This document shows positions 1 to 64,000 of a stretch of DNA of 64,000 nt, in pieces (position 1 is the stretch's first letter; every line of letters starts with the position of its first letter). The translations under genes were made by a program, and so were the position numbers. The notes below the pieces were generated by a model. That model searched no databases and had not been told where the DNA came from. It was given only the letters and a program-made list of their open reading frames with translations. The DNA is taken from positions 1,178,001 through 1,242,000 of the forward strand of contig NZ_CP049861.1 in assembly GCF_011299615.1 (NCBI RefSeq), written 5' to 3'. Source of the DNA: Erysipelothrix sp. HDW6C (GTDB taxonomy: Bacteria > Bacillota_I > Bacilli_A > Erysipelotrichales > Erysipelotrichaceae).

Positions 1-674
1 AGGATGTCGATCGAACAGCGGTTAAATTTGAAAATGGCTACTTTACAATGCCGATTATCATCGTAAATGACAATGAGTTATTGGATGCAATCAACGCAGG
101 CCATGTAGAAACAAAAACACTCTTGTTGAATGCTGATTTGGTGAGTGATATCGATGGTGTCGCATTTGCAAGAAGTCTGGAGAACAATTACCAACATGAA
201 GAAGATCGCTATGCAATCTATAACAGTGTAGCTGCAGATGATATTATTGAAAGCTCACGAGGTATGGAGTTAATCTTAACGTATGTTTCATTGTACCTTG
301 GTTCGGTGTTCTTGGTGACCAGTGTTGTCATCCTCGCGCTTCAACAGCTTTCTGAGGCAAGTGACAACCAAAAACGATACAATGTGCTTTCGAAGATTGG
401 TGTCAGCGACCGCATGGTTCGTCATTCAATCTTCGCTCAGAATGCCCTGTATTTCTTTATTCCTTTACTTATTGGATTGATTCATACTTACGTTGGTGTG
501 ACGGCAGTAAACTTGAATTTAAAACTTGCAATGATGAGCCCAACCAGCGTAAAGCCAGCTTTAATGACACTTGGATTTGTCTTGGCGGTGTATCTACTCT
601 ATTTCGTCGTAACTTATGTTGGAAGCAAGTCAATTATTCTTGGTAAGAATGATAGAAATACTGCCACAGAATAG
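1..674 (+). CDS. ABC transporter permease, FtsX/BceB type (C-terminal part, 5' end outside window)
   Basis: The reading frame is open from base 3, so the first ATG at 48 is internal and the gene begins upstream of the window. The visible part ends in three hydrophobic segments, joined by a charged loop with the pattern KRYNVLSKIGVS. This is the typical FtsX-domain arrangement (last TM helices plus a cytoplasmic coupling loop) seen in BceB/VraG-like permeases of antimicrobial-peptide or lipid-handling ABC exporters. The partner ATPase should lie upstream. Family level is fairly sure; the substrate cannot be told. The gene ends 38 bases before the next start. Confidence 0.75.
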   Translation, partial: DVDRTAVKFENGYFTMPIIIVNDNELLDAINAGHVETKTLLLNADLVSDIDGVAFARSLENNYQHEEDRYAIYNSVAADDIIESSRGMELILTYVSLYLGSVFLVTSVVILALQQLSEASDNQKRYNVLSKIGVSDRMVRHSIFAQNALYFFIPLLIGLIHTYVGVTAVNLNLKLAMMSPTSVKPALMTLGFVLAVYLLYFVVTYVGSKSIILGKNDRNTATE

Positions 675-712
675 CGCGTGCATGGTACACTGTTAGTAAT
701 AAGGAGACATGT

Positions 713-1099
713 ATGAATCTATATTTACTTGAAACTGTGCGCACTAACAATTTTACGGATCCCGAAATGGTATCCAAGATTACGGGACTATGGCAATCAC
801 TACAAACACTTGAACCCCCTTTGGAGGGCAATGTTTATGGGGTTTACTCAGATTATGAGAGTGATTATAAAGGGGACTACTCCTTTGCAATTGCGACGAC
901 TGAACCTCGCTCACAAATGTCAATCCCGATATTTGCAGGCATGAACTATACCAAGTTTGCAGTAGAAACAGATGTTGCTGCAACGTGGGCATTTATTTGG
1001 GATCTTGAAGAATCGGGGGAACTTCATCGTGCTTATACGGTCGATTTTGAATCCTATCAACCCGATGGTAGTGTCGTAATTTATATTGCCATTCAATAA
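713..1099 (+). CDS. GyrI-like / effector-binding domain protein
   Basis: A 128-residue single-domain protein that resembles the stand-alone AraC-type effector-binding (GyrI-like, Cass2-like) fold. The recognisable core is YGVYSDYESDYKGDYSFAIA-like sequence near residues 43-62, followed by the G-x-Y-x-x-F-x-V pattern of these ligand-binding domains. Such proteins bind small cationic or drug-like molecules and lack a DNA-binding domain. A good AAGGAG site precedes the ATG. It follows the ABC permease closely and could be cotranscribed with it. A terminator lies right after the stop. Function is inferred from family resemblance only. Confidence 0.6.
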   Translation: MNLYLLETVRTNNFTDPEMVSKITGLWQSLQTLEPPLEGNVYGVYSDYESDYKGDYSFAIATTEPRSQMSIPIFAGMNYTKFAVETDVAATWAFIWDLEESGELHRAYTVDFESYQPDGSVVIYIAIQ

Positions 1100-1100
1100 G

Positions 1101-1135
1101 AAAAAAAGTGAACTACACATCGTGTGGTTCACTTT
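1101..1135. terminator. Bidirectional terminator between convergent genes
   Basis: Hairpin with arms AGTGAAC and GTTCACT, extended by partly paired ACAC/GTGT bases. It is flanked by seven A on the left and a T-rich stretch on the right, so it can serve the + gene ending at 1099 and the minus gene whose stop codon (1113-1115) lies inside the hairpin. Confidence 0.7.
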
Positions 1136-1835
1136 CTGTTTGATAGCCTTCAGTATAGGGGAGGAAATGATCTAAACCCAGCAAATGAATAAAGTAATCA
1201 ATACCCTGACCAAAGAATAAACGAAGGTTTGGGTTTTCGTTGTTGTATTTAACAGCAATGAGTTCTTTTGGATTGATCAATTCATGACTGATATCATACC
1301 GCAGTTGTGCAATAAGCAGTGATGCCAGCGCGTTTGTTTCATAACGCACCCAGTCAACTGTATAATTGATATCTTCTTTCGCAAGTTCCAATAAGTCTTC
1401 GTATTGTTGGCTCATTAATGTTGAACCATAGATCGCTTTTTGAAGATAAATGGTTGTTTGAACCGATTGTTCGGCACCGTATGCTGTAACAAAGGACATC
1501 GTTTCATTGAATGTTTCTTGACCGTTATCAGTATTGAAATAGGTGTGAAATATCAGGGTATCAAAATCGGTATTGTAATACGCGTAGGTAAACTTTTGTA
1601 ACACGATTCTCAAGGCCTTATCTTTTTCAAGTTTATTTTGTTGTTCGATTTGCTTGCGTTGGTTTTCTTTAATCTTGCGAAGTTCGTTGCGCTGGGATTG
1701 CTGATTTCCATAGTAAGAGCTAATATAACCAAACACCGTACTCAAGAGCACGCCGGTAAGCCCGATAAGTGATGCAACGACAGCAGGTTGTTCCCACCAT
1801 TGAATAACATCGGCTGCGATCCATATTGTGAACAT
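1113..1835 (-). CDS. Hypothetical membrane-anchored protein with coiled coil
   Basis: The minus-strand frame is open far upstream into the tRNA genes, but the ATG at 1835 (protein begins MFTIWIAADV, 240 residues) is the sensible start, with GAGG nine bases upstream. One hydrophobic segment lies near residues 15-38 (VVASLIGLTGVLLSTVFGYI). It is followed by a strongly charged, Gln-rich predicted coiled coil near 40-70 (RNELRKIKENQRKQ) and a soluble domain to the end. No family was recognised. It follows the second tRNA-Gly and a terminator, so it probably has its own promoter or depends on read-through from the tRNAs. Confidence 0.6.
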   Translation of the reverse strand: MFTIWIAADVIQWWEQPAVVASLIGLTGVLLSTVFGYISSYYGNQQSQRNELRKIKENQRKQIEQQNKLEKDKALRIVLQKFTYAYYNTDFDTLIFHTYFNTDNGQETFNETMSFVTAYGAEQSVQTTIYLQKAIYGSTLMSQQYEDLLELAKEDINYTVDWVRYETNALASLLIAQLRYDISHELINPKELIAVKYNNENPNLRLFFGQGIDYFIHLLGLDHFLPYTEGYQTESEPHDV

Positions 1836-1891
1836 AAAATCACCATCCTCTAATACAATGAGTATATCACAAACCTGTGTGCAGAATATAG

Positions 1892-1913
1892 AAAAACCAC
1901 ACGCGAAGTGTGG
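1892..1913 (-). terminator. Terminator after tRNA-Gly (copy 2)
   Basis: On the minus strand the bases read CCACAC-loop-GTGTGG followed by five T, a short GC-rich intrinsic terminator just downstream of the tRNA-Gly at 1932-2005. Confidence 0.7.
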
Positions 1914-1931
1914 CTTGAAGTATATATTTAT

Positions 1932-2005
1932 TGGAGCAGGTGAGGGGAATTGAACCCCCGCCTCAACCTTGGCAAGGTCGTGTTCTACCATTGAACTACA
2001 CCTGC
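1932..2005 (-). tRNA. tRNA-Gly (GCC), copy 2
   Basis: 74 nt including encoded CCA. Acceptor GCAGGTG pairs with CACCTGC, the anticodon loop carries GCC, and the T arm is GGGGGTTCAATTCCCC. It is identical to the copy at 2600-2673. Confidence 0.95.
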
Positions 2006-2013
2006 AAAAGAAA

Positions 2014-2089
2014 TGGCGGTCCAGACGGGAATCGAACCCGCGATCTCCTACGTGACAGGCAGGCATGTTAACCGCTACACCACTGGACC
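2014..2089 (-). tRNA. tRNA-Asp (GTC), copy 2
   Basis: 76 nt including CCA. Acceptor GGTCCAG/CTGGACC, discriminator G, anticodon loop CTGTCAC with GTC, T arm CGGGTTCGATTCCCG. It lies eight bases upstream of tRNA-Gly on the same strand and is identical to the copy at 2682-2757. Confidence 0.95.
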
Positions 2090-2125
2090 ATTTCTACTTT
2101 TGCTGCGCTTTCTTAGCGCTTATAA

Positions 2126-2154
2126 AGAATACCATAGGTCTACCGATAAGGCAA
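2126..2154 (-). promoter_or_regulatory. Promoter of the tRNA-Asp/tRNA-Gly copy-2 unit
   Basis: Minus strand -35 TTGCCT (2154-2149) and -10 TATTCT (2131-2126) with a 17-base spacer. The -35 context AGTATTGCCTTA is the same as in the promoter before tRNA-Ser, so the upstream DNA was probably duplicated along with the tRNAs. Confidence 0.6.
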
Positions 2155-2197
2155 TACTAAAATGCATAAAAGTTAGAAAAAATAGTAGAAAATTGAA

Positions 2198-2548
2198 TTA
2201 GATGAAATTCGTTGGTGTTCCTTGGTGAAAGACCAGTTTGAGATTGCTGTCAAATTGCTTCCAAATTGATGTGCGCAAGACGTGTTGGCCATTTGTTGCA
2301 TCAATTGTGGTGTAGTTTACCATGTACACATCATCGCTTAATGTCTTGACTGTGAAGTCAATGATGCTTAAGGGGCGGTTTGCTGTCTCTGTACACAGCG
2401 CATTGACGACGATGTCGCGATTATAGATGGCACCACTGGCTGCATATTCTATAAAGTCTTCCGATATGCGTTGTGTTGTGTTTTCGGCGCAACTGATGAA
2501 TTCAAAATCGAGGAAATCAAGTTCGTATTGTTTTAGTTTATGTATCAT
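2198..2548 (-). CDS. DUF4440 / NTF2-like small protein
   Basis: 116 residues starting at the ATG at 2548 (MIHKLKQYEL). The frame runs upstream through tRNA DNA, which is not coding. The pattern fits DUF4440/SnoaL-like NTF2-fold proteins: an N-terminal helix, then EDFIEYAASGAIYNRDIVVNAL, then a beta sheet ending in RTSIWKQFDSNLKLVFHQGT. These are small proteins of mostly unknown function. The gene sits between the two tRNA Asp-Gly pairs and is read in the same direction as the tRNAs. Confidence 0.65.
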   Translation of the reverse strand: MIHKLKQYELDFLDFEFISCAENTTQRISEDFIEYAASGAIYNRDIVVNALCTETANRPLSIIDFTVKTLSDDVYMVNYTTIDATNGQHVLRTSIWKQFDSNLKLVFHQGTPTNFI

Positions 2549-2565
2549 TGTGTTCTCCTGTATAT

Positions 2566-2584
2566 AAAAAAACCACCGAAGTGG
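2566..2584 (-). terminator. Terminator after tRNA-Gly (copy 1)
   Basis: Minus strand: CCAC-TTCG-GTGG followed by seven T. It is a tetraloop hairpin resembling the one after copy 2 and separates the tRNAs from the DUF4440-like gene. Confidence 0.65.
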
Positions 2585-2599
2585 CTTGATGTATTTGCT

Positions 2600-2673
2600 T
2601 GGAGCAGGTGAGGGGAATTGAACCCCCGCCTCAACCTTGGCAAGGTCGTGTTCTACCATTGAACTACACCTGC
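2600..2673 (-). tRNA. tRNA-Gly (GCC), copy 1
   Basis: 74 nt with CCA; same sequence and cloverleaf as the copy at 1932-2005, anticodon GCC. Confidence 0.95.
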
Positions 2674-2681
2674 AAAAGAAA

Positions 2682-2757
2682 TGGCGGTCCAGACGGGAAT
2701 CGAACCCGCGATCTCCTACGTGACAGGCAGGCATGTTAACCGCTACACCACTGGACC
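2682..2757 (-). tRNA. tRNA-Asp (GTC), copy 1
   Basis: 76 nt with CCA; same sequence as the copy at 2014-2089, anticodon GTC. Confidence 0.95.
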
Positions 2758-2769
2758 GTTTAAATATAA

Positions 2770-2860
2770 TGGCGGAGATGGAGAGATTTGAACTCTCGCG
2801 CCAGTCACCCGGCCTATACCCTTAGCAGGGGCACCTCTTCAGCCACTTGAGTACATCTCC
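2770..2860 (-). tRNA. tRNA-Ser (GCT)
   Basis: 91 nt with CCA and the long variable arm of class II tRNAs. Acceptor GGAGATG/CATCTCC, anticodon loop CTGCTAA with GCT. It is the first gene of the minus-strand tRNA unit Ser-Asp-Gly. Confidence 0.93.
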
Positions 2861-2897
2861 ACATATTGGTAAATCCGCATTCCTTGATTGCTAATAC

Positions 2898-2926
2898 ATA
2901 CTATCACAAGATATTCAGTAAGGCAA
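2898..2926 (-). promoter_or_regulatory. Promoter of the tRNA-Ser-Asp-Gly unit
   Basis: Minus strand -35 TTGCCT (2926-2921), 17-base spacer, -10 TAGTAT (2903-2898), about 38 bases before the tRNA-Ser 5' end. Confidence 0.65.
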
Positions 2927-2993
2927 TACTCTTTTAGAAAAAATAATGATGTTTTTAGGTGTGGCGGCGCATGAGATAGGTTATAATAAAACT

Positions 2994-3485
2994 ATGAAAA
3001 ATAAACACTATCGAAAATTACCTGTATATCAGCAACTGTTGATAATCATCATATTATTAATTCTTGCTTTTTTTATACAAAAATGGAATCAAATCCCCAA
3101 AGACGATGTGACCTTATCACGTTGTGTGGACGGGGATACCGCCGTCTTCAAGGTCAAGGGAACTGAAGAAAAGGTTCGGTTTATTGGTGTCGACACTCCA
3201 GAACTGACTTCTAATGATTATTATGCGAAAGAAGCAAGCGATTATACGTGCGAGCGCTTGAAATCTGGTACTATTAAACTTGAGTATGATTCAGCATCAG
3301 ATGAGCGGGACAAATTTGGTCGTCTCATCGCGTGGGTTTATGTGGATGATGAACTGTTGCAACGGGAACTTGTAGCAGGTGGCTATGCCAAAGTTCGCTA
3401 TATCTATGATGATTATATGTATGTTGACGAGTTGAACCGTCTGCAAAGGGATGCAAAAAAAAAGAAGTTGGGAATTTGGGAATAA
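2994..3485 (+). CDS. Thermonuclease (SNase family), membrane-anchored or secreted
   Basis: Staphylococcal-nuclease-type phosphodiesterase. Counting from the ATG at 2994 (163 residues), a hydrophobic N-terminal segment spans residues 11-29 and acts as anchor or signal. The nuclease domain follows with catalytic residues in place: D46 in DGDT, R62 and D67-T-P-E70 in VRFIGVDTPE, and R110 in FGR. It should cleave DNA/RNA outside the membrane in a Ca-dependent way. An earlier in-frame ATG at 2946 lacks a ribosome site and would add residues ahead of the basic signal start. A TATAAT sits at 2982-2987, so the ATG at 2994 lies near the expected transcription start. Confidence 0.85.
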   Translation: MKNKHYRKLPVYQQLLIIIILLILAFFIQKWNQIPKDDVTLSRCVDGDTAVFKVKGTEEKVRFIGVDTPELTSNDYYAKEASDYTCERLKSGTIKLEYDSASDERDKFGRLIAWVYVDDELLQRELVAGGYAKVRYIYDDYMYVDELNRLQRDAKKKKLGIWE

Positions 3486-3500
3486 CACGGAGGATAGATA

Positions 3501-4610
3501 ATGGAACAGAAGAAAAATTTTATTATTAATGTTGTATATTATGGAATCGTATTAGGAATTGTGGTCGCTGTAAGTATGTTCGCCATGAACTATCTGGCAC
3601 CGTTTATTGTTGGTTTTATTATCGCATTTATTCTCAAACCAATTGTACAAAAATTGATCAAACATTTCGGAGATAATAAGTTAATCCGTGTGGGTGTCAT
3701 TTTGCTTTTCTATATATTAATAGGGTTTATCATTTTCTGGTTGTTTATTGCAGGAATCTCAGCACTTCAAAATTTTGCGAAAACGCTCCCAGCGTTCTAT
3801 GAAGCAACTTTAGTTCCGACGTTCAAGTCGATGGTTGATTTCATTGAGAAGTTCTTCAGTGATATGAATCCTGTGATGGCGCAAACTGTTGATCAGGTCA
3901 TCAGTGGTGTTGCCGAGAGTATGAAGGGGATGGTGGGGAATATATCGACAGGTGTCATTACATTTATTACCAATGCGATTGCATCAGTGCCGAGCCTGCT
4001 TATCACTATCTTGATTGCCGTTATCTCATCATTCTTCTTTACACTCGATTACCAAAACATTGTTAACAATATTTTTGGAGTCATCCCTGACCGTTGGCAA
4101 TCCTTGGTTATGGATGTTAAAAGTGGATTTATCGGAACAGTCGGTAAATACCTAAGAGCTTACGCTAAACTCATGTCACTGACCTTTGTTGAACTTTCGA
4201 TCGGCTTCTTTATTATTGGTATTGGTAATCCTGTAGGTTTGGCATTCATCATTTCGATTGTAGACATCTTACCGGTACTTGGTACGGGAACCGTCATGAT
4301 ACCTTGGATTATCTTTGAGTTTGTGATGGGGAATATTAGCATGGGAATTTACCTGTTGATTCTCTATGTTGTCATTACCGTTGTTCGTAACATTCTTGAA
4401 CCAAAAGTTGTTGGTGACCAAATTGGCTTGCATCCACTCGCGACGTTGGTATGTATCTTTGTCGGGATGCGTTTGGCTGGTATCGTTGGCTTGTTTGGGT
4501 TGCCAATCATGGTCACAATCATTAAGACACTTCACGATGAAGGGAAGATTACACTTTTCAAAAACTTGAAACCAAACAAAAGTGTAAAAAAAGACAGCGT
4601 TGAAGCATAA
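3501..4610 (+). CDS. AI-2E family transporter (PerM/YdbI-like, UPF0118)
   Basis: 369-residue polytopic membrane protein. It has an N-terminal pair of helices, a soluble stretch near residues 95-155 (LPAFYEATLVPTFKSMV), and then the conserved C-terminal helix set with DILPVLGTGTVMIPW and EPKVVGDQIGLHPL. These are hallmark patterns of the AI-2E/PerM family. Members are linked to autoinducer export, Na+/H+ antiport or peptide traffic, but the substrate is uncertain for most. It begins 15 bases after the nuclease stop with CGGAGGA as ribosome site, so the two genes are probably one transcript. Confidence 0.85.
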   Translation: MEQKKNFIINVVYYGIVLGIVVAVSMFAMNYLAPFIVGFIIAFILKPIVQKLIKHFGDNKLIRVGVILLFYILIGFIIFWLFIAGISALQNFAKTLPAFYEATLVPTFKSMVDFIEKFFSDMNPVMAQTVDQVISGVAESMKGMVGNISTGVITFITNAIASVPSLLITILIAVISSFFFTLDYQNIVNNIFGVIPDRWQSLVMDVKSGFIGTVGKYLRAYAKLMSLTFVELSIGFFIIGIGNPVGLAFIISIVDILPVLGTGTVMIPWIIFEFVMGNISMGIYLLILYVVITVVRNILEPKVVGDQIGLHPLATLVCIFVGMRLAGIVGLFGLPIMVTIIKTLHDEGKITLFKNLKPNKSVKKDSVEA

Positions 4611-4686
4611 CTTCATCTTGTAGATTTTTGAATTGAGTTAGAATTCTTGGTAGTATATATGTATTAATATAGAAAACGAGGTTCTC

Positions 4687-5205
4687 ATGAGCAAATTTTT
4701 AGATCAAGCAAGATTGGCTATAATGGGTGTTATAGTTAGCGCAGTTCTAATGATGATATCGGACAACACTCTGGCGTTCGTTGGTGTGTTAATTCTTGTG
4801 CTATCCTTGTTTATGTTATTTCAAACACCGTACTGGAATCATAATCTCACACATGCCTCTAAGCTGTTGTCAGGACAACTCGTGATGTCACTTGTGGGCG
4901 GTGTGTTCTTGGTGTGGTTGAAAGATATGTCGCATAGCCAACTCTTGTTCAGTGTATTGTCGTTGGGAATTTCGCTTGTTTCATGTGCAATGATGTATAC
5001 ACTTTTTCTTGGTGCGGATAATCAGGCAGTGGTACAGGTGAAGTCGTTTGCAACCTTATTGATGTTGTTGATTCTTGTGTCTCGGATAATGTTTACCGTT
5101 TCGGGTGGAATTGTAGCTGATCTGTCAACATCGTACCTTACTGTCGTGTTTAATGGTTTGATTGTTTATGTTTATGTTAAGTTGTTGAATTCAATAAATC
5201 GTTAG
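4687..5205 (+). CDS. Hypothetical membrane protein
   Basis: 172 residues, almost entirely hydrophobic with about five or six predicted TM helices in short loops. No catalytic motif and no recognised family. ATG at 4687 has a weak GAGG site (GAGGTTCTC). It stands alone between the AI-2E family gene and the str operon and ends in a clear terminator. Function unknown. Confidence 0.65.
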   Translation: MSKFLDQARLAIMGVIVSAVLMMISDNTLAFVGVLILVLSLFMLFQTPYWNHNLTHASKLLSGQLVMSLVGGVFLVWLKDMSHSQLLFSVLSLGISLVSCAMMYTLFLGADNQAVVQVKSFATLLMLLILVSRIMFTVSGGIVADLSTSYLTVVFNGLIVYVYVKLLNSINR

Positions 5206-5209
5206 GTAC

Positions 5210-5236
5210 AAGGACCATAAGATTGGTTCTTTTTTT
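5210..5236 (+). terminator. Intrinsic terminator upstream of the str operon
   Basis: AAGGACC / GGTTCTT stem (one G-T pair), eight-base loop, then a run of seven or more T. Confidence 0.7.
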
Positions 5237-5274
5237 GTGAAGTTGATTTTAATGGGGTAAATTCTTTAATAGTA

Positions 5275-5302
5275 TTGACAATGAGATTGGATATGGTAAA
5301 AT
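5275..5302 (+). promoter_or_regulatory. str operon promoter
   Basis: Consensus -35 TTGACA (5275-5280), 16-base spacer, extended -10 TGG-TAAAAT (5294-5302). This is the strongest sigma-A-like promoter in this part of the window and lies 110 bases before rpsL. Confidence 0.85.
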
Positions 5303-5324
5303 ATGAAGGCTTATGAGTTAATCT

Positions 5325-5387
5325 AGGGTTTCCTTGCGGAGACCTAATTAATATCAGGGTCGTGGCACACATGGAACTGTGTACACG
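5325..5387 (+). promoter_or_regulatory. Structured leader of rpsL mRNA
   Basis: Two hairpins can form in the untranslated leader: AGGGTTTCC/GGAGACCT (5325-5345, one bulge) and CGTG...CACA/TGTG...CACG (5361-5387). A leader this long and paired before rpsL suggests ribosomal-protein autoregulation (S12 or S7), but this is inference. Confidence 0.35.
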
Positions 5388-5411
5388 TAAATTGAAGGAA
5401 GGAGACAATAA

Positions 5412-5828
5412 ATGCCTACAATTAATCAGTTGATTACAAATGGTCGTACACGTCGTGTGTATAAATCAAAATCACCAGCACTAGGTCGTAGTTTGAATAC
5501 GATTAAACGTCAAACAACAAAGGTAAACAGCCCACAAAAACGTGGAGTATGTACACGTGTTGGAACAATGACACCTAAGAAACCTAACTCAGCTTTACGT
5601 AAATATGCGCGTGTTCGTTTGAGTAATGGTATGGAAGTTACGGCTTATATTCCTGGAATTGGACACAACTTACAGGAACATAGTGTTGTATTGATTCGTG
5701 GAGGTCGTGTTAAAGACTTACCTGGGGTTCGTTACCACATCGTTCGTGGTACATTGGACTGTGCAGGAGTTACTGACCGTCGCCAAAGCCGTTCATTATA
5801 CGGAACAAAAAAACCTAAAGCAGAATAA
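5412..5828 (+). CDS. rpsL: 30S ribosomal protein S12
   Basis: 138 residues, the normal Gram-positive length. The decoding-centre loop [12 protein letters not shown] is intact: the lysine whose change gives streptomycin resistance (K56 here) is wild type, and the DLPGVRYH loop is unaltered. It helps monitor codon-anticodon pairing in the 30S subunit. First gene of the str operon, with GGAAGGAG before ATG. Confidence 0.98.
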
Positions 5829-5858
5829 TTTTACATCAAATTGAGAGGAGTGAATTAA

Positions 5859-6329
5859 ATGCCAAGAAAAGGTGCAGTCCCTAAAAGAGACGTCGTTGCT
5901 GATCCAATTTATAATTCAAAATTAGTAACGCGTTTAATTAACAGAATCATGATTGATGGTAAAAAAGGTTTAGCACAATCAATTCTATATAACGCATTCG
6001 CGATTATTGAAGAAAAAACTGGACGTCAACCAATGGAAGTCTTCGAACAAGCGCTTGATAACGTATTGCCAGTATTAGAGCTTAAAGCTCGTCGTATGGG
6101 TGGTTCAAACATTCAAGTTCCTGTTGAAGTTACACAAGAGCGTCGTTTGACACTTGGATTACGTTGGATCGTTCAATACTCACGTACACGTGGAGAGAAA
6201 TCAATGGAAGAACGCTTAGCTGCTGAAATCATCGATGCTTCAAACGGAACAGGTGCGTCAGTTAAGAAACGTGACGATGTTCACAAAATGGCGGATGCTA
6301 ATAAAGCATTTGCAAATTACCGTTTCTAA
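5859..6329 (+). CDS. rpsG: 30S ribosomal protein S7
   Basis: 156 residues, full length. It starts [12 protein letters not shown] and contains the conserved [14 protein letters not shown] segment that binds the 16S rRNA 3' major domain. It nucleates assembly of the 30S head and contacts the E-site tRNA. It lies 30 bases after rpsL with GAGAGGAG as ribosome site. Confidence 0.98.
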
Positions 6330-6360
6330 GAATTAACAGCGAAAGGAGATTTGAAATCCT

Positions 6361-8430
6361 ATGACACGTGAATTTACATTAGATAAAATGCGTAATATCG
6401 GTATTATGGCCCATATTGACGCCGGAAAGACTACGACAACAGAGCGTATTCTATTCTATACAGGTCGTACTCATAAAATTGGAGAAACTCATGATGGAGC
6501 TGCTACAATGGACTGGATGGCTCAAGAACAAGAACGTGGTATTACAATCACTTCTGCTGCTACAACAGCTTCTTGGAAAAACCACCGTATCAATATCATT
6601 GATACACCAGGCCACGTTGACTTTACAGTTGAAGTAGAGCGTTCATTACGAGTTCTTGACGGTGCGGTTACAGTTCTTGATGCAAAATCAGGAGTTGAAC
6701 CTCAAACTGAAACAGTTTGGCGTCAAGCGACTAAATATAATGTTCCTCGTATTGTATTCGTTAATAAAATGGATGCTACAGGAGCAGACTTCTACATGGC
6801 AGCACAAACAATTGTTGACCGTTTGGGAGCAAAATCAGCACCAATTCAATTGCCAATCGGTGTTGAAGATTACTTTGATGGATTAATCGATATTGTTGAA
6901 CAAAAAGCACATATGTTTGCTGATGTTAACCAAAAATCAGATGACATCATTGATATTCCTGCTGAGTATGCAGATCAAGTTGCTGCAGCTCGCGAGAAAT
7001 TATTCGACCAAATCTCAGATTTCGATGAAGATTTCATGATGATGATCTTAGAAGGTGAAGAACCTTCAGTAGAACAAATCAAAACTACAATCCGTAAAGC
7101 GGTTATTAGTGGTGAATTCTTCCCAGTTCTCTGTGGAGCGGCTTATAAAAATAAAGGTGTTATCGCAATGCTTGATGCAGTTATCGATTACTTACCTTCA
7201 CCACTTGATATTCCGCCGGTTGCTGGAACACTACCTAATGGTAATGAAGCATTCCGTGAAGCAAGTGATGAAGCGCCTTTCTCAGCATTAGCATTTAAAG
7301 TTGCTACTGACCCATTCGTTGGACGTTTAACTTACTTCCGCGTTTACTCAGGTGTTGCTGAATCAGGTTCAGGTGTTTATAACTCCGTTAAACAAAAACG
7401 CGAACGCTTTGGACGTATCATGCAAATGCACGCGAACCACCGTGAAGAAATTCAAAATGTTTACGCTGGTGAAATTGCTGCTGCAATCGGTCTAAAAGTT
7501 ACCGGTACTGGAGATACACTTTGTGATGAAAAGAATGAAATCATTCTTGAGTCAATGAACTTCCCAGAACCAGTTATCAACGTTGCCGTTGAACCAAAAA
7601 CAAAAGGTGACCAAGATAAGATGGGTCTTGCTCTTGCAAAACTTGCTGAAGAAGATCCAACATTTAAAACATATACTGATGAAGAAACTGGACAAACAAT
7701 CATTGCCGGAATGGGTGAGTTACACTTAGACATTCTTGTTGATCGTATGAAACGTGAATTCAAGGTTGAAGCAAACGTCGGAGCACCTCAAGTTGCTTAC
7801 CGCGAAACAATTCGCGCTGCAGCTGACTGTGAAGGTAAGTTTGTTCGCCAATCAGGTGGACGTGGACAATACGGACACGTTTGGATTAAATTCGAACCAA
7901 ACCCAGGTAAGGGATTTGAATGGGTCGATAAAGTCGTCGGTGGAACTGTTCCTCGTGAATTTATCAAACCTGCTCAAGAAGGACTTACAGCTGCGCTTCA
8001 AGGTGGTTTAGTTGCTGGTTACCCTGCAATTGACATCAAGGCGACATTATTCGATGGATCATCACATGATGTTGACTCCTCGGAAATGGCTTATAAGATT
8101 GCCGCAAGTATGGCATTCAAAGAAGCTGCTAAGAAATGTGATCCTGTGTTACTAGAGCCAATCATGGATGTTGAAATTACAGCACCATCTGAATATCTAG
8201 GAGCAGTCATGGGTGATATCTCATCACGTCGTGGACAAATTCGTGACCAATTAGAGCGTAACAACGCAATTACGGTTAAGGCTTTCGTTCCATTGTCAGA
8301 GATGTCAGGTTATGCTACAGACCTTCGTTCATTTACACAAGGTCGTGGTAACTCATCAATGCAATTTGACCACTACGAACAAGTGCCAAAGAGCATTGCT
8401 GAAACAGTCGCTAAAAAGAAAAATAACTAG
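6361..8430 (+). CDS. fusA: Elongation factor G
   Basis: 689-residue translational GTPase that drives tRNA-mRNA translocation. Domain I carries AHIDAGKT (residues 17-24), DTPGHVDF and NKMD nucleotide motifs. Domains II-V follow, including the [10 protein letters not shown] segment of domain IV that reaches the decoding site. It is 31 bases after rpsG with AAGGAGA before the ATG. The length and complete motifs indicate a functional gene. Confidence 0.98.
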
Positions 8431-8444
8431 TTAAGACTTTGTTG

Positions 8445-8473
8445 TTGATTTTAGTGAAGATTTATCTTAATAT
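8445..8473 (+). promoter_or_regulatory. Possible internal promoter for tuf
   Basis: TTGATT (8445-8450), 17-base spacer, TAATAT (8468-8473) in the 86-base fusA-tuf gap. It would allow extra tuf expression, as in other bacteria. Match is fair only. Confidence 0.4.
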
Positions 8474-8516
8474 GATATTGATAAGCAATCAATTTAAAAT
8501 ATAGGAGGAAATTGCA

Positions 8517-9701
<1,185 letters not shown>

Positions 9702-9720
9702 TCACTTATCTAACAAATCA

Positions 9721-9748
9721 AGAAGTAGCCTCGGCTGCTTCTTTTTTT
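9721..9748 (+). terminator. str operon terminator
   Basis: AGAAGTAGCC / GGCTGCTTCT stem (one T-G pair) with a two-base loop core and seven T. Confidence 0.85.
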
Positions 9749-9961
9749 AATTACAGGGGCTAGAACATTCAGTTACCCAGTGGTTCTGATCAAAATGTAG
9801 TGGTTTGAATGACGTTTTTTGGTTTTGTATGAACTAAATGATCATGTGACCAAACGTTTGTGATTCTCAAGCAAATTAATGTTAAAAATCACTCTAAATT
9901 CCCGCCTATTATGCCTGATTTATACTATTTTAATTTATTTGGAAAAAAGTCTTAAAAAACC
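9749..9961 (+). other. Intergenic stretch without a recognised gene
   Basis: About 210 AT-rich bases between the tuf terminator and the S10 promoter. No open frame of note and no clear repeat or site was seen here. Confidence 0.5.
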
Positions 9962-9989
9962 TTGAATTTCATACTATATAGTGTATAAT
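9962..9989 (+). promoter_or_regulatory. S10 operon promoter
   Basis: -35 TTGAAT (9962-9967), 16-base spacer, perfect -10 TATAAT (9984-9989), 124 bases before rpsJ. Confidence 0.8.
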
Positions 9990-9996
9990 ACTTAAG

Positions 9997-10094
9997 CGAC
10001 TGCATAGAAGTGCAAGGTTGCCGGCACACTGAAGAGCGTTGTCATGGTCAGTGAGAAGTCGGGGAATTTGCGCGGAGCAGGCCTATTAAATAGG
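9997..10094 (+). promoter_or_regulatory. Structured leader of the S10 operon mRNA
   Basis: A GC-rich untranslated leader of about 100 bases precedes rpsJ. It contains GCCTAT/ATAGGC as a hairpin close to the ribosome site (10081-10094) and a segment with GCAAGGTTGC near 10011. Long S10 leaders under ribosomal-protein control are known in bacteria; which protein would bind here cannot be told. Confidence 0.45.
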
Positions 10095-10113
10095 CGGAAG
10101 AAGGAGGATTTCC

Positions 10114-10425
10114 ATGGCAAAGAATTTCATTCGTATTCGTTTAAAAGCTTATGAACATCGCACTATTGATAGTGCAGCACAAAAGATTGTTCAAGCAGCA
10201 AATGATCACGGTGCTAAAAAAGTTGTTGGGCCAGTACCACTACCAACTGAAAAACAAATCGTAACAGTGTTACGTTCGGTACACGTTAACAAGGATTCTC
10301 GTGAACAATTTGAATCAAGAACTCACAAGAGATTGATTGAAATTGTTGGACCTACGGCAGAGACAATCGACGCATTAAGTCGTTTAGACCTACCAAGTGG
10401 TGTCGATATCGAGATCAAACTTTAG
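10114..10425 (+). CDS. rpsJ: 30S ribosomal protein S10
   Basis: 103 residues, standard length. It holds the [14 protein letters not shown] start and the [26 protein letters not shown] segment of S10. It sits in the 30S head and doubles as NusE in antitermination complexes. First gene of a polycistron that runs to rplQ. GAAGGAGGA precedes the ATG. Confidence 0.98.
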
Positions 10426-10440
10426 TAGAAGGGAGAAATC

Positions 10441-11130
10441 ATGAAAGGATTATTAGGACGTAAATTAGGAATGACTCAAGTTTTCGCAACAGACGGAACT
10501 TTGATTCCTGTAAGTGTTGTTGAGGTATTACCTAACGTTGTATTACAAAAGAAGACAGCTGAAACAGATAACTATGAAGCAATTCAATTAGGTGTTACAG
10601 ATGTTAAAGAACAACGTGCAAACAAATCTGAGATTGCTCACGCTGCTAAAGCTAACACAGCTCCAAAGAAATTTGTTCGCGAAATCATCGCTTCAGAAAT
10701 GATGAATTTAGAAGTTGGTGATGTGGTTAAAGCTGGTTTATTCAGCGCAGGTGAATTTGTCGACGTAAGTGGCATCTCACGTGGACGCGGATTCAATGGT
10801 AACATTGTTCGTGGAAACCAAAAAACAGGACCTAAAGCTCACGGTTCAGGATATCACCGTGGAATTGGTTCATTAGCTACAGGTGGTTTGAACCCAGCTA
10901 ATATTAAAAAAGGTCGCGTAATGCCTGGTCAACATGGTGGTTATTCGACAACAAACCAAAATCTTGAAATTATCAAGGTTGATGAAGAAAACAATTACAT
11001 CTTAATCAAGGGAAACATCCCTGGACCACGTCGTGGCAATGTTGTTATTAAATCAACAGTGAAACGTAACAAAGTCAAGGATGCTATTGAATTAGTTGAC
11101 AATGCTAAGGAGGAATCAAACAATGCCTAA
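10441..11130 (+). CDS. rplC: 50S ribosomal protein L3
   Basis: 229 residues, somewhat longer than the usual ~210 because of an extended acidic C-terminus (KDAIELVDNAKEESNNA). It contains the conserved loop segment GRGFNGNIVRGNQKTGPKAHGSG near residues 115-137, which reaches the peptidyl-transferase centre. An early assembler of the 50S subunit. Its last codons overlap the start of rplD by eight bases. Confidence 0.97.
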   Translation: MKGLLGRKLGMTQVFATDGTLIPVSVVEVLPNVVLQKKTAETDNYEAIQLGVTDVKEQRANKSEIAHAAKANTAPKKFVREIIASEMMNLEVGDVVKAGLFSAGEFVDVSGISRGRGFNGNIVRGNQKTGPKAHGSGYHRGIGSLATGGLNPANIKKGRVMPGQHGGYSTTNQNLEIIKVDEENNYILIKGNIPGPRRGNVVIKSTVKRNKVKDAIELVDNAKEESNNA

Positions 11131-11752
11131 GCTAGATGTCTTAAATTTAGAAGGAAAGAGTGTTAAAACTCTTGACTTGAATGAAGCGGTATTCGGTATC
11201 GAACCAAATAACCAAACAATCTTTGAAGCTGTTATCATGCAACGTGCATCAACACGTCAAGGAACTCATTCAACAAAAAACCGTACAGAAGTTCGCGGTG
11301 GTGGTAAAAAACCATGGCGTCAAAAAGGAACAGGTCGTGCTCGTCAAGGGTCAATCCGTTCTCCTCAATGGCGTGGTGGTGGAATCGTATTCGGTCCGAA
11401 ACCAAGAAGCTACAAATACAACCTTAACCGTAAGGTTCGTCGTTTAGCAGTTCGTTCAGCATTATCACAACATGCTTTAGATTCAACAATCAAAGTTGTT
11501 GAAAACTTAACAGTTGCTAATGTTAAAACACAAGAATTCGTAACCGTAATGAATGCATTAGAATTGAACCGTAAGACTTTATTCGTCGTTTCAAACGAAG
11601 AAGATGTAATGAATGCTTACTTATCAATGCGTAACCTGTCAAATACAATGTTGTTGACTGTTCAAGATTTGAGCACATACGATATCGTAAATGCAGATAC
11701 ACTTGTATTCACTGAAAAAGCAGCAGTTGAAGCTGGAGAGGTGTTGGCATAA
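11123..11752 (+). CDS. rplD: 50S ribosomal protein L4
   Basis: 209 residues from ATG at 11123 (MPKLDVLNLE), chosen over an upstream ATG at 11096 because AAGGAGGA sits at the right distance and the protein then matches L4 length. The exit-tunnel loop GGGKKPWRQKGTGRAR-like is intact, with no macrolide-resistance type change seen. It overlaps rplC by eight bases and rplW by one (TAATG). Confidence 0.96.
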   Translation: MPKLDVLNLEGKSVKTLDLNEAVFGIEPNNQTIFEAVIMQRASTRQGTHSTKNRTEVRGGGKKPWRQKGTGRARQGSIRSPQWRGGGIVFGPKPRSYKYNLNRKVRRLAVRSALSQHALDSTIKVVENLTVANVKTQEFVTVMNALELNRKTLFVVSNEEDVMNAYLSMRNLSNTMLLTVQDLSTYDIVNADTLVFTEKAAVEAGEVLA

Positions 11753-12036
11753 TGAAACGTAACCCTAGAGATATTATCATTCGTCCAATCATCACTGAAA
11801 AAACAGTAATGATGCAACAAAATGACAACAAAGTTACATTTGAAGTTGCTAAAGGATCAAACAAAATTGAAATTCGTCAAGCAATTGAAGAAATCTTCAA
11901 TGTAAAAGTTGAGAAAATCAACACAGTTAAAGTTTTACCACGTAAAAAACGCGTTGGTAAATACGAAGGAAAGACAGCCGCTGTCCATAAAGCAATCGTC
12001 AAGCTTGCTGAAGGATCAAACATCGACGTTCTTTAA
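11752..12036 (+). CDS. rplW: 50S ribosomal protein L23
   Basis: 94 residues with the IIRPIITEKTV start and the VKVEKINTVKVLPRKKR hairpin loop. L23 lies at the tunnel exit and docks trigger factor and SRP. Start overlaps the rplD stop by one base, indicating coupled translation. Confidence 0.97.
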   Translation: MKRNPRDIIIRPIITEKTVMMQQNDNKVTFEVAKGSNKIEIRQAIEEIFNVKVEKINTVKVLPRKKRVGKYEGKTAAVHKAIVKLAEGSNIDVL

Positions 12037-12102
12037 TTCATTAACACTTATCGGAAGAATTACGCTATTTCCGGACAATTTGCGTAGGGAGGAAATTACT
12101 TA

Positions 12103-12939
12103 ATGGCAATCAAAAAATATAAGCCAACTACTCCTGGACGTCGTGGGATGACGACTTTAGCTAATGAAACATTAACTAAAGGAAACAACCCTGAGCGTTC
12201 ATTGGTAGCTCCATTAGACAAAACAGGTGGTCGTAACAACTTAGGTCGTATTACTACTCGTCACATTGGTGGAGGACACAAACGTCAATACCGTATTATT
12301 GACTTTAAACGTAACAAAGATGATATTCCAGCAAAAGTTGCTACTATCGAATATGATCCAAACCGTTCTGCTAACATCGCACTTCTACACTATGTAGATG
12401 GTGAAAAACGTTATATCTTAGCTCCTAAGGGACTAAAAGTTGACGACGTTGTTATCAGTGGTGCAGAAGCTGATATTAAAGTCGGTAATGCTAAAGCAAT
12501 CGGATTACTACCTGAAGGTACAGTTATCCACAATATCGAATTAAAACCAGGACGTGGAGCACAGTTAGTGCGTTCAGCTGGAACATCAGCACAAGTTCTT
12601 GGTATTGAAGAAAAATATGTAACAGTTCAACTAGCTTCTGGCGAAGTTCGTAAGATCTTAGCTACTTGCCGTGCAACAGTCGGTGAAGTTGGTAACTCAG
12701 AGCATTCACTTGTAACAATTGGTAAAGCTGGCCGTAGCCGTCACATGGGTATTCGCCCAACGGTTCGTGGATCAGTAATGAACCCAGTTGATCACCCTCA
12801 CGGTGGTGGTGAAGGACGTTCTCCAATTGGACGTAAAGCACCTATGACACCATGGGGTAAAAAAGCACTTGGTGTTAAAACACGTAAGAGCAAGAAATCT
12901 TCGACTAAGTTAATCGTACGTCGTCGTAATGATAAGTAA
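12103..12939 (+). CDS. rplB: 50S ribosomal protein L2
   Basis: 278 residues, near-universal length. The C-terminal [14 protein letters not shown] segment includes the histidine implicated in peptidyl-transferase-centre architecture. It binds domain IV of 23S rRNA and helps join the subunits. A 66-base gap with a weak hairpin (CGGAA...TTCCG) separates it from rplW. GGGAGGA precedes the ATG. Confidence 0.98.
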
Positions 12940-12959
12940 GCGAAAGGAAGGAAAGAGAT

Positions 12960-13235
12960 ATGAGTCGTAGTTTAAAAAAAGGACCATTTTGTGACTTACA
13001 TTTGATGAATAAAGTTGAAAAACTTAACGCATCAGGTAAAAAGGAAGTTATTAAAACATGGTCACGCCGTTCAACTATTTTCCCTCAATTCGTTGAGCAT
13101 ACGTTTGCGGTGCATAATGGTAAAGAACATGTTCCAGTGTTCGTTACTGAAGATATGGTAGGTCATAAATTAGGTGAATTTGTTCCTACACGTCGTTATA
13201 CTGGTCACGCAGCTGACAAGAAGGCGGGTCGTTAA
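12960..13235 (+). CDS. rpsS: 30S ribosomal protein S19
   Basis: 91 residues with [11 protein letters not shown] at the start and [15 protein letters not shown] at the end, both typical. It binds the 30S head near the A site and works with S13 at the B1a bridge. Two bases separate its stop from rplV, so translation is likely coupled. Confidence 0.98.
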
Positions 13236-13237
13236 TA

Positions 13238-13573
13238 ATGGAAGTTAAATCAGTAGTTAAAACAGTTCGTGTTACACCACGTAAAGCACGCCTAGTATTA
13301 GATGAAATTCGTGGTCTTGATGTTGATCATGCAGCAGCTATCTTACGATACACACCTAACGCTGCAGCAAAAGTAATTGAAAAGGTTTTAAAATCTGCAG
13401 TTGCTAATGCTACAAACAATCATCAATTAGAAGAAGAAAAATTATTCATCTCAGCATGCTATGCTGATGAAGGAATGACAATGAAGCGTTTCAGACCTCG
13501 TGCTAAAGGTTCTGCTGCGCCTATTATGAAGCGTACAAGCCACATCACTGTTGTGGTTTCGGAACGCGTGTAA
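13238..13573 (+). CDS. rplV: 50S ribosomal protein L22
   Basis: 111 residues. The long beta-hairpin that lines the exit tunnel is complete ([18 protein letters not shown]) with no deletion of the macrolide-resistance kind. The ATG sits two bases after the rpsS stop, with AAGAAGGCGGG inside rpsS as ribosome site. Confidence 0.97.
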
Positions 13574-13585
13574 GGGAGGACAAAC

Positions 13586-14374
13586 ATGGGACAAAAAGTA
13601 AATCCGATCGGTATGCGCGTTGGTGTTATTCGTGATTGGGATTCACGTTGGTATGCAGAGAAAAATAACTTTGCAAACCTTCTACACGAAGACGCACTTA
13701 TTCGTGAATATATTGAAAAAAATCTTAAAGATGCATATATTTCACGCGTAGAAATCGAACGCTCAAAAAACCGCGTAGATGTTATCATCCGTACAGCCCG
13801 CCCAGGTGTTGTAATTGGTGTTAATGGAGCAAGTATTGAAAAAACAAAAGCTGCAGTTGCTAAAATTTCAGCTGGTAGCACAGTAAACATTAAAGTATTA
13901 GAAGTTGCAAACCCTGACTTGGATGCACATTTAGTTGCTCGTAACATTGCTGAACAACTAGAACAACGTGCTTCATTCAGAACTGCACAAAAACGTACAA
14001 TTCAACGTACAATGCGTTCAGGAGCTAAAGGAATTAAAACTGCAGTTTCCGGACGTCTTGGTGGAGCAGATATGGCTCGTACAGAAGGATATGCTGAAGG
14101 TGTTGTTCCTTTACATACACTTCGTGCTGACATTGATTATGCACACTATGAAGCAAATACACAGTTTGGGATCTTAGGCGTTAAAGTTTGGATTTGCCGT
14201 GGTGAAGTATTACCAGGACAACTCGTACAAGAACCAGAAGCACCTAAGGCAGGTAAATTTGATCGTCCTCGTCGCCGTCGTAATGACCGTAACGATCGCC
14301 GTCCAAATAACCGTCCTCAAAATGCAAAACCTGCAGCAGAAGCTGCAAACAAAGACGAGCAAGGAGGTAATTAG
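13586..14374 (+). CDS. rpsC: 30S ribosomal protein S3
   Basis: 262 residues, roughly 40 longer than most bacterial S3. The KH domain ([17 protein letters not shown]) and the C-terminal domain up to [11 protein letters not shown] are normal. The extra tail from about residue 225 is low in complexity and rich in Arg, Asn, Asp and Pro ([19 protein letters not shown]). S3 sits at the mRNA entry channel, so the tail probably contacts mRNA or solvent. GGGAGGA precedes the ATG. Confidence 0.96.
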
Positions 14375-14376
14375 TT

Positions 14377-14799
14377 ATGTTGATGCCTAAACGTACTAAA
14401 TATAGAAAACCACACCGTCTTTCATACGAAGGACGTTCAAAAGCTGGCCGTACAGTCGCTTTTGGAGAATATGGTTTGGTTGCTGAATCAGGAAACTATG
14501 TAAGTAACCGTCAAATCGAAGCTGCTCGTATTGCAATGACACGTTATATGAAACGTGGTGGAAAAGTTTGGATCAAAATTTTCCCTCACTTAGCAATCAC
14601 AAGAAAACCACTTGAAGTCCGAATGGGTTCCGGTAAAGGGGCACCTGAAGGATGGGTAGCAGTAGTTAAACCAGGTCGAGTAATGTTTGAAATCGCTGGT
14701 GTGCCTGAAGAAGTTGCGCGTGAAGCGTTCCGTCTTGCATCACACAAACTAGCAGTTAAAACTCGATTCGTCCGTAAAGGAGAGGAGGAACAAGTATGA
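14377..14799 (+). CDS. rplP: 50S ribosomal protein L16
   Basis: 140 residues starting [11 protein letters not shown], the usual L16 start. AAGGAGG lies ten bases upstream, inside the end of rpsC. L16 organises the A-site region of the 50S subunit. It overlaps rpmC by four bases (ATGA). Confidence 0.97.
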
Positions 14800-14999
14800 C
14801 AACAATAAAAGAAATTCGTGAAATCAATAACGCTGAGTTACTAGTTGAAATTGATAGCCTAAAGGAAGAGTTATTTGACTTACGCTTCCAACAAGCAATT
14901 GGTCAACTTGAAAATCCTACTCGTTTAAGAGAAATCCGTAAAACGATTGCTCGCATCAAGACAGTAATCACTGAGCGCGAGCTTAGTGACGATAAGTAG
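14796..14999 (+). CDS. rpmC: 50S ribosomal protein L29
   Basis: 67 residues in two helices, with the signature [27 protein letters not shown]. Located near the tunnel exit next to L23. Starts within the rplP stop codon. Confidence 0.97.
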
Positions 15000-15011
15000 G
15001 AGGTCACAGCA

Positions 15012-15272
15012 ATGGAAAGAAACAAACGTAAAGTTTACCGTGGCACCGTTGTATCTGATGCAATGGACAAAACGGTCGTAGTTGAAGTCAAAACATCAAA
15101 ACGTCATCCATTATATGGAAAACGTGTTAATTATTCAAAAAAATTCAAGGCTCATGACGAAAACAATGAGATTAAAGTTGGAGATACAGTAGAGATTATG
15201 GAAACACGTCCATTATCAGCTACAAAATACTTCCGCGTTACTCGTTTAATCGAAAAAGCCGTTGTATTGTAG
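15012..15272 (+). CDS. rpsQ: 30S ribosomal protein S17
   Basis: 86 residues, OB fold, with the [16 protein letters not shown] and HPLYGKRV segments of S17. A primary 16S rRNA binder of the 30S body. TAGGAGGT upstream overlaps the rpmC stop. Confidence 0.97.
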
Positions 15273-15284
15273 GAGGTTGTCAAG

Positions 15285-15653
15285 ATGATACAAAATGAAT
15301 CAAGATGTAAAGTCGCTGACAACACAGGCGCTAAAGAAATCTTAGTTATCCGCTCCCTTGGAGGAAGCTTCCGTCGTTCATCTAACATCGGTGATATCGT
15401 TGTTGGAACGGTTAAAGAAGCGATTCCTGGTGGATCAGTTAAAAAAGGTGATGTTGTTAAAGCGGTAGTAGTTCGTACAAAGTACGGTGTTCGTCGCGGT
15501 AATGGATCATACATCAAATTTGATGACAACGCAGTTGTTATCCTAAAAGATGATATGACACCAAAAGGAACACGTATCTTTGGACCGGTAGCTCGCGAGC
15601 TTCGTGAAAAAAACTTCATGAAGATTGTGTCATTAGCTCCGGAAGTGTTATAG
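15285..15653 (+). CDS. rplN: 50S ribosomal protein L14
   Basis: 122 residues, the standard length. The start [18 protein letters not shown] and the [13 protein letters not shown] segment are diagnostic. It forms bridges B5 and B8 with the 30S subunit and is the docking site of RsfS. TAGGAGGT before ATG. Confidence 0.98.
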
Positions 15654-15663
15654 GGAGGCTTTT

Positions 15664-15972
15664 ATGAAAATCAAACGTGGCGATAAAGTTCAAGTAATCA
15701 CTGGATCATATAAAGGTACCATTGGTGATGTCATCGAAGTTAAACCTAAATTAGATAAGGTTAAAGTTGAAGGTGTAGCGTTAGCTAAAAAACACATGAA
15801 ACCAAGCCAAATCAACCCAGATGGTGGAATTATTGAACAAGAAGCATGGATTCATGTTTCAAACGTAATGCTATACGATCCAAAAGCGAAAGCTCCAACT
15901 CGTGTAGGTTACAAAGATGAAAAAGGTAAAAAAGTACGTGTCTATAAAAAATCAGGCAACGTCGTTAAATAA
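15664..15972 (+). CDS. rplX: 50S ribosomal protein L24
   Basis: 102 residues with the KOW motif near the N-terminus ([19 protein letters not shown]). An assembly initiator of the 50S subunit, located by the tunnel exit. GGGAGGC is the ribosome site. Confidence 0.97.
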
Positions 15973-15986
15973 GGAGGTATAGCTAA

Positions 15987-16532
15987 ATGAATCTAAAAGA
16001 ACAATATAAAACAGAAGTTGTTGGAGCCTTAGTTAAACAATTTAACTATACTTCAGTAATGCAAGTTCCAAAACTTGAAAAAATTGTTATCAACATGGGT
16101 GTTGGAGAAGCAATCAGCAACGCTAAATACTTAGAAGATGCTGTTGAAGATCTAACAATCATCACAGGACAAAAACCAGTTATTACAAAGGCTAAGAAAT
16201 CGATCGCGAACTTTAAACTTCGTGAAGAAATGCCTATTGGTGCGAAAGTAACACTTCGTGGACAAAAAATGCACGACTTCTTAGAAAAACTAATTAAAGT
16301 TGCATTACCACGTGTACGTGACTTCCGTGGAATCAATGCTGGATCATTCGATGGTCGTGGTAACTACACAATGGGAGTTAAAGAACAATTAATTTTCCCA
16401 GAAATCGATTATGATAAAGTAAACAAAGTGCGTGGTATGGATATCACTATCGTTACTACAGCGCAAACTGATGAAGAAGGCTTCGCTCTATTAAAAGAGT
16501 TAGGAATGCCTTTCAAAAAGGAGGGTAACTAA
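15987..16532 (+). CDS. rplE: 50S ribosomal protein L5
   Basis: 181 residues. Conserved blocks [28 protein letters not shown] and RDFRGI are present. It binds 5S rRNA with L18 and contacts P-site tRNA. Its stop overlaps the rpsN start by one base. Confidence 0.98.
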
Positions 16533-16801
16533 TGGCTAAAAAATCAAAGATTGCTCGTGAATTACAACGTCAAGCAGTTGTTGAGCGTTATGCTGAAAAG
16601 CGCGCACAATTAAAAGCTGATGGTGACTACATTGGGCTACAAAAATTGCCTAGAGACGCTTCACCTGTTCGTTTGCACAATCGCGATAAAGTTGATGGTC
16701 GTCCTCGCGGTTATTTACGTAAATATGGTATGTCACGTATTCGCTTCCGTGAATTAGCTCATAAAGGGCAAATTCCAGGCGTACGTAAGGCAAGCTGGTA
16801 A
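16532..16801 (+). CDS. rpsN: 30S ribosomal protein S14, cysteine-free (C-minus) form
   Basis: 89 residues. The C-terminal block [33 protein letters not shown] is S14. The protein has no cysteine at all, so it is the zinc-independent form of about 90-100 residues. Most Firmicutes carry the short ~61-residue zinc-ribbon form at this position between rplE and rpsH. Start overlaps the rplE stop (TAATG), with AAGGAGG upstream. Identity is certain; the placement is unusual. Confidence 0.96.
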
Positions 16802-16818
16802 AAGGAGGAGCTTTTCAG

Positions 16819-17217
16819 ATGTATGTAACAGATCCAATTGCTGATTTCCTCACACGTGTTCGTAATGCTATTCAAGCAAAACACGATATTGTCGAAATCC
16901 CAGCAAGTAAAGAAAAAGTAGAAATTGCTAGAATCTTAAAAGAAGAAGGCTTTATCCGTGACTATTTAGTTAACGGAGAAGGATACAAGAAGAGCATTAC
17001 TGTTGTTCTTAAATATGGTCCAAATGGTGAGCGCGTAATTAGCGGATTGAAACGTATTTCAAGCCCAGGAAAACGTGTTTACACAAAGAGTAATGAAGTT
17101 CCTCGTGTTCTTAATGGACTCGGAATTGCTATCATTACAACATCAGAAGGTTTGCTAACTGATAAACAAGCGCGCCAAAAACATGTTGGTGGCGAAGTGT
17201 TAGCTTACGTCTGGTAA
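16819..17217 (+). CDS. rpsH: 30S ribosomal protein S8
   Basis: 132 residues with [13 protein letters not shown] at the start and GGEVLAYVW at the end, both diagnostic. It binds the central domain of 16S rRNA. In other bacteria it is the repressor of the spc operon. AAGGAGG precedes the ATG. Confidence 0.98.
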
Positions 17218-17232
17218 GAAGGGAGATACTCA

Positions 17233-17778
17233 ATGTCACGTATCGGAAATAAAACGATTACCATTCCTGCTGGCGTCGAAGTTAATGTAAAAGCTGGTAA
17301 TGAGGTGACAGTTAAAGGTCCCAAGGGAACTTTAACACGTCAGTTCAATCCAATTTACACAATCGATGTCGCTGAAGGCGAAGTCAATGTGGCTCGTCCG
17401 AATGATACAAAATTAGTAAAACAAATTCATGGTACTACACGTTCACTTATCAACAACATGGTTGAGGGTGTAAACGAAGGCTTCAAGAAAGAATTAAATC
17501 TTGTTGGTATCGGGTATCGTGCATCTAAGTCAGGAAACACATTAGTCTTGAATGTTGGATACTCACATCCAATTGAATTCGAAGTCAATGAAGGCCTTGA
17601 AGTGGAAGTACCATCTGCAACAGTTATTGTTGTTAGTGGAATTGATAAACAAATGGTTGGAGAATTTGCCGCAAACGTTCGTGCAACTCGTAAACCAGAA
17701 CCTTACCTCGGTAAAGGGATTAAATACAAAGATGAAGTTATCCGTCGTAAAGAGGGTAAAACTGCAGCTAAGAAATAG
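17233..17778 (+). CDS. rplF: 50S ribosomal protein L6
   Basis: 181 residues made of the two duplicated L6 domains, with the C-terminal [25 protein letters not shown] signature. It contacts the sarcin-ricin loop region used by elongation factors. AAGGGAGA before ATG. Confidence 0.98.
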
Positions 17779-17799
17779 TGGGAAAGGAGAAATTGAATT

Positions 17800-18156
17800 A
17801 TGGCAAAAAAATTATCTAGAAATCAAGAACGCGTGCGTCGTCATGCTCGAGTTCGTCGTAAGGTCAGTGGAACGCAAGAACGCCCACGTCTTAGCGTGTA
17901 TCGCTCAAATGGAAACATTTCGGTACAAATCATCGATGATGTCGCTCAAGTAACCCTTGCAGCAACAGGATCAATTGATTTAAAACTTGAAAATGGCGGA
18001 AACGTCGAAGCAGCAACAAAAGTTGGTGCTGAAGTTGCTAAATTAGCAAAAGATAAAGGTATTACAGCAGTAGTATTCGACCGTGGTGGATATATCTATC
18101 ATGGACGTGTTAAAGCACTTGCTGAAGCAGCTCGCGAAGCCGGGCTAGAGTTTTAA
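17800..18156 (+). CDS. rplR: 50S ribosomal protein L18
   Basis: 118 residues. Basic N-terminus ([12 protein letters not shown]) and the [29 protein letters not shown]-terminal block. Binds 5S rRNA with L5. GGAAAGGAGA upstream. Confidence 0.98.
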
Positions 18157-18170
18157 GAAGGAGGCGCATG

Positions 18171-18677
18171 ATGAATCGTAAACCGAGAAGAGAACCACGT
18201 GAACAAGAATTTGAAGAACGTGTTGTTGTCATCAATCGTGTAACTAAAGTCGTTAAAGGTGGTCGTCGTTTCCGCTTTGCAGCTCTAGTTGTCGTTGGCG
18301 ACAAAAAAGGACGTGTTGGATTTGGAACGGGTAAAGCAAACGAAGTCCCAGATGCAATCCGCAAAGGTGTTGAAGCAGCTAAGAAAAACTTAATCAAAGT
18401 TGAAATGGTTAACGGAAGTTTACCACATGTTAACACTGGTAAATTTGGTGCTGGGGAAGTATTCGTACGCCCTGCAACTGAAGGTACTGGAGTTATCGCT
18501 GGTGGAGCAATCCGTGACGTCATGGAATTAGCTGGTGTTACAGATGTTCTAACAAAATGTATCGGATCACGCACACCAATTAACATGGTTCGTGCAACAT
18601 TCGAAGCATTAAAAACAATGAAAACTGTTAATGAAGTTGCTTCATTAAGAGAAATTAAAGTCGAAGACGTACGATAG
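18171..18677 (+). CDS. rpsE: 30S ribosomal protein S5
   Basis: 168 residues from the second of two adjacent ATGs (18168 and 18171). The second is preferred because AAGGAGG ends six bases before it and only three before the first. Double-stranded RNA-binding domain [19 protein letters not shown] and the C-terminal domain [12 protein letters not shown] are present. S5 shapes translational accuracy at the mRNA entrance. The next gene is rplO with no rpmD (L30) between. Confidence 0.96.
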
Positions 18678-18689
18678 AAGGAGGCCTTT

Positions 18690-19130
18690 ATGAAATTACA
18701 TGAACTTAAATACAATGAAGGTGCCCGTCAAGATCGTAAACGTATCGGACGTGGACACGGTTCAGGAACTGGTAAAACATCAGGTAAAGGTCACAAAGGG
18801 CAAAATGCTCGTAGTGGCGGTGGTGTTGCACTAGGATTTGAGGGTGGACAAACACCACTTTACAAACGTATTCCTACACGTGGATTTAAAAACATTAACC
18901 GTGTTGAGCATGCAGTTGTAAACTTATCATCATTGAATGTATTCGAAGATGGTAGCGAAGTAACAATCGAAATGTTACTTGAAAAACGTATTATTAACAA
19001 AACACTTGACGGTGTAAAAATCTTAGGTCAAGGTGAGTTAGAGAAGAAGTTAACTGTTAAAGCGAACGCATTCTCAAAATCAGCAATTGAAAGTATTGAA
19101 AAATTGGGTGGAAAAGCAGAGGTGATCTAA
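18690..19130 (+). CDS. rplO: 50S ribosomal protein L15
   Basis: 146 residues with the glycine-rich N-terminal tail ([21 protein letters not shown]) that winds through 23S rRNA. Follows rpsE by 13 bases. Stop overlaps the secY start by one base (TAATG). Confidence 0.98.
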
Positions 19131-20428
19131 TGAGATTATTTACTGATATTTTTAAAAACAAAGAAATCAGAAGAAAAATCATGTTCACACTGGCTATGCT
19201 ATTACTTTATCGTTTAGGAACAGTTGTACCTGTTCCTAACGTCGATAGCGCTAAGCTTTCGGGGATGGTCTCATCATTAGAGTCTAATACGCTAGTTGGA
19301 ATGATTAATATTCTTGGTGGTGGTTTACTACAACAATTGTCGATTTTCGCTCTTGGTGTGGGTCCATACATTACTGGGTCAATCATTATTCAACTCTTGT
19401 CAATGGATGTAATTCCGTACTTAACGGAACTTACAAAATCTGGACAAAAGGGGAAACAACAGATTGATCGTATTACACGTTACTTGGGAGTTATACTAGC
19501 GTATGTCCAAGGAATTGGTATTCTCTACGTTTTTAACTCACAATATAACATTCTCTTAAGTACTAACGTTGTTGACTATTTCTTTATGGGAACAGTCATG
19601 ACAGCTGGAACAATGTTCCTACTCTGGGTTGGTGATCAAATCACCGCTAAGGGTGTTGGTAACGGGATGTCCCTCATTATCTTTGCTGGTATTGTATCGG
19701 CAATGCCAAAATCATTCGCAAGTGCATATGCAGCAATGGTTACAAACGGTGGTTCAATGGGATGGTTATGGTTCACGCTCTTTGCGTTATCATACGTCGC
19801 AATTATCATTCTCGTTGTATTCATGAACAATGCAGTGCGTAAGATTTCAATTCAATACACATCAAACGTAAGCGGAACAGCACGTGGTAGTGGAATGAAC
19901 CATTTACCATTAATGATTAACTCTGCTTCTGTTATTCCAGTTATTTTCGCTGGAGCAATTATGCAAGCACCGATTATTGCCTTAAGTTGGTTTAATCAAG
20001 GAAGTGTTTACACATTCTTGAGCACCTACTTTACAACAAATCATCCAGTGGGATTAACACTGTATGCTCTCTTAACGATTGCATTCACGTTCTTCTACAC
20101 TCACTTGCAAGTTGATCCTGAGAAAATATCAGAAGATTTTGCTAAGAATAATTCATACATTCCTGGCGTTCGTCCTGGAAAAGATACGAAAACATATATT
20201 AGTACAATCTTAAATCGCATTACTGTATTGGGAGCAATTTTCCTAACATTCGTTGCGGTACTACCTCACTTACTACCAATGATCACTAATGGTGCAATTC
20301 CTGCATCAACAGCTCCTGGTGGAACGGGTATTATCATCGTTGTTGGTGTTGCTTTAGAGACAGTGAAAGAACTTGAAGGACGATTAACACAACGTGATCG
20401 TTCATACAAAGGTTTATTCAACCGTTAG
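19130..20428 (+). CDS. secY: Preprotein translocase subunit SecY
   Basis: 432 residues with ten predicted TM helices. It is the protein-conducting channel of the Sec system in the cytoplasmic membrane. Recognisable blocks are LGVGPYITGSIIIQLL in TM2, the LTKSGQKGKQQIDRITRY cytoplasmic loop, and the SEDFAKNNSYIPGVRPGKDT loop that binds SecA and ribosomes. Start is coupled to rplO. Confidence 0.98.
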   Translation: MRLFTDIFKNKEIRRKIMFTLAMLLLYRLGTVVPVPNVDSAKLSGMVSSLESNTLVGMINILGGGLLQQLSIFALGVGPYITGSIIIQLLSMDVIPYLTELTKSGQKGKQQIDRITRYLGVILAYVQGIGILYVFNSQYNILLSTNVVDYFFMGTVMTAGTMFLLWVGDQITAKGVGNGMSLIIFAGIVSAMPKSFASAYAAMVTNGGSMGWLWFTLFALSYVAIIILVVFMNNAVRKISIQYTSNVSGTARGSGMNHLPLMINSASVIPVIFAGAIMQAPIIALSWFNQGSVYTFLSTYFTTNHPVGLTLYALLTIAFTFFYTHLQVDPEKISEDFAKNNSYIPGVRPGKDTKTYISTILNRITVLGAIFLTFVAVLPHLLPMITNGAIPASTAPGGTGIIIVVGVALETVKELEGRLTQRDRSYKGLFNR

Positions 20429-20436
20429 GAGGAACT

Positions 20437-21087
20437 ATGAATTTATTAATAATGGGTCCTGCTGGTAGCGGTAAAGGAACAATGTCGGCACAAATTGTTG
20501 AAGCGTATGGAGTTGTCCATATTTCAACAGGGGATATGTTTCGTGAAGCAATCGCAAACGAAACACCTGTTGGATTAGAAGCAAAGTCATACATGGATAA
20601 CGGTAAACTTGTGCCAGACAGTGTTACCGATCGTATGGTTAAAGAACGCATTTCGCAAGACGATTGCTTGAATGGTTATCTCTTAGATGGCTATCCACGT
20701 AATTTGAGTCAAGCGCATGCAATCGAAGAAATGGCAGCAGAAATTAATCGCCCAATCGATTTGGTGATCAACCTTGTTGTTGATTATCAAGAACTCGTAA
20801 AACGAATTACAGGTCGTCGTATCTGTAAGACATGCGGTGCTATCTATCATGTTGACTTCCACAAACCACAAATCGAAGGTGTCTGTGACATCGACGGTGG
20901 TGCGTTGTATCAACGTGTTGATGATACTGAAGAGAAATTAGCTGTTCGTTTTGAAGAATATACCAAACAAACAGAACCTTCAATCGAATATTTTAGAGAA
21001 AAAGGTTTAGTTCGTGATATTGATGCATCACAAGATGCAAAGAAGGTCATGGACGACATTAGAAACATTTTAGAGGCGGTTAAATGA
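20437..21087 (+). CDS. adk: Adenylate kinase
   Basis: 216 residues; converts AMP + ATP to two ADP. P-loop GPAGSGKG (7-14), AMP site STGDMFR, and a long LID domain near residues 127-155 with RRICKTCG and CDIDGG. That gives Cys-Cys-Cys-Asp, the zinc set known from Bacillus adenylate kinase. TTAGGAGG overlaps the secY stop. It overlaps map by four bases (ATGA). Confidence 0.98.
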   Translation: MNLLIMGPAGSGKGTMSAQIVEAYGVVHISTGDMFREAIANETPVGLEAKSYMDNGKLVPDSVTDRMVKERISQDDCLNGYLLDGYPRNLSQAHAIEEMAAEINRPIDLVINLVVDYQELVKRITGRRICKTCGAIYHVDFHKPQIEGVCDIDGGALYQRVDDTEEKLAVRFEEYTKQTEPSIEYFREKGLVRDIDASQDAKKVMDDIRNILEAVK

Positions 21088-21845
21088 TTACAACCAAGTC
21101 TGAACGTGAATTAGATTTAATGAGAGAAGCGGGACGCATTGCCTTTGAAGCGCAAGAAGTTGTCCGTGCTGCGATCAAACCGGGTGTCTCTACAAAACAT
21201 TTGGATGATCTTGCTCATCGTTATATTCTAAGTCAAGGTGCAACGCCAGCGTTTCTTGGTTTTGATGGATTTACCGGTTCAATCTGTGCTTCAGTTAACG
21301 AAGTATTAGTTCATGGTATCCCAAGTTCAGATATAATCCTCAAAGATGGTGACATCATTACAATTGATGTTGGAGCAGTTTACAAAGGTTACTATAGTGA
21401 TCATGCGTGGACCTATCCAGTTGGTGAGATAAGTGAAGCGGCGAAAGTCTTACTTCAAGTATCAGAAGATTCATTGTTTGCAGGAATTGAAGCCGCTGTT
21501 GCCGGTAATCGTGTTGGTGATATTGGTCATGCAGTTATGTCGGTTGTTGAGCCGTATGGATTTGGACTCCCTGTGGAGTACTCGGGCCATGGTTTGGGAA
21601 CGTCGATGCATGAAGAACCATTTGTACCCAACGTCGGTGTGCCAGGTAAAGGCGCTTTACTACGTAAAAATATGGTAATCGCAATTGAACCGATGGTTCA
21701 AATCGGTACCAATAAGACAGAAGTTCTTGATGATGGTTGGAATGTTGTATCGAAAGATAGATCACTGACAGCGCATTATGAACATACTGTTCTCGTTTTA
21801 GAAAATGGTTATGAAATACTAACCCGAACAAAGGAGGCTTTTTAA
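21084..21845 (+). CDS. map: Methionine aminopeptidase, type I
   Basis: 253 residues; removes the initiator methionine from new proteins. Metal ligands are visible: Asp in [16 protein letters not shown] (two Asp), His in [13 protein letters not shown], Glu in AIEPM and Glu in AHYEHTV. Start overlaps the adk stop. The adk-map-infA order is standard for Gram-positive spc operons. Confidence 0.97.
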
Positions 21846-21850
21846 CACTC

Positions 21851-22069
21851 ATGAGCAAAGAAAACGTAATTGAAGTTGATGGAGTAGTTCTTGATACATT
21901 GCCAGGTGCAATGTTTAAGGTGGAACTCAGTAATGGTCATGAAATTTTAGCTCACGTATCTGGTAAAATCCGTATGCACTACATTCGCATTTTACCGGGA
22001 GACCGCGTGACTGTAGAGATTTCGCCTTACGATTTATCACGTGGGCGCATTACATTTAGACATAAATAA
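21851..22069 (+). CDS. infA: Translation initiation factor IF-1
   Basis: 72 residues, a single OB fold with [19 protein letters not shown] and [21 protein letters not shown]. It occupies the 30S A site during initiation. AAGGAGG lies about 12 bases upstream, inside the end of map. Confidence 0.98.
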
Positions 22070-22092
22070 GATAGTTTTAGGAGGATATACTA

Positions 22093-22206
22093 ATGAAAGT
22101 AAGACCATCTGTAAAACCAATGTGTGAAAAATGTAGAGTTATTCGACGCAATGGTAGAGTAATGATTATTTGTGAAAATCCAAAACACAAACAAAGACAA
22201 GGATAG
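22093..22206 (+). CDS. rpmJ: 50S ribosomal protein L36
   Basis: 37 residues, [20 protein letters not shown]... ending KHKQRQG. The zinc-binding set C11, C14, C27 and H32 is complete, so this is the zinc (C-plus) form. AGGAGGA precedes the ATG. This is one of the short genes easily missed; its place between infA and rpsM is canonical. Confidence 0.97.
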
Positions 22207-22220
22207 GAGGACGTCATTTA

Positions 22221-22586
22221 ATGGCTCGTATAGCAGGAATTGACATTCCACGTAACAAACGTGTAGTAGTCTCATTAACATATATCTACGGAATCGGTTT
22301 ACCAACTTCCCAAGAAATCTTGGCAAAGACAGAAATCGATGAGAACGTCCGTGTTAAAGATCTTTCAGAAGATCAAGTTAACGCAATTCGTCGTGAAGTA
22401 GAAGCAATCAAAGTTGAAGGGGATCTTCGTCGTGAAGTCAACCTTAACATCAAACGTCTCATGGAAATCGGAAGCTTCCGTGGTATTCGCCACCGTCGTG
22501 GATTACCAGTTCGTGGACAACGTACAAAAACAAATGCTCGTACACGTAAAGGACCACGTCGTACTGTAGCGAATAAGAAGAAATAA
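22221..22586 (+). CDS. rpsM: 30S ribosomal protein S13
   Basis: 121 residues with [14 protein letters not shown] at the start and [23 protein letters not shown] near the C-terminus, which touches P-site tRNA. Part of the 30S head and bridges B1a/B1b. TAGGAGGA overlaps the rpmJ stop. Confidence 0.98.
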
Positions 22587-22609
22587 TCTTAAATAGGAGG
22601 AAAACGTAA

Positions 22610-22999
22610 ATGGCAAAGCAAAAAGTAGCTCGTAAACGTCGCGTTCGCAAGAATATAGCACGCGGAGTAGCTCACATCCATTCGACATTTAACAACACAA
22701 TCGTTACAATTTCGGATGAACAAGGAAATGTTCTCGCTTGGTCAAGTGCTGGAGCTCTTGGATACAAGGGTTCACGTAAGTCAACACCATATGCAGCTCA
22801 AATGGCTTCAGAAGCCGCAGCAAGAGCAGCAGTTGATCATGGAATGAAAGCAGTTGAAGTTAGTGTTAAAGGACCTGGACCTGGTCGTGAATCAGCGGTT
22901 CGTGCATTACAAGTAGCTGGATTAGAAATTAGTGTCATCAATGATGTTACACCAGTTCCTCATAACGGATGCCGTCCACCAAAACGTCCACGTGGATAG
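22610..22999 (+). CDS. rpsK: 30S ribosomal protein S11
   Basis: 129 residues. [26 protein letters not shown] and the C-terminal [13 protein letters not shown] are diagnostic. Sits on the 30S platform by the mRNA exit. ATAGGAGGA upstream. Confidence 0.98.
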
Positions 23000-23036
23000 T
23001 ATTTTTAAACTAGAAAAAACCAGGAGGTATTCATAG

Positions 23037-23996
23037 ATGAACAAGTTTGAACGTGCGAAATTTGAAGTTAAAGAATTTGATGAAACAGCAAATTACGGTA
23101 AGTTTGTTATCGAACCCCTCGAAAGAGGATTCGGTAATACAATCGGAAACGCCTTAAGACGCGTACTACTCTCATCATTACCAGGCGCAGCGGTTTATTC
23201 AATTAAAATTGAAGGTGTATACCACGAGTTTACATCAATCGCTGGAGTCGGAGAAGATGTAACTGGTATTGTTCTTAATGTGAAGGACCTCGTCCTTAAT
23301 ATTGAAGACGATGAAGTTTATACTTTACGTATCTCACAAAAAGGACCGAAAGTTGTTACCGCAGCTGACATCGAATGCCCTACAAATGTAGAAATCTTAA
23401 ACAAAGAACACATCATCGCTACTTTAGCGGAAGGTGCTGTTCTTGAGATGGAGCTTAAAGCTCGTAACGGTCGTGGCTATGTTAGTTCAGATGAGAATAA
23501 ACTTATCTATCAAAACGCATCCCAAGGGATTGGCACGATTTTTACCGATTCTATTTATACTCCAATCGAAAGAGTTAAATACCTTGTCGAACCAACACGT
23601 GTTGGACAAGATTCCAAGTACGATCGCTTAATTTTAGAAATTTGGACAAATGGCGCAATCCAACCTCAAGTTGCTGTGTCACTTGGTTCAAAAATTTTAA
23701 TGGATCACTTGGAGCAAATTGTTGCAATCAAAGACTCAGTTTATGAAAGCGAATCCGTCATCAAACCGGATGTCTCAGGTGTCGAGAACCCTATGGCAAC
23801 GATGATGATTGAAGATCTTGATCTCTCAGTTCGTTCATATAACTGCCTAAAACGCGCAGGTATCCAAACTGTTGAAGAGTTAACCCTCAAGACAGAAGAA
23901 GAAATGATGCGAATCCGTAACTTAGGTAAAAAGTCATTAAAAGAAGTTAAAGACAAACTCCATGATCTTGGACTTGGCTTTAAATCATTTGAATAG
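23037..23996 (+). CDS. rpoA: RNA polymerase alpha subunit
   Basis: 319 residues. The N-terminal assembly domain has [24 protein letters not shown], and an acidic linker leads to the C-terminal domain ([17 protein letters not shown]-like and [15 protein letters not shown]) that binds UP elements and activators. rpsD is not present before it, as in other Firmicutes. CCAGGAGG before ATG. Confidence 0.98.
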
Positions 23997-24007
23997 GAGG
24001 ATATAAG

Positions 24008-24370
24008 ATGAGAAACCGTAAATTAGGTCGTGACTCAGCTCACCGTAAAGCGTTACTCCGTAACCTTTCAACAAGCTTGATCGTTCATGGTCGTATCGAA
24101 ACAACAGAAATGAAAGCAAAAGAACTTCGTTCAGTTGCTGATAAACTCGTTACACTAGCAAAACGTGGTGACCTACACGCACGTCGTCAAGCTGCAAGCA
24201 TTGTCTTCAATGTTGTTGCTGATGAAAAAACAGGACAAACAGCTTTACAAAAGCTATTCGATGAAATCGGTCCTAAATATGCTGACCGCAATGGTGGCTA
24301 CACACGCGTAATCAAAACTGAAATGCGCCGTGGAGATGCTGCACCAATGGCAGTTATTGAATTCGTTTAA
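24008..24370 (+). CDS. rplQ: 50S ribosomal protein L17
   Basis: 120 residues with [20 protein letters not shown] at the start and [23 protein letters not shown] at the end. Last gene of the S10-spc-alpha transcript and followed by a strong terminator. TAGGAGGA before ATG. Confidence 0.98.
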
Positions 24371-24378
24371 TCGATTAT

Positions 24379-24406
24379 AAACCCTCAGAAATGAGGGTTT
24401 TTGTTT
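24379..24406 (+). terminator. Terminator of the S10-spc-alpha operon
   Basis: AACCCTCA-GAAA-TGAGGGTT with a GNRA-type tetraloop, then TTTTG. Nine bases after the rplQ stop. Confidence 0.9.
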
Positions 24407-24458
24407 GCACTAAATTTTATGGTCATGTAAATACACATGAGAAAATGTATCTGTTATT

Positions 24459-24473
24459 ATGAAAACGATTGAT
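24459..24473 (+). promoter_or_regulatory. Candidate CcpA (cre) site upstream of PTS EIIC
   Basis: The bases ATGAAAACGATTGAT fit the cre consensus WTGNAANCGNWNNCW at all but one fixed position. It lies about 80 bases upstream of the -35, which would suit catabolite control of a sugar operon. Inferred by consensus only. Confidence 0.4.
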
Positions 24474-24552
24474 ATGACAAAGGCCAATTAATGGGCTGAA
24501 ATGGCTTACGGAAATAATATTTCAATTCATTATGTGAATTAATGAAATATAA

Positions 24553-24604
24553 TTGACATCGCTTACAATTTGGGGTAAATTATAGGTACTGATACGTCGT
24601 ATCA
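24553..24604 (+). promoter_or_regulatory. Promoter with downstream palindrome (PTS EIIC operon)
   Basis: -35 TTGACA (24553-24558), 17-base spacer, -10 TAAATT (24576-24581). A 15-bp palindrome TGATACG-T-CGTATCA (24590-24604) covers the expected start of transcription and runs into the ribosome site, so it could be an operator or an RNA hairpin. Confidence 0.6.
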
Positions 24605-24619
24605 AGGAGGAGAGAATAA

Positions 24620-25957
24620 ATGGATACATTTGTAAAGATCATTGATGAGAAATTATCTGCACCAATGACAAAGCTTGCGAACCAGAGACATTTGCGAGCA
24701 GTCCGTGATGGTATTGTTGCGACATTACCATTAATTATCGTGGGTTCGTTTTTCCTAATTATAGGAAATCCGCCATTGCCTGAAAACTGGGGAATTACAA
24801 TTTTCTTAAAGGCTAATGCACCTGCAATCGTTTTACCTTACCGTTTAACAATGGCTATTATGACATTGTACGCAACTTTCGGTATTGGACATAGTTTGGC
24901 TGAATCATATGACCTTGACGGATTGTCAGGTGGTATCTTGGCTACTGCTGCATTCTTATTAACATTCACACCAATTAACATTCCTGCAACTACAGCACTT
25001 GCTGAAGCAGGTATGCTTACAGCACAAGGTGTTGAAACACTTAACTTAGGTGTTGCCGGATGGGTATTGCCAATGGCGAACCTTGGTGGTGGTGGTATGT
25101 TTGTTGGTATTATTACTGCAATCCTTGCTGTTGAAATTTTCCGTTTCACAGATAAATCAGGATTCAAAATTTCAATGCCACCTCAAGTACCTGCTTCAGT
25201 TTCACGTTCATTTGAAGCTTTAGTACCTACAGCAATCATCTTATTGTTAATGGCTACAATTACTTACTGGTTAGGATTTAACTGGCACTCATTCATTGGT
25301 AACTTGGTCAAACCATTGTTATCAGCAACAGATTCATTGCCATCAGTTATTATTCAAGTATTACTTGTAACAATCTTCTGGGCATTTGGTATTCACGGTG
25401 TTTCAATCATCGGATCAATTGCACGTCCAATCTGGTTACAATTATTAGATGCTAACTCATTAGCATTTGAAGCTGGTGTTGCTGGAACAGCATTACCACA
25501 TATCGGTGCAGAGCCGTTCTTCCAATGGTTTATTTGGATTGGTGGATCAGGAGCTACAATCGGTTTAGCAATCGCGATGGCATTCTTTGCAAAATCAGCA
25601 TATGCTAAATCACTTGGTAAAACAGCATTCATTCCTGCAGTGTTTAACATCAACGAACCAATCATCTTTGGTGCACCAATCGTGCTTAACCCAATCTTGA
25701 TTATTCCGTTCATCTTAACACCTACAGTTCTTGCAATTATTGCTTGGATCGTTACATCAATGGGACTTGTTAACCGTGTTGTCGTTACGGCACCATGGAC
25801 ATTGCCTGGACCTATTGGGGCATACCTTGCAACAGGTGGAGACTGGAGAGCAGCAGTATTGAGCATTGTCTTGATTATCATTGCTTTCTTAATCTACTTC
25901 CCATTCTTCAAGATTTATGACAACAAGCTTGTCCTTGAAGAAAATGCAGACATCTAA
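24620..25957 (+). CDS. PTS sugar transporter subunit EIIC, lactose/cellobiose (CelB) family
   Basis: 445 residues, ten or so TM helices, with the NEPIIFGAPIVLNP block that marks the CelB/LacE family. It imports and, with EIIB and EIIA, phosphorylates a disaccharide or amino-sugar conjugate at the membrane. No EIIA or EIIB gene lies nearby, so partners must be encoded elsewhere. The next metabolic genes (MupG-like and amino-sugar kinase) suggest a cell-wall-derived substrate such as a GlcNAc-MurNAc disaccharide. The substrate is inference; the family is clear. CAAGGAGGA precedes the ATG. Confidence 0.9.
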   Translation: MDTFVKIIDEKLSAPMTKLANQRHLRAVRDGIVATLPLIIVGSFFLIIGNPPLPENWGITIFLKANAPAIVLPYRLTMAIMTLYATFGIGHSLAESYDLDGLSGGILATAAFLLTFTPINIPATTALAEAGMLTAQGVETLNLGVAGWVLPMANLGGGGMFVGIITAILAVEIFRFTDKSGFKISMPPQVPASVSRSFEALVPTAIILLLMATITYWLGFNWHSFIGNLVKPLLSATDSLPSVIIQVLLVTIFWAFGIHGVSIIGSIARPIWLQLLDANSLAFEAGVAGTALPHIGAEPFFQWFIWIGGSGATIGLAIAMAFFAKSAYAKSLGKTAFIPAVFNINEPIIFGAPIVLNPILIIPFILTPTVLAIIAWIVTSMGLVNRVVVTAPWTLPGPIGAYLATGGDWRAAVLSIVLIIIAFLIYFPFFKIYDNKLVLEENADI

Positions 25958-25977
25958 TATAAATTTGTTATAATAGT

Positions 25978-26008
25978 AAAGGTCTTGTTTATAGCAAGGC
26001 CTTTTCTT
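25978..26008 (+). terminator. Terminator after PTS EIIC
   Basis: AAAGGTCTTG / CAAGGCCTTT stem with one G-T pair, followed by TCTT. An extended -10 (TGTTATAAT, 25966-25974) lies just before it and may start the next transcript. Confidence 0.65.
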
Positions 26009-26024
26009 AAGAAGGAGAGTTACC

Positions 26025-26336
26025 ATGAAAGCACCACGTCTTGAAAAAAACAAATCATTTACAAATATATCATTCAAGAGCTCGCTCTTTATTATCTTTG
26101 GAATTTTAGCATCAACACTTATTCCAAAGTTACTTCTCGACTCACTAGGGTTGCAGTTATACCCATTGCGCGTAATTTTGATTGCACTCACTTCGGCATT
26201 CGTCGTATGCCGTTGCTTATTCTTTATTGATTCCAATAAAGGTTACACTCGTGGATACTGGATTTTATTTGCGTTGATTGCCATTTTGACTGGCTTTATC
26301 TCGTACTTCTGGGTCTACCAAATCTACTTCGTCTAG
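26025..26336 (+). CDS. Small hypothetical membrane protein
   Basis: 103 residues with three predicted TM helices (roughly residues 17-38, 46-66 and 78-100) and a basic N-terminus. No family recognised. AAGGAGAG precedes the ATG. It sits between the EIIC gene and the MupG-like gene, with its own weak extended -10 before it. Confidence 0.6.
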   Translation: MKAPRLEKNKSFTNISFKSSLFIIFGILASTLIPKLLLDSLGLQLYPLRVILIALTSAFVVCRCLFFIDSNKGYTRGYWILFALIAILTGFISYFWVYQIYFV

Positions 26337-26342
26337 TCTTGT

Positions 26343-26371
26343 TTGACAACACTATAATGTTGCGATAAACT
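26343..26371 (+). promoter_or_regulatory. Promoter of the mupG-kinase operon
   Basis: Consensus -35 TTGACA (26343-26348), 17-base spacer, -10 TAAACT (26366-26371). The spacer holds CAACA...TGTTG (26347-26362), a short inverted repeat that could be an operator. Confidence 0.6.
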
Positions 26372-26405
26372 AAAGTTGTAGGTACAAATTCTAAAAGGAG
26401 ATATT

Positions 26406-27494
26406 ATGAGAAAATTAGGAATTTCGATTTACCCCGATAAATCAACTGTTGAAGAAATGAAAGCATATATTGTGAAGGCTGCAGATGCAGGATTCTCACG
26501 TATTTTTTCATGCTTATTATCAGTGGAAAAACCACGTGAAGAAATCAAAGCTGAATTTATTGATATCAATACTTTTGCGAAAGAATATGGATTTGAAATC
26601 ATTGTTGACGTGAGTCCAAAAGTCTTTAAGGACTTAGAAATTAGTTATGATGACCTCACATTCTTTCATGAGATTGGTGCAGATGGAATTCGCTTGGACG
26701 CTGGATTTGGTGGCGCACAAGAAGCAATGATGACATTCAACGAATTTGACTTAAAGATTGAAATTAACATGAGTAATGATACAAATTACATCGATACGAT
26801 TATGGATTTCCAACCCAATCAATATAACTTAATCGCTTGTCATAACTTTTATCCACACCCATATTCTGGCCTCACTGAAGAGCATTTTGTAAACTGTACA
26901 ACACGATTCACTAAATATGGTCTTCGTTCAGCAGCTTTCGTTGCAAGCATGAACCCAGAAGCTTACGGACCATGGCCTGTTGATTATGGTTTGGTTACAT
27001 TGGAATCACACCGTGGACTTCCAATGCATGTTCAAATCAAAGACTACATCGCTCGTAACATTCTTGATGATATTATTGTCTCAAACTTTGTACCAAGTGA
27101 TGCAGAACTTGAAGAAGTGAAGAAAATCAACTTAACAAAACTCAACCTTGCCGTTGAGCTTGTTGATGGCATCCCAGAACTCATGAAGAAAATTGTACTG
27201 GAAGAGCCACACTTCAACCGTGGAGACGTAAGTGATTACTTATTGCGTTCAACAATGTCTCGTGTAAAATACAAGGGACAAGGTTTCCCAGTATTCAACG
27301 CACCAGAGATGATCAAGCGTGGCGATATTGTTATCGAAAGTGATGACTTTGGACACTATGCAGGTGAATTAAATATTGCAAAGAAAGACATGAAAAATAC
27401 AGGTAAATCAAATGTTGTCGGGCATGTTGTCGCTGAGGAAATTTTCTTACTCGACAAAATCAAGCCATGGCAAAAATTTGAGTTTACACTATGA
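26406..27494 (+). CDS. MupG-like 6-phospho-N-acetylmuramidase (DUF871 family)
   Basis: 362 residues: an N-terminal TIM-barrel domain (LGISIYPDKSTVEEMKAYI start, GADGIRLDAGFGG, ACHNFYPHPYSGLTEEHF) and a C-terminal cyclophilin-like domain (DIVIESDDFGHYAGELNIAKKDM). This is the DUF871 family, of which MupG of Staphylococcus cleaves MurNAc-6P-GlcNAc. It would split a PTS-imported muropeptide disaccharide in the cytoplasm. It overlaps the kinase gene by four bases (ATGA), so the two act together. The family assignment is firm, the exact substrate inferred. Confidence 0.85.
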   Translation: MRKLGISIYPDKSTVEEMKAYIVKAADAGFSRIFSCLLSVEKPREEIKAEFIDINTFAKEYGFEIIVDVSPKVFKDLEISYDDLTFFHEIGADGIRLDAGFGGAQEAMMTFNEFDLKIEINMSNDTNYIDTIMDFQPNQYNLIACHNFYPHPYSGLTEEHFVNCTTRFTKYGLRSAAFVASMNPEAYGPWPVDYGLVTLESHRGLPMHVQIKDYIARNILDDIIVSNFVPSDAELEEVKKINLTKLNLAVELVDGIPELMKKIVLEEPHFNRGDVSDYLLRSTMSRVKYKGQGFPVFNAPEMIKRGDIVIESDDFGHYAGELNIAKKDMKNTGKSNVVGHVVAEEIFLLDKIKPWQKFEFTL

Positions 27495-28363
27495 AATATT
27501 ACTTAGGAATTGATGCTGGTGGTACGCACACACGTTTCCTAATGTTTGATGAACACGGAAATAATGTCGAACGTATTGATCGCGATAGCATTCACTTTAT
27601 GCGTGTCGGATTTGGTGGTATCCAAAATGTACTTGGCGAAATCAAGAGTGAATTCGAATCAAAGGGATTTAATTTTGATGAAGTTGGTGTTGCAATTGGA
27701 ACGGCCGGTTATGGTGAAGACAAACAAGTCCGCACAAAAATTGAATCTGCAATCTGGAATGTATTTCCCAATGCGCTTATTATGAATGACGCAATGTTCG
27801 CCATGACATCGGCTTTGAACCATAATGATGGTGTATACATCATTTCTGGAACTGGATCCATTGCATTTCGCAAACACGATTGTGTTGAGGAACGTCGCGG
27901 TGGCTTCGGTTATCTCTTAGCAGATGAAGGTTCAGCATTCTGGATTGGAAAACGTATTTTAGAGGCGTTTACCAAGGAAGCAGATGGTCGTTTACCACGA
28001 ACACGTTTGTATGATGAAATCATGAGTCATTTTGAACTTCAAGAAGCCTATGATCTTATCGGTATCGCCAATGAGAACAAAGAAGATTATCGTACATGGG
28101 TGGCGCAATTTAGCGGCATCGTTGGCAATTTAGAAAGCCCTCACGTTGATGATGTATTCAAACGTGCAGGATTGGAACTTGCTGAACTTGCGAATAACTT
28201 CGAACTCAATGGAAAAACCAAGATTGCATTCGGTGGTGGTGTGCTTTTACACAACACACGTGTTCGTGAAACACTACTTCATGCATTGAACGATGATTAT
28301 GAGTTTGTGGCCAGTGAGCATCCCGTTGAATACGCAGCATACTTACTCTTAAAACAACATTAA
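27491..28363 (+). CDS. N-acetylglucosamine/N-acetylmuramate kinase (BadF/BadG/BcrA/D ATPase family)
   Basis: 290 residues of the ASKHA fold: phosphate-1 GIDAGGTHTR (6-15), VYIISGTGSIAFR for phosphate-2 and a C-terminal KIAFGGGVL adenosine motif. RGGFGYLLADEGSAFWIGK is typical of GlcNAc kinases and the clostridial MurK. It probably phosphorylates the free amino sugar released by the MupG-like enzyme. Start overlaps that gene. MurK-like versus GlcNAc-only specificity cannot be told. Confidence 0.82.
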   Translation: MKYYLGIDAGGTHTRFLMFDEHGNNVERIDRDSIHFMRVGFGGIQNVLGEIKSEFESKGFNFDEVGVAIGTAGYGEDKQVRTKIESAIWNVFPNALIMNDAMFAMTSALNHNDGVYIISGTGSIAFRKHDCVEERRGGFGYLLADEGSAFWIGKRILEAFTKEADGRLPRTRLYDEIMSHFELQEAYDLIGIANENKEDYRTWVAQFSGIVGNLESPHVDDVFKRAGLELAELANNFELNGKTKIAFGGGVLLHNTRVRETLLHALNDDYEFVASEHPVEYAAYLLLKQH

Positions 28364-28387
28364 AACTTGTGTTCGCACAAGTTTTTC
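28362..28387 (+). terminator. Terminator after the amino-sugar kinase
   Basis: AAACTTGTG-TTCG-CACAAGTTT followed by TT; the hairpin begins within the stop codon of the kinase gene. Confidence 0.8.
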
Positions 28388-28418
28388 TTTATGATTAGAG
28401 ATAAATGGGGGAATCCTA

Positions 28419-29234
28419 ATGAAACTAATTGCGTTTGATATTGATGGTACAAGCATAAAAAAAAATCGCCGAGTGGCGGAGTCGACACTCCGTATTTTGC
28501 AACAACTGCATGATGACGGTTATATTCTTGTGCCAACAACTGGAAGATCCCTCGATGGTATTCCAAAATCAATTAAAGCCCTGAATATTTGTGACTATGC
28601 GATATCTTCAAATGGTGCTGTAATCACAAATTTAAAAACAGGTGAGACGCTAGCGAAGACAGTTTTCAGTCCTGAACGTGCTGCCAAGGTTTTGGATATC
28701 ATCCGTCCGTATCGTTTATGGACCTCTTTGCATATTGAAAATGAATGCTACGATTCGACATGGTTGCAAAAGACAGTACGCCGTGTGTTTTTCCACGGAG
28801 ATTTTCTCCACAATCGATTTATTCATAATCCTGCCAAGTATGTTCGTGAGCATCAAACCGAAGTCGAGAAAATTCAAGTATTCTCGCTTTCAAAACATAA
28901 GTTAAAACGGTTGTTGAAAGAATTGGATGTGATTGCGGATGTAGCATATCCGATGTCTTCAAAGAACTATTATGAGATAACAAATAAAGGGGCAGAAAAA
29001 GGAATTGCTCTGACTGAATTATGCCAGCATTTGAATGTTCCATTAACCGAAGTTTTTGCAATTGGGGATGATGTCAATGATATATCAATGCTTCGCGTTG
29101 CGGGGATATCCGTTGCCATGGGTAATGCCAAACCTGAAGTCGCTTCGGAAGCGATGTATGTTACGGGAAGTAATAATGAAAATGGATTTGCTAATGCATT
29201 TCAATTATATTTATACAATCAAAAGGAGGCCTAA
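28419..29234 (+). CDS. HAD-family phosphatase (Cof type)
   Basis: 271 residues. Motif I FDIDGTSIKKN with both aspartates (D8, D10), motif II TTGRS, and motifs III/IV in EKGIALTELC and AIGDDVNDISML give a Cof-type (IIB cap) HAD hydrolase of sugar phosphates or FMN. The metabolic role is unknown; the setting suggests a sugar phosphate. Its stop overlaps a short ORF start (TAATG). Confidence 0.85.
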   Translation: MKLIAFDIDGTSIKKNRRVAESTLRILQQLHDDGYILVPTTGRSLDGIPKSIKALNICDYAISSNGAVITNLKTGETLAKTVFSPERAAKVLDIIRPYRLWTSLHIENECYDSTWLQKTVRRVFFHGDFLHNRFIHNPAKYVREHQTEVEKIQVFSLSKHKLKRLLKELDVIADVAYPMSSKNYYEITNKGAEKGIALTELCQHLNVPLTEVFAIGDDVNDISMLRVAGISVAMGNAKPEVASEAMYVTGSNNENGFANAFQLYLYNQKEA

Positions 29235-29269
29235 TGAACATAAATTATAAACAGAAATTCGCACGCTAG
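29234..29269 (+). CDS. Short leader ORF (11 codons)
   Basis: ATG overlapping the HAD stop codon, preceded by a full AAAAGGAGG ribosome site at ideal spacing. It encodes MNINYKQKFAR and stops at TAG just before the structured leader. The strong ribosome site for so short a frame suggests a leader peptide or a decayed gene start. No direct evidence that the peptide matters. Confidence 0.35.
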   Translation: MNINYKQKFAR

Positions 29270-29510
29270 CTAGGAGACGACGCCATAGGTCGTGAGATTT
29301 AATAACCGATACTGGTGGAACATGGCAGAGGCTGTGTTACAGTGGCATGTACAATTCAAAGCATGCAGAGGTCCGGATGGGAAACCTGAAGTTGGAACCA
29401 GAAGTAATCGCATATGCGGTGAATGACGATCTTTTAAATCAAGCCGACACTCAAGAATAAACGGAAGTCCTGTTCACTTATATTAAGTCAATTAATATAG
29501 GAGGACTCAC
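29270..29510 (+). ncRNA. Structured RNA / riboswitch-like leader of the RNHCP gene
   Basis: About 240 bases without a long frame but rich in possible helices: ACGAC/GTCGT (29277-29293), ACATG/CATGT enclosing CTGT/ACAG (29320-29350), GCATG/CATGC as an alternative (29345-29366), and CGCA/TGCG (29409-29418). Near the 3' end, AGTCCT (29466-29471) can pair with AGGACT (29502-29507), which overlaps the ribosome site GGAGG (29500-29504). An AT-rich hairpin (29479-29486 with 29492-29499) lies inside that helix. This is the layout of an aptamer plus a ribosome-site-sequestering platform. I could not assign it to a known RNA class; the raiA motif is one to test. Function is inferred. Confidence 0.5.
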
Positions 29511-29513
29511 TTC

Positions 29514-29825
29514 GTGCGAGTATTAAAGAATTGCAGTTTTATCTGCGAGAATTGCCAGTTAGAAGTTAAAGCATTGAATAATGGAAGCTATCGAAATCAC
29601 TGCCCTTTGTGTCTGCATTCAAAACATGTAGATTGCAAACCAGGAGATCGTAAAAGCAGGTGTCTTGGACTCATGAGACCTGTGTCCTATCGTTACCACA
29701 GTAAAAAAGGATATCAAGTGAAACACATTTGTAAGGTGTGTGCTTATGTGCGATATAATATTGTTGCAACTGATTGTGACCAACCCGATTCCATACAAGA
29801 ATTGATGGAACTTACATTTGAATAA
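29514..29825 (+). CDS. RNHCP zinc-finger domain protein
   Basis: 103 residues with a GTG start nine bases after GGAGG. The name-giving RNHCP motif is at residues 27-31, within C11-x2-C14 ... RNHCPLCLHSKHVD (C30, C33) ... PGDRKSRC ... C73-x2-C76. The cysteine pairs imply a zinc-ribbon-like fold. The function of RNHCP proteins is not known; zinc ribbons of this size often bind RNA or ribosomes. It is under a long structured leader, which suggests regulated translation. Family assignment is firm from the motif. Confidence 0.85.
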   Translation: MRVLKNCSFICENCQLEVKALNNGSYRNHCPLCLHSKHVDCKPGDRKSRCLGLMRPVSYRYHSKKGYQVKHICKVCAYVRYNIVATDCDQPDSIQELMELTFE

Positions 29826-29846
29826 AGTTAGAAAGAAGGCGAACGC

Positions 29847-30182
29847 ATGCAACGTTTTTTTGACGCAATACCACGATGGCTATCAAGCCGCGTATCAATA
29901 TTTATCTATTTATTTCTATTTTTCTACCTTGTTGTCTTTCCAGTCGTTACATCAGTTGTACCTGCAATTGTAAGTTGGGCACCTTCAAGTATGACGCAGC
30001 TCATTCTGGGGAATTATACCAATGTTCTAAGTGCGTTAGGTGCTTCAATTGCTGCGGGTTCAGGTGTTGTAGTTCACAAGAAGGTAACAACAATTCAAAA
30101 GAATCACGATGCAATGAAAGCGTCTTTAGACTCACTTCATGAAAAGTTGGATGCAATGAATTCAAAAGATGTGGATGCGTGA
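29847..30182 (+). CDS. Small hypothetical membrane protein
   Basis: 111 residues. Two predicted TM helices near residues 17-45 and 58-77, then a charged C-terminal helix with heptad-like spacing (IQKNHDAMKASLDSLHEKLDAM) likely to form a coiled coil. AAGAAGGCG precedes the ATG, 22 bases after the RNHCP stop, so it may be cotranscribed. No family recognised. Confidence 0.6.
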   Translation: MQRFFDAIPRWLSSRVSIFIYLFLFFYLVVFPVVTSVVPAIVSWAPSSMTQLILGNYTNVLSALGASIAAGSGVVVHKKVTTIQKNHDAMKASLDSLHEKLDAMNSKDVDA

Positions 30183-30262
30183 GTTAATTGTCTAAATTAT
30201 CATGCTTCACATCAGTTACCATAATGATTCCGATAGGTTCACTTTTGTTGATTGTAAATTTG

Positions 30263-30271
30263 TGGTAAAAT
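30263..30271 (+). promoter_or_regulatory. Extended -10 promoter
   Basis: TGG-TAAAAT (30263-30271) with a poor -35 (TTGTTG, 30245-30250, 15-base spacer) before the 60-residue protein. Confidence 0.45.
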
Positions 30272-30297
30272 AGAGTTATGAAAGGGAGGGATACAGT

Positions 30298-30480
30298 ATG
30301 AAGAAAATCTTTCCATTAGCGATTTTAGGAGCAGCGGCAGGTGCTGCAGCTTACTATCTAAACCAAAATAATAAGAAGCATGTTGCCAAGACAATTAATG
30401 CACTTGATGAAATTAGTAAGTCGGCTGAAGAAACTGTTGCCGATCTTGCCCAAGAAGTTATTGAGGAAAAAGAAGCTTAG
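30298..30480 (+). CDS. Small YtxH-like membrane protein
   Basis: 60 residues: a short N-terminal TM helix rich in Ala and Gly (IFPLAILGAAAGAAAYYL) and a charged amphipathic helix to the end. This resembles YtxH/general-stress type small membrane proteins, but similarity is by composition only. GGGAGGG precedes the ATG. The terminator hairpin begins inside the last codons. Confidence 0.6.
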   Translation: MKKIFPLAILGAAAGAAAYYLNQNNKKHVAKTINALDEISKSAEETVADLAQEVIEEKEA

Positions 30481-30507
30481 TTCCAAAAAGGAACAGGCTT
30501 TTTTTCA
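30473..30507 (+). terminator. Terminator overlapping the stop codon
   Basis: AAGC...GTTCC-AAAAA-GGAAC...GCTT followed by a T run. Confidence 0.75.
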
Positions 30508-30523
30508 TTTCAAGCCCTAAGTA

Positions 30524-30532
30524 TGGTAAAAT
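30524..30532 (+). promoter_or_regulatory. Extended -10 promoter of pepT
   Basis: TGG-TAAAAT, 25 bases before the pepT start; no good -35 seen. Confidence 0.4.
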
Positions 30533-30556
30533 AACTACAGATTAGAAGAGGTATCA

Positions 30557-31786
30557 ATGATGAAAGAAACATTAATTGAACGTTTAGTACGTTATACAAA
30601 AGTAAATACACGATCTGATGGAAACTCTGTGAGTGTTCCGTCCACGAAAATCCAATTTGATTTATCGAAAATCTTATACGATGAGTGTGTTCGAATTGGT
30701 CTTGAGAAAGTAAAAGTCGATGAATATGGTATCGTTACAGCGCTCCTTCCATCAAATGTTGATGGTGAAGTTCCCACGATTGGTTTCATATCCCATATGG
30801 ATACCGCAGATTATAATTCGGAAAATGTACAACCTCGCATTATTGAAAACTACGATGGGAAAGACATTGTCTTAAATGAGTCGTTGAACATTGTGACTGC
30901 AGTTGATGTATTTCCAAGCCTCAAAAACCATGTTGGAAAAACTTTGGTGGTTACGGATGGCACAACCCTTCTTGGCGCTGATGATAAGGCGGGTATCGCG
31001 GAGATTATGACTGCGATGGAGTATCTTGTCGATCATCCGGAAATTACGCATGGTGACGTCCGTGTGGCCTTTACAATTGATGAAGAAATTGGAACAGGCG
31101 CTGATTCTTTTGATGTCGAGGGATTCAATGCTGATTTTGCGTATACCGTTGATGGTGGTGGATTGGGTGAAATGGAATATGAGACATTCAATGCTGCCGA
31201 AACAGTTGTTACGATAAAAGGTGTAAGTGTGCACCCAGGTTCAGCAAAAGATACAATGATCAATGCAGCAGTAGTTGCACATGAATACTTTGCAGGATTA
31301 CCAGCGGCAGATCGTCCCGAGCATACTGAAGGTTATGAGGGATTTTTCCTCTTAACAGAAATGCAAACAACGATTGAAGATGCGCGCATGGTATTCATCA
31401 TTCGTGATCATGACAAAAATGAATTTGAAGCACGAAAAAAACTTATGGATACAATTGCACATGAATTAAATAATAAGTACGGAAATGGTACAGTTAATGT
31501 TGCAACACGTGATTCATATTACAATATGCGTAATATTATTGAAGAAGATATGAGTGTTGTGGAACTTGCAAAAGACGCAATGAAATCTGTGGGTCTCGAA
31601 CCCATTATTGAACCTGTACGTGGAGGTACAGATGGCTCACGTTTATCCTACATGGGATTGCCAACTCCAAACTTATTTACTGGTGGCGAGAATTTCCATG
31701 GAAAACATGAGTTTGCTGTTGTTGAATCCATGGAAAAAGCAACAGAGGTTATTATTGCGATTGCGCATCTAAATGCTGCGCGTTAG
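30557..31786 (+). CDS. pepT: Peptidase T (tripeptide aminopeptidase)
   Basis: 409 residues, M20 metallopeptidase. Zinc ligands and neighbours are visible: ISHMDTAD, LLGADDKAG, the general base in TIDEEIGTGAD, YTVDGG, and the final histidine in NFHGKHEF. It removes the N-terminal residue of tripeptides in the cytoplasm, a role that fits with the oligopeptide importer further downstream. Two adjacent ATGs (30557, 30560) are possible. Confidence 0.95.
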   Translation: MMKETLIERLVRYTKVNTRSDGNSVSVPSTKIQFDLSKILYDECVRIGLEKVKVDEYGIVTALLPSNVDGEVPTIGFISHMDTADYNSENVQPRIIENYDGKDIVLNESLNIVTAVDVFPSLKNHVGKTLVVTDGTTLLGADDKAGIAEIMTAMEYLVDHPEITHGDVRVAFTIDEEIGTGADSFDVEGFNADFAYTVDGGGLGEMEYETFNAAETVVTIKGVSVHPGSAKDTMINAAVVAHEYFAGLPAADRPEHTEGYEGFFLLTEMQTTIEDARMVFIIRDHDKNEFEARKKLMDTIAHELNNKYGNGTVNVATRDSYYNMRNIIEEDMSVVELAKDAMKSVGLEPIIEPVRGGTDGSRLSYMGLPTPNLFTGGENFHGKHEFAVVESMEKATEVIIAIAHLNAAR

Positions 31787-31802
31787 TCGGGAGTGATATT
31801 TT

Positions 31803-32615
31803 TTGAAACAATTAAACATTAAAGACCTCGTTTTCTCGTATGACCGCGAAGTCAATGCTGTTGATGGCATCAGCCTCAGTGTTAATCAAGGGGATTATGT
31901 AACAATAATCGGACATAATGGAAGCGGGAAATCAACAGTTGCCAAACTTATTATTGGTTTACTAGAAGCACAATCGGGATGGATTTCAATCGATGGTACT
32001 GCATTAACACCAGAGAACGTTTATGAAATCCGAAATAAAATTGCGATTGTGTTCCAAAATCCAGACAATCAATTTATTGGATCGACAGTGCGCGATGATA
32101 TCGCGTTTGGTCTTGAAAATCGTATGATGGAACCAGAATTGATGGATGCTGTAATCAATGAGTTTTCAGCTCGCGTAGGCATGGAATCATTTCTTGACCA
32201 TGAACCAACCAAACTTTCTGGAGGTCAAAAACAACGCGTTGCCATCGCAGGTGCTTTGGCAATGAATCCGGAAATACTAGTTTTGGATGAAGCCACAAGT
32301 ATGCTTGATCCGAAAGGTCGTAAAGAAGTGAATGATTTGGTGCACGAGTTGCACACAAAAAATGCCATGACAATACTTTCAATTACACATGACATTGAAG
32401 AAGTTACCATGAGTGATTATGTTGTTGTTATGAATGAGGGTAAGATTTACATGCAAGGGACACCCCAAGATATCTTGCAACGCACTCAAGAACTCATTGA
32501 TTTGCAATTGGATATTCCATTCAGTATCAAATTCTATGAGGCACTCAAACGTCAAGGACTTGATGTAAACACACCGTATGATATTGAAGGGATGGTTGCA
32601 GAGTTATGCCAATAG
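31803..32615 (+). CDS. ecfA1: ECF transporter ATPase A1
   Basis: 270 residues, TTG start with GGGAGTGA upstream. ABC ATPase motifs: Walker A GHNGSGKS, Q-loop VFQNPDNQF (the ECF-type Q-NP-DNQ helix), signature LSGGQKQR, Walker B LVLDEATSMLD. With EcfA2 and EcfT it powers vitamin and metal uptake by swapping substrate-binding S components. Overlaps ecfA2 by ten bases. Confidence 0.96.
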   Translation: MKQLNIKDLVFSYDREVNAVDGISLSVNQGDYVTIIGHNGSGKSTVAKLIIGLLEAQSGWISIDGTALTPENVYEIRNKIAIVFQNPDNQFIGSTVRDDIAFGLENRMMEPELMDAVINEFSARVGMESFLDHEPTKLSGGQKQRVAIAGALAMNPEILVLDEATSMLDPKGRKEVNDLVHELHTKNAMTILSITHDIEEVTMSDYVVVMNEGKIYMQGTPQDILQRTQELIDLQLDIPFSIKFYEALKRQGLDVNTPYDIEGMVAELCQ

Positions 32616-33460
32616 TATTTAAAAATGTCGGCTACGAATATGGCCCCAAAACGCCCTTTGCTCACACTGCACTCAACGATATAAATGCGGAAATAAAAAC
32701 GGGCAGTTTGACTGCAATAATTGGGGCAACGGGTAGTGGTAAATCAACACTCGTGCAACACCTCAATGGGTTGTTGCAACCAACATCTGGTGAAGTGGAA
32801 ATTCTTGATCATACAATGGTAGCGGGTGTTAAATCCCGCAATCTAAAACAACTTCGCTCACAAGTTGGTTTGGTATTCCAGTTTCCTGAGATGCAACTAT
32901 TTGAGGAAACAATCTATAAAGATGTGAGCTTTGGTCCAAAAAACTTTGGATTTTCTGAAGCAGATATCAAAGAGAATGTTGAGAAAGCACTCACACTTGT
33001 AGGCATTGACAAAGAACTGTGGGAACGTTCGCCTTTGGATTTATCGGGGGGACAAAAACGTCGTGTTGCGATTGCTGGAGTTCTTGCTACCGATCCGAAT
33101 GTTATTGTATTGGACGAGCCAACTGCGGGTCTTGATCCGCAAGGAAGTAAAGATATGATGAATTTGTTCATTCGTCTTAACAAGGACTTTGGCAAGACTA
33201 TCATTATGGTTACCCACGATATGGATCATGTACTCAATTATGCTGAGGATGTTCTTGTCTTAGATAAAGGCAGTGTCTACTTCAGTGGAAAAGCTTCGAC
33301 ATTCTTTAAAGATCAAACCATGTTGGACGCATTGGGATTTGTTGCGCCAAAGATTTTGCAACTTAAAACAATGTTGCTTGAGAAAGGTATTGATACGAAA
33401 GACAGTTTGGATTTGGATGCGATTGTCACCCTGATCAAGGAGGCACGCGCACATGAATAA
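32606..33460 (+). CDS. ecfA2: ECF transporter ATPase A2
   Basis: 284 residues. Walker A GATGSGKST, Q-loop VFQFPEMQLFEET (the A2 type with FPE-QLF), LSGGQKRR, Walker B VLDEPTAGLDPQG. It forms the heterodimeric ATPase with EcfA1. Overlaps both neighbours, so the three ECF genes are translationally linked. Confidence 0.96.
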   Translation: MPIVFKNVGYEYGPKTPFAHTALNDINAEIKTGSLTAIIGATGSGKSTLVQHLNGLLQPTSGEVEILDHTMVAGVKSRNLKQLRSQVGLVFQFPEMQLFEETIYKDVSFGPKNFGFSEADIKENVEKALTLVGIDKELWERSPLDLSGGQKRRVAIAGVLATDPNVIVLDEPTAGLDPQGSKDMMNLFIRLNKDFGKTIIMVTHDMDHVLNYAEDVLVLDKGSVYFSGKASTFFKDQTMLDALGFVAPKILQLKTMLLEKGIDTKDSLDLDAIVTLIKEARAHE

Positions 33461-34253
33461 CATCGCACTGGGACGTTATGTTCCTTTGGATTCAAAGATT
33501 CATAAACTCGACCCACGTATAAAAATTATTTGCATGATCATCTTGATGGTGGGAATTTTCACTCTCAAGAATGCGTATGCAAACTTATTTATGTTTGTAA
33601 TGTTGGCACTTGCAATTCTTGCATCGAAGCTTACATTCAAATTTATCCTTAAATCAATGAAGCCAATGATGTTTATGTTAATCTTCTTATTCATACTCAA
33701 CATCTTCGCCATTCGTGAAGGCTATGTTCTCTTTGAACTATTTGGCTTTAAACTGTACAGCGGTGCGCTCTACCAGACGTTTTTCATTGTAACCCGACTC
33801 ATACTCATGATTATGGTTACGACGCTCCTAACTGCTACAACGGCGCCACTTGACCTAACACTGGGAATCGAAGACTTACTCAATCCCTTACGCGTTATTG
33901 GTGTTCCTGCTCACGAAATCGCGATGATGATTTCGATAGCGTTACGATTCATCCCAACGCTCATTGAGGACACACAACGTATTATGAATGCTCAAGCAAG
34001 TCGCGGGGTCGATCTTCAAGAAGGAAAGTTAATGGAGAAAATCAATGGCGTTGTTTCAATGATTATTCCCTTGTTTGTTTCCAGTTACCATCGCGCTGAA
34101 GATCTCGCCGATTCAATGGAAGCACGTGGATATTATCCTGGAAAACAGCGTACCCGTTACAAACAATTATCGATTAAAGCATCCGATTGGTTCATGTTAG
34201 CATTAAGCATTCTTGTCGCTGTTGCTGCATTCTCAATTGGTAGGTATCTATGA
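33453..34253 (+). CDS. ecfT: ECF transporter transmembrane subunit T
   Basis: 266 residues with five or so TM helices and the two coupling-helix motifs ending in Ala-Arg-Gly-like triplets: NAQASRGVDL and SMEARGYYPG. It links the ATPases to the S components in the membrane. Overlaps ecfA2 by eight bases and truA by four. Confidence 0.95.
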   Translation: MNNIALGRYVPLDSKIHKLDPRIKIICMIILMVGIFTLKNAYANLFMFVMLALAILASKLTFKFILKSMKPMMFMLIFLFILNIFAIREGYVLFELFGFKLYSGALYQTFFIVTRLILMIMVTTLLTATTAPLDLTLGIEDLLNPLRVIGVPAHEIAMMISIALRFIPTLIEDTQRIMNAQASRGVDLQEGKLMEKINGVVSMIIPLFVSSYHRAEDLADSMEARGYYPGKQRTRYKQLSIKASDWFMLALSILVAVAAFSIGRYL

Positions 34254-34984
34254 GGTACAAATCAACTGTTTCGTATGATGGCTACGCATTTAGTGGCTGG
34301 CAACGGCAAACGAATGCACGATCCATTCAACATGAGATAGAACGTGCGCTTTCTAAGATTCACAAAGAGCCGATTCAAATTCATGGGTCGGGTCGCACGG
34401 ACGCAGGTGTTCATGCCTTGGGTCAAGTATTCCATTTTGATTCAGAGCTACCACTTAAGGAGTCCAACTGGATTCTTGCACTCAACAGTTTGTTGGGGGA
34501 TGATATTGTTATTTTGAGCGTTCAGCCCGTTGCTGATGACTTCAATGCACGATTAAGTGCGGTTGACAAGACGTATGAGTATCGCATGAATATTGGGACG
34601 TACAATCCATTCGAACGTAATTATGTCTACCAATACAATCATGAACTTGATTTTGATCGCATGCGTGCCGCGATGCAAGTGTTCATAGGAACCCATGATT
34701 TCACTTCGTTTAACAGCACACCTTTGGATGTCATACCGTATCAAATTAAAGTTTTGACTTCATTCACGGTTACACAAGATCAAAACAAGGTTATATTTCG
34801 TCTCAATGGCAATGGATTTCTACGGTATATGGTTCGAATACTTGTTGCGACAGTAATCAAGGCAGGGGAAGGTAAAATAACCCCTTTAGAAATCGAAGAA
34901 ATGCTTGAAAAGCGCAGTAAAGTAGCAGTGAAATACAATGTACCCACATGTGGTCTTTATTTAATGAATGTAAATTATAAATAG
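34250..34984 (+). CDS. truA: tRNA pseudouridine synthase A
   Basis: 244 residues. SYDGYAFSGWQRQ at the N-terminus and catalytic aspartate in GSGRTDAGVHALGQVFHF (D52 region) identify TruA, which modifies positions 38-40 of many tRNAs. Start overlaps the ecfT stop. ecf-truA-rplM-rpsI is the standard Gram-positive order. Confidence 0.96.
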   Translation: MRYKSTVSYDGYAFSGWQRQTNARSIQHEIERALSKIHKEPIQIHGSGRTDAGVHALGQVFHFDSELPLKESNWILALNSLLGDDIVILSVQPVADDFNARLSAVDKTYEYRMNIGTYNPFERNYVYQYNHELDFDRMRAAMQVFIGTHDFTSFNSTPLDVIPYQIKVLTSFTVTQDQNKVIFRLNGNGFLRYMVRILVATVIKAGEGKITPLEIEEMLEKRSKVAVKYNVPTCGLYLMNVNYK

Positions 34985-34996
34985 TGAAGTGAGTTC

Positions 34997-35025
34997 TTGA
35001 CATCGGGGTCTAAACATCATATAAT
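34997..35025 (+). promoter_or_regulatory. rplM-rpsI promoter
   Basis: Consensus TTGACA (34997-35002), 17-base spacer and perfect TATAAT (35020-35025). Confidence 0.85.
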
Positions 35026-35032
35026 TTATATC

Positions 35033-35072
35033 GGCACTTTATGCCAATAGTAGCCCCGGAAACTACTTTTGG
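35033..35072 (+). promoter_or_regulatory. L13-type leader of rplM mRNA
   Basis: GGCA-CTTTA-TGCC hairpin (35033-35045) next to the stem CCAA-AGTAG / CTACT-TTGG (35044-35072). A paired leader at this place matches the L13 leader known from Firmicutes, thought to bind L13 for feedback. Class by position and shape, not by a covariance search. Confidence 0.55.
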
Positions 35073-35089
35073 TTTAGGAGGAAATTAAT

Positions 35090-35527
35090 ATGCGTCAAAC
35101 AACTATGACGAAACCAGCAGAAGTTGTGCGCCAATGGTTTATTGTTGATGGAACAGACAAGACTCTAGGACGTCTTGCGAGTGAAGTTGCAACAGTACTT
35201 CGTGGTAAACACAAACCAACATACACACCTAATGTTGACGGTGGAGATTACGTAATCGTAGTCAACGCTGACAAGATTAAAGTAAGTGGAGATCAAGAAT
35301 TCAAGAAATTCTACTACAACCACTCACATTATCCAGGTGGATTAAGAACACGTTCAACACGTGTTATGCGTGAATCATATACTATCGAATGGGTTGAAAA
35401 AGCTATTCACGGTATGTTACCTCACACAAGCTTAGGGGACAACCAACGTAAACATTTATTTGTATACAAAGGTGCAGAACATCCTCATACAGCACAAAAA
35501 CCAGTTGAAATGGTAATTAAGGGATAG
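35090..35527 (+). CDS. rplM: 50S ribosomal protein L13
   Basis: 145 residues. DKTLGRLASEVATVLRGKHKPTYTPNVDGGDYV and the MLPHTSLGDNQRKHLFVYKGAEHPH block are diagnostic. Early 50S assembly protein. TAGGAGGA before ATG, nine bases before rpsI. Confidence 0.98.
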   Translation: MRQTTMTKPAEVVRQWFIVDGTDKTLGRLASEVATVLRGKHKPTYTPNVDGGDYVIVVNADKIKVSGDQEFKKFYYNHSHYPGGLRTRSTRVMRESYTIEWVEKAIHGMLPHTSLGDNQRKHLFVYKGAEHPHTAQKPVEMVIKG

Positions 35528-35536
35528 GAGAAGAGT

Positions 35537-35938
35537 ATGACAGCAAAAAACAAAGTAAATTACTTAGGTACAGGACGTCGTAAGACATCTGTTGCTCGTG
35601 TCTATTTGACTCCAGGAACTGGTGTTATTACAATCAACCATAAACCTATTGAAGTGCATTTGCCTTCAGAACTATTAAGAATGACAGTGCGTTCACCATT
35701 TGAAGTGACATCAACAGTCGATCAATTCGACGTTAATGTTAACGTTAAAGGTGGAGGACTTACAGGACAAGCCGGAGCAATCCGTCATGGTATCTCACGT
35801 GCTTTATTAGAAGCATCAGCAGACTACCGTGCACTACTTAAACCTGCAGGATTCTTAACACGTGATCCACGTGCTAAAGAACGTAAAAAACCAGGTCTAC
35901 GTGGAGCGCGTCGTGCACCACAATTCTCAAAACGTTAA
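35537..35938 (+). CDS. rpsI: 30S ribosomal protein S9
   Basis: 133 residues ending in the universal SKR tail that contacts P-site t[22 protein letters not shown] and the [19 protein letters not shown] block identify S9. Followed by a terminator. Confidence 0.98.
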
Positions 35939-35960
35939 TCTCAACGATTTTCAATTTTGG

Positions 35961-35988
35961 AAACTCTCACATATGTGGGAGTTTTTTT
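35961..35988 (+). terminator. Terminator after rpsI
   Basis: AACTCTCAC-ATAT-GTGGGAGTT (one T-G pair) followed by seven T. Confidence 0.85.
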
Positions 35989-36014
35989 GATTTAAAAAAG
36001 CAAAATGGTATAAT
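35987..36014 (+). promoter_or_regulatory. Promoter of the HD-domain gene
   Basis: TTGATT (35987-35992), 16-base spacer, extended -10 TGG-TATAAT (36006-36014). The -35 lies in the T run of the rpsI terminator. Confidence 0.7.
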
Positions 36015-36036
36015 TGTGAATAAAAAGGAGCAGCAA

Positions 36037-36678
36037 ATGGAAAGAATACTAAAAGCACAAGAATATTTGAAGTATACATTCGATAACAGTAGTTATTTAT
36101 CCGCCAAGCCCAAAGAATATGCATACCGCTATGAACATACGCTTCGAGTTGCACATTGGGGTCAACGCATTGCTGAAGAAGCGTCACTTGACGTTGAAGC
36201 GGTCGTTGTTGGTTGTTTACTACATGATATTAGTTATTGTGAAGAAATGGTAGATGATGTCGATCGAAAGAACCATGGACGACGCTCTGCTGCGCTTGCT
36301 GAACCATTCATAAGAAGTTTGAACTTCGATGAGGGCGTGGCACATGCCGTTCTATACGGTATCGCATCGCACGTAGATGGTGTGGCAGAATTAAATGGTG
36401 AACCATCGGTTTTATCAGACACAATTAGTGATGCAGATAATTTAGACCGAATGGATGTCTATCGAATTTACGAGAGTCTAGAGTATGCGCAGTTCTCTTC
36501 GCTATCACTTGATGAGAAACTTAAGTATTGTGAAGAACGCCTTGCCAGAATTGAGAAATTTTTGACCCTGGAATTTGCTACATCCTATGCAACAACTATA
36601 ATGCATGAAGAGATTCGCGTCATGAAAAGTTTCTTTTTAGGGTTACAAAAACAACTCAGAATGAGTGTCCTCTTTTAA
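36037..36678 (+). CDS. HD-domain phosphohydrolase
   Basis: 213 residues from ATG at 36037, with AAAAGGAG upstream. A GTG at 36016 is in frame but lies before the expected transcript start. Metal ligands of the HD superfamily are present: H34 in EHTLRVAHW, H63-D64 in LLHDISY, then NHGRRSA, and D in DADNLDRMD. Small stand-alone HD proteins of this kind hydrolyse nucleotides or phosphate esters; the substrate is unknown. Confidence 0.8.
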   Translation: MERILKAQEYLKYTFDNSSYLSAKPKEYAYRYEHTLRVAHWGQRIAEEASLDVEAVVVGCLLHDISYCEEMVDDVDRKNHGRRSAALAEPFIRSLNFDEGVAHAVLYGIASHVDGVAELNGEPSVLSDTISDADNLDRMDVYRIYESLEYAQFSSLSLDEKLKYCEERLARIEKFLTLEFATSYATTIMHEEIRVMKSFFLGLQKQLRMSVLF

Positions 36679-36796
36679 GCAGTAAAAATCATATTAAATT
36701 ACACCAAAAACAATGTATATAAAGATGGTTTATATCCCCTAAATAGTGGCTTATTTTATAGCTTTGTAAAATAGTCAATCTTTTGTTGAAATGCTG

Positions 36797-36825
36797 TTGA
36801 CACTGCCAATTCTTAATGGTATATT
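36797..36825 (+). promoter_or_regulatory. Promoter of tRNA-Ile/tRNA-Ala copy 1
   Basis: TTGACA (36797-36802), 17-base spacer ending TGG, TATATT (36820-36825). The core from AATGG through TCAAG downstream is shared with the second copy at 48184-48209. Confidence 0.8.
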
Positions 36826-36845
36826 ATTAAGGCAGTCAAGGAAAT

Positions 36846-36922
<77 letters not shown>

Positions 36923-36948
36923 TTTCTTATTTACTGTCTAATATATTT

Positions 36949-37024
36949 GGGGCTTTAGCTCAGCTGGGAGAGCGCCTGCCTTGCACGCAGGAGGTCAGCG
37001 GTTCGATCCCGCTAAGCTCCACCA
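36949..37024 (+). tRNA. tRNA-Ala (TGC), copy 1
   Basis: 76 nt with CCA. Acceptor GGGGCTT/AAGCTCC has the G3-U70 wobble pair that identifies alanine tRNA; anticodon TGC. Confidence 0.97.
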
Positions 37025-37037
37025 AATTAGAAAACAT

Positions 37038-37063
37038 ACAAGTCGGAAACGACTTGTTTTTTT
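37038..37063 (+). terminator. Terminator after tRNA-Ala copy 1
   Basis: ACAAGTCG-GAAA-CGACTTGT followed by six T. Confidence 0.88.
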
Positions 37064-37167
37064 ATGCTTATACAAGAAGCCTGCATTTCTTATCCGTATC
37101 TCTAACTGAATGCCGGTCAATTGGTCATGTCATGAAATATGCGATTTTTGTTATAAACGGAAATTAA

Positions 37168-37219
37168 TTGTGCAAATTCATACAAAACTTACAATATGAA
37201 GATTATGTTTGTTTATAAA
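37168..37219 (+). promoter_or_regulatory. Candidate promoter and inverted repeat upstream of the WxL locus
   Basis: TTGTGC (37168-37173), 16-base spacer, TACAAT (37190-37195) is the best promoter match. Downstream, TATGTTT and AAACATA form a 7-bp inverted repeat with a six-base spacer, a possible operator. Weak evidence. Confidence 0.35.
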
Positions 37220-37318
37220 CATATGCAAATAAAGCGTATTACTGTAAAGTGAAGTATGTGGCCAAACGGTATTATACAAAAAATGATTTACCGCATAATC
37301 ACCAGAGGAGGAAATGTA

Positions 37319-38005
37319 ATGAAAAAAATTACACGCTTATTTGCAGCATTAGCTGTTCTACTGACTGTATCAACAGTTGTATCCGCAGATGAAAACGGAG
37401 GATCAGAGACATCCACAGCATCTGTATCATTTATAGCAAATGAAGGACCAACCAAACCAGTCAATCCAATTGATCCAACAGATCCAGTATTGCCAGAAAC
37501 TGACGAGGAAAACAAAGAAACTGAAATGGCAGGTCCACTAAGTCTTGATGTGGTTCCAAACCTTGGTTTCGGACAACAAAAAATCACAGGTTCTATTGAA
37601 ACATATGAAACAACAAACCTTGTACCTTATATCCAAGTAACGGATACACGTGGTACGATGACAGGATGGACTGTTTCTGCACAATTAACAAACTTCACTT
37701 CAGGTGACGAAACAATTGATAATGCACGTTTAACATTTGGAAACTCTGTTATCAAAACATCAAATACAAATGACACAAACCGTCCAACTTCCGCAACAAG
37801 TGTTACACTTGTATCCGGTTCAGAAGCAAAAACAATGATGAATGCTTCAGCAGGTAATGGTATGGGTACATGGTTAAACACATGGTTAGCAAATGCACAA
37901 ACTGATGCAACAAATAGCAATGTTACTTTAGATGTTGAAACATCACAAGCAAAAGCATTGGCTTACGAAGCAACAATCAACTGGACGCTTTCAGTAGCGC
38001 CTTAA
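37319..38005 (+). CDS. WxL-domain surface protein (small)
   Basis: 228 residues from ATG at 37319 (MKKITRLFAA), with GAGGAGGA upstream; a frame extension to 37256 lacks a ribosome site. Signal peptide ends near VVSA-DENG (residue 24). A Pro/Asp-rich linker (NPIDPTDPVLPETDEE) leads into a WxL domain whose two signature tryptophan motifs are GWTVSA mid-protein and NWTLSVAP at the very C-terminus (W222-x-L224). WxL domains bind peptidoglycan non-covalently, so the protein is secreted and held on the wall. First gene of a three-gene WxL locus. Confidence 0.88.
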   Translation: MKKITRLFAALAVLLTVSTVVSADENGGSETSTASVSFIANEGPTKPVNPIDPTDPVLPETDEENKETEMAGPLSLDVVPNLGFGQQKITGSIETYETTNLVPYIQVTDTRGTMTGWTVSAQLTNFTSGDETIDNARLTFGNSVIKTSNTNDTNRPTSATSVTLVSGSEAKTMMNASAGNGMGTWLNTWLANAQTDATNSNVTLDVETSQAKALAYEATINWTLSVAP

Positions 38006-38024
38006 TAGAAATGAGGGGATGACA

Positions 38025-39065
38025 ATGTCATTAAAAAACAAAATTAAAACAATCTTATCACTGCTAATGGTATTTATGGCTGTGGTTGTGAGTCCGATAA
38101 GCGCTGATGCTTATCGTGACTTCACGATTGCCGCGATAATTCCAGAAAATCAAATCAATAAAAGTGTCGACTATTTTGATTTGATGATGACACCGAATCA
38201 AGAACAAGTCGTCAATATTACAATCGAGAATAAAGGAAGCGAGACAATGGTGGCAACCCTTGATCTTAACAATGCTTCAACAGGTAACAATGGAAGTAAG
38301 CAATACATGATTGCGGTTGAACCCGATTCGAGTATGAAAACACCACTTACATCAATTGCGACCCTTGTCGATACGGAAATTGAAGTCAAACCCGGTGAAA
38401 CAAAAAATGCAAGCATTCGTATTAAAATGCCTGCCACTGAACAAGATGGTGTGATTCTTGGAGGCGTTGCTGTTAAAGCCAATACATTAACAGATAAAGA
38501 AACAGACTCTGACCAAGGATTATCAATTAGTAATCAACTATCATACCTGATTGGTCTGCAACTTAGAACAAACAATAATGCCGTCGATCGAAACCTAAAT
38601 CTATTAAAGGTTGATACAGCATTGATTGATTTCAATCCAAGCATTATTGCGTCCATTCAAAATGACATGCCAATTCAGATGAATGACATCTCAATTGTTG
38701 GGAGTGTTAACAAACAAGGGACACAAGAGTCCGTCGCAACAGTGAATGTATCCAATGCAAGTATCATGCCAAATACGAATTTTAATGTCGTATATGCTCC
38801 AAACAACGGTAATTTAAAACCGGGAGTGTATGATGTGAAACTTCGCATTATTCATGACACTGATGGGAAAACGTGGGAATGGGACGAAACTTTGACAATT
38901 GAGTCCGAAGATGCAAGTGATATTAATGATCAAGCTATCTTCAACAAGAATGATGTCAACTATCTAGCGATTATAATTATCGCAATTCTAGTACTTATTG
39001 TTGTTCTATTATTTATCTTAATTTGGAAACGACGTAAAAAAGACGATAATAAAGAAGTCAAATAG
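38025..39065 (+). CDS. WxL-locus anchor protein (DUF916 + DUF3324 domains)
   Basis: 346 residues from ATG at 38025, seven bases after GAGGGG (an ATG at 38019 is too close to the ribosome site). Signal peptide, then the peptidoglycan-binding DUF916 domain (FTIAAIIPENQINKSVDYFDL, NITIENKGSE, ASIRIKMP), the host-binding DUF3324 domain, and a C-terminal TM helix with a KRRKK cytoplasmic tail. Such proteins partner WxL proteins on the Gram-positive surface, often in adhesion or polysaccharide-use complexes. Confidence 0.88.
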   Translation: MSLKNKIKTILSLLMVFMAVVVSPISADAYRDFTIAAIIPENQINKSVDYFDLMMTPNQEQVVNITIENKGSETMVATLDLNNASTGNNGSKQYMIAVEPDSSMKTPLTSIATLVDTEIEVKPGETKNASIRIKMPATEQDGVILGGVAVKANTLTDKETDSDQGLSISNQLSYLIGLQLRTNNNAVDRNLNLLKVDTALIDFNPSIIASIQNDMPIQMNDISIVGSVNKQGTQESVATVNVSNASIMPNTNFNVVYAPNNGNLKPGVYDVKLRIIHDTDGKTWEWDETLTIESEDASDINDQAIFNKNDVNYLAIIIIAILVLIVVLLFILIWKRRKKDDNKEVK

Positions 39066-39082
39066 AAAGAGGAGGTCAGTAT

Positions 39083-41827
39083 ATGAATAAAATCACACAA
39101 AAATTGATTATACCGTTATTTGCAATTGCGCTGGTAATCACAGTATCTGTGGCATATGCTGATGAAAACTCAATCTACGATACGGAAGAAATCACATCTG
39201 AGGCAAACACCTGTTCGCCTCATGATGTGATTTCTGGCGTTGAAAAGGATGAGTTAACGGAATGCGTTGAGCCTGATTCTAATCCTGAAGCAATAGAGGA
39301 AACAGATATTATTGAACAAGATGATTCCTTGACAGACGAAGTTAATCAGACACAAATTCAAGAAGATGGTGTTGATGAAGTATTAGCGGATCAGGATGTG
39401 ACTTCATTAAGCGTTGAACAAAGAGCAGGAACCCCTGTTTATGTTACAAACTTTGCTGAATTAAAGTCAGTTATTATAAATCAACCGACTGTAGATAGCA
39501 TTGTTTTAGGCGGTGATATCCAGTTTCCTACCAATGGTGGTATTACGATTCCAGCAAATCGTGTCTCATTTGTTATTGATGGGAAGGATCCATTTACAGG
39601 GATTAACCATACAATTAATGAAGGAAGGGTGTCAGGGACCCTCGTAGCATTCGCAATTACTTCGACGATGCCATCTGAATTTACAATGGAAATTAAAAAT
39701 GCAAATATTTATGGCCAAAGCTACTATGGAACTGTGTATGTTGCCGATTCGATTCGGAATGTAAACATTGCTTATACAAATGTTTACTATAATGGGCCAC
39801 AAATGATTTTCAATCGTAATGGTCGTTTAACGCTAGATACGGTGTCAATTGAATCAGCTGCAACAGGGTATGCAGCTGAAGCGCAAGAAATTGGTGAAAT
39901 CAATTCAGTATTATACAAAGGTGTAAATTTAATCAAGTTTGAACGTACAAATGGGTATGGAATGTTTCAATTTACAGGAAATCAACCGACGAGTACTGCT
40001 GCTGAGAATTCTAAAACGAAAATATCAACGAACCGATTCTATTTATCGAAGTTTAATGGCAGTTACATTGCAGATTTTGAAGGTGAGAGGAATTCAGTAT
40101 TTGAGTTTGAAAGTCATGGAACAAATACTTATCCAATTTTTGAAGCACGAGATATTTTCTTAAATAGTGCTGAATTAAGTGTACGTCAAAGCGTGATGCA
40201 ACGAAACTATATGGTCTTAATTAGTGGTGAATTAGTTGCGATGGACGGAAGTATATTACAGGTTGATTACACAGGACCTGCAGTAACAGGAGCTTCAATT
40301 TATCCATCAATCGCCCAAACTGGTCTAAATGCGACTTTGATTGATTCGAAGATAATTTATTATAGTACACAAGCAAATCCACGAGTTGCCATTGATCTTG
40401 GGGAGACTCGTATGAGGGGATCTTCGATTAATATTTATGCATCAAAAGTACAAAATGTAGGAATAACTGGTGGTATTTTTTCAACAAAGACAATTCGCAT
40501 GGTAGAGTCAAAAGTTAATATAGTCGCTGATGATGCATATAAAATGTTTCTTATACGTAATGCAAATGGTTTAATTGGGATGGATAATTCTGTAATCGAT
40601 ATACAAGTCCAGACTGCTTATGCAACTGATTCTATCATTCAACTTAACTCACCATTAACGATTAACGACGGATCTGAACTTAGTTTTGTCATGCAGGGGG
40701 GATCAAAACCTACTACAATTGTTCAAACAACAGGACTTCTTGATGTTCAGTCTGGTGGAATATTCCGAATTGCAGCTTTAACTGGATCAATCGGATCCTT
40801 CGTTGAAGTTACAGGCACGGCTCCAAAGTTATTAATTGATAATCCTGAGATATTTCTACTCTTTGGGAATGCTGTATGGGATAGAATGTTTACTAATACT
40901 GCTGTAATTAATTATGATATTAAATCACAACAAATTAATACATGGAAAATCTCTAATCCCAATCTGACAATCGCTGGTACAAAAGAGGACACACCAACAT
41001 TCTCTTTTATGAAAAAAGACCGTAGTAATATGAATATCTATGGTGAACTTCGAGCAAATATGAGCTTTACCGTAAACTCCAATTATGTAAGTGGAATTGA
41101 TAAGCTGAACCCAAGTGGAAATCTATCCTTCAATCGCGCGGATACACAAGTTCTCGCAATTGGTGGAATGAGACTCACAACAGATGAAGTAAACGAGCGT
41201 GATACTCAGATATCTGGGTTAACTGAACCATTTGCGGAAGTTATTGTAACGTATCGTCCGCGTGGTAGTGAGGTTAATGAAATCCAAAATGGTGTAGCAG
41301 ATGCGGATGGTAAGTTTGTGTTCATAACTCCAGAACTGTCCAAGGAATCGTACTCAGTAAGTGTATATGGTCAATTCTTATTAAACACTGTTGAGTTTGA
41401 TATTATTCCGCGCATCGGTGATCTACGTCTTGAAGATGTTCCAAAATCAATGTCATTTGGACTCCAGTCAATCCCATCAACATACTCAATTCTTAATCGA
41501 ACTGAGCTAGATTGGGGAATTACAATTTTCGATGATCGTAGCGATATTGCTCATTGGGAGTTGTATGTTGTTGTTCAAGACTTGAAACCAACAGATACTA
41601 CAAAGCCAACAATTGTAAACTCGTTTGTATATGTTGATGACTCTGGAATTACAAATCAATTGACTCAAGCAATACCTTATAAAATTACCAATTCAAATGG
41701 ATCGGAAACACAAAGAGTGTCATGGTCGAGTAATCGTGGTGTACTTCTCGGTGTTGGTCCCGAACAAGTTTCAAGTGAAACGGATTATAATGGCGAATTG
41801 CAATGGGTACTTCAATCTGCACCCTAA
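39083..41827 (+). CDS. Large WxL-domain surface protein with adhesive beta-helix-like region
   Basis: 914 residues. Signal peptide (to about residue 28, AYADENS), an acidic low-complexity stretch (roughly 30-115), then a long repetitive region starting TPVYVTNFAELKSVI that looks like the pectate-lyase-like adhesive module of WxL and Lactobacillales surface proteins. Next a short Ig-like segment (ISGLTEPFAEVIVTYRPRG) and a C-terminal WxL domain: LDWGITIFDD and final QWVLQSAP (W908-x-L910). It is probably the effector of the locus, displayed with the two preceding proteins. Ligand unknown. Confidence 0.85.
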   Translation: MNKITQKLIIPLFAIALVITVSVAYADENSIYDTEEITSEANTCSPHDVISGVEKDELTECVEPDSNPEAIEETDIIEQDDSLTDEVNQTQIQEDGVDEVLADQDVTSLSVEQRAGTPVYVTNFAELKSVIINQPTVDSIVLGGDIQFPTNGGITIPANRVSFVIDGKDPFTGINHTINEGRVSGTLVAFAITSTMPSEFTMEIKNANIYGQSYYGTVYVADSIRNVNIAYTNVYYNGPQMIFNRNGRLTLDTVSIESAATGYAAEAQEIGEINSVLYKGVNLIKFERTNGYGMFQFTGNQPTSTAAENSKTKISTNRFYLSKFNGSYIADFEGERNSVFEFESHGTNTYPIFEARDIFLNSAELSVRQSVMQRNYMVLISGELVAMDGSILQVDYTGPAVTGASIYPSIAQTGLNATLIDSKIIYYSTQANPRVAIDLGETRMRGSSINIYASKVQNVGITGGIFSTKTIRMVESKVNIVADDAYKMFLIRNANGLIGMDNSVIDIQVQTAYATDSIIQLNSPLTINDGSELSFVMQGGSKPTTIVQTTGLLDVQSGGIFRIAALTGSIGSFVEVTGTAPKLLIDNPEIFLLFGNAVWDRMFTNTAVINYDIKSQQINTWKISNPNLTIAGTKEDTPTFSFMKKDRSNMNIYGELRANMSFTVNSNYVSGIDKLNPSGNLSFNRADTQVLAIGGMRLTTDEVNERDTQISGLTEPFAEVIVTYRPRGSEVNEIQNGVADADGKFVFITPELSKESYSVSVYGQFLLNTVEFDIIPRIGDLRLEDVPKSMSFGLQSIPSTYSILNRTELDWGITIFDDRSDIAHWELYVVVQDLKPTDTTKPTIVNSFVYVDDSGITNQLTQAIPYKITNSNGSETQRVSWSSNRGVLLGVGPEQVSSETDYNGELQWVLQSAP

Positions 41828-41835
41828 AAACATAG

Positions 41836-41861
41836 AAAACTGCTAAATCGGCAGTTTTTTT
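41836..41861 (+). terminator. Terminator of the WxL locus
   Basis: AAAACTGC / GCAGTTTT stem with seven-base loop followed by T run, eight bases after the stop. Confidence 0.85.
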
Positions 41862-41963
41862 ATATTTCAACACAAAACAATTTGCATTTCACATAATCTA
41901 ATTATCTTTTAAGTTTCACAGACTAACACATGCTTTTCACGCACTTATAGCGTTTGTTTTGCA

Positions 41964-42022
41964 ATGTAAGTGTTACATCAAGACTGTAAACTTTTACATT
42001 AACGAAATGTAAAAGTTTACAG
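41964..42022 (+). promoter_or_regulatory. Operator cluster upstream of opp operon
   Basis: Palindrome ATGTAA-GTG-TTACAT (41964-41978), then a perfect inverted repeat with 17-base arms and a five-base loop (41984-42022). Each arm of the latter is itself a TGTAAA...TTTACA type site, so three similar palindromic sites lie within 60 bases. A dedicated repressor or activator is likely; which family binds is unknown. Confidence 0.6.
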
Positions 42023-42033
42023 AAAATGAATAT

Positions 42034-42063
42034 ATTGCTTGCAAGCAATCATTTCTTTATGCT
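42034..42063 (+). promoter_or_regulatory. opp promoter with overlapping palindrome
   Basis: -35 TTGCTT (42035-42040), 17-base spacer, -10 TATGCT (42058-42063). A perfect 16-bp palindrome ATTGCTTGCAAGCAAT (42034-42049) covers the -35, a classic place for a repressor. Confidence 0.5.
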
Positions 42064-42093
42064 AATCTGTAAAAAACGAAAGGGGATCAATAT

Positions 42094-43632
42094 ATGAGAT
42101 TTCGAAAAAGTAAGTTAGTTTTAGTGTTAGTTACACTGGGTGTATTTCTAACAGCGTGTAGCACTGGAGGAGGGGGAACAGGTGGTAAGGATACCTTGAC
42201 TGTTGCTTCCAGTGCAGATGCTGTAACCTTTGACATTCAGAATACAAATGACCAAGCAACGACTCGTGTTGCGCGTCAAATGTATGAGCCCTTGATTCAA
42301 CAAAACGATGCACTGGAACTTGTACCAGGTCTTGCAGAGTCATGGACTGCCCTTGACGATACTACGTATGAATTTAAATTGAAGAAAGATGTAAAATTCC
42401 ACAACGGAGAACCTTTTACAGCAAAAGATGTTGAGTACACAATGAAACGTGCCGCTGAGTCAGAACAGATTGGCCATATTGTTGGAGAACTTGATGTAAG
42501 TAAAATTAAAGTTGTAGATGACTATACAATTCAATTGGGAACTAAAGAGCCGTTTGGACCATTCTTAACACATCTTGCGCATCCTGCTACAGCAATTCTT
42601 AATGAGAAGGCTGTTACTGAAGGCGGAGAGGATTATGGAACAAATCCTGTTGGAACAGGACCTTATAAATTTGCGAGCTGGATTGCCGGAAGTGAAATCA
42701 ACGTTGAACGTTTCGAAGATTACCATGGAACACCAGGAGCAACTGAAAAGATTAAGTTCAAAGTTATTAAAGAGAACTCAGTTCGCCTAATCTCTTTAGA
42801 AACCGGTGAAATCGATATTGCATACGATATTGCACCGTCTGACATCGCAAAAGTTGAAGAGAACAAAGACTTAACGATGTTAAAAGATCCAAACTTGTCT
42901 ACAGGATATATTGGATTCAATGTTCAAAGCGATACACCAATTAAAGATGTTAAAGTAAGACAAGCAATTAACTACGCAATTGATGTCGATGCAATTTTAA
43001 GCACTGTTTACCAAGGTGTTGGTTCTAAAGCGAATGGTCCATTGAACCATCTTGTATTTGGAGCTGATAAAAATCCACTTGGATATGAGTATGATGTTGA
43101 GAAGGCAAAAGCACTTCTTACTGAAGCTGGATATCCAACGGGTGGCTTTACACTAAAACTGTATGTTGGTGATAACAATGCCCAACGTATTGCAATTGCC
43201 GAAATCGTTAAAGAGGAACTCTCTAAACTTGGAATTACAGTTGAGATAACACAACTTGAATGGGCAACATATTTGGATGCTACAGGTAAAGGTGAACATG
43301 ATCTCTTTATCCTTGGATGGACAACAATCACAACAGATGCTGATTACGGTCTTTACCCACTCTTCCACTCAAGTGAGTTTGGAAAAGCAGGAAACCGTTC
43401 ATTCTACAAGAACGAACGTGTCGATGAATTACTTGATAAAGGGAAATCAACTGTGAACCCCGATGAGCGACTAGCTATTTACAAAGAAGCTCAAGAGTTA
43501 ATCAGTGTTGATGCACCTTGGATTTTCGTCAATGATGGTGAAAACGATACTGCAATTAGCAATAAAGTAAAAGGATTCGCACATCATCCATCAGGATCAC
43601 ATTTCCTAAGTGGTGTAAGCGTCGAAGATTAG
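42094..43632 (+). CDS. Oligopeptide/dipeptide ABC transporter substrate-binding lipoprotein
   Basis: 512 residues. Lipoprotein signal with lipobox FLTAC-S (Cys near residue 22) and a Gly-rich linker, then the SBP family 5 fold: VARQMYEPLIQQN, the KDVKFHNGEPFTAKDVEYTMKR block and VRQAINYAID. It captures peptides (or glutathione-like or metal-ligand compounds) outside the membrane. It begins 31 bases after the -10, with AAAGGGGA as ribosome site, and is followed by a partial terminator. Confidence 0.9.
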   Translation: MRFRKSKLVLVLVTLGVFLTACSTGGGGTGGKDTLTVASSADAVTFDIQNTNDQATTRVARQMYEPLIQQNDALELVPGLAESWTALDDTTYEFKLKKDVKFHNGEPFTAKDVEYTMKRAAESEQIGHIVGELDVSKIKVVDDYTIQLGTKEPFGPFLTHLAHPATAILNEKAVTEGGEDYGTNPVGTGPYKFASWIAGSEINVERFEDYHGTPGATEKIKFKVIKENSVRLISLETGEIDIAYDIAPSDIAKVEENKDLTMLKDPNLSTGYIGFNVQSDTPIKDVKVRQAINYAIDVDAILSTVYQGVGSKANGPLNHLVFGADKNPLGYEYDVEKAKALLTEAGYPTGGFTLKLYVGDNNAQRIAIAEIVKEELSKLGITVEITQLEWATYLDATGKGEHDLFILGWTTITTDADYGLYPLFHSSEFGKAGNRSFYKNERVDELLDKGKSTVNPDERLAIYKEAQELISVDAPWIFVNDGENDTAISNKVKGFAHHPSGSHFLSGVSVED

Positions 43633-43651
43633 ATACTACTATAAAGAACGT

Positions 43652-43681
43652 TGGGGTCAAATTCAGTTTGACCCCACTTTT
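43652..43681 (+). terminator. Intra-operon terminator between SBP and permease genes
   Basis: TGGGGTCAAA-TTCAG-TTTGACCCCA, a perfect 10-bp stem, then CTTTT. Likely leaky, so the binding protein is made in excess over the transporter. Confidence 0.8.
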
Positions 43682-43701
43682 ATAAATTAAGAGGTGAAAG
43701 T

Positions 43702-44631
43702 ATGCATAAATATATATTCAAAAGACTGCTGTGGGTTATCCCGGTTCTCTTTGGTGTCTCGCTCATAGTTTTTGCAATTATGCATTTCTCTCCGGGGGAT
43801 CCGGCGACGGTTATTCTTGGTGAATCTGCTAAGCCAGAAGCAATTGCGCAACTTCGTGAGCAAATGGGGCTCAATCAACCCTTTATTGTTCAATACTTTA
43901 GGTATATTGGGAATGCCGTATTTAAACTTGATTTGGGACGATCATTTATCAATAATCGTCCTGTGATTGGAGAGATTCTAATTCGACTCCCCAATACGAT
44001 TAAGTTAGCGGGTCTTAGTATTACTTTAGCTGCTATTGTGGGTATTCCGTTGGGTGTTATTGCCTCACGTAAACCCTATTCAGCCCTGGATAATACAACC
44101 ATGTTTGTATCGCTGCTAGGGGTCTCGATGCCAACATTTTGGCAAGGGCTTTTATTGATTCTTGTATTTTCTTTACAATTAAGAATGTTTCCATCGACAG
44201 GATTTGAGACTTGGCAACAAATGGTGTTACCAGTTATTACGTTGGCATCAAGTTCAATAGGATCCATCGCGCGAATTACCCGTTCCAGCATGTTGGATGT
44301 AATGGGACAAGATTTCATTCGTACAGCGAAGGCAAAAGGTATTTCAGAATTTAGAGTGGTCTATGTTCATATCTTAAGAAATGCACTGTTACCAGTAGTT
44401 ACAGTCATTGGATTGCAGTTTGGTTCCTTGCTTGGGGGAGCAGTACTAACGGAATCAATCTTCAGTATCAATGGTTTGGGAACGCTCATGGTAAATGCGA
44501 TTCGACAACGTGATCTCGTTGTGGTTCAAGGTGGCGTTCTATTTATCGCCTTCATCTTCACACTGGTTAATCTTTGCGTCGATGTCTTGTATGCATATAT
44601 TGATCCACGAATTCGCTCACAGTATAAATAG
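43702..44631 (+). CDS. Peptide ABC transporter permease, DppB/OppB type
   Basis: 309 residues with six TM helices; N-terminal KRLLWVIPVLFGVSLIVF, ILGESAKPEAIAQLREQMGLNQP loop and the coupling-helix motif DFIRTAKAKGISEFRVVYVHILRNALLPV. With the OppC-type gene it forms the channel. AAGAGGTGA precedes the ATG. Confidence 0.95.
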   Translation: MHKYIFKRLLWVIPVLFGVSLIVFAIMHFSPGDPATVILGESAKPEAIAQLREQMGLNQPFIVQYFRYIGNAVFKLDLGRSFINNRPVIGEILIRLPNTIKLAGLSITLAAIVGIPLGVIASRKPYSALDNTTMFVSLLGVSMPTFWQGLLLILVFSLQLRMFPSTGFETWQQMVLPVITLASSSIGSIARITRSSMLDVMGQDFIRTAKAKGISEFRVVYVHILRNALLPVVTVIGLQFGSLLGGAVLTESIFSINGLGTLMVNAIRQRDLVVVQGGVLFIAFIFTLVNLCVDVLYAYIDPRIRSQYK

Positions 44632-44640
44632 GGGGTTATT

Positions 44641-45528
44641 ATGTTTAAAAAGAGAAAAGAAAAACTTGATAAACCCATGGCAGCGCCACAAGGTTCAATT
44701 CGAGATATTTGGAATTCATTGTTACGCAATAAACGTGCAGTAGTTGGTTTGGTATTTATTGTTATTCTAATTTTTATTGCCCTTTTTGCAGACTACATTG
44801 CACCGTTTGGGATGACAGAACAAAATTTAAGTAATGCATTGCAACACCCAAACAGTACACATTGGTTGGGTACGGATGCACTTGGACGAGATGTACTGAG
44901 CCGCATCTTATACGGTGCACGTGTCTCTGTAACTATTGGGATTTCAGCAGTTATTATTGCATTGTTTGTTGGTGGATTCTTGGGGCTCATTGCAGGCTAT
45001 TATGGTGGTAAGTTTGATGCGGTCATTATGCGTGTGTGTGATGTATTGCTTTCGATTCCATCAATACTCCTAGCTATCGCAATTGTAGCGTCCTTTGGTT
45101 CCAGCATGCGTAATTTAATTTTGGCCATTGGGATAGGGAATGTTCCAATTTATGCCCGGGTTGTTCGCGCAGCAGTCATGGGTGTTCGCGAAAAACAATT
45201 TATCGAAGCAGCCCATGCACTTGGGGTATCGAATACGAAAATCATGCAACGACACATTCTTCCCAATGTGCTCTCACCCATCATCGTACAAGCAACCATG
45301 GGCGTGGCATCTTCGATACTTTCAGCAGCAGGACTTGGCTTCATCGGCCTTGGAATAGAGGCTTCAGTAGCAGAATGGGGTACAATGTTGAGTTTTGGTC
45401 GCGAATATATTCGAACGCATGCCTACCTCACACTTTACCCAGGACTTGCAATCATGCTAACGATTTTATCCTTCAACCTTTTGGGAGATGGTATTCGTGA
45501 TGCGATTGATCCGAAAATGAGAAACTAG
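44641..45528 (+). CDS. Peptide ABC transporter permease, DppC/OppC type
   Basis: 295 residues; N-terminal cytoplasmic segment, then TM helices with the LGTDALGRDVLSRILYGAR motif and coupling motif FIEAAHALGVSNTKIMQRHILPNVLSPIIVQ. Second half of the membrane channel. Lies nine bases after the OppB-type gene with GGGGG as ribosome site. Confidence 0.95.
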   Translation: MFKKRKEKLDKPMAAPQGSIRDIWNSLLRNKRAVVGLVFIVILIFIALFADYIAPFGMTEQNLSNALQHPNSTHWLGTDALGRDVLSRILYGARVSVTIGISAVIIALFVGGFLGLIAGYYGGKFDAVIMRVCDVLLSIPSILLAIAIVASFGSSMRNLILAIGIGNVPIYARVVRAAVMGVREKQFIEAAHALGVSNTKIMQRHILPNVLSPIIVQATMGVASSILSAAGLGFIGLGIEASVAEWGTMLSFGREYIRTHAYLTLYPGLAIMLTILSFNLLGDGIRDAIDPKMRN

Positions 45529-45539
45529 AGGAGGATACT

Positions 45540-46970
45540 ATGGAAACAAAACCGCTATTTAACATTCAAAACTTACAGAAATACTTTCCGATAAAAAAAC
45601 AAAGTATCTTCCAAAAACATCAAGACTATGTCAAAGCTAATAAAGATATTACGCTTGAAATATTTCGTGGTGAGACACTGGGAATTGTTGGTGAATCTGG
45701 GTGTGGGAAGTCGACGTTGGGTCGAACGATTATCCAACTTCAAGAACAAACAGGTGGAACTACGATGTTCTATGGTGAAACAATTGAAGGACTGATGCCA
45801 CGTTATGTAAAGAAAGCGTATGCTGCCTTGCCGAAAATCTCAAAATTCTACGATGAAGATTTTGCAAATCTAGAGCGTCTAAAACAACAAGATGATGCAG
45901 ATGCGTACCGCCTTAAGAAAATTGAGTTTGACACTAAGTATGGTAATGTACTCCGTCTTGCTGGGGGACTGCTTGTTCATGATGATTTGGATCTTGTGAG
46001 CGATGTTCTTTCGCAACGCTATGAGTTTGGTTCAAAACTTGCGAAACTACAACGCGATCACGATTTTCAAATCGATCGCTATATGGTGTCCATGGAACAT
46101 TTAACGGAAGCAAAGGATAAAGCGGAACTGATAGAAAAGGAGATTGAACGTGTTAAACATGAATTTGATGACATTGAAGCCAAAATTCAAACAATTAAAG
46201 AAGATTTGATGACGCATGAGCGCTTTGCTTACTATGAGTCGTTCCTCGATCATGGCATTGATTTGGCATCACTTGAAGCACGTGAAATGCGTATGCTTCG
46301 TGATCGCTTGCAGATTATATTCCAAGATCCCTATTCATCGCTCAATCCCAAATTGACCGTTGGCGATATCATTGGCGAAGGTGTGATTACACATGGTTTG
46401 TTTAAAAACAAGACCAGTGAGGGTTATGTCGAATACATTCAAGACATCATGGAGAAGTGCGGTCTAAAAGCAGAATTCATGAATCGTTACCCACATCAAT
46501 TCTCCGGTGGTCAGCGCCAACGTATTGGGATTGCACGGGCCATTGCCTTGAAACCAAAATTCATCGTTTGTGATGAGGCCGTATCGGCTCTTGATGTTTC
46601 GATTCAGTCACAAATCATCAACTTACTTCAAGATCTTAAAGAGAAAGAAGATCTAACTTATTTATTTATTACGCATGATTTAGGGGTCGTTCGCTACATT
46701 AGTGATAGAATTGGGGTTATGTATTTTGGAAACCTTGTCGAGCTTGCGCCTGCCGAAGATATCTTTACAAATCCACAACATCCTTATACAAAACGGTTAC
46801 TTGCTGCAATCCCACGACTTGAGGGAGATAGCTTTGAAATTAGTGAGCAAAGCACAGGACCCTTTGAGTTTCGATTTGAAGCAACTGGGGAGGCAGATAA
46901 GGATTGGTACGAAGTGTCGCCAGGCCACTTTGTTGCATGTCATCTCCATGAAAGGGGGATACCATCATGA
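45540..46970 (+). CDS. Peptide ABC transporter ATPase, OppF-like, with large inserted domain
   Basis: 476 residues, versus the usual ~320 for OppF. Walker A GESGCGKST (51-59), Q-loop IIFQDPYSSLNP (259-270), signature FSGGQ (321-325), Walker B FIVCDEA (341-347). Between strand beta3 and the Q-loop, residues about 82-250 form an extra, highly charged, mainly helical region (for example AKDKAELIEKEIERVKHEF) predicted as coiled coil. The C-terminal oligopeptide domain ends GHFVACHLHERG. GAGGAGGA before the ATG; overlaps the next ATPase by four bases. Confidence 0.92.
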   Translation: METKPLFNIQNLQKYFPIKKQSIFQKHQDYVKANKDITLEIFRGETLGIVGESGCGKSTLGRTIIQLQEQTGGTTMFYGETIEGLMPRYVKKAYAALPKISKFYDEDFANLERLKQQDDADAYRLKKIEFDTKYGNVLRLAGGLLVHDDLDLVSDVLSQRYEFGSKLAKLQRDHDFQIDRYMVSMEHLTEAKDKAELIEKEIERVKHEFDDIEAKIQTIKEDLMTHERFAYYESFLDHGIDLASLEAREMRMLRDRLQIIFQDPYSSLNPKLTVGDIIGEGVITHGLFKNKTSEGYVEYIQDIMEKCGLKAEFMNRYPHQFSGGQRQRIGIARAIALKPKFIVCDEAVSALDVSIQSQIINLLQDLKEKEDLTYLFITHDLGVVRYISDRIGVMYFGNLVELAPAEDIFTNPQHPYTKRLLAAIPRLEGDSFEISEQSTGPFEFRFEATGEADKDWYEVSPGHFVACHLHERGIPS

Positions 46971-47914
46971 GTCTCATTGAAGTTAAAAATTTACACACAT
47001 ACTTTGATACGAAAAACGGCTTAATAAAGGCCGTTGATGGTGTTAGTTTCGCTGTAGATGAAGGAAGAACACTTGGAATCGTTGGAGAGTCTGGAAGTGG
47101 GAAGAGTCAAACTGCAATGTCGATACTGAAACTGTTTGAATCAAACCAGAAGATATACGATGGAACAATTACATTTGATGGTCAGGAACTATCGTCAATG
47201 GATGAAGCTAGTCTTAAGAAGATTCGCGGCAATGATATTTCGATGATATTTCAAGAACCCATGACAAGTTTGAATCCTGTATTCACAGTGGAAAATCAAA
47301 TTAGTGAAGTTTTGATGGTTCACCAGGGCATGTCAAAAAAAGAAGCATCAAAGCGCTCTCTTGAAATGCTTGAAGCCGTAAAAATTCCAAATCCCAAGCG
47401 GATACTAAAATCTTATCCGCACCAACTTTCAGGGGGAATGAGCCAACGCGTGATGATTGCAATGTCTCTGGCATGTAATCCCCGTGTTCTTATCGCTGAT
47501 GAACCGACAACTGCACTGGATGTAATCATACAAGCGGATATTTTGAAATTGATGAATGATTTAAAACGTGACCTCAATACGTCAATATTATTCATCACCC
47601 ACGACCTTGGTGTAATCAGTCAAATGGCTGATGATGTCATTGTTATGTATGGTGGAAAGATTGTGGAAGCAGCACCCATTAAGTCTTTGTTTAAAAAGCC
47701 GCATCATCCCTATACCAAGAGACTGATAGCAGCATTCTTAAAAACAGATATCAATACACGTCAACGTGAAGAGGATATCGTACTGGACTTTTATAGCAAT
47801 GAGAACGACGATTACAACTTCTCGGTATTTCGTGAGGGAGGAATTGATCCCGATTGGATTGAAGTCGATACAAATCATTTCGTCGCAGTCAGTAAAACTG
47901 GCTCGAAATCGTAA
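46967..47914 (+). CDS. Peptide ABC transporter ATPase, OppD/DppD type
   Basis: 315 residues. Walker A GESGSGKS (40-47), Q-loop MIFQEPMTSLNP, signature LSGGMSQR, Walker B VLIADEPTTALD and the C-terminal HHPYTKRLIAAF block. Pairs with the OppF-like ATPase. The tail DWIEVDTNHFVAV parallels the end of its partner. It starts in the ATGA overlap with the preceding gene and ends the operon. Confidence 0.95.
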   Translation: MSLIEVKNLHTYFDTKNGLIKAVDGVSFAVDEGRTLGIVGESGSGKSQTAMSILKLFESNQKIYDGTITFDGQELSSMDEASLKKIRGNDISMIFQEPMTSLNPVFTVENQISEVLMVHQGMSKKEASKRSLEMLEAVKIPNPKRILKSYPHQLSGGMSQRVMIAMSLACNPRVLIADEPTTALDVIIQADILKLMNDLKRDLNTSILFITHDLGVISQMADDVIVMYGGKIVEAAPIKSLFKKPHHPYTKRLIAAFLKTDINTRQREEDIVLDFYSNENDDYNFSVFREGGIDPDWIEVDTNHFVAVSKTGSKS

Positions 47915-47918
47915 AAAT

Positions 47919-47957
47919 GGAACGGCACCTTGACTCCCTTGTGTGCCGTTCCGTTAT
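47919..47957 (+). terminator. Terminator of the opp operon
   Basis: GGAACGGCAC / GTGCCGTTCC perfect 10-bp stem followed by the weak U tract GTTATTT. Confidence 0.75.
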
Positions 47958-48035
47958 TTGTAATAAAGATTGCCTCAATTTAATCATTTGATGCGGCAAT
48001 TAGAGGATAAGCTGCAACCATAATCTAATTCAATT

Positions 48036-48176
48036 TCATCGTTTTAACTTGGACTGAATTGTAGAGAAATCATCTTTAATTTTGTCGCGATGATGAATTG
48101 AAAAGGAATCTTGAGCGGACACTTTTAACATACTTAAATCTGAGTGAAATATTTCAAATAAGTTATTGACAGTATT
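48036..48176 (-). pseudogene. Possible gene remnant (46 codons between stops)
   Basis: A minus-strand frame reads LFEIFHSDLSMLKVSAQDS and on to DFSTIQSKLKR before a TGA at 48036. Its composition looks protein-like, but there is no ribosome site and the 5' end runs into the tRNA promoter region. It may be the leftover 3' end of a gene cut when the tRNA segment was duplicated. Unrecognised; could be chance. Confidence 0.25.
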
Positions 48177-48194
48177 TCAAGTAAATGGTATATT
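48166..48194 (+). promoter_or_regulatory. Promoter of tRNA-Ile/tRNA-Ala copy 2
   Basis: TTGACA (48166-48171), 17-base spacer ending TGG, TATATT (48189-48194); same -10 and leader as copy 1. Confidence 0.8.
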
Positions 48195-48213
48195 ATTAAG
48201 GCAGTCAAGAGAT

Positions 48214-48290
<77 letters not shown>

Positions 48291-48319
48291 TTCATAATTT
48301 CTTGATTTCCTATATATTT

Positions 48320-48395
48320 GGGGCTTTAGCTCAGCTGGGAGAGCGCCTGCCTTGCACGCAGGAGGTCAGCGGTTCGATCCCGCTAAGCTCCACCA
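48320..48395 (+). tRNA. tRNA-Ala (TGC), copy 2
   Basis: 76 nt with CCA, same sequence as 36949-37024. Confidence 0.97.
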
Positions 48396-48408
48396 ATTAT
48401 AGAGATAC

Positions 48409-48434
48409 AAACACCCTACAAGGTGTTTTTTTTT
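48409..48434 (+). terminator. Terminator after tRNA-Ala copy 2
   Basis: AACACC / GGTGTT stem with a short loop and eight or more T. Confidence 0.8.
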
Positions 48435-48660
48435 GCTTTGTTTTAGTGTGTATATAACGATAAAACTCTTTTGAAATAGCACTTCTACAAGCTGGAGAAA
48501 TTGGCGTAAATATCAAGGGAATATTAAGAAACACAGTAAAAAGGGTTGAAAATATAAAAAGTTAGATTGTTTCTGCCTAAGCATAAAAAATAGTGTATAG
48601 ATGGATAGTGAAAATGACTTTATTACGGTATACTTTGCTTAACTATGGAGGAAACTAAAT
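48435..48660 (+). other. Intergenic stretch with a possible small remnant
   Basis: A plus-strand frame of about 32 codons without start (ALLQAGEIGVNIKGILRN, ending TAG after KRVENIKS) is seen near 48476-48566. It has protein-like composition but no recognised family. A TATACT at 48629-48634 may be the -10 for the AIM24 gene. Otherwise nothing. Confidence 0.3.
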
Positions 48661-49332
48661 ATGAAATATCGAATTATTGGTGAGACATTGCCGGCGGTGA
48701 TTTGTGAATTATCTGCGGGAGAAAAGATGTTCAGTGAAGTTGGCGGTCGTTCTTGGGTAAAGGGAAGTATTACAACTGAGACTAAGGGCGGTGGCGTTGG
48801 AAAAATGATGGGACGTATGTTTACGGGTGAGAGTCTATTTCTAAGCCACTATACGGCTAATGAGGACGTTGAGATTGCGTTTACATCTTCCTTTCCAGGA
48901 AGCATTCGCGCCTATGATTTAGCAGATGGAGAAAGCATCATTTGCCAAAAGAGAGCATTTCTTGCGGCAACGGATAGTGTTGATCTATCAACATTTATGC
49001 AAAAGAAACTTGGGTCAGGTCTTGTTGGTGGTGAAGGGTTTATTCTTCAGAAAATTACCGGTCCTGGTTTAGCGTTTGTTGAGATTGATGGCTACGCTGT
49101 TGATTATACGCTCGAACGTGGCGAGGAAGTTGTCTGTGATACCGGAATTATGGCAGTTATGGACGCAACCTGTTCACTCGAAGTCGTGAGTGTAAAAGGG
49201 ATCAAGAACAAATTGCTGGGTGGTGAAGGATTTTTTGATACCGTAATTAAAGGCCCTGGAAAAGTGACGTTACAAACAATGACCGTTGGTGGTCTCGCTT
49301 CTATTGTTGCACCAATGCTTTCTTCGAAATAA
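48661..49332 (+). CDS. AIM24 / TIGR00266 family protein
   Basis: 223 residues of beta-rich sequence with the family's repeated glycine motifs (FMQKKLGSGLVGGEGFILQKITGPG and KNKLLGGEGFFDTVIKGPGKV). Bacterial members are cytoplasmic trimers related in fold to TRAP; the function is unknown. ATGGAGGA precedes the ATG. Stands alone. Confidence 0.88.
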   Translation: MKYRIIGETLPAVICELSAGEKMFSEVGGRSWVKGSITTETKGGGVGKMMGRMFTGESLFLSHYTANEDVEIAFTSSFPGSIRAYDLADGESIICQKRAFLAATDSVDLSTFMQKKLGSGLVGGEGFILQKITGPGLAFVEIDGYAVDYTLERGEEVVCDTGIMAVMDATCSLEVVSVKGIKNKLLGGEGFFDTVIKGPGKVTLQTMTVGGLASIVAPMLSSK

Positions 49333-49448
49333 GATAATCATGACAATTTATGCAACAAGAGATTATCAAGTTGCCATGTTTAAGTTGATATTATAAATGC
49401 TAAATATATACCGATTGATTGGGTTAATGTGAATTAGCAATAATACGA

Positions 49449-49476
49449 ACAGATACGAGTGTATCTGTTTTTTTTT
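49449..49476 (+). terminator. Terminator after the AIM24 gene
   Basis: ACAGATAC-GAGT-GTATCTGT followed by nine T in all. Confidence 0.85.
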
Positions 49477-49537
49477 GTCGTATTTCGTGTGCCTTTGAGA
49501 ATCATTTTAAGCTATAATCAAAACAAGGAGGAATACT

Positions 49538-50374
49538 ATGAGTGTCTTAATCAAAATTAGAGAGTATCAAAATCTCTCAGCATCCGAATCGGTAATTCAA
49601 AGTTATATCCTAAAAAATGCACAAGATTTCCTAAATCAAAGCGTGCGTGAGGTGGCGAAGGAAACCTACACTTCACCATCAACAGTTGTGAGATTTTGCA
49701 AGCGTATTGAACCCTTGGGTTTTAATACACTCAAATTGAAACTCGCAACGGAAGTTGACAGCTACAAGAACATAAACCTTGATGTCCTGGACTCAACAAT
49801 TATTGAGCCCAATGACTCTTTTAACGATGTCATTGAGAAAATCACCCATATTTCCATTCAATCCATTGAAGAAACACGACTACTCTTGGATGAATCCATC
49901 ATGCAACATGTTGCTGCATTGATCGCTGAGCATAGCATCATTGACTTTTATGGAACAGGCGCATCCAATGTCGTTGCAACAGATGCTGCGTTTAAGTTCA
50001 TGAGAATTGGGAAAGTATCGCAATGCTTCCAGCTTTATGATCGTCAAACTGTACAAGCATTGAATTCCAACAGCCACCACGTGGCAATGGTCTTCTCTTT
50101 TTCAGGGGAGACAAAGGAGATGATTGATATAGCAAAGAAACTCCAAGAGAATGGAACACAAACTGTTGCGATTGTCGGCACCATTGGCAGTGCATTGCCA
50201 CGATACACGGACTACACGATTTATGTAAGTGCGAAGGAAACAACATTTCGTAGTGGGGCAATGGCATCGCGAACTGCGCAGCTGTACGTGGTTGATTTGC
50301 TATATGCAATGTGCAGTCTGTATGACTACGAAAAATCACACCTGAATGTTGCGAAGACGCGAATTTCCCTGTAA
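49538..50374 (+). CDS. MurR/RpiR family transcriptional regulator
   Basis: 278 residues. N-terminal HTH_6 domain (residues 1-77, QSVREVAKETYTSPSTVVRFCKRI) and a SIS sugar-phosphate-binding domain from about 120 to 250 (IIDFYGTGASNVVATDAAFKF, VAMVFSFSGETKEMIDIAK). It should sense a sugar phosphate and control the adjacent PTS operon. CAAGGAGGA before ATG; TATAAT at 49513-49518. Confidence 0.92.
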   Translation: MSVLIKIREYQNLSASESVIQSYILKNAQDFLNQSVREVAKETYTSPSTVVRFCKRIEPLGFNTLKLKLATEVDSYKNINLDVLDSTIIEPNDSFNDVIEKITHISIQSIEETRLLLDESIMQHVAALIAEHSIIDFYGTGASNVVATDAAFKFMRIGKVSQCFQLYDRQTVQALNSNSHHVAMVFSFSGETKEMIDIAKKLQENGTQTVAIVGTIGSALPRYTDYTIYVSAKETTFRSGAMASRTAQLYVVDLLYAMCSLYDYEKSHLNVAKTRISL

Positions 50375-50382
50375 GCCGTTTC

Positions 50383-50447
50383 ATTAAACGGTACAATGTT
50401 TCATAGTATGTCCTAATTATTGAAACATAAATCCTTTAGTTTATGAT
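50383..50447 (+). promoter_or_regulatory. PTS operon promoter with inverted repeats
   Basis: -35 TTGAAA (50420-50425), 16-base spacer, -10 TATGAT (50442-50447). Upstream and around it are CCGTTT-CATT-AAACGG, TGTTTCA...TGAAACA and CATAAA...TTTATG, which are candidate operators for the RpiR regulator encoded just before. Confidence 0.55.
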
Positions 50448-50470
50448 TGTCTTATAAGGAGGCTAATTAC

Positions 50471-50932
50471 ATGATTAGTTTATTAAGAATTGATGAGCGT
50501 CTCATCCATGGTCAAGTTGCTTATGCGTGGACTAATGCTTATAAGAGTCAAGCTCTGATGGTCATCACACTCGCGAAAAAAAACGATTTGGAACGCATGT
50601 CACTGGAACTTGCATGTCCACGTGATTTGAAGTGTTTTGTGGTAACTGTCGACGAGGCAATCGTGCTTTTAAACAAATACGAAAACCGCAAGATATTTGT
50701 GGTCACAGACAGTGCGGAAGTTGTCTTGCAACTCCTCAATGCTGAAGTTACAATCCCATCTGTGAATGTGGGAGGGCTGTATCACCATGATGATCGTCAG
50801 CAGATTTCGAAAACGGTCTTTGTTGATGCAGTAATGAAAGATACATTTAGAAGTATTGCAGAATATGGCACAGCCTTAGAAATCCGTGCAACACCGACGG
50901 ATAAGGAAGCCAATGTTCTCGATTTGATTTAA
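50471..50932 (+). CDS. PTS mannose-family EIIB component
   Basis: 153 residues from ATG at 50471 with AAGGAGG upstream; an earlier in-frame TTG at 50447 is in the promoter. LLRIDERLIHGQVAYAW holds the phosphohistidine (H13). It carries phosphate from EIIA to the incoming sugar. First structural gene of the operon EIIB-EIICD-nanE-EIIA. Confidence 0.93.
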   Translation: MISLLRIDERLIHGQVAYAWTNAYKSQALMVITLAKKNDLERMSLELACPRDLKCFVVTVDEAIVLLNKYENRKIFVVTDSAEVVLQLLNAEVTIPSVNVGGLYHHDDRQQISKTVFVDAVMKDTFRSIAEYGTALEIRATPTDKEANVLDLI

Positions 50933-50950
50933 AAGGAGAAAGACTTAATT

Positions 50951-52543
50951 ATGAACTTAGGACAAGCATTAATATTAAGTATTGTGATTGCTGTAATTAT
51001 TCTTGAAAACTATGGGTACGGTTACTGGATGATCTCAAGGCCTGTCATGGCAGGACCAATTATCGGTTTGATTATGGGGGATTTACAAACTGGTCTACTC
51101 GTCGGAGCAAGTGTTGAATTAATGTACATGGGTGTATTACCGATTGGAGGATCAGTCCCTCCTAATGCCCAAATAGCCGGAATGCTATCCACCGTTTTCG
51201 CGATTACCAACGGTGGAAGAGCGGAAATTGGTATTAGCCTGGCACTTCCAATTGGAATTCTTGCTCAACTTCTTATCATGTTTGCATGGAATATCAATAT
51301 CGGTTTGATGCACCGAGCAGATAAATATATTGCAGAAGGGAATATTAAGAAGATTGAACGCACCCACTTACTGGGGCTACCAATTTTCTTCCTTGTCTTC
51401 TTTATTCCAACGTTCCTAGCAATTTACTTGGGAAGTGATGCGGTAACTTCGGTCGTTAATGCAATGCCAGCAATTTTAACAGATGGCCTAAAAGTTGCCT
51501 CGGGAATTCTTCCGGCTGTTGGGATGGCAATGCTTTTAAAAATGATGAACTTCAAGAAATATTGGTCATTTTTTATTTTCGGATTCATCCTTGCTGTTTA
51601 TCTCAACCTCAACGTCCTTGCTATTTCATTGATTGCATTTTGTTTGGTTATGGCGTTTGCAACATTGGGACAACGTGATACAGCCTTTGATGACTTTGAC
51701 GATTTCGATGATGCCACAGATGAATCAAAAGAAAAGCACACGCTCATTGACAATCATGTACTTAAGGGAACTTTTGTTCGATCATTTTTCAGTATGACAT
51801 CAATTAACTATGAGCGTTATACATCCTTAGGATTCTGTTATGCCATGATTCCAACGATTAAGAAACTGTACGATAAACCTGAAGATCAAATCGCGGCACT
51901 GAAGCGCCATAATGAATTCTTTAATTGCTATCCGTATACTGGAAATGCAGTCATGGGAGTTTCAATTGCACTGGAGGAAAGCCTTGCATTGGGAACTGAG
52001 GGTGTAAATTCAGAAGCGATATCAGCCACGAAATCTGCACTTATGGGTCCTTTATCGGGCATTGGTGATTCAGTCTTTAAGGCAGTGTTCATGACAATCT
52101 TTGCAGCAATTGGCGCAGGGATGGCAATGGAAGGCAACGTAATTGGTCCGATTATATTTATTGTACCCAACGTCACATTAAATGTATTATCACGTTGGTA
52201 TTTTATTAAGTATGGTTATGAGTTTGGATCAACAATTATCATGAAAATGAGAGGGAGCCAAGTCATCGATAAATTTATCGAAGGGGCAACCGTAGTTGGA
52301 TTGATGGTTGTTGGGGCAATGAGTGTTAGTTTTGTAAAGGTTCCGGTTGCCTTAACTTGGAATTTTGGTGAGATTGAAATTGTGCTCCTTGATCTTATCA
52401 ACTCAATAGTTCCAGGGATTCTGTCATTACTCTTGGTGTTGGGTTTTTATAAGATTTTGACAAAGCAAAAAAGGGGCATGTTTACATGTATTGTTTTAAG
52501 TTTCATAATTGGAATTGCTGGGAAAGTAATTGGGTTATTCTAG
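50951..52543 (+). CDS. PTS mannose-family EIIC-EIID fusion
   Basis: 530 residues. Residues 1 to about 240 are EIIC (MNLGQALILSIVIA, GASVELMYMGVLPIGGSVPPNAQIAG). A very acidic linker (FDDFDDFDDATDESKE) follows, and residues about 265-530 are EIID (FSMTSINYERYTSLGFCYAMIP, PYTGNAVMGVSIALEE, GPLSGIGDSVF). These are normally two separate proteins. Together they form the sugar channel. There is no stop or frameshift in the linker, so the fusion is real in this sequence. AAAGGAGA precedes the ATG. Confidence 0.92.
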   Translation: MNLGQALILSIVIAVIILENYGYGYWMISRPVMAGPIIGLIMGDLQTGLLVGASVELMYMGVLPIGGSVPPNAQIAGMLSTVFAITNGGRAEIGISLALPIGILAQLLIMFAWNINIGLMHRADKYIAEGNIKKIERTHLLGLPIFFLVFFIPTFLAIYLGSDAVTSVVNAMPAILTDGLKVASGILPAVGMAMLLKMMNFKKYWSFFIFGFILAVYLNLNVLAISLIAFCLVMAFATLGQRDTAFDDFDDFDDATDESKEKHTLIDNHVLKGTFVRSFFSMTSINYERYTSLGFCYAMIPTIKKLYDKPEDQIAALKRHNEFFNCYPYTGNAVMGVSIALEESLALGTEGVNSEAISATKSALMGPLSGIGDSVFKAVFMTIFAAIGAGMAMEGNVIGPIIFIVPNVTLNVLSRWYFIKYGYEFGSTIIMKMRGSQVIDKFIEGATVVGLMVVGAMSVSFVKVPVALTWNFGEIEIVLLDLINSIVPGILSLLLVLGFYKILTKQKRGMFTCIVLSFIIGIAGKVIGLF

Positions 52544-52547
52544 TCTT

Positions 52548-53255
52548 ATGAAAAATAGAGACACACTACTTCGTGAAATTCAAGGCAAACTCATTGTATC
52601 GTGTCAGGCACGGCCTGGTTGGGCGATGTATGGACCAGAAATTATGGCTTCATTTGCCGCTGCGGCACAAGAAGGCGGTGCAGTGGCAATTCGCGCAACG
52701 GGAAAAGATAACATTATTGCGATTAAAGAAAGAGTTGATTTGCCCATTCTCGCCATCAACAAGATTTTCGATGAAAATTATGACGTCTACATTACGCCAA
52801 CCTTTGCCAGTGCAAAAGAAATTTTGGACTTAGGTGTTGATATTATTGCTTTAGATGCAACCAATCGACCCCGCCCTAATGGTGAGACATTTGCAGGTAT
52901 TGTGACACAAATTCGTCGCGACTACCCGGATACCTTAATCATGGGAGAAATTTCAACATTTTCCGAAGCATCTGAAATTATGAATATGGATATTGATTTA
53001 ATATCTACGACCTTATCCGGCTATACAGAGGCTTCAAAGGAAGTATCTAGGACGAATTTAGAACTTATTCGTCAAATATCGCATCAAACACATTTACCCG
53101 TGATTGCTGAAGGGAAAATTGAAACCCCTGAAGGGGCTCGGTTGGCACTTGAAGCGGGGGCCCATGCAGTTGTTGTCGGAACATCTATAACCCGTCCTGA
53201 GGTCATAACAAAGCGATATGTTGATAAAATTAATGAATTGAGAGGGAGAAAATAG
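52548..53255 (+). CDS. nanE: N-acylglucosamine-6-phosphate 2-epimerase (NanE family)
   Basis: 235 residues from ATG at 52548 (MKNRDTLLREIQGKLIVSCQ), five bases after the EIICD stop; no good ribosome site, so coupled translation is likely. TIM barrel with GAVAIRATGKDNI, LPILAINK, IIALDATNRPRP, ISTTLSGYT and PVIAEGKIETPEGA, typical of NanE. Converts ManNAc-6P to GlcNAc-6P. Its place inside a PTS operon implies that the imported sugar becomes ManNAc-6P or a close relative. Confidence 0.88.
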   Translation: MKNRDTLLREIQGKLIVSCQARPGWAMYGPEIMASFAAAAQEGGAVAIRATGKDNIIAIKERVDLPILAINKIFDENYDVYITPTFASAKEILDLGVDIIALDATNRPRPNGETFAGIVTQIRRDYPDTLIMGEISTFSEASEIMNMDIDLISTTLSGYTEASKEVSRTNLELIRQISHQTHLPVIAEGKIETPEGARLALEAGAHAVVVGTSITRPEVITKRYVDKINELRGRK

Positions 53256-53256
53256 A

Positions 53257-53637
53257 ATGCAAATTATCATAACAGGGCACGGTCACTTTGCAAGTGGCAT
53301 GATGTCAGCGCTCGCTTTAATTGCTGGTGAGAATGCACAAATTTGCGCAATCGATTTCGATGGTGCAGATGACGGAAGTAGACTTGCCACCGCACTAAAA
53401 AAGCAGAGTAACATGACACCGACATTGATTCTGACCGATCTATACGGTGGCACACCATTTCGACAGGCAGCCTTGATGGCGATGCAGGATTCAAACATAA
53501 GAGTCGTTGCTGGGGCAAACCTTGGCATGGTCCTTGAACTTGCAATGAAGATAGCACATGCTAAAACTTTGGATTCCATGTTAGATAACCTGGTTGAAGT
53601 TGGACGTGAGAATATCGTAATATTTAATCATCAATGA
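53257..53637 (+). CDS. PTS mannose-family EIIA component
   Basis: 126 residues. ITGHGHFASGMMSAL holds the phosphorylated histidine (H10), and TDLYGGTPFRQAALMA is the family's second signature. Takes phosphate from HPr. Starts one base after the nanE stop with GAGAGGGAG upstream. Last gene of the operon. Confidence 0.92.
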   Translation: MQIIITGHGHFASGMMSALALIAGENAQICAIDFDGADDGSRLATALKKQSNMTPTLILTDLYGGTPFRQAALMAMQDSNIRVVAGANLGMVLELAMKIAHAKTLDSMLDNLVEVGRENIVIFNHQ

Positions 53638-53639
53638 GT

Positions 53640-53673
53640 AAAGGGAACGGCATATAAGCGCTGTTCCCTTTTT
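53640..53673 (+). terminator. Terminator of the mannose-family PTS operon
   Basis: AAGGGAACGGC / GCTGTTCCCTT stem with a G-T pair, then T run. The gene on the other strand begins its end at 53682, so it may serve both. Confidence 0.85.
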
Positions 53674-53681
53674 GAGTGCTG

Positions 53682-54854
53682 TTATTTGTATGTAGGCATT
53701 CTTTTAATGACGATGGTGTACGTAGAATCGGGTTTATTTATAATATTTATAAGTGCTTGCAACAACATGAGTAGCCATGAAAAAGCAAGTACGAACGCTA
53801 TAAGTTCGAATGCTGTTAATGATAAGTAATGGATTCCAAGAAATAGATAAACAGATACGATTAGAAGTCCGCCGATTGCATATGATAGTTGCAAGAAGCG
53901 TCTTTCAATAGTAGGGAGTAACCACTTGATTGAGATGATGAGAATCAAAAACAAGTATACTAAATATCCAGCGACCCTATTATGCATGTTTTGGTAGAAT
54001 GCACTTTCATTGTATGGGAAGAAGCCAACACCACCAAGACAGAGTGCAGTTGCGAGCAAGAGACCTTTTAAAATTCGCAATCCATTATTTTTCCCCATTT
54101 TTTGATAAAGTAACACAAACAAATAGTCAATTAAAGCCATCATCAGGAAAGCAGAAAGTATGAGGGTTAGGTTGAACTCCCAACTTCTTGTCGCCTCTGG
54201 TGTTCCAAGAAAACTAAGATTTGCAAGCCACCACTGTTGATCCTTGTTCGTAATCATTGCAATGCCTACACCACCAAAAATTATTGCGACAAGTGATCGT
54301 ATAATGCTTGTTGGTGATAAGTTGTTAGCGAGAGTCATCATAATATTGTTCATGATTGTAACAAAAAGTATGACGATAATCGTTGTGGTGTAGATATCAA
54401 AAGATGCACCATAGAAAAGTTGTCCCAGAACCCTAAAAAGAAATAAGGTTCCTACAAAAATTAAGAGAGAAAATGATAGGAGTAAAACTGGAAAAATACG
54501 CCAGCTTATATAGTGCGCGGCATGCTCATCTGCTTTGCCTTTATGTTGTATAAACTGTAACGTAAAGTTTATCATTCCACTAATCAGTCCTATTAGTAAG
54601 ATTAACGTTGCTGCAGATTGATCTCCAACTAAAGGTATTTGACGGTATCCATGAAACACAAGAATACAGATTAGTAGTGTTAAACTAGCGACTATAATAA
54701 AACTCAAAGGCGATTTACGAAGTCGCTTTTTTTTCTGCAATGGAATTTTGATTTCTGTATCATTGATTTCCAATGGCATGGTCAGGGGAAGCGTTATGGT
54801 TTGCTCGTTTGCAAACTCATCCGTGACAATCATTTGTATGGTCTTATTGTTCAT
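53682..54854 (-). CDS. Polytopic membrane protein, DUF998-like
   Basis: 390 residues from ATG at 54854 with AAAGGA upstream (the frame stays open to 54917 without a ribosome site). A soluble N-terminus of about 45 residues (MNNKTIQMIVTDEFANEQTI) is followed by roughly ten TM helices. The GFFPYNESAFYQNMHNRVAGY segment resembles DUF998 proteins, whose role is unknown. Transcribed away from the giant surface gene. Confidence 0.6.
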   Translation of the reverse strand: MNNKTIQMIVTDEFANEQTITLPLTMPLEINDTEIKIPLQKKKRLRKSPLSFIIVASLTLLICILVFHGYRQIPLVGDQSAATLILLIGLISGMINFTLQFIQHKGKADEHAAHYISWRIFPVLLLSFSLLIFVGTLFLFRVLGQLFYGASFDIYTTTIIVILFVTIMNNIMMTLANNLSPTSIIRSLVAIIFGGVGIAMITNKDQQWWLANLSFLGTPEATRSWEFNLTLILSAFLMMALIDYLFVLLYQKMGKNNGLRILKGLLLATALCLGGVGFFPYNESAFYQNMHNRVAGYLVYLFLILIISIKWLLPTIERRFLQLSYAIGGLLIVSVYLFLGIHYLSLTAFELIAFVLAFSWLLMLLQALINIINKPDSTYTIVIKRMPTYK

Positions 54855-55148
54855 AGTATGTCCATCCTTTATCTCATCTATTGTACTTTGAGTATATTCA
54901 TATCTTAGGTTATTCACGGTGTGAATTCAATTATAATCATATCTCAACATGCAAATCGTCCGTTCATAACGAAATATCAATGGATCCATATTTTGAGTAA
55001 GTGTATTTATTAATAATTTCGCGAGTTATATGTGTTTTAAATAAAAAAACATTTATAATTAGAACTTGACATATTAAAAATATTATAATAATAACCACTA
55101 TCAAAGGGGTTTTAGGTCAATTTGCTAACATATGTACAAAATGCACAT
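54855..55148. other. Intergenic region with divergent promoters
   Basis: Very AT-rich. A TATAAT on the minus strand near 54932-54937 may serve the DUF998-like gene. On the plus strand TTGACA (55066-55071) with a TAATAA 17 bases later is a possible second promoter. No gene seen. Confidence 0.4.
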
Positions 55149-55178
55149 ATTGAACAAACTTTACAAAAATGATATTCT
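55120..55178 (+). promoter_or_regulatory. Promoter of the giant surface protein gene
   Basis: TTGAAC (55150-55155), 17-base spacer, TATTCT (55173-55178). Just upstream, ATATGT-ACAAAATGC-ACATAT forms an inverted repeat that could be an operator. Confidence 0.5.
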
Positions 55179-55230
55179 TAAGATAGTTAACAATTAGGGG
55201 ATATTTGTTGTGGCTGAAGGAGATATATGT

Positions 55231-58200
55231 ATGAAAACTAAGAAAACAAACAGATTCTTAATTTTTTTGGTGACCGCATTGGTCATTGTGCAAGGTGCAA
55301 TTCCAATCTTTGGGAATCAAGAACGTACCCAAGGCGATGCAACGGTTGAAAAAGAACCGGTTGCTGAGACATCGAAGAATGAGGAATCCAAAGAAATTGA
55401 AACACCGGCAGTTACTACCGATGGACAAGAGGATCCTGTTGTAAATAATGATGAAAACGAAGGTGGAGTCACACCTGCTTTTGAGGTTACCGCAGTTGGA
55501 CTAGTGCTCGGTGATGTTGGGAAACCTGCTGGTGAACCAATGGGCGTTGCAACCGGAGCAGAATCAAAAGCGTGGGTAGTTTTTTCCTTGCTTGCTGATG
55601 AATCAGACGTTGAACCAAATCAACTTGCATTCCGGATTGAGTATCCAAAAGGTGCAATCTTTAATGCAAACTCTTCCGATATTTACGAATATAAGATTGG
55701 TGGACCCAATGGACCTAATGATACTTCCGACGGAACGCAAGAATATCTATGGGTGACATACAAGCAAAGTTTATCGAGTGGTGAAGCAATTCGATTCAAT
55801 TTTGATTTTATTCCATTCTCAAAAGGTGTTACGGATGATGGTACAGAATTACCAATGCATGTCGTTGCTTATGACCTTCATTCAGGGAGTACTGTAAGTT
55901 CCCAATCACAAGGAAAGAATTCTTTCACAGCGATTGCAGATAAATTTAATTGGGAAAATGTTCGTTCTACGGTATCACCGACGGCGATTATGACTACAAT
56001 CAAAACAACAACGCTTAATCAGATGACATTCACAGAATCAACCCGTTCATTGTCTGGAAATACCAATGGACTCGTGTTTGCTGAGCGTGTTGATTTTGAG
56101 ACCAAATATAATATACCCTTAGGTACCGACGGCTATCCATTGATTCTTGTAAAACCAGAGAACCTCGTGGATACTTCGGGTATAGCATTGGTTGAGGGAA
56201 CTGATTTTGTCGCTGAGTATACTCCAGATGGATACATAAAAACGTTCACAGTGACTAAAACAATTGCAGCTACTGCGGGGAGCGAGTTAGTAAATCCAAG
56301 TTATTCGTTCCGAATCATTGGTGCAAAAGTAGATCCAAGTTATGTAATTGATAATTTTGATCTTGCTTTGAGTGAGAGTGCTGATTTCTCAATTACTACA
56401 GAATCAACAAATCATAGGGTAACTCCTTCACGTTCTGTCAGTGGAACAGGTAAAGATGCAATTGTGTTACCACAAAGCAGCAATCAAACTGTAAAAGTTA
56501 CATATACAAATGTTGCTGAATTGGGCGATGAAACACTAAATCAAAATTTCCCTAAGAAAATAACCAGTGTGGGTGGGGTTGGCTCGTCCAATACAGCTGA
56601 AAGTAACTTAGCTGCATTCAAGGGAGATAAAGTGGTCTTTTCCTTTGGAGAAAACTTCCGTAACCTTCAAGATGGAAGTCTTACTGAACTTCGTTTCACA
56701 GAACGTGCCAATCATGAATTTGGTTACCAAACAGACGAGTTGCAACCACTAAATATTAGAACTGGAGTTTCTCGCCTTGAGAATAATACGGCGTTACAGT
56801 CGACAACATTGGATGTTGTCATCAAGTATAAAGATAGTTCAGAGTCTAGAATTTCATTATCCACAGAAGAATTGGCGAAATCAAAGACAATTCCTGTAGA
56901 TCCTGACTCAGTAGCGAACATTGATTCCATTACTTATATCTTTAAAAATGTTGAACCTGGCTTTAAACTTACAACGCCACCAAGCATTGAATATTTGGTG
57001 TTAGAACAAGCAGATCCAACAATTAATGGTAACAAGTTCATGAATACTGCAAACATGAGCTATACCTATACAAATAAAGATGGCGATGACTTTAGTTTTG
57101 ATAAGAACAGTAATACCGTTTCTTTCTATTATAAAGATCGTGAAACAGACGCTGATGGTCTTTATTCACACAACAAAACTGGAGCTAATCTCGCTACAGG
57201 ACAACGTCCTGTAGTTGGAGACTCGATTCTCTTTACGATAACAATGACAAATGATAAAGCGAATCCGGTTGCTGTAAAATCTATTGTTGATAATTATACC
57301 TACAACTTGTCACCATACAACGGTGCGTTGGGCAATGTTAGCAATCCCGATTCCAAACCAATTGACGAATCCTACTTATCGACGCAAAATCCAAACATTT
57401 CTAATCTTGTCGTCTGGGATCCTGCAAACAATCAAGAAGTGTTGAGCGACCAGTCTGTAGTATCGATGACAAACACCGATCCAGTTGGAAAATCATACGG
57501 TAAATTTGATATTTCATTCGCAAACGATGGCATTGTTTTACAGCCTGGTGAAACGTTGAAATTGACATATACGATGAGTGTTAACGATGAGTTTAAAACA
57601 AATGCAACGATAGGGAACCAATTCCTATCCTATGATAAAAATGATGTTCTATTAGGAACAGGTGAGTTCTGGTGGTCTGTACCCACTCCTGGGCTGCATA
57701 ATTACATCAAAGACAAATCAGCAGTTAATGCCAATGGGAACTCGGTAACAGAACTTCCATATGGTTCAGATGTCATCATGTATACAATAACAATTGAAAA
57801 CACGACTAATTTTATTTGGGATCGTGAAATCATTGTTCGTGATAACTATTCAGCAAATGTGAGCCCGGTAAGTGGATTCGGACTGATACCGGATACCTTC
57901 TTGGAAAACTATCGCTTGAATGATGCACAACCACTTAATATGGCGGTTGCTAAACTTGCCGGCAATATGATTATGCCTGAAGGGTTTAAAGAAGAAGAAA
58001 TCAGTGTAACATTGAATAACCCCTACAATGAATTTTCAGTTAGTTTGGGTACAAATGTGTTAAAACCAGGGGAATCAGTAAAACTAAACTATACAATGCA
58101 ACTCAGACCGAATGCAGAGAAAAATGAGGTCATTCTCAATAATTTTGTTGTTAACATGGATGGCATTTTACTCAATACGGGTCGTCATAAATGGCAAGCA

Positions 58201-61200
58201 AACAGTCTCATTGGTAAAAAAGGACTTGTTTCTGTCATTAAGTCAGTATTACCGATTGAAACTGAAGGTCAAGTGACACCCAACACAGCGGCCTTACGTG
58301 ATGGTGATAAAATTCGTTACAGTGTAACCGTTTCAAATTACCATACACGTGAAAATCATGTTGTTCACTTCAAGAATGTTGTTGATCAACTGGGTGATAA
58401 CCTCGTCTTTGTTCCTGGAACACTAAAGATCGAGCAAATTGAAAGTAAAGATAATGACATTAATAAAGTTGTGACACCAATTGATGAGAGCAAATATGCA
58501 GTTGACTACGATGAAGTCGAGAATCAATTAAGTGTTCGCTTTAATGATGCACAACAACTTTTTGGTGGACTTGTAAAGATTAATGGTAAAGAAGAAGTTC
58601 ACTATCGTTATGTCATCTCCTATGATGTTGCTGTTGATACGCAATCTGATAAATTTGAAAAAATTCCGGTAAATCAACCAATCGTGACACGTTCGAATAA
58701 TGTTGATGTATTCTACATTGAACCGATTTCTGAACTTGTGTTTAAGAGTGGTGGAAAACTTGAAGCCGATGTTAATGATTTGGATAATGATCCATCGACT
58801 GAGTCGTACTTAAACAGTGTTGCCAATGTAAAGGTAATCAATGAATATGCCTTATTCGGAAACATTAGTAAAAGTGTTGATCGACCAATTGTTGACGTTG
58901 TATCGTCGGATAACTTGGTCCGTAACTACACAGTGCAAATTGAGAACTACAGCTTTGTTAAGTTGAAAGCGCACCAAGTTGTTGATTTATTACCGCATTA
59001 CGAGACGATTGATCCTGCTATTGGTGTCAAAGTTATTGATTCTAAAGGGGATAGCTATGATGCTGTCTACGCTGTGGACTCTGTAAAACTTGGTGAGACG
59101 ACCTATGGTAGACTTACTGTGAAGGGTTATAAAGTTGGAAATACCGTTCTTCCACTAGAAGTAGATGGGTCGACGGAATACAACAAAGCATCACTCATGA
59201 AGATAACTTATACAACTAAAGTTGATGGAGTATCAGCATACGAGTCGATGATTGCAACAGATAATCCAGAAGTTTCTGATGCAAACCGAGTTGCAATGTA
59301 TCTTGCAGATGATGCAACCATGTTGATTCGTTCAACCAACGCTGCTCTTGCAAGTTATATGACAAATGATGATGTCGTAGAAACAGATTGGGATTCCAAT
59401 TTGAATACAAAAAATCGATATCAAAATCAAGTGGTCGTTAAAAATATTGCGAGTGCAATATCGCCATATGTAAAAGCAAAAGCTCAAATTGCCCGTCAAG
59501 TTGGTGCTGGTGAGTCCTACGTTGACTACGTACAAGGTACGAGTGCTGTAGAGCCAGGCGATATCGTGGCATGGAATATTACATTTGGAAATGCAAATCA
59601 AGCGAATACACCAGAAATACTTGCAAACTCAGAGATATCTGTAGTATTACCGCAAGGTATTACATACCTCGGTTTTGCCAAGGATACAAATGGTGACATA
59701 CAAACACCAAGCTATTTAACAAACGAACGTGTTATAAAGAATGCTGCGAATGAAACGGTCGTATCGTGGACAGTTACAGATGCAATGCCGGCGAATAAGC
59801 GTCTTGCATTCACAATACGAACAGCAACCAATCAAAACAATTATGCTACATATGGTGCACGTGCATACTTTGCCCCAAATGCGACGCCAAAACAGATTTT
59901 CTTTGATTCAAAAGTTAAGAAGTCAAGCGAATATGTGTCATACAAGTTTGAAACTGACACGCGAGATATTTCCGCTCTTAATGAAAATTTAGCGGGAGAA
60001 TCACATTTCGTATATAGTGACACACAGTTAGATGTATATGGAACAATTGGTATTAGTACTGTTCTCTTAGAGACCGAAGTTGAAACGGGTAACACTGTTT
60101 CAAGTCGTGGACTCAGCAGAACCTTACAAATGGCTGATCGTGTTAATACATTACGATATGACATGCGTGTTAATGTCGACAAATCCGATTCAAATATTCA
60201 TAGTATTGTCATGATTAATCGCCTTCCGAAAATTGGTGATACAATGACAGTTCAAAATAAACCACGTAACAGTCAAGTTGATTCAGTACTTGCGGGAGAC
60301 GGTGACTTTAATGTAGCCCTCTACAATGTTAAAACTGGCGCATTCATCGAGAACGTGGATCCAGCAATGTATCAAATTCAATACTCAGTTGCAGCAGTAG
60401 ATTATCAATTTACGGCAAATGACTGGAAAGGTGAAGATACAAATGCTCAATGGATGACCCATGACGAACTCATCGCTGCAGGAATCAACCCCGATAATGT
60501 AACGGCGGTTCGTGCAGTAATGGATAAAACATTCAATATTGTTAATGGTCAATCATTAAGTGTAAAATTCTCAGTTGTTCTCAAGGACTACAATATTTCA
60601 AATCTAGAAGTCAATGATAGCTTTGGTTACCGTGTAACAATTGGAAATGGTATTTCAGTTAACTCAGAACCCTTGCCTGTTTCCGCAACAGCTAAAGTTA
60701 TTAAAGATCGTGTGAATCTTGTGGTTAATGTTGAATCAACTGAAACTGAACCAACAATCACCAGTTTCGATGTTGATGTTATTGAATTTGACGGTGATAA
60801 CGTGGAAGTTGCGCGAAACACGCATACATTGAATGTTGCGAAACTCAGCGAAGGAAACTGGTCAAATAATGAATGGATTTACAATCTTCCGGTAGGACAT
60901 CGATATGAAATTCGTGCTCATGAGTATGAAGACTTTGAAATCCCAACAACTACGATAACAAAGGTTGTGGATAGAGATAATACAACAGAATGGACACTAA
61001 CTGCGAACTATGTACAGAAGATTTATGATATCGTAGATGTGAATGTCACTGTTAACAGTCTTGATGCAAACACGCGAATTGCTTCGGTTACACCGACAGT
61101 CAATACAATTAATGGTGCAGGAAATACAATTGATGAATCAGCGCATCAAATGATGTTGGATGATACACAAAATGCATCACTAGAAATAAATAAACTTGTG

Positions 61201-61488
61201 ACTGGAAATTCTTACACACTTACACCTTCAGATCTTAATGGATATACTGTTGCGGTAGGTGAGGTCAAACAAGAAGCGTTAGCGAACGGTGGTATTCGTT
61301 GGACCTTAAGTCTTGTTTATACAGAAAAAGATCCTAAAAACCCTGTTAAACCCATTACACCAGAAAAACCAAATCCGCTTCTTCCAAGTACGGGAGTTGA
61401 AAGTGGCTATTTGGTAGCGATTGGTGCTGGGATTATACTTGTTGGTCTTGCATTCGTCGTGATAACGAAACGTAAGAAAAAACAATAA
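55231..61488 (+). CDS. Giant LPxTG-anchored surface protein
   Basis: 2,085 residues from ATG at 55231 (GAAGGAG nine bases upstream; a GTG at 55210 is in frame but earlier than the ribosome site). Signal peptide to about residue 30, acidic spacer, then a long chain of beta-sandwich domains. Several show the DUF11/isopeptide style pattern, as in GDSILFTITMTNDKANPVA and SDVIMYTITIENTTNF. Near the C-terminus are two related modules (RVNLVVNVESTETEPTI and IYDIVDVNVTVNSLDAN). Sortase signal LPSTG at 2051-2055, hydrophobic helix and KRKKKQ tail. A covalently wall-bound adhesin-like protein; ligand unknown. Confidence 0.92.
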   Translation: MKTKKTNRFLIFLVTALVIVQGAIPIFGNQERTQGDATVEKEPVAETSKNEESKEIETPAVTTDGQEDPVVNNDENEGGVTPAFEVTAVGLVLGDVGKPAGEPMGVATGAESKAWVVFSLLADESDVEPNQLAFRIEYPKGAIFNANSSDIYEYKIGGPNGPNDTSDGTQEYLWVTYKQSLSSGEAIRFNFDFIPFSKGVTDDGTELPMHVVAYDLHSGSTVSSQSQGKNSFTAIADKFNWENVRSTVSPTAIMTTIKTTTLNQMTFTESTRSLSGNTNGLVFAERVDFETKYNIPLGTDGYPLILVKPENLVDTSGIALVEGTDFVAEYTPDGYIKTFTVTKTIAATAGSELVNPSYSFRIIGAKVDPSYVIDNFDLALSESADFSITTESTNHRVTPSRSVSGTGKDAIVLPQSSNQTVKVTYTNVAELGDETLNQNFPKKITSVGGVGSSNTAESNLAAFKGDKVVFSFGENFRNLQDGSLTELRFTERANHEFGYQTDELQPLNIRTGVSRLENNTALQSTTLDVVIKYKDSSESRISLSTEELAKSKTIPVDPDSVANIDSITYIFKNVEPGFKLTTPPSIEYLVLEQADPTINGNKFMNTANMSYTYTNKDGDDFSFDKNSNTVSFYYKDRETDADGLYSHNKTGANLATGQRPVVGDSILFTITMTNDKANPVAVKSIVDNYTYNLSPYNGALGNVSNPDSKPIDESYLSTQNPNISNLVVWDPANNQEVLSDQSVVSMTNTDPVGKSYGKFDISFANDGIVLQPGETLKLTYTMSVNDEFKTNATIGNQFLSYDKNDVLLGTGEFWWSVPTPGLHNYIKDKSAVNANGNSVTELPYGSDVIMYTITIENTTNFIWDREIIVRDNYSANVSPVSGFGLIPDTFLENYRLNDAQPLNMAVAKLAGNMIMPEGFKEEEISVTLNNPYNEFSVSLGTNVLKPGESVKLNYTMQLRPNAEKNEVILNNFVVNMDGILLNTGRHKWQANSLIGKKGLVSVIKSVLPIETEGQVTPNTAALRDGDKIRYSVTVSNYHTRENHVVHFKNVVDQLGDNLVFVPGTLKIEQIESKDNDINKVVTPIDESKYAVDYDEVENQLSVRFNDAQQLFGGLVKINGKEEVHYRYVISYDVAVDTQSDKFEKIPVNQPIVTRSNNVDVFYIEPISELVFKSGGKLEADVNDLDNDPSTESYLNSVANVKVINEYALFGNISKSVDRPIVDVVSSDNLVRNYTVQIENYSFVKLKAHQVVDLLPHYETIDPAIGVKVIDSKGDSYDAVYAVDSVKLGETTYGRLTVKGYKVGNTVLPLEVDGSTEYNKASLMKITYTTKVDGVSAYESMIATDNPEVSDANRVAMYLADDATMLIRSTNAALASYMTNDDVVETDWDSNLNTKNRYQNQVVVKNIASAISPYVKAKAQIARQVGAGESYVDYVQGTSAVEPGDIVAWNITFGNANQANTPEILANSEISVVLPQGITYLGFAKDTNGDIQTPSYLTNERVIKNAANETVVSWTVTDAMPANKRLAFTIRTATNQNNYATYGARAYFAPNATPKQIFFDSKVKKSSEYVSYKFETDTRDISALNENLAGESHFVYSDTQLDVYGTIGISTVLLETEVETGNTVSSRGLSRTLQMADRVNTLRYDMRVNVDKSDSNIHSIVMINRLPKIGDTMTVQNKPRNSQVDSVLAGDGDFNVALYNVKTGAFIENVDPAMYQIQYSVAAVDYQFTANDWKGEDTNAQWMTHDELIAAGINPDNVTAVRAVMDKTFNIVNGQSLSVKFSVVLKDYNISNLEVNDSFGYRVTIGNGISVNSEPLPVSATAKVIKDRVNLVVNVESTETEPTITSFDVDVIEFDGDNVEVARNTHTLNVAKLSEGNWSNNEWIYNLPVGHRYEIRAHEYEDFEIPTTTITKVVDRDNTTEWTLTANYVQKIYDIVDVNVTVNSLDANTRIASVTPTVNTINGAGNTIDESAHQMMLDDTQNASLEINKLVTGNSYTLTPSDLNGYTVAVGEVKQEALANGGIRWTLSLVYTEKDPKNPVKPITPEKPNPLLPSTGVESGYLVAIGAGIILVGLAFVVITKRKKKQ

Positions 61489-61510
61489 GTTTGTATTCTA
61501 AATCAAATTG

Positions 61511-61538
61511 AACAGGAAGTCATTACGACTTCCTGTTT
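61511..61538 (+). terminator. Terminator after the giant surface protein
   Basis: ACAGGAAGTC-ATTAC-GACTTCCTGT followed by TTT. Confidence 0.85.
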
Positions 61539-61600
61539 TAACGTGTATTTATTAGATTATTTCGGTATAATTGAGGAATAGAACTGAGAAGTCACATAAA

Positions 61601-61629
61601 TTGACCGACGGTCAGTTTTGCGTTATAAT
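61601..61629 (+). promoter_or_regulatory. tetR promoter with overlapping operator
   Basis: -35 TTGACC (61601-61606), 17-base spacer, TATAAT (61624-61629). The palindrome TGACCG-A-CGGTCA (61602-61614) overlaps the -35; this is a typical TetR-family operator, so the regulator probably represses its own transcript. Confidence 0.8.
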
Positions 61630-61650
61630 AGTAACGATTAGGAGATTAAT

Positions 61651-62259
61651 ATGGTGAAACATAAGGAACCAACTATCAGAAAGCAAGAAATTGTGGATTA
61701 TGCAATGCATCTGTTTTTAAAACAAGGGTACGAGAAAACATCGGTATCTCAAATTGCGAAAGCCGTAGATGTTGCCAAGGGATTGGTTTACTACTATTTT
61801 GAATCGAAAGAAGAAATACTCGAATGTGTTGTCGAAGATATGTGCCAACAACATGTTGAACGCTTAATGATTCAAATTGATGAACATGCGAATGATTTTT
61901 ATGATCGTTTGTTGTTGCTTATGGATGCATATTATGAAATTCATCCTTATACAGAAACTGAGTCGTCAACGCGATGGTTTATGCAAAATGCTTTTGTGGA
62001 GACATTTCACAAAATCTATTTACAGCGAATTGACAACGTCCTGACACAAATTGTTGAACAAGGTCAAAAAGATGGATACTTTGAACTACAGTATCCGAAG
62101 ATGATGATTATTATGACCCTCGAAGGTATATTTGGATTAAGTCGTTACCGTCAGATTACACGTGATCAAGTCGTGGAAATGATTGAGCAATCGTTAAACC
62201 TCCCCCGTCACTCATTAAAGGAAAAGGGTGCGTCACTCCTAACTCATTTTGTAAATTGA
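61651..62259 (+). CDS. TetR/AcrR family transcriptional regulator
   Basis: 202 residues. N-terminal HTH (residues 8-55: IRKQEIVDYAMHLFLKQGYE, TSVSQIAKAVDVAKGLVYYYF, ESKEEILE) is textbook TetR; the C-terminal ligand domain is unassigned. TAGGAGA precedes the ATG. It is followed after 15 bases by V-ATPase genes with no terminator between, so it may control them. Confidence 0.93.
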   Translation: MVKHKEPTIRKQEIVDYAMHLFLKQGYEKTSVSQIAKAVDVAKGLVYYYFESKEEILECVVEDMCQQHVERLMIQIDEHANDFYDRLLLLMDAYYEIHPYTETESSTRWFMQNAFVETFHKIYLQRIDNVLTQIVEQGQKDGYFELQYPKMMIIMTLEGIFGLSRYRQITRDQVVEMIEQSLNLPRHSLKEKGASLLTHFVN

Positions 62260-62274
62260 GAGAGGTGATGAATA

Positions 62275-62595
62275 TTGCGCGACAAGCTAGATAAAATAAC
62301 AGCTTTAGAGCAAAAATTTATTGATGAACGTGATAGTTTATCAATACAGGAAGATTCTATAATGGGAGAATACCGTGCCAAGGCGCAGCAAAAGATTGCG
62401 AAATTATATCGTGAGTCTGAGGCAGCACATGAGCATGAAGTTCAATTAATTATGGAAAAAACCAATCAAGAAAAAGAAACTATCGAAAAGCAACGGGATG
62501 AAGACTTAGAGTACGTTGCAAAACTTTATAGTGAAAATGCGAATAAGGTTCTGAAACATCTCGTAGAGGAGGTTTTAGAACATGGCAATCGTTAA
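62275..62595 (+). CDS. ntpF: V-type ATPase subunit F/G-like coiled-coil stalk protein (NtpF type)
   Basis: 106 residues, TTG start with GAGAGGTGA upstream (the nearby ATG at 62268 is out of frame). Almost wholly charged helix (ALEQKFIDERDSL to HLVEEVLEHGNR), the form of the peripheral-stalk subunit called NtpF in Enterococcus or AhaH in archaea. It tethers the V1 head to subunit I. Overlaps the next gene by 14 bases, and the F-I order matches ntpFIK operons. Sequence similarity alone would be weak; context makes it convincing. Confidence 0.8.
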   Translation: MRDKLDKITALEQKFIDERDSLSIQEDSIMGEYRAKAQQKIAKLYRESEAAHEHEVQLIMEKTNQEKETIEKQRDEDLEYVAKLYSENANKVLKHLVEEVLEHGNR

Positions 62596-64000
62596 AATGA
62601 GTGAATTTGAAATGCTCGTACGTAATGATCAATTGGATCATTTATTGGTTTCACTGCAACGCTATGGGAATGTGATGTTTGACCAAAAAGTGGAAGAAAT
62701 TGGAAACTTTAAACACATAACCCGATCATTTGATCGTGAGAGCAATACAGCAAAGCAGGAACACATTCAATCGATATTAAAACGTTTAAGTTCTATAAAG
62801 AAACAGGAAGGCCCGAAGAAGGGTCAAATGTTTGATAAATTAAATCTACAAACAATGACGTATGATGAAATGGAATCGATTGTAAAAGAAACAGATTTAG
62901 ACAGTATTCTCAACATGTATGCTGAGTTCTATGAAAGTGAATCTCATTTTGTGGAGTCATTCAAAATGCACATGCCGTGGGAAGTTGAAACATTCACGAG
63001 TGATGCACTTCTGAGCCTCGATGGGGTCCGTCCGATAATAGGGAAGGTACCATCAAAATATACCCACCGCCTCGTTCACGAACTCGAAGGGTTAGAGGAT
63101 GTATATTTTATGTACCAACCGGATACAATGGATGAATCGATTTTTGTAATCATTCCGACACCGAAGCGTCGGGAAAATGTTGAAGTATTAATTGAAAAGT
63201 ATGAAATGGAATCTCGCTCCTCTGTATCACTACATATTGAGGATAAAGTTGTGATGATGCGCTATTTCTTATCGCAAATGATTGATAAACGACTGAACAT
63301 TGGTGATCGCTTATCTCGCATTGGCTTGTATCAGGAAATACTTAAAGCACATTACGAATCCTTGCGAAATGAGGCATTACGTGAATCAATGTGTGAGAAT
63401 TTCATTGCTTCTGAGCATGTGACTTATTTAAAAGGTTGGATTATGACAGATCAGGTTGCTGAGTTCTCGTCAATTGTTAATGAAGCAACAGATGGTGTAT
63501 TTGACTTGGAAATTATTGCAGCTCCACTTCATTCACCGGATATCCCAATTAAGTTAAAGAATAATCGTTTTGCGCGAGCATTCGAGCCCATTACAAATAT
63601 GTATTCGCAACCGCGTTATGATGAATTGGACCCAACACCTATTTTTGCACCATTCTATGCATTCTTTTTTGGGATGATGCTTGCTGATGTAGGATATGGA
63701 CTTATCATGGGGGTTGTCATGTTTGCGGCGCTCAAACTTCTAAATCTAAAACCTTCAACGCGTGATATGCTTCGACTCCTCTTGTATGTCAGCGTACCAA
63801 CGATGTTTTGGGGGATCATTTATGGATCATTCTTTGGTGGCATGATTCCTTTAACTCCAATCATTGACATCAACAATCAATTCAATCATGTCTTGGTCAT
63901 GGCACTGGGATTTGGAATCATTCATTTGTTTGTTGGACTTGGTGTTAAAGGATATATTTACTTTAGAGATTATAAGAAACGTTACATAATTTACGATGTT
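62582..64000 (+). CDS. ntpI: V-type ATPase subunit I (NtpI), 3' end outside window
   Basis: 473 codons are visible from ATG at 62582 (MAIVKMSEFEMLV), and the frame is still open at the window end. The N-terminal ~350 residues are the cytosolic arm that binds the peripheral stalks. The membrane part then begins with PIFAPFYAFFFGMMLADVGYG, the family's most conserved motif, followed by FWGIIYGSFFGG. Subunit I forms the ion half-channel (H+ or Na+) next to the rotor ring. GTAGAGGAGG lies upstream. The rest of the operon should follow. Confidence 0.93.
   Translation, partial: MAIVKMSEFEMLVRNDQLDHLLVSLQRYGNVMFDQKVEEIGNFKHITRSFDRESNTAKQEHIQSILKRLSSIKKQEGPKKGQMFDKLNLQTMTYDEMESIVKETDLDSILNMYAEFYESESHFVESFKMHMPWEVETFTSDALLSLDGVRPIIGKVPSKYTHRLVHELEGLEDVYFMYQPDTMDESIFVIIPTPKRRENVEVLIEKYEMESRSSVSLHIEDKVVMMRYFLSQMIDKRLNIGDRLSRIGLYQEILKAHYESLRNEALRESMCENFIASEHVTYLKGWIMTDQVAEFSSIVNEATDGVFDLEIIAAPLHSPDIPIKLKNNRFARAFEPITNMYSQPRYDELDPTPIFAPFYAFFFGMMLADVGYGLIMGVVMFAALKLLNLKPSTRDMLRLLLYVSVPTMFWGIIYGSFFGGMIPLTPIIDINNQFNHVLVMALGFGIIHLFVGLGVKGYIYFRDYKKRYIIYDV

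Follow-up and report, generated by a model that had tools for sequence, protein, structure and literature searches.

Introduction

Directly upstream of an RNHCP zinc-finger gene in the genome of Erysipelothrix sp. HDW6C lies a stretch of 280 nt without a gene, and the question raised by this locus is whether, and in response to what, that stretch controls the gene behind it. The window, the whole stretch of DNA that was analysed, comprises 64,000 nt of contig NZ_CP049861.1; all features described here lie on its forward (+) strand. A preliminary description of the interval 29234-29513 had read it as a riboswitch-like leader, packed with helices and consisting of an aptamer and a switch that hides the ribosome site of the RNHCP gene. 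Here we describe the leader as a conserved structured RNA, which resembles the head of 16S rRNA and has little of the appearance of a classic riboswitch for a small molecule, together with its distribution, its setting and its possible mode of action.

Features of the leader

The RNHCP gene (29514-29825) starts with GTG at 29514 and encodes a protein of 103 amino acids that matches PF12647 (Pfam, 91 bits); its Shine-Dalgarno (SD) sequence GGAGG is located at 29500-29504. No gene was found within 29235-29513, as had been stated. The 11-codon upstream open reading frame (uORF; 29234-29269, peptide MNINYKQKFAR) noted at the 5' end is likewise present, with its ATG at 29234, its stop codon at 29267-29269 and an SD sequence AGGAGG at 29224-29229; the ATG overlaps the stop codon of the upstream HAD-type hydrolase gene. 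A promoter belonging to the leader itself was not found ahead of it on the + strand. The described complementarity of AGTCCT (29466-29471) and AGGACT (29502-29507) was confirmed, with an AT hairpin and the GGAGG enclosed, and the resulting hairpin (29466-29507, predicted -13.3 kcal/mol) would sequester the RNHCP SD. Richness in helices is not apparent from folding energy, which is ordinary (z-score -0.18; 83 of 200 shuffles fold equally well), but it is apparent from the comparison of eight leaders given below.

No Rfam family, and none of the riboswitch classes in Rfam, matches the leader of the window, and the SSU rRNA model (RF00177) does not recognise it at gathering score or at E <= 10. 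Leaders in 12 scanned loci of the 24-locus set introduced below, and that of locus L069, were equally without an Rfam match. Weak matches to caiA and GP20-a, far below the gathering scores, were rejected as identities of the leader. With regard to Rfam this agrees with the earlier description, which could not match the leader to a known RNA family, although its likeness to 16S rRNA already amounts to a known-RNA match of a sort. Nucleotide matches to the leader were absent from 60 relatives, plasmids and phages, and blastn within the genus did not find the leader conserved. A decayed gene, the origin that would have spoken against a functional leader, was rejected: the frame fragments (29296-29457 and a 5' piece) have no homologue in the 60 relatives, Pfam, PHROGs, viral contigs, plasmids or phages.

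Conservation and distribution

A scan of 84,980 species genomes (one genome collection) yielded 24 loci with close relatives of RNHCP. When the leader was compared with these loci by low-stringency blastn, six of them shared one 25-nt segment, which lies some 150 nt ahead of RNHCP, and the whole leaders of these six could be aligned. A seventh further leader, matched by that of L050 at E 8e-21, is carried by a plasmid of Candidatus Protochlamydia naegleriophila and has RNHCP directly behind it. The resulting set of eight leaders comprises those of the window, Sporichthyaceae (L047), Bacillus (L048), Ruminococcus (L049), Clostridiales (L050), Lachnoclostridium (L052), Actinocatenispora (L053) and Protochlamydia (L069). 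At all eight loci, which belong to the phyla Bacillota, Actinomycetota and Chlamydiota (the latter on the plasmid), the RNA is located directly upstream of RNHCP.

The aligned leaders have a mean column identity of 62%, and the covariation that had been proposed as a check is present. The RNAalifold consensus contains 45 pairs, 32 of which are changed on both sides at least once. Paired cells amount to 94.9% in the real alignment versus 73.8% in shuffles and at most 46.8% in slid structures, and the covariation score is 0.71 versus 0.27 and at most 0.16, respectively; these figures are biased in favour of the structure, which was derived from the same eight-leader alignment, and the margin is very large. 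None of 500 shuffles matches the leader structure on any measure.

Leader-bearing loci aside, RNHCP genes without the leader are common (16 of the 24 scanned loci). The leader is absent from all tested RNHCP loci of one family (f12), and no copy accompanies the phage and plasmid RNHCP loci L101-L109. In viral contigs the pattern was matched exactly only once (L070), inside a phage gene, and this match was dismissed as chance. A free-standing copy of the RNA was not seen in 316 genomes of the order.

Resemblance to the 16S rRNA head

The covariance model R1 was built solely from the eight leaders and scores the RNA domain of the window (29273-29469) at 163 bits. In 368 kb of sequence the eight leaders were followed by the organism's own 16S rRNA gene, which was matched over the full model length (53.2 bits, E 8e-15), and the next match reached only 10.6 bits. 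A sample of 392 genomes of the phylum delivered matches at 57-72 bits in 243 genomes, with one to five copies each; these include the own 16S rRNA gene, and the others are probably 16S genes too, judging from their copy numbers. Above 100 bits, only the window's own leader was found in that sample. A sequence-only profile of the leaders also matched the own 16S rRNA at nt 1166-1376 (E 2.4e-15), and none of 20 shuffles did so. The leader domain has 65 columns that are invariant across phyla; of the 46 invariant columns in the 16S span, 40 are identical in 16S rRNA, whereas 30 control fragments reach 17-28.

The assignment of leader helices to 16S helices is our reading, and the numbering follows E. 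coli. The motifs shared by leader and 16S rRNA are, in order, ACARUGG (1236-1242), the arms of h41 with UACAA..AAA, GUYCGGAU (1300-1307), h42, UGAAG..GGAA (1331-1340), AAGUAAUCGC with h43, and GGUGAAUNNGU (1370-1380). In the window the domain is closed by helix P1 in the position of h28 (29290-29302 with 29433-29447), in which 11 of 13 pairs are changed on both sides. The h29-like helix, CUGGU (29312-29316) with ACCAG (29397-29401), is 100% paired and has all five pairs changed on both sides. Its 5' strand precedes GGA and an h30-like stem, which is the exact place of the 5' strands of h29 and h30 in 16S rRNA. The h30-like hairpin is shortened (29319-29338), a short loop standing for h31-h40. 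The h41-like hairpin with its UACAA...AAA loop (29345-29366; both-side changes in five of six pairs) is followed by GGUCCGGAU (29370-29378), the counterpart of about 1299-1307, by a very short h42-like hairpin (29379-29386) and by UGAAG.UGGAA (29387-29396), the counterpart of 1331-1340. An h43-like hairpin with its flanks, AAGUAAUCGC..GCGGUGAAU (29402-29424), corresponds to 1345-1376. Sequence similarity of the 5' strands of h28-h30 is weak by itself, and a composite 16S construct scored no higher than plain 16S with the sequence-only profile, so that this part of the match rests on structure and short motifs. The leader is a miniature of the lower 3' major domain of 16S rRNA (h28-h30 and h41-h43), in which the upper head is replaced by a short loop.

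The minimal 16S rRNA fragment that binds protein uS7 comprises 236 nt of the 3' major domain, and uS7 cross-links to U1240 and C1378 (PMC3548175). In the leader, ACAGUGG (29339-29345) is the counterpart of 16S ACAAUGG at 1236-1242, the segment that holds the cross-linked U1240. The part of 16S rRNA that the leader copies is essentially the uS7 site. Protein uS7 is a known translational repressor that exerts autogenous control via a 16S-like site in mRNA (PMC10931766).

Upstream reading frame, helix P0 and SD hairpin

An SD-driven uORF of 9-12 codons ends at most 7 nt from the first G of the domain in seven of the eight leaders; in the window 3 nt separate its stop from the domain. Within the same DNA, 0.1-0.4% of positions show such an arrangement, which gives a P of about 1e-16 for its presence in seven leaders of eight. 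In the exception, the Lachnoclostridium leader, there is no stop at the usual place and the frame reads on into the RNA. The uORF peptides of the eight leaders are unlike each other and contain no common arrest motif or control codons.

Five nucleotides at the 5' edge of the domain pair with five before the SD hairpin in all eight leaders, forming a helix termed P0. Only 4 of 40320 permutations pair equally well. In the window, UAGGA (29271-29275), which adjoins the uORF stop, pairs with UCCUG (29468-29472) in five of five positions, the latter strand overlapping the 5' arm of the SD hairpin. The RNHCP SD lies inside a predicted hairpin in eight of eight leaders. When P0 is forced, the predicted access to the SD rises in the window (from 0.08 to 0.38) and in L050, L052 and L069, but not in the other four; mutual exclusion of P0 and the SD hairpin is therefore not general, and only in roughly half of the leaders is P0, once formed, predicted to make the SD accessible.

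The RNHCP gene and its setting

All 12 congeners lack RNHCP, as does every other genome in the set of 60 relatives. In relatives the HAD gene directly adjoins a gene for a 60-aa protein, which is located at 30298 in the window, so that the leader, RNHCP and a gene for a 111-aa protein represent an inserted block. The insert of about 1 kb (29232-30240) separates the HAD hydrolase gene from that of the 60-aa membrane protein. The predicted 111-aa membrane protein (29847-30182), which occurs only in the inserted block, has no match in Pfam, NCBIfam or PADLOC. Elsewhere in the window, tRNA pairs are repeated outside rRNA operons, Gly-Asp twice and Ile-Ala twice (1932-2860, 36846-37024, 48214-48395).

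In a tree of 42 proteins all leader-bearing RNHCPs belong to one group of 14 (support 98/89) with long branches; six of these 14 have no leader. Cys and His residues of the zinc-ligand type are invariant. The AlphaFold2 model has a pLDDT of 89, and its comparison with the PDB gave no fold match at E <= 0.001. RNHCP is not known as a ribosomal or rRNA-binding protein, and no study of these widespread proteins was found in the literature searched.

Several other RNHCP loci deserve mention. On the Vibrio coralliilyticus plasmid pOCN014 (L101:1483-2914) the RNHCP gene overlaps rsgA, which encodes ribosome small subunit-dependent GTPase A, an independent hint of a link between RNHCP and the 30S subunit. 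A plasmid of Streptomyces sp. NBC_00984 (L102:1447-2917) carries two tandem RNHCP genes followed by one for an FBP-domain protein. The Protochlamydia plasmid gene (L069:1734-2009) lacks an annotation in its record; compared with its relatives it is short, stopping ahead of the usual QPDD-like tail, perhaps owing to a frameshift. The actinobacterial RNHCP genes at L047:3995-3997 and L053:3971-3973 apparently start with AUC, with GGAGG at the normal spacing of 7 nt; from the upstream stop up to the conserved part of the coding sequence there is no ATG, GTG or TTG in frame. It is as if these two genes were tied to start-codon fidelity. Two human gut scaffolds, MT836270.1 (L105:1284-1501) and MT836461.1 (L106:1324-1501), carry RNHCP behind a different, unrelated attenuator, composed of 12-codon uORFs ending in LERVA or LERVR and a hairpin region CCGGGAGG..CCTCCCG, without a match to R1.

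Proposed mechanism and alternatives

We consider it probable, with real room for doubt, that the leader controls RNHCP translation in cis through its imitation of the 16S head, that it is bound by a head-binding protein such as RNHCP or uS7, and that it is gated by the uORF. The element would consist of three parts, namely the short uORF, the miniature of the lower head and the hairpin over the RNHCP SD. We infer that a protein which normally sits on the 16S head binds the copy in the leader and alters the access to the RNHCP ribosome site. The first candidate for this ligand would be RNHCP itself, in a feedback like that of ribosomal proteins, and the second would be free uS7. Binding could turn RNHCP either on or off, and neither direction is favoured. 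Since the 5' strand of P0 would be occluded by a ribosome terminating at the end of the uORF, the translation state of the uORF would gate the switch.

The preliminary description had offered a ligand, a metal, tRNA, the state of the ribosome or a leader peptide as possible signals. Of these, ribosome state and leader peptide are in line with the present reading; a small molecule or metal has become a less likely reading, because the putative aptamer is a copy of the lower 16S head. The proposed layout of an aptamer with an SD switch is retained in so far as a conserved structured leader and an SD-sequestering hairpin are present, but the aptamer is that copy and not an orphan fold.

An alternative that we regard as unlikely, though it merits attention, is a translation attenuator, in which the signal would be ribosome traffic on the uORF (its initiation rate, or stalling caused by antibiotics or starvation) and the 16S-like domain would mainly provide a fold that has to be either open or closed, without a protein ligand. 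The tightly conserved position of the uORF and the abutment of its stop on the P0 strand agree with it, as does the attenuator with its conserved LERV ending in the two gut scaffolds; the lack of a common arrest motif speaks against it, and folding alone would hardly explain why a 16S-like domain with so many invariant columns is kept across phyla. Improbable in our view is a leader that senses a small-molecule ligand of the 16S head, such as an antibiotic directed against the 30S subunit, and in which RNHCP would have a protective role. The RNA does copy a ribosomal site in an attenuator-like layout, and the cassette is patchy and horizontally spread. The best-known antibiotic sites of the head are h31 and h34, however, and these fall in the part missing from the leader copy; moreover, no resistance genes adjoin the tested loci.

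Still more improbable is a decoy or small RNA that titrates a head-binding protein in trans, RNHCP being merely downstream. A faithful copy of a protein-binding site could work as a sponge, but the RNA is always directly upstream of RNHCP, the SD hairpin and P0 tie it to the start of the gene, and the 316 genomes of the order revealed no free-standing copy. That the leader is debris without function, from a decayed gene or a 16S rRNA fragment, can practically be dismissed: taken by itself, the window does allow a reading as frame fragments, and the core resembles 16S rRNA, but the fragments lack homologues, and covariation in 45 pairs, leader-specific helices such as P0 and a constant position before RNHCP in three phyla contradict it.

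With translational control by head mimicry as the preferred reading, the leader suggests that the ribosome controls RNHCP and is probably also the target on which RNHCP acts. More tentatively, and as a possibility rather than an expectation, RNHCP might be a factor of the 30S head (in assembly, quality control or protection) within a mobile cassette that carries its own uORF-gated sensor modelled on the uS7 site, which would read free head-binding protein or the state of the 30S subunit. The leader gives a concrete lead for assigning RNHCP proteins to 30S biology, and, being compact and self-contained, it can serve as a model of the lower 16S head in studies of uS7 binding and of how the head assembles.

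Comparison with known systems

Translation attenuators of the erm and cat type have a short SD-driven uORF and, behind it, a hairpin that covers the main gene's SD. The RNHCP leader shares this layout, with an SD-driven short ORF at a fixed upstream place in seven of eight cases, but it has no conserved arrest peptide and contains a large 16S-like domain in between. Like a riboswitch, it combines a conserved structured domain with an expression platform. Core motifs of 16S 1225-1385 are common to the leader and Rfam SSU_rRNA_bacteria (RF00177).

In the str operon of E. coli the uS7 site, and in cyanobacteria a similar intercistronic site, are also mRNA segments that resemble the uS7-binding region of 16S rRNA, with a proposed translational role (PMC10931766). 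The str site is located between rpsL and rpsG and controls uS7, whereas the RNHCP leader is the 5' leader of a gene that does not encode a ribosomal protein, copies the domain much more completely (about 150 nt of it) and has in addition the uORF and the SD hairpin. The fragment D3LH, a 236-nt laboratory construct from the 16S 3' major domain that binds uS7 (PMC3548175), covers the same part of 16S rRNA and likewise has a cap where the upper head would be. The leader differs from it in being natural, covarying and linked to a gene.

The leaders of L20, eL15, S15 and S4 also imitate the rRNA site of a protein, but their copies are limited to a few nucleotides or a single junction, and they are leaders of ribosomal protein genes, none of them being located before RNHCP (PMC7247131). 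With its position adjoining the ribosome site at all eight loci and its resemblance to a protein site on rRNA, the RNHCP leader would work like a ribosomal protein leader; the gene behind it (PF12647) is not a known ribosomal protein gene, and the leader is therefore not filed in that class. By this comparison small rRNA mimics are known in other leaders, none of which appears to control a gene like RNHCP. What distinguishes the present leader is that it is an unusually extensive natural mimic of rRNA within an mRNA, absent from Rfam and associated with a gene for a non-ribosomal protein.
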